From an uncultured Phycisphaerales bacterium (GTDB taxonomy: Bacteria > Planctomycetota > Phycisphaerae > WQYP01), in assembly GCA_903868035.1 (NCBI GenBank), contig CAIPTQ010000039.1, positions 1 through 10,409 of the forward strand: DNA of 10,409 nt, given 5' to 3'. Made by a program: the position numbers and the translations under genes. This document shows, in pieces, positions 1-10,409 of this stretch; the first letter of the stretch is position 1; each line of letters starts with the position of its first letter. A model generated the notes under the pieces. That model searched no databases. It worked only from the letters and a program-made list of their open reading frames with translations, and was not told where the DNA came from.

Positions 1-1
1 G

Positions 2-85
2 GGGGTGGGGAGCCTGCTGATCGGAGAGAGCCTGATGCGGAGCGGGGATGTGGGGGGGACGATGAGGGCGTTGAAGGGGCGGTGA
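2..85 (+). CDS. trpC: 3' end of indole-3-glycerol phosphate synthase (partial)
   Basis: This is the C-terminal tail of a gene that begins before the window; 27 codons and a TGA stop are visible. The peptide contains LLIGESLMRSGDVGGTMRAL, which closely fits the last strand and helix of the (beta/alpha)8 barrel of indole-3-glycerol phosphate synthase. In that family the GES segment helps bind the substrate phosphate and the chain ends a few residues after the final helix, as here. The enzyme closes the indole ring in tryptophan synthesis. The call rests on one short motif, so a related phosphate-binding barrel cannot be fully excluded. No terminator hairpin follows; an AT-rich repeat begins directly after the stop codon. 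Confidence 0.68.
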   Translation, partial: GVGSLLIGESLMRSGDVGGTMRALKGR

Positions 86-120
86 GGGGATTTTCGATTT
101 TTGATTTGCGATTTCGACTG
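86..120. repeat. AT-rich GATTTTCG-type extragenic repeat, copy 1
   Basis: Directly after the trpC stop the sequence becomes a run of GATTT units separated by CG, TT or GC (GGGGATTTTCGATTTTTGA and onwards). A second block of the same composition lies at 982-1019, again just downstream of a gene. The abrupt change from GC-rich coding sequence to this motif marks it as an extragenic repeat, not a decayed gene. No function is evident. Confidence 0.55.
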
Positions 121-234
121 ATTTTATGCGGTTTTTTGGGGGGGTGCGCGAATATTTTGCGGAGTTCGCGAATGTGGTATTATGCGTGAATTATAGCGTG
201 GATATTGGGGAAAACGAGAAATTGGGTGGGTGAA

Positions 235-314
235 AAGTCGACCAAAGTTGACCAAAGTCGACAGCAAGTGGACAAAAGTTGACACAAGTTGACGTAAGAA
301 GCGGGTAAGTTGAC
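235..314 (+). repeat. Seven helically phased AAGTNGAC boxes
   Basis: Seven direct copies of AAGTNGAC start at 235, 245, 255, 266, 276, 286 and 307. Four read AAGTTGAC, two AAGTCGAC and one AAGTGGAC. The start-to-start distances are 10, 10, 11, 10, 10 and 21 bp, that is one or two turns of B-DNA, so all copies lie on about the same face of the helix. The array ends 22 bp before the -35 box of the strong promoter. The arrangement suits cooperative binding of a regulator to direct repeats. A slippage-derived short tandem repeat with a decamer unit is the main alternative, since this genome also carries heptamer repeats. The array is seen directly; its function is inferred. Confidence 0.6.
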
Positions 315-336
315 GCAGGAATACGCACGATGGGGC

Positions 337-364
337 TTGACATACGTGCGCCATGCATTATAAT
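337..364 (+). promoter_or_regulatory. Near-consensus sigma70 promoter
   Basis: TTGACA (337-342) and TATAAT (359-364) are both perfect consensus hexamers, separated by 16 bp. Transcription would start near 371 and run rightwards into the CBM48 gene at 573, giving a leader of about 200 nt. It stands directly downstream of the AAGTNGAC array. Confidence 0.72.
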
Positions 365-421
365 TCCCCATAGATTTAGTAGGAATAGCAGAATGATTAT
401 TCTTTTTCGTCTGAACCCCCT

Positions 422-446
422 CCGTATGCCGGCCTTCCGGGCACGG
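422..446 (+). other. GC-rich hairpin in the CBM48 leader
   Basis: CCG (422-424) pairs with CGG (444-446), TGCC (427-430) with GGCA (440-443), and GG (431-432) with CC (437-438). The loop is CCTT, with small bulges at 425-426 and 439. No T-tract follows, so it is not a classical terminator. It would form about 50 nt after the predicted transcription start and could be a leader structure or the end of a short RNA. Confidence 0.35.
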
Positions 447-572
447 GTGTGTTGACGGTCCCCCCCCTCCCCCCCCATTGCCGGCGACACAAACCAGCTT
501 GATGCAAAATTAACGCGATTACCATTGGACCCTCATGGCCGGGGCGTAGACTCTGGCATCGGAGAATTTTTT

Positions 573-902
573 ATGACCACCTTGATCCCGCACACGATTC
601 GGATTCGGATGCCGCAAGCCCAGCATGTGTCCCTGATTGGGGACTTCAACAACTGGCATTCCAACTCGCACCCACTGTTGCAGGTGGCGCCGGGCTTGTG
701 GGAACGCGCGGTGAGCCTGCCGGCGGGGAGACATCGGTATGCTTTTTTTGTGGTGGAGGATTTGCGGAAGAACGGGGGGGCGCTGCGGACGCGGGTGGAG
801 GGTGAGGGGGCGGTGTTGTGGGTGCCGGAGCATCCGGAGCAGGCGGTGAGCGTGACCTCCTATCCGGCGCGGGTGGTCGGGGAGCACAGGGAGGCGGCGT
901 AG
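573..902 (+). CDS. Small stand-alone CBM48 / AMPK-beta-type glycogen-binding domain protein
   Basis: The 109-residue product is almost entirely one early-set, Ig-like carbohydrate-binding domain. Residues 18-28 (HVSLIGDFNNW) and 41-60 (GLWERAVSLPAGRHRYAFFV) match the signature of CBM48, the domain found at the N terminus of isoamylases and branching enzymes and in the beta subunit of AMPK. The usual VDGxWxxDP end is changed to VEDLRKNGG (61-69). No catalytic domain, signal peptide or membrane segment is present, so it probably acts in the cytoplasm as a carbohydrate- or partner-binding module. ATG 573 was chosen because GGAGA at 561-565 lies 7 nt upstream; the frame stays open to a TTG at 525 that has no ribosome binding site. 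The gene appears monocistronic, with a strong promoter at 337-364 and a terminator at 945-981. Binding to glycogen itself is inferred from the family. Confidence 0.78.
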   Translation: MTTLIPHTIRIRMPQAQHVSLIGDFNNWHSNSHPLLQVAPGLWERAVSLPAGRHRYAFFVVEDLRKNGGALRTRVEGEGAVLWVPEHPEQAVSVTSYPARVVGEHREAA

Positions 903-944
903 ACGCCGCGGACAGCATGTGGAAAGGTAGGAACTCCTCCGCCA

Positions 945-981
945 GCGGGTATGCCGGTCATCGGCATGCCCGCATTTTTTT
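945..981 (+). terminator. Rho-independent terminator of the CBM48 gene
   Basis: A 12-bp stem pairs 945-956 (GCGGGTATGCCG) with 962-973 (CGGCATGCCCGC), with a single G-U pair and a 5-nt GTCAT loop. It is followed by A and seven T residues (975-981). It ends the CBM48 transcript 43 bp after the stop codon. No T-run is present on the opposite strand, so it works in one direction only. Confidence 0.9.
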
Positions 982-1019
982 GGGATTTTCGATTTTCGAT
1001 TGAGGTTTCGGGGGATTTT
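982..1019. repeat. AT-rich GATTTTCG-type extragenic repeat, copy 2
   Basis: This block has the same composition as 86-120 (GGGATTTTCGATTTTCGATT, then GAGGTTTCGGGGGATTTT). It begins right after the T-tract of the terminator. Its repeated place just downstream of a gene suggests a genome-wide extragenic motif. Confidence 0.5.
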
Positions 1020-1036
1020 CCCGTGAGGGGGGAGAG

Positions 1037-1045
1037 TGTTATACT
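1037..1045 (+). promoter_or_regulatory. Possible extended -10 element for the toxin-antitoxin operon
   Basis: TGTTATACT fits an extended -10 (TGn followed by TATACT at 1040-1045). No good -35 lies 16-18 bp upstream, as is common for extended -10 promoters. The predicted start near 1052 would leave a very short leader that begins at the AAAGGAG ribosome binding site (1052-1058). Confidence 0.4.
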
Positions 1046-1063
1046 GGGAGCAAAGGAGTACCC

Positions 1064-1258
1064 ATGACGACGACAGAATTAGAGTCCAAAATGCTGGCGA
1101 TGGAAGCGGAGATCGCGGAATTGAAGGAGCGGCAGGAGCGGTCGGAAATTGAATCGGACCTACGCATAGGTGACGCGCAAATTGAGCGCGGGGAATTCAT
1201 GCCGGCCCAGCAGGCCATTGAAATGTTGCGCCGCAAGCATAATATTCCATCCAAATGA
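1064..1258 (+). CDS. Putative antitoxin of a ParDE-like module
   Basis: This 64-residue acidic, highly charged protein lies directly before a ParE-like toxin. Residues 5-30 form a strongly helical segment with heptad-like leucine, methionine and isoleucine spacing. The C-terminal part (GEFMPAQQAIEMLRRKHNIP, 44-63) resembles the toxin-wrapping tail seen in several small ParD-type antitoxins. No clear DNA-binding fold can be read from so short a sequence, so whether it autoregulates the operon is open. The start is well supported: AAAGGAG (1052-1058) lies 5 nt upstream of the ATG. Its stop overlaps the toxin start as ATGA, which implies translational coupling. The identity rests mainly on size, position and that coupling. 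Confidence 0.68.
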   Translation: MTTTELESKMLAMEAEIAELKERQERSEIESDLRIGDAQIERGEFMPAQQAIEMLRRKHNIPSK

Positions 1259-1542
1259 AGTACGAAGTCAACATCACTCAGAAAGCGCAGGATCAGCTTG
1301 AGGCTGCCCACGAATGGCTTGCCGAGCAAACCCCGCAGCATGCGCCCGAATGGTACAATGCGATGGCCGATGCGATTGCCTCCTTGGCCGAGCATCCGGC
1401 GCGCTGTCCGAGAGTCGATCCCTACGGTGATGTGCGTTATTTGCTCGTCGGGGATAAGCATCACGCATATCGCATTTCTTTCAAGATTCGCGGGCAGTCA
1501 GTTTACGTATATGCCATTCGACACGCAGCGCGAAAAAATTGA
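1255..1542 (+). CDS. RelE/ParE-superfamily toxin
   Basis: The 95-residue product has the order of elements expected of a ParE-type toxin: an N-terminal strand (YEVNITQKAQDQL), a helical hairpin (LEAAHEWLAEQTPQHAPEWYNAMADAIASLAEHPARC), the segment DVRYLLVGDKHHAYRISFKI, and a last strand ending in YVYAIRHAARKN. RYLLVG, AYRI and IRHAAR are typical of the family. Family members poison DNA gyrase (ParE) or cut mRNA on ribosomes (RelE); the sequence alone does not settle which applies. The start codon overlaps the antitoxin stop (ATGA) and has no ribosome binding site of its own, so translation depends on the upstream gene. A kinase gene begins 15 bp after its stop on the same strand, an unusual follower for such a pair. 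Confidence 0.82.
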   Translation: MKYEVNITQKAQDQLEAAHEWLAEQTPQHAPEWYNAMADAIASLAEHPARCPRVDPYGDVRYLLVGDKHHAYRISFKIRGQSVYVYAIRHAARKN

Positions 1543-1557
1543 GGCGGTTTGAACCCT

Positions 1558-2745
1558 ATGAAAAAACTCGATCGTTTTTTGTTGCGTGACATTCTCTCCG
1601 ACGGCCAGGCCGGCACGGTCTACAAGGCCGAGGAGGTGCTCCCCGGGGACATTCGGCGGTGGGTGGCGCTCAAGGTGCTGCCGGGGGCGCCGGGGGGGGT
1701 GATGACGGGGGATACGGCGGAGGAGAAGCACTTCTTCGGGGAGGTGCGGGTGCTGGCCCAACTGGCGGTGCATCCGCATGTGGTGACGATCTACTCGATG
1801 GGCGTGACTGACGGCTACCCGTGGCTGGCGATGGAATATTCCGGCACGACCCTGGCCCAGCGCATCGGCGAGGGGCCGGCCGATCCGGCCGAGGTCCTGC
1901 GGATGCTGGACCAGGTGGGCCGCGGCCTGCACGTCATGCACGGCCTCAAGCCCCCGCTCATCCACCAGGACATCAAGCCGGCGAACATCCTGGTGGACCA
2001 GGGCGGGAACTACAAGGTGACGGATTTTTCGCTGGCGACGGTGACGGCGGCCGACAAGACGCACGGCCTGGCCACGGTGCGCTATGCCGCCCCGGAGCTG
2101 CTGTCCAACGAATTCGGCCGCGTGGGGCCGGCGACGGACCTGTACGCCCTGGGGCACATGGCCTACGAGATGGCGCTGGGGGCCAAGCTCCACCGGGCGC
2201 AGTTTCCGGCAGTGTTCGAGGGGAACCCGAGCAAGGCGCCCCCGCCGAACAAATGGATGATGTGGCATGCGTCGATCGGCATGAAGCCGCCGGCGATCAG
2301 CGAGGCGGCCCGCGGGTTCCCCGGGGCGCTGTCGGAGGTGATCGCGCGGCTGATGGCCAAGCCGCTGGCGCAGCGGTACGGCTCGGCCGAGGAGCTGCTG
2401 AGCGACCTGGCGGTGCTGCGACACGAGGTGGGTGGCGGCGGAGCGCCCCTCACGCTGGAAGCTCCGGCCCATACGCCGGCACATCCATCCCCCCCACCGT
2501 CCTCGATGGAGAGCGCCCCGGCGGCCAGAGCGCCGGGTGCCGCCGCGCCGGGCGCGGCGGCGGGCATGGGGGGACGCTACTGGGTGCGCCTGCGCGGCCG
2601 CGTGACCGGGCCGTTTGACATGGCAACACTGCAGCGGCAGTTGCGCCAGGGACAAATCTCACGCATGCACCAGGTGAGCACCGACCAGGTGACGTGGAAA
2701 TCGGCGGCGGATGTGGAGGGGCTGTACGGGCCGACAGTGGTGTGA
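1558..2745 (+). CDS. Ser/Thr protein kinase with C-terminal GYF_2 domain
   Basis: The first 280 or so residues form a Hanks-type protein kinase domain. Landmarks are a glycine-loop variant LSDGQAGTVY, the ATP-binding lysine in VALK (K39), the catalytic loop IHQDIKPANILV (D138, K140, N143), the metal-binding aspartate in DFS (D156), APE (178-180) and DLYALG. The catalytic and metal-binding residues are all present, so it may be active, but HRD is HQD, DFG is DFS and the first loop glycine is serine. An Ala/Pro-rich linker (about 300-338) leads to a GYF_2-type domain (341-392: YWVRLRGRVTGPF and later QVTWKSA), which usually binds partners or proline-rich segments. No membrane segment is present. 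The frame also opens at TTG 1549; GAGG at 1541-1544 is 4 nt from TTG and 13 nt from ATG, so the start is uncertain. It follows the toxin by 15 bp and may be co-transcribed with it. Confidence 0.88.
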   Translation: MKKLDRFLLRDILSDGQAGTVYKAEEVLPGDIRRWVALKVLPGAPGGVMTGDTAEEKHFFGEVRVLAQLAVHPHVVTIYSMGVTDGYPWLAMEYSGTTLAQRIGEGPADPAEVLRMLDQVGRGLHVMHGLKPPLIHQDIKPANILVDQGGNYKVTDFSLATVTAADKTHGLATVRYAAPELLSNEFGRVGPATDLYALGHMAYEMALGAKLHRAQFPAVFEGNPSKAPPPNKWMMWHASIGMKPPAISEAARGFPGALSEVIARLMAKPLAQRYGSAEELLSDLAVLRHEVGGGGAPLTLEAPAHTPAHPSPPPSSMESAPAARAPGAAAPGAAAGMGGRYWVRLRGRVTGPFDMATLQRQLRQGQISRMHQVSTDQVTWKSAADVEGLYGPTVV

Positions 2746-2752
2746 CGAGTGG

Positions 2753-2787
2753 TTGTTAGTTGTCAGTTGTTAGTTGTTAGTGGGTAG
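2753..2787. repeat. Heptamer tandem repeat (TTGTTAG)n
   Basis: Five tandem 7-mers follow the kinase gene: TTGTTAG, TTGTCAG, TTGTTAG, TTGTTAG and TGGGTAG. The structure resembles the short tandemly repeated repetitive sequences known from cyanobacteria and other bacteria. It lies wholly between genes and stops just before the ribosome binding site of the next gene. Confidence 0.75.
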
Positions 2788-2798
2788 AGGAGCGGATT

Positions 2799-3707
2799 TT
2801 GAGGCTTCGAGGTTGGTGGTTTTTGCTGGCGGTGCTTGGTGTGGGATGCGCGGGCAACTCGGTGCCACCGGCACCACCGGCGGCATCCGCGCCGGCACAG
2901 GATGTCCTGCACGTGGGACTGCGGCGGAGCAGCTACGGCTATGCGGCGAAAAACAAGGATGATGCCTGGTGGATCGCCCAGGCGAAGGCGTATGCGGCGC
3001 AGTTTCCCGGGGCGGTGCCGACGATCATTGAAATCGTGTCCAACTATGATGACAGCGGGGACGCCAACATCGAATTTCTGGCACCCGCGGGGTACAGGGG
3101 GGACAGGGCGCATATGCGGTTCGGGAATGGCAGCCTGGATCACCAGCGGGCGCTGGCGGCGTATGACCAGGCGGGGGTGAAGGCGATCCTCGAGTTTGAG
3201 CCCGGTGCGGCGGACGTGCCCGCGTGCTTCGATCTGGCGCAGGCGGCATTCGGCAAACACCCGTGCATCATCGGCTACGGGATCGACGGGGAGTGGTACA
3301 AGACAGACGCGGGAACGAACAAGGAAGGCATGCCCATCGGTGATGCGGCGGCGCAGGCGTGGATGGAAAAGGTGTACTCATTCAACCCGGGGTACACGCT
3401 TTTTTTGAAGCACTGGAAGCCCTCGCACATGCCGCCGCATTACCGTGCCGCGGGCCTGTGGTTTTTGAACGACAGCCAGGAATTCGCCACGGTGGGCGAA
3501 TGGATGGCGGACATGAAGAAGTGGGGCGGCGCATTTGCGGGGAGCGACACGGGATACCAGTTTGGCTATCCGGCCGACGGCAAATGGTGGAGCGGGTTGC
3601 AGAACCCGCCGCGGGAGATGGCGGCACGGCTGCGGCAGGAGATCGACTCAACGCGGTATGTGTTCTGGGTGGATTTCACGGCCGGGAAGGTGGCGTTTGA
3701 GAAGTGA
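2799..3707 (+). CDS. Putative lipoprotein with TIM-barrel, glycosidase-like domain
   Basis: The N terminus (RLRGWWFLLAVLGVGC) looks like a signal peptide with a lipobox cysteine at C17, although glycine at the -3 position is not ideal. A Pro/Ala-rich linker reaches residue 34. The rest shows alternating short strands and helices in the manner of a (beta/alpha)8 barrel: HVGLR, TIIEIVSNY, AILEFEPG, CIIGYGIDGEWYK, TLFLKHW, GLWFLNDSQ, FQ/FGYPAD and YVFWVDFT. Acidic residues at strand ends (E132, E134, D163, E165, D225) could be catalytic, as in glycoside hydrolases, but I cannot assign a family or substrate. The TTG start is supported by AGAGGAG (2786-2792) 6 nt upstream. The protein is expected to be anchored at the envelope facing the periplasm. 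It follows the kinase by 53 bp, separated by the heptamer repeat, so co-transcription is possible but unproven. Confidence 0.62.
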   Translation: MRLRGWWFLLAVLGVGCAGNSVPPAPPAASAPAQDVLHVGLRRSSYGYAAKNKDDAWWIAQAKAYAAQFPGAVPTIIEIVSNYDDSGDANIEFLAPAGYRGDRAHMRFGNGSLDHQRALAAYDQAGVKAILEFEPGAADVPACFDLAQAAFGKHPCIIGYGIDGEWYKTDAGTNKEGMPIGDAAAQAWMEKVYSFNPGYTLFLKHWKPSHMPPHYRAAGLWFLNDSQEFATVGEWMADMKKWGGAFAGSDTGYQFGYPADGKWWSGLQNPPREMAARLRQEIDSTRYVFWVDFTAGKVAFEK

Positions 3708-3734
3708 ACAGTGAGTGGTCAGTGGTCAGTGCGT
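3707..3734. repeat. Heptamer tandem repeat (AGTGGTC)n
   Basis: Following the lipoprotein stop are the 7-mers AACAGTG, AGTGGTC, AGTGGTC and AGTGCGT in tandem. The period matches the repeat at 2753-2787 and the unit is related. It fills the whole 26-bp gap between the two convergent genes. No terminator hairpin is seen here. Confidence 0.6.
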
Positions 3735-4642
3735 TACAGTACGATGCTGCGCACGACATTGAGCGGGGACTGGCTGGGAGTATCCTTGGGGTAGATCGAA
3801 CAGCGCATGAATTCGCACAGCGTGCGCGCCCCGATGGACTGGTAGATCGCGTTGGTGCGGGGGTCGTCGACATCCGTGAGGATGAAGCAGTAGCGCAGGC
3901 CGCTGGCCAGCATCTGGGCGCCCAGGGCCGCGCTGACGGCCTTGCCGTAGCCCTGGCCGCGGAACTCGGGCGGGGTGTAGACGAAATTGATCGAGGCGCC
4001 GTTGGGCGTGGGGGCGACCCAGGCGGCCATGGAGACGGGGCGCGGGCTCTTCCAGAAATACAGCAGCCGCTGGGAAATGAGGGTATCGACCACGCCGTCC
4101 ACGGTGCGGCCTTCCATCTCGAACTCGGCCTCCGCGATGAAGCCCTCGACCCACTCGCGGACCAGGGGCCGGTCTTCCGGCGCGGCGACTTCCAGGTGCC
4201 CCTGGCTGGGGAGGGCGTAGTAATTGCGCGCCAGTTGATAGATGCGCTCGGCGCGGCCGAGTTCCCAGTTCTGGCCCGTGCGCTTGGCGTAGGTATGGCC
4301 CAGGAATCCGGCGACGTGGCCGGGGGCGTGGATGTGCTTGAATTTCCAGCCGGCGCCGATGCTGTGATCGACTATGAGCTCGATGACTTCGTGCGTCGCC
4401 CAGGACATGCAGAGTGTTTGATTGGGCAGGCCCACGCCGGCGGCGAGGATGGTGTTGTCCTCCTCGACGGTGAAAAAATTCAAGCCCGGTTGGGGACCGC
4501 CGGCGATGATATCCGGCAGCATGCCCAGGAAGTAGTTGTTCTCGCCTTCACGGATGGAAAGCCAGCGCTTGGCACGCAGGTCGAATTTCCTGGGGTCGGT
4601 ATATGTCACAACGCGGGGAGCGTTGAATTGCACTACAAACAT
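3734..4642 (-). CDS. GNAT-family N-acetyltransferase
   Basis: The C-terminal half is a GNAT domain. It contains SINFVYTPPEFRGQGYGKAV, in which the R/Q-x-x-G-x-G loop (RGQGYG, residues 228-233) binds the pyrophosphate of acetyl-CoA. It is followed by a helix and the strand YCFILTDVDDPRTNAIYQSIG, which is the usual motif B with the YxxxG-like end. The N-terminal half (residues 1-160) contains LNFFTVEEDNTILAAGVGLP and may be a second, degenerate GNAT-like domain, as in several tandem-GNAT proteins. The acceptor substrate cannot be told. I chose ATG 4642; an in-frame ATG at 4669 would add nine residues, and neither has a good ribosome binding site. A possible -10 (TATACT on the minus strand, 4728-4723) lies upstream. 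The gene is convergent to the lipoprotein and divergent from the GTPase, so it is transcribed alone. The long open frame on the plus strand here is its shadow. Confidence 0.82.
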   Translation of the reverse strand: MFVVQFNAPRVVTYTDPRKFDLRAKRWLSIREGENNYFLGMLPDIIAGGPQPGLNFFTVEEDNTILAAGVGLPNQTLCMSWATHEVIELIVDHSIGAGWKFKHIHAPGHVAGFLGHTYAKRTGQNWELGRAERIYQLARNYYALPSQGHLEVAAPEDRPLVREWVEGFIAEAEFEMEGRTVDGVVDTLISQRLLYFWKSPRPVSMAAWVAPTPNGASINFVYTPPEFRGQGYGKAVSAALGAQMLASGLRYCFILTDVDDPRTNAIYQSIGARTLCEFMRCSIYPKDTPSQSPLNVVRSIVL

Positions 4643-4669
4643 AGAACGTATTCCCAGTTGAGCCGCCAT

Positions 4670-4948
4670 AAAAGTTGGACACAGGATGCAACGCGGCTAT
4701 CGCACAGTTGTTGCAGCCTTTAAGTATAATCACAAGTCTGGCCTTGTCCTTGGGATTTTTTGAAAGATTTTCATAGGGAATTCCAAAAATGAAATTTTCA
4801 TATTTGGGCGAACGGCGGATTTCGGTTATCTAATCGGGTACGATAATATGGATGCCTTGATAAAACCGATGCGTATCGGACCCTTGGGTGCCGGGTTGTG
4901 CAACCAAGTGATGCAAGCGTGTGTTGTTCGGTCTTTGGGAGGCCTCGG
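4670..4948. promoter_or_regulatory. Divergent regulatory region between the GNAT and GTPase genes
   Basis: This 279-bp AT-richer region is flanked by divergent genes. TATAAT (4725-4730, plus) and TATACT (4728-4723, minus) overlap, but neither has a clear -35. Three dyads follow: TGAAA-GAT-TTTCA (4761-4773), GGAATTCC (4777-4784) and ATGAAA-T-TTTCAT (4789-4801). A possible plus-strand -10 is GATAAT (4842-4847) with a weak TTTCGG at 4820-4825. Hairpins CCGAT-GCGT-ATCGG (4866-4879) and GGTTG-TG-CAACC (4894-4905) then lie before the GTPase start. I infer that this region drives the GTPase operon, probably under a dimeric repressor or activator. Confidence 0.45.
4761..4801. promoter_or_regulatory. 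Paired TGAAA/TTTCA dyads, probable operator
   Basis: Two related inverted repeats share the half-site TGAAA/TTTCA: one with a 3-bp centre (4761-4773) and one with a 1-bp centre (4789-4801, extended to ATGAAA/TTTCAT). Their centres are 28 bp apart, and a perfect GGAATTCC palindrome sits between them. The clustering of three dyads within 41 bp upstream of an operon suggests protein binding. The AT-richness makes chance A/T dyads more likely, so this is a moderate call. Confidence 0.38.
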
Positions 4949-6307
4949 GTGAGTGAAACATTGACACCGGAATCCCAGCTTCAATCCATGTCGGCGCCCG
5001 CCAGCGATGATGTGCAGGAGAACGTCGCCATCCCGCTGGTAAAACGGGTAACTTGTCCGCATTGCTGGCATGAGTTCCGCCCCGAGCAGGTGCTGTGGGT
5101 CGCCCAGCACGAAGAACTGATGGGGGACTCGGTGCTCAAGGAGGAGGCCTCGCGATTTTTACCCACACGCTTCACGCTCGAAGGGCAGGCCCTCGATGCG
5201 CGGGAAATGGTGTGTACGGCACTGGCGTGTCCGGCCTGCCATCTGGCCCTGCCACGGGTGCTGCTCGAAAACGAGGTGACGTTCATCAGCATCATCGGGT
5301 CGGCCGGGTCCGGTAAGTCCAACTACCTGGCGGCCATGACCTGGGAGCTGCGGCAGCGCCTGGCGCGGGATTTCGGGATCATCTTTGCCGACGGCGACAA
5401 GGAGGCCAACTGGATCTTGAACCGCTATGAGGAAACCCTGTTTCTGCCCGAAGACCCCGAACGCCCGGTCGTGCTCGACAAGACCCGGACCCAGGGGGAC
5501 TTGTACCGCTCGGTGACGATCAACGGGCAGGAAACGCAGTTGCCCAAGCCGTTTTTGTTCAGCCTGCATCCGGCGGCCAATCACCCGCGGGCGGCGCGGC
5601 GCGCCCGCATGGGGCGCATCGTCTGCCTGTACGACAACGCCGGGGAGCATTACAACGTCGGGCAGGACACGGCCCTGACCCCCGTGACCCGGCATCTGGC
5701 GCGGTCCAAGGTGCTGATGTTCCTGCTGGACCCGACCCAGGACCCGCGGTTCCGGGCACGCTGCAAGGCGATTTCGCAGGATCCCCAGATTCTCGAACCG
5801 ATGCAGACGGTGCGGCAGGAGACGATTCTTAGCGAGGCCACGATCCGGTTCCGCAAACATGCGAGCCTGAGCGCCCACCAGAAGGCCAGCCGCCCCCTGC
5901 TGGTGCTGGTGGCCAAGTCGGACATCTGGGGATCGCTGATCGAAGGCGAGGATCTGATCGCCGAACCGGTGACGCGGGCGCTCAAATCGGAGGCCCACCT
6001 GGCCGTGCTGGACCTGGACCGCATCGACCGCATCAGCGGGAAGGTCCGCGAGTTGCTGCTGGGCGTGACGCCCGAGGTGGTCAGCACCGCGGAGGATTTC
6101 GCCGACGAGGTGGTGTACATCCCGGTGAGCGCCCTGGGGCATTCGCCGGAGAAATATCCGGACAAGAACGGGCTGCTGATTAGGCCCAAGGACATCCATC
6201 CGCGGTGGGTGACCGTGCCGTTGCTGTATAGTTACGCCCGCTGGGCGACGGGCCTGATCGCCGGCGTGGGCAAAAACAAACGGAACCGGACGGAACCCGT
6301 AGCGTAA
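4949..6307 (+). CDS. Zinc-ribbon P-loop GTPase (DO-GTPase2-like)
   Basis: The 452-residue protein begins with a zinc-ribbon-like region whose two CxxC knuckles are far apart (C36/C39 in CPHC and C94/C97 in CPAC). A P-loop NTPase domain follows: Walker A GSAGSGKS (117-124), a hydrophobic strand ending in the switch II aspartate in YDNAGEHY (D229), and an N/TKxD-type base-recognition motif LVLVAKSD (322-325, with alanine for asparagine). The order fits a GTPase better than an AAA ATPase, and the pairing with the next gene points to the DO-GTPase2 family of predicted conflict and signalling systems. No membrane segment is present, so it is cytoplasmic and could dock on the two membrane partners downstream. 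GTG 4949 was chosen because GGGAGG (4937-4942) lies 6 nt upstream; a GTG at 4898 would add 17 residues but has no such site. It is the first gene of the operon. The last codons lie inside an extragenic-type repeat. Confidence 0.8.
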   Translation: MSETLTPESQLQSMSAPASDDVQENVAIPLVKRVTCPHCWHEFRPEQVLWVAQHEELMGDSVLKEEASRFLPTRFTLEGQALDAREMVCTALACPACHLALPRVLLENEVTFISIIGSAGSGKSNYLAAMTWELRQRLARDFGIIFADGDKEANWILNRYEETLFLPEDPERPVVLDKTRTQGDLYRSVTINGQETQLPKPFLFSLHPAANHPRAARRARMGRIVCLYDNAGEHYNVGQDTALTPVTRHLARSKVLMFLLDPTQDPRFRARCKAISQDPQILEPMQTVRQETILSEATIRFRKHASLSAHQKASRPLLVLVAKSDIWGSLIEGEDLIAEPVTRALKSEAHLAVLDLDRIDRISGKVRELLLGVTPEVVSTAEDFADEVVYIPVSALGHSPEKYPDKNGLLIRPKDIHPRWVTVPLLYSYARWATGLIAGVGKNKRNRTEPVA

Positions 6308-6330
6308 GCGAGGGCGAGCCGTCTCTCGCC
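6291..6330. repeat. Extragenic-type repeat overlapping the GTPase stop codon
   Basis: The stretch CCCGTAGCGTAAGCGAGGGC (6296-6315) runs through the TAA stop (6305-6307) into a hairpin GGCGAG (6313-6318) / CTCGCC (6325-6330) with a 6-nt loop. From memory, GTAGCGTAAGCGAGGG-like elements are frequent between planctomycete genes. If so, the last residues (TEPVA) are encoded by repeat DNA. The hairpin lacks a T-tract, so it is not a terminator; it may limit or stabilise read-through between the two genes. Confidence 0.45.
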
Positions 6331-6380
6331 ACAAAGGCGGCACCTTCGCGCAGGCGAGGCAGAGCGTACGAGGATGCTCG

Positions 6381-8837
6381 ATGAGCCATGAGATTTACTA
6401 CACCTCCGCCCCCGAAGGCCTCAAGCCTGGCACCAGCGGGTTCTGCACCGTCGCCGCGTCGGATAACATCCCCAAGGCCCTCTGGGACCGCCTCGAAACC
6501 CTCTCGGCCTACCGCCACCAGTTCGGCGCCGGCGGCGCGCCCAACCCCGTCAGCCACGCCCACTGGATTTTGAACATCGCCGGCAAGACCCACCATGTGC
6601 TCTCGCGGATTTGCGATTCGGGCGTGGATCATACCCAGCGCACCAACGCCTTCGCCCATCACCTGGTGCTCGAACCCGCCGACATTGCCGCGGCCCAGGG
6701 CGGACCGGCCTGGCTGCTCGAACAGCCCGGCGTGATGATGGACCGCTGGAACGGGCAGGTCGGGGCGCTGCGCCCCAGCCGCCTGGCGCAGGGGGACATT
6801 TTCGCCGCCTCGCGCGTCTGCCACGCCTGGGCGGCCGCGACGGGGGATGCCGGGTGGGGCGGGCTGCTGGCGGATGTCTTCGCCAAGGTGCCCACGCGGC
6901 CGGTGTGCATCTTGTTCGGACCCGGGCAGGATGTGCTGCCGCTCATCGCCGAGGCGATCGCTCTCCTCCCGCCGGCGGCACGCTGGAACGTGACCTTCAA
7001 CACCTATTTCACCAGCATGCCCACCAGCGCCACGTGCCTGTGGCGCTGCTGCCTGGCCGGCACGCAGGCGGCCCAGACGGGCCTGCGCTACGCCGCCGGC
7101 GGCCTGGTGCTGGACTTGACGGATCGTTCGCGTCTGCCGGCCTTGCCGGCGGGTCCGTATGTGACGATGGCGCGGACGGGCCAGGCCGCCGAGGCGCCCC
7201 GGCCGGCCGCCAAGACCACGCAGCCGACGCTGGCGGAGCTCAAGAACAAGGCGGGCCTGAAAGCCAAGCCGGGGTATCAACCGCCGGTGTTCGATCCGGA
7301 GGGCGATGCCGAGGAGCGGGATACCGAGCGGCGGCGGGAGCGGACGTTTGATTTCGCCCCCCCACCGGAACCGGACCGGACGCGCCCGCCCCTGGAGGAT
7401 TCCTCATATGACCTGCGGGAGGAAGCGCCGGTCGGCGCCCGCGGTGCCGTGCCCAAGGGTCCGGGGCGGATGATGCGCCGTGCCGAGGAGGCCCTGGAGG
7501 AATCGGAGCGCGAGGCGGCGCGAGCGGCGCGGCGGCGGCGCAAGCAGGTGCTGTGGCTGTTCGTCGGGGCGCTGGGGGCCATCGCGCTGGGGTGCGGCCT
7601 GGTCTTCATGGCCGGCCGCAGCGGCGCGCCGCCGGAGCCTCGGGGCGCCGGCGCCACGTACCGCGCCACCCGGCCGGTGGATACCACGCCGATCTTCATC
7701 GTGGAGACCGAGCCGGCGACCGTTCAGACGACGGTCGCAACCACCCAGGCGCCGGCGACCGTGGTGGCCACGACGCAGACGCCGGCCACCATCGTGGCCA
7801 GCCAGACCCGGCCGGTCTATCCGGAAAAACTGGAGTTCACGACCGCCTTGCTCAAGCCCACCCCCAAGGGGCTGACCAACATGCAGTGGCAGCAACTGGC
7901 GTTGCCCGCCGACACGCTCGACCCCCTCCCGGTGACCGGCCTGCGGCTGGCGTTCTTTGCCCGGCAAGCGGACCAACCTGTCGCCGCCGGTGCGGCTACG
8001 TACACGGACAAAGTCCTCGGCACGCTGACGGCCGAGCCGGACGACGCCAAAAAGGGCGTGCGGATTTCCTGGAAGCCCCCGGGCGGGTCGGGCAAGGATA
8101 TCCTCTTTGTGGCCTTGGACCAGGCCAAAAAGCAGGTCGAAATGCAGTGGACGCTGGACGCCAAGAACCTTCCGGCGGCTTCCAATTTTGTGTTCTGGAC
8201 CCTCCAGAACAGCGCGTTGGTGTTGGAGAGTCCGCGCGAAACCAAACAGAAGATCCTGCTCAAGCCGCTGGCGCTCAAGCCGCTGGTTTATACCGGCACT
8301 CAGCCCCAGCCCTGGCCGGCCGATCTGCCCGAATTGCCGGCGGGCGTGGCCATGGCGGCGCTGCCGGGGCTGCCCCCGGGCTGGACGGCGGCCAATGTCA
8401 CGGCGGATAAAAACCCCCAGATTAGTTTCACCAAGCCGACGAGCGTTCTTAATATCGATCCGGTCAAAAATCCCAGCGTGAACGCCTTGTTTCTCCTGAC
8501 CTTCAAGCCCGGCAGCGGCGGCGGGCCGGCGACGGTGGAGAGTACCTACGCCGCCGCGCTCAAGCAAACCCGGGACGATCTGACAACGGCCCAAAAGGAG
8601 CTTGATGACATCAATAAAAAAGTCGATTCTGCCGCCGCCGCCACGCAGGTCGTGGGTGACGGGGGCGGCACTTTCGCCAAACTCAAGGCCCAGCAGGAGG
8701 AAGCCCGGTTGTTGGTGAACGCCTGCGCCGCGGCCGTCGCCGCCTATAACGAGTTGAACGAGTTTGACATTTCCTTCGATCTGGCGGACAAAATGCGCCT
8801 GGCCACGCTGCATTTCCAGCGGACCAAGGCGCCTTGA
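6381..8837 (+). CDS. Single-pass membrane protein with N-terminal GAP1-N2-like domain
   Basis: Residues 1-250 or so match the GAP1-N2 (GTPase-associated protein 1, N-terminal type 2) pattern. The opening EIYYTSAPEGLKPGTSGFCTV is characteristic, with RTNAFAHHL (87-95) and RWNVTFNTYFT (201-211) further on. A charged, Pro/Arg/Glu-rich linker (about 255-388) ends in RRRRK, followed by one membrane helix (390-411). Basic residues just before it place the N terminus in the cytoplasm. Outside are a Thr/Ala/Val-rich linker with a 10-residue repeat (VATTQxPAT, 452-476), a strand-rich region (about 480-715) of no recognised family, and a coiled coil (about 722-792). ATG 6381 has GAGGA (6370-6374) 6 nt upstream. 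The gene follows the GTPase by 73 bp and precedes the third gene by 16 bp. The likely job is to recruit or control the GTPase at the membrane and pass a signal across it; that is inference from family pairing and topology. Confidence 0.78.
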   Translation: MSHEIYYTSAPEGLKPGTSGFCTVAASDNIPKALWDRLETLSAYRHQFGAGGAPNPVSHAHWILNIAGKTHHVLSRICDSGVDHTQRTNAFAHHLVLEPADIAAAQGGPAWLLEQPGVMMDRWNGQVGALRPSRLAQGDIFAASRVCHAWAAATGDAGWGGLLADVFAKVPTRPVCILFGPGQDVLPLIAEAIALLPPAARWNVTFNTYFTSMPTSATCLWRCCLAGTQAAQTGLRYAAGGLVLDLTDRSRLPALPAGPYVTMARTGQAAEAPRPAAKTTQPTLAELKNKAGLKAKPGYQPPVFDPEGDAEERDTERRRERTFDFAPPPEPDRTRPPLEDSSYDLREEAPVGARGAVPKGPGRMMRRAEEALEESEREAARAARRRRKQVLWLFVGALGAIALGCGLVFMAGRSGAPPEPRGAGATYRATRPVDTTPIFIVETEPATVQTTVATTQAPATVVATTQTPATIVASQTRPVYPEKLEFTTALLKPTPKGLTNMQWQQLALPADTLDPLPVTGLRLAFFARQADQPVAAGAATYTDKVLGTLTAEPDDAKKGVRISWKPPGGSGKDILFVALDQAKKQVEMQWTLDAKNLPAASNFVFWTLQNSALVLESPRETKQKILLKPLALKPLVYTGTQPQPWPADLPELPAGVAMAALPGLPPGWTAANVTADKNPQISFTKPTSVLNIDPVKNPSVNALFLLTFKPGSGGGPATVESTYAAALKQTRDDLTTAQKELDDINKKVDSAAAATQVVGDGGGTFAKLKAQQEEARLLVNACAAAVAAYNELNEFDISFDLADKMRLATLHFQRTKAP
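7734..7808 (+). repeat. In-frame 30-bp repeat encoding VATTQxPAT
   Basis: Two 30-bp units (7734-7763 and 7764-7793) and a half unit (7794-7808) encode VATTQAPATV, VATTQTPATI and VASQT. The units differ at many third positions, so the repeat is old or selected at the protein level. It lies just outside the membrane helix, where a flexible, Thr-rich stalk would be expected. Confidence 0.65.
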
Positions 8838-8853
8838 TACAGGAATCCAGCCC

Positions 8854-10409
8854 ATGGCGGACTATCAGCGGGTGATCGAATTTCTCCGGGACGTGCGGCA
8901 GGGCGCCGGCAGCGGCGGCCTCCAGGCCGTGACCGAGGAAATCGCCCATATGGCGGCCGAATACGCCGCCCTGTGCGCGGCGGCCAACGACCGGCTCCGC
9001 AAAAGCACCGGGTACCTCCAGCAGGGCTTGCGCAGCGAGGCGATCCATATCGCCGAGGAATCCCCCAACCTCCTGGATTTGGTCTCGCAGCTCGACCTGC
9101 CCGACCCCGCCTCCTGGGCCGAGTTCTGCTCGAACAACAACCTCCCCGTCCCCCCCGCCCTCCAGATGGAACGCGCCGCCCAGCTCAACGAGGCCTACGC
9201 CCAGGATCAGCCCATGGAGCACCTGCTGGCCCGGCACCGCCTGCTGGCGCTCTCCCGGGCGCCCGTGCGGGAACGCCTCGACGTGATGCGGAAAATCGCC
9301 CAGATGGACCCGGCCAACGCCACCTGGGAAAAGGACATCCGCATCTTCGAACGGGCCCGGCTCAAGGAACTGCCCAGCGCGTTCTACAACGCCGTGAAAA
9401 ATCACGACAACCACGCCATCATGGGGCTGATGCAGGAACTCAACGGCCAGCCGTGGTTCGAGGCGCCCTCGGCGGAATTTCTCACCTCCGTGACCGAAGC
9501 CAGCGAACGCGTCCAGCGGCAGGGCGTCGAGGCCGAACTGCGGAAGCTCGTCGAACCGCTGCGCGAGGCCTACGCCGCCCGCTCGCTCCAGGAATGCCAG
9601 GCCCTCGTCCAGCGGTGGAAGAACGCCATGGCGGCCGCGGGCGTGGCCCACGTCGCCGGCGAATTGCTCGACGAGATTCGCCCGGTCGTCGCGTTCATCA
9701 GCGAACAGACGAAGCGCGACGAGTATATCAAGCGTTTCCAGGACTCCTGCAAAACCTTCACCCAGATGCTCGACGCCGGCGCGCCCGATGTCCAGTTGGA
9801 GGCCGGTTACGCCCGCCTCAAGGAATTCAAGGCCGAGATTCCCGAAGACCTCACCCGCCGCTACCTCAACCAGCGCCAGGGCCGGCGCCAGGACGCCGAC
9901 CGCCGCCACAAGCTGCGCCTGGCGACCATCGCCGGCGTGTTCCTCGTGATCCTCGTCATCGGGCTGGTCGTGGCGTGGATTCTGCTCCGCTCCTCCAACG
10001 CCGAAAAGTGGGCCCGGCAAATCAACGCCGCCGTGGCCCTCCACACCGAGGACGGCCTGAAGGAGGCCCAGAAGCACGTCGATGAGCTCCAAGCCTCCAA
10101 CGCCGCCCTGCTCAAGGAGCCGGTCGTGGCCAAGGCCGTCTCGGCGCTGCAGGTGGCCCAGCAAAAGTTCGCCACCGACGCGGCGAACCTGAAGGCCGAA
10201 ACCGCCAAGGTCGAAAAAACCCGCGCCGCCGCCGCCCTGGTCCTCGCCAATCCCAACGCCGCCATGGAGGAGATTCGCGCCAGCGCCGGCGAACTCGACC
10301 CCGTGCTCAGCCAAGCCGCCGAAATTCTCAAGGAGGGCGAGTGGGCCGACCCGGATGGCCAACTGCGGGCCGCGCTCGCCGGGGCCGTCTCGGTCCGCCG
10401 GAATATGCA
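8854..10409 (+). CDS. Helical single-pass membrane protein of the GTPase operon (3' partial)
   Basis: The frame stays open from ATG 8854 to the window end, giving 518 codons without a stop; the C terminus is missing. AGGA (8841-8844) lies 9 nt upstream and the gap to the previous gene is 16 bp, so it belongs to the same operon. Residues 1-350 are almost wholly helical, rich in Ala, Glu, Arg and Gln, with no motif I recognise; the opening MADYQRVIEFLRDVRQG looks like a short conserved adaptor helix. One membrane helix (about 356-378, IAGVFLVILVIGLVVAWILL) follows a basic stretch (RRHKLR), so the N terminus is cytoplasmic. The part after it (EAQKHVDELQASNAALLKEP, AETAKVEKTRAAAALVL) is a predicted coiled coil or helical repeat outside the membrane. 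Its topology mirrors that of the GAP1-N2 protein, so the two may pair. No enzymatic role can be seen. Confidence 0.8.
   Translation, partial: MADYQRVIEFLRDVRQGAGSGGLQAVTEEIAHMAAEYAALCAAANDRLRKSTGYLQQGLRSEAIHIAEESPNLLDLVSQLDLPDPASWAEFCSNNNLPVPPALQMERAAQLNEAYAQDQPMEHLLARHRLLALSRAPVRERLDVMRKIAQMDPANATWEKDIRIFERARLKELPSAFYNAVKNHDNHAIMGLMQELNGQPWFEAPSAEFLTSVTEASERVQRQGVEAELRKLVEPLREAYAARSLQECQALVQRWKNAMAAAGVAHVAGELLDEIRPVVAFISEQTKRDEYIKRFQDSCKTFTQMLDAGAPDVQLEAGYARLKEFKAEIPEDLTRRYLNQRQGRRQDADRRHKLRLATIAGVFLVILVIGLVVAWILLRSSNAEKWARQINAAVALHTEDGLKEAQKHVDELQASNAALLKEPVVAKAVSALQVAQQKFATDAANLKAETAKVEKTRAAAALVLANPNAAMEEIRASAGELDPVLSQAAEILKEGEWADPDGQLRAALAGAVSVRRNM

What the first reader, a model, noticed from the sequence alone, without database searches (positions are those of the whole stretch)
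4949..10409. Membrane-anchored GTPase module: zinc-ribbon GTPase, GAP1-N2 transmembrane protein and a long helical transmembrane partner
The sequence shows one soluble P-loop GTPase with a split zinc ribbon, then two large bitopic proteins, both N-in, with coiled coils on the outer side. From memory of the families, DO-GTPase2 and GAP1-N2 are paired in predicted NTP-dependent conflict or signalling systems of multicellular-like bacteria. Here GAP1-N2 is fused to a membrane helix, a Thr-rich stalk and an unassigned extracytoplasmic domain, and the third gene is not a family I know. This suggests a device that couples an envelope signal to a GTPase switch, or the reverse. The operon continues beyond the window, where an effector could lie.
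Basis: partly seen in the sequence, partly recalled or inferred. Interest (0 to 1): 0.82.

Follow-up and report, generated by a model that had tools for sequence, protein, structure and literature searches.

The report
GTPase switch for membrane motors, pili
Planctomycete bacteria carry a conserved three-gene, membrane-anchored GTPase module whose neighbours are often parts of an ion-driven motor or a pilus, which suggests that it switches surface machines on and off.

The parts
4949..6307 (+). DO-GTPase2-type zinc-ribbon GTPase (start GTG 4949 with GGGAGG upstream; ATG 4988 possible)
   Evidence: PF19993 26.9-27.1 bits vs cut-off 27; 1847 homologues at E<=1e-3, a capped search
5054..5065 (+). 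first half of split zinc ribbon, CPHC
   Evidence: cysteines conserved in 90% or more of 26
5228..5239 (+). second half of split zinc ribbon, CPAC
   Evidence: cysteines invariant in 26
5297..5320 (+). P-loop GSAGSGKS
5633..5647 (+). DxxG plus conserved Glu, DNAGE
   Evidence: invariant in 26 of 26, window included
5915..5923 (+). KSD, candidate guanine-specificity motif
   Evidence: K and D invariant in 26; role recalled
6381..8837 (+). GAP1-N2 protein, single-pass, N-in
   Evidence: PF20013 88.5 bits, PF20014 57.9 bits
6381..7226 (+). GAP1-N2 + GAP1-M region (residues 1-282), DENN/TagF-like in predicted structure
7548..7604 (+). membrane helix of GAP1 (390-408)
   Evidence: hydropathy and positive-inside rule; a helix after residue 255 in all 60 GAP1 proteins listed, window included
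7605..7814 (+). Thr-rich low-confidence stalk
   Evidence: 16 Thr in 70 residues; pLDDT under 50 at 419-467 and 469-472
7815..8834 (+). GAP1 ectodomain: beta-rich domain, helical hairpin, beta strands
   Evidence: model; its profile finds 5 of 130 GAP1 ORFs and one fragment
8854..10409 (+). gene 3: all-helical cytoplasmic domain, membrane helix and helical outer part, cut by window end
   Evidence: 19 homologues of similar length; model pLDDT 85.8
9928..9984 (+). membrane helix of gene 3 (359-377)
1549..2745 (+). Ser/Thr kinase with C-terminal GYF_2 domain, likely component, separated from the GTPase by two other genes
   Evidence: Pkinase 110 bits, GYF_2 27.9 bits, cut-off 25.8; GYF-TM profile 73 bits; directly upstream of the GTPase in L001, L002, L151

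Best explanation
The three genes are the core of a membrane-anchored GTPase switch that controls an energised envelope machine. Shown: a DO-GTPase2, a bitopic GAP1-N2/M protein and a bitopic helical protein form a conserved co-directional unit in Planctomycetota. Shown: the unit is linked to different force-generating gene sets in different clades: most often a MotA/TolQ/ExbB-family gene with two genes for one-helix, Asp-bearing proteins and a membrane protein with GYF domains; in one clade a GYF-GspE/PilB-type ATPase; in the window's own clade a GYF-kinase, an FHA protein and Tad pilus genes. Inferred: GAP1-N2/M binds the GTPase directly as its regulator, with a DENN-like fold; gene 3's cytoplasmic helical domain reads the GTPase state; the GAP1 and gene 3 ectodomains touch each other or the cell wall and carry the signal across the membrane; GYF domains are the adaptor that joins the core to whichever machine is present. 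The confidence is for control of an envelope machine, not for each molecular step.
For: Linkage of the trio: 49 of 52 loci; strong gene 3 hits in 10 of 246 genomes, all among the 13 GTPase genomes, at least one copy on the GTPase contig (hypergeometric P 1.5e-15). MotA-family gene (PF01618 43.2 and 46.5 bits, cut-off 22.9) in 26 of 49 loci against about 0.8 expected from 58 MotA genes in 68.6 Mb of 12 genomes. Strong Rod1 hits (E below 1e-29) in 6 of 246 genomes, all 6 GTPase-positive, 5 on the GTPase contig (P 5.9e-9). Invariant Asp at the start of the single membrane helix in 8 of 8 Rod1 and 8 of 8 Rod2 aligned. Motor-linked loci lie on both sides of the midpoint of the GTPase tree, 11 of 25 and 16 of 57 rows. 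GYF_2 + T2SSE fusion directly after gene 3 in 4 of 4 scanned loci (322-326 bits). In G001: RcpC/CpaB, T2SSE, T2SSF x2, FHA, kinase-GYF, GTPase, GAP1, gene 3, T2SSE, TadE, Tad. In L001 and L151: T2SSE, T2SSF x2, FHA, kinase-GYF, GTPase, GAP1, partly by phmmer match only. The window joins these three with 100/100 support.
Against: No biochemistry or phenotype. 23 of 49 loci show no MotA gene; of these one has Tad genes and four the GYF-ATPase, so for 18 no machine was seen within the locus. The Tad link rests on three loci of one clade; in L151 no Tad gene follows gene 3, L001 ends in GAP1, and the window shows no Tad gene. T2SSE genes are common (7-17 per genome). Rod1 was searched with an alignment taken from GTPase-linked loci, which favours hits there; 16 further genomes have weaker Rod1-like hits (E 1e-15 to 1e-6), most without the GTPase. 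The Rod proteins do not match ExbD/TolR or MotB in Pfam or solved structures; their stator role is inferred from position, topology and the Asp. The A3 MotA profile found no solved structure at E<=0.01. The DENN/TagF likeness is structural only. The kinase of L002 has GYF_2 at 20.5 bits, under the cut-off 25.8, and the about 1000-aa kinase of L046 has none.
Confidence: 0.5

Rival explanations
1. It is a conflict (anti-invader) system as proposed for DO-GTPase/GAP1-N2 systems: the ectodomains or gene 3 sense the invader, the GTPase sets a threshold, and the exchangeable neighbours (motor, trypsin, kinase, ATPase) are effectors; the motor would act like the Zorya ZorAB channel.
For: Published prediction for the family, with planctomycete GYF-trypsin and GYF-TM partners (PMC7159879, section 29); GYF-trypsin in L028 and an M56 peptidase beside L025; the neighbours change between clades, as expected of variable effectors; sporadic occurrence (22 of 198 class genomes, 13 of 246 phylum genomes); weak ZorA matches of the MotA protein (20.6 bits).
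Against: No PADLOC match for GAP1 or gene 3, only weak generic ones for the GTPase; the MotA protein is about 290 aa, without a long tail; nearly always one copy per genome (22 of 22, where at most 8 candidates per genome were scored; 12 of 12 positive genomes; two in G235); no nuclease or known toxin among the neighbours scanned.
Confidence: 0.3
2. It is an envelope-stress or cell-wall maintenance module (Tol-Pal or PSP-like): the ion-driven proteins transmit force across the periplasm for envelope integrity or division, and the GTPase is a stress sensor.
For: MotA/TolQ/ExbB family protein with two one-helix neighbours; a DO-GTPase family member is noted beside pspF operons and said to be predicted to act in membrane-related stress (PMC11237479, one passage seen).
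Against: Sporadic distribution argues against an essential envelope role (13 of 246); Tad and GspE-type partners are not expected.
Confidence: 0.13
3. Only the GTPase-GAP1-gene 3 trio is a unit; motor, Tad and GYF genes are neighbours without function in it.
For: 23 of 49 loci lack MotA; in 5 of 27 MotA loci it is upstream or on the other strand.
Against: 26 found against about 0.8 expected; strong Rod1 hits only in GTPase genomes; GYF_2 domains recur in the TM protein, kinase, ATPase and trypsin partners.
Confidence: 0.07

Closest known systems
DO-GTPase/GAP1-N2 systems (Kaur et al. 2020, PMC7159879)
   Same: Zinc-ribbon DO-GTPase followed by GAP1-N2 protein; GAP1 fused to C-terminal membrane helices; planctomycete members with GYF proteins fused to trypsin or TM region; kinases noted in actinobacterial GAP1-N2 neighbourhoods.
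   Different: No fibronectin-III match in the three proteins; a conserved helical bitopic third protein (the paper's all-helical GASH component belongs to GAP1-N1 systems; gene 3 was not compared with it beyond the Pfam scan); MotA-family motor, GYF-GspE ATPase and Tad links: MotA, ExbB, TolQ, TolR, proton channel, pilus, pili and secretion ATPase occur 0 times in the main text; figures and supplements not seen.
MglA GTPase with the AglRQS motor of Myxococcus
   Same: A GTPase linked to a TolQ-family motor with one TolQ-like and two partner proteins (AglR PF01618, AglQ and AglS PF02472; MglA named as a cytosolic link; PMC3169522, passages seen). MglB as regulator and MglA control of pili are recalled.
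   Different: Different GTPase family, membrane-anchored regulator, partner proteins without ExbD/TolR match.
Zorya ZorAB
   Same: MotA-family channel with MotB-like partner (PMC11890865 and others, search listing only).
   Different: Weak ZorA score (20.6 bits), one channel plus two partners, GTPase core.
DENN-domain GTPase regulators and bacterial TagF
   Different: No detectable sequence relationship to TagF; DENN sequences were not compared; no nucleotide-exchange data.

Membership tests
DO-GTPase (type 2) | Pfam DO-GTPase2 profile | tested here: met
   27.1 vs cut-off 27, 26.9 with the longest start, so borderline; 24 of 26 aligned match at E<=0.001
DO-GTPase (type 2) | TRAFAC-type P-loop, DxxG with conserved Glu | tested here: met
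   GSAGSGKS and DNAGE
DO-GTPase (type 2) | N-terminal zinc ribbon(s) | tested here: met
   one split ribbon CPHC...CPAC; a further N-terminal Cys cluster is in some relatives, not here
DO-GTPase (type 2) | GTP binding and hydrolysis | not testable with these tools
   no experiment
GAP1-N2 system | GAP1-N2 and GAP1-M domains in the gene after the GTPase | tested here: met
   88.5 and 57.9 bits over cut-off 24
GAP1-N2 system | third globular GAP1-C domain | tested here: inconclusive
   no such match in the Pfam scan at E<=1; whether Pfam holds a model of it was not checked
GAP1-N2 system | fibronectin-III repeat component | tested here: inconclusive
GAP1-N2 system | planctomycete partner with GYF domains | tested here: met
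   GYF-kinase in the window, two genes away; a match to the GYF-TM cluster profile over 35 bits in 41 of 49 loci, kinases and ATPases with GYF included
MotA/TolQ/ExbB motor (relatives, not the window) | PF01618 profile and four membrane helices | tested here: met
   43.2 and 46.5 bits vs 22.9 in the two scanned; four hydrophobic segments in L039
MotA/TolQ/ExbB motor (relatives, not the window) | ExbD/TolR/MotB-type partner | tested here: inconclusive
   one N-terminal helix and invariant Asp; only coiled-coil-type matches in Pfam and PDB
Zorya | ZorA/ZorB profiles | tested here: inconclusive
   MotA protein 20.6 bits to ZorA1; Rod1 17.2 bits to ZorB1
Tad pilus cluster (close relatives, not the window) | TadA-type ATPase, two T2SSF proteins, CpaB, TadE | tested here: met
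   PF00437 203 bits, PF00482 56-61 bits, PF07811 25.5, PF16976 45.9 in genome G001
DENN domain | DENN fold over residues 1-282 | tested here: inconclusive
MglA/MglB-Agl | MglA-type GTPase with MglB regulator | not tested
   claimed only as 'works like', not membership

The most novel reading that the evidence does not exclude
A bacterial G-protein module with a membrane-anchored DENN-like regulator licenses envelope machines interchangeably: an ion-driven MotA-type motor in many planctomycete clades, a GspE-type ATPase or a Tad pilus in others, with GYF domains as the exchangeable plug. This would be an independent counterpart of MglA control of gliding and pili, and would recast DO-GTPase/GAP1-N2 systems as surface-machine switches.
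Probability: 0.3. Interest if true: 0.86.

Novelty: new variant of a known kind. Interest (0 to 1): 0.68.

Why it matters
In the papers found here the family is known from prediction and is read as antiviral. A recurrent link to a MotA-type motor and to pilus-type ATPases gives a concrete alternative that a deletion can test, in a phylum with few studied surface machines (recalled). If the DENN-like reading is right, it would also tie a class of eukaryotic GTPase regulators to bacterial GTPase control.

Tried and rejected

Rows dropped: the GAP1 tally leaves out 7 of 80 loci with under 800 bases after the GTPase; the trio tally uses 52 of 80 loci with 6 kb or more; the motor tally 49 of 80 with 8.5 kb or more. 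One search kept 80 of 216 confirmed relatives. Trio exceptions: L026 and L043 (no GAP1) and L067 (no gene 3). In 14 of the 49 trio loci a stretch of over 600 bases separates two of the three genes; L024 (705 and 870 bases) and L069 (gene 3 of 1320 bases beside a full-length GAP1) have short frames. Weak gene 3 hits in 10 of the 20 matched genomes cover only model columns 288-457 and were not counted. Gene 3 was not found in G209, G297 and G308, whose GTPase contigs are under 8 kb.
Full report
What is in the window. On the + strand, 4949-6307 encodes a GTPase with a split zinc ribbon, 6381-8837 a GAP1-N2/GAP1-M protein with a single membrane helix, and 8854 to the window end an all-helical protein with a single membrane helix, here gene 3. 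Gaps are 73 and 16 bases. The DO-GTPase2 profile scores at its cut-off (26.9 and 27.1 against 27), and 24 of the 26 aligned sequences, window included, match it. GAP1-N2 and GAP1-M score 88.5 and 57.9 bits over cut-offs of 24. Gene 3 has no Pfam or NCBIfam match over a cut-off and no PADLOC match; the protein search, which takes only proteins of similar length, gave 19 homologues. Its predicted structure has mean pLDDT 85.8 and is wholly helical, with one long helix (331-395) that holds the membrane segment at 359-377. Both bitopic proteins have more Lys/Arg before than after the helix (7:2 and 6:3), so the N-terminus is predicted inside.

The trio is a real unit. A scan of genome contigs with the GTPase alignment gave 216 relatives, of which 80 loci were kept, 78 of them Planctomycetota by record title. 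Of 73 loci with at least 800 bases after the GTPase, 67 have GAP1 starting within 1.5 kb; of 52 with at least 6 kb, 49 have GAP1 and gene 3 in order on the same strand (exceptions L026, L043, L067), 14 of them with a stretch of over 600 bases in between. In a draw of 246 genomes of the phylum, the GTPase is in 13, GAP1-N2 in 19, 18 over the cut-off, and gene 3 in 20 at E<=0.001, strongly (E below 1e-50) in 10. These 10 are all among the 13, each with a copy on the GTPase contig; G337 has a second copy elsewhere (hypergeometric P 1.5e-15). The other ten match only helical columns 288-457 and were not counted. Five genomes have GAP1-N2 over the cut-off without this GTPase subfamily. In the class draw the GTPase is in 22 of 198 genomes, once each.

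What surrounds it elsewhere. After gene 3 many planctomycete loci carry a protein with GYF_2 domains (67.7 bits in the one scanned) and membrane helices, then a MotA/TolQ/ExbB-family protein (PF01618, 43.2 and 46.5 bits in the two scanned, cut-off 22.9), then two proteins with one N-terminal membrane helix and a coiled coil, called Rod1 and Rod2 here. The MotA gene is in 26 of 49 loci with at least 8.5 kb of room; 24 and 22 of those 26 also show Rod1 and Rod2. From 58 MotA genes in 12 genomes of 68.6 Mb about 0.8 would be expected. In 22 of all 27 motor loci it is downstream and co-directional; in L004, L005, L047, L071 and L077 it is not. Rod1 matches 22 of 246 genomes at E<=1e-6; the six strong ones (E below 1e-29) are all GTPase-positive, 5 on the same contig, and the 16 weaker ones lie elsewhere. 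Each Rod has an Asp invariant in the 8 sequences aligned, at the start of its helix. That is what one expects of stator partners, but no profile ties them to ExbD, TolR or MotB.

In the Fuerstiella-type clade (L030, L044, L055, L063, L070) gene 3 and GAP1 are short; in L030, read closely, both end at their membrane helix (377 and 368 residues; lengths of the others). The next gene fuses GYF_2 to a T2SSE ATPase domain in 4 of 4 scanned loci (322-326 bits); L044, not scanned, runs off its contig. In L028 the GYF protein carries a trypsin domain, as the published survey says for planctomycetes, and an M56 peptidase gene follows in L025. Of the 23 loci without MotA, one has Tad genes and four the GYF-ATPase; in 18 no machine was seen.

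The window's own clade. The GTPase tree puts the window with L001, L002 and L151 with 100/100 support. In these three, the genes before the GTPase are a T2SSE ATPase, two T2SSF proteins, an FHA protein and a kinase with a C-terminal GYF_2 domain, by Pfam in G001 (the genome of L002), by Pfam and phmmer in L151, and by phmmer and own profiles in L001. In G001 the array begins with RcpC/CpaB and continues after gene 3 with T2SSE, TadE and Tad proteins, which makes it a Tad-pilus cluster with the GTPase module inside. In L151 no Tad gene follows gene 3. The kinase's GYF_2 match is 28.4 bits in L151 but 20.5, under the cut-off of 25.8, in L002. The window holds the same kinase at 1549-2745 (Pkinase 110 bits, GYF_2 27.9 bits; 73 bits to the GYF-TM profile), but two genes, an unassigned putative exported protein and a GNAT on the other strand, separate it from the GTPase, and no Tad gene is visible. 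What follows gene 3 here is unknown. G001 has no Rod1 match, and its three MotA genes lie on other contigs.

How it most likely works. Inferred: the soluble GTPase is held at the membrane by GAP1-N2/M, which sets its nucleotide state; gene 3, with a long cytoplasmic helical domain, reads it; GYF domains on a membrane protein, an ATPase or a kinase connect the core to the machine present in that clade. The shortness of both proteins in one clade suggests that the ectodomains work together and that the cytoplasmic switch can do without them; L069, with a short gene 3 beside a full-length GAP1, is against this.

What is known. Kaur et al. 2020 (PMC7159879; section 29 read in full, abstract and passages elsewhere) defined DO-GTPase/GAP1-N2 systems, described membrane-fused GAP1, planctomycete GYF-trypsin or GYF-TM proteins and actinobacterial kinases, and proposed conflict functions. 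Its main text has no occurrence of MotA, ExbB, TolQ, TolR, proton channel, pilus, pili, DENN, longin or TagF; its figures and supplements were not seen. Searches for GAP1-N2, DO-GTPase, GAP1-N1/GASH/GTPase-associated protein 1, planctomycete with MotA, ExbB and GTPase, planctomycete with Tad pili or GYF domain and DENN with TagF listed no paper whose title or abstract start describes these links; most listed papers were not opened, and the library holds only open-licence papers. A 2025 survey of MotAB homologues (PMC12505986) has no occurrence of GTPase or GYF (passages). The GTPase-plus-motor logic resembles AglRQS of Myxococcus, where one TolQ-like and two TolR-like proteins form the motor and MglA is drawn on the cytosolic side (PMC3169522, passages seen).

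Verdict. The addition here is the conserved third protein, the kinase in the window, and the link of the family to a motor, a pilus-type ATPase or a Tad pilus. I rate it a new variant of a known kind.

Noticed in passing
window 525-902: Small protein with a CBM48/AMPK-type glycogen-binding domain (33.6 bits), unrelated to the module as far as seen.
   Followed up: no
window 2799-3707 and 3734-4669: An unassigned putative exported protein (+) and a GNAT acetyltransferase (-) sit between the GYF-kinase and the GTPase, where L001, L002 and L151 have no gene.
   Followed up: partly
L026, L043, L017, L038: A sub-clade of GTPases without a GAP1 next door; in L026 a PriA helicase gene lies 0.7 kb downstream.
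   Followed up: partly
L046, L048, L058, L062, L065, L080: A clade (Rhodopirellula/Stieleria and related records) with a kinase of about 1000 aa upstream and no motor; five of the six have a protein of about 870 aa downstream, with one membrane helix and no Pfam match in the one scanned (L046).
   Followed up: no
window 6381-8837, before the membrane helix, and relatives P0122-P0150: Many GAP1 linkers hold a short Y-[DEG]-L motif; it could be a docking site. Not tested against chance.
   Followed up: no
L004 14047-15483, L031 13646-14608, L053 14379-16328: Extra proteins without Pfam match between GAP1 and gene 3; the one in L031 looks exported, with a coiled-coil-like C-terminal part, but has no sequence match to the GAP1 ectodomain.
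   Followed up: partly
41 of 294 phylum genomes: TagF_N (PF09867) proteins, known from type VI secretion, occur in many planctomycete genomes.
   Followed up: no
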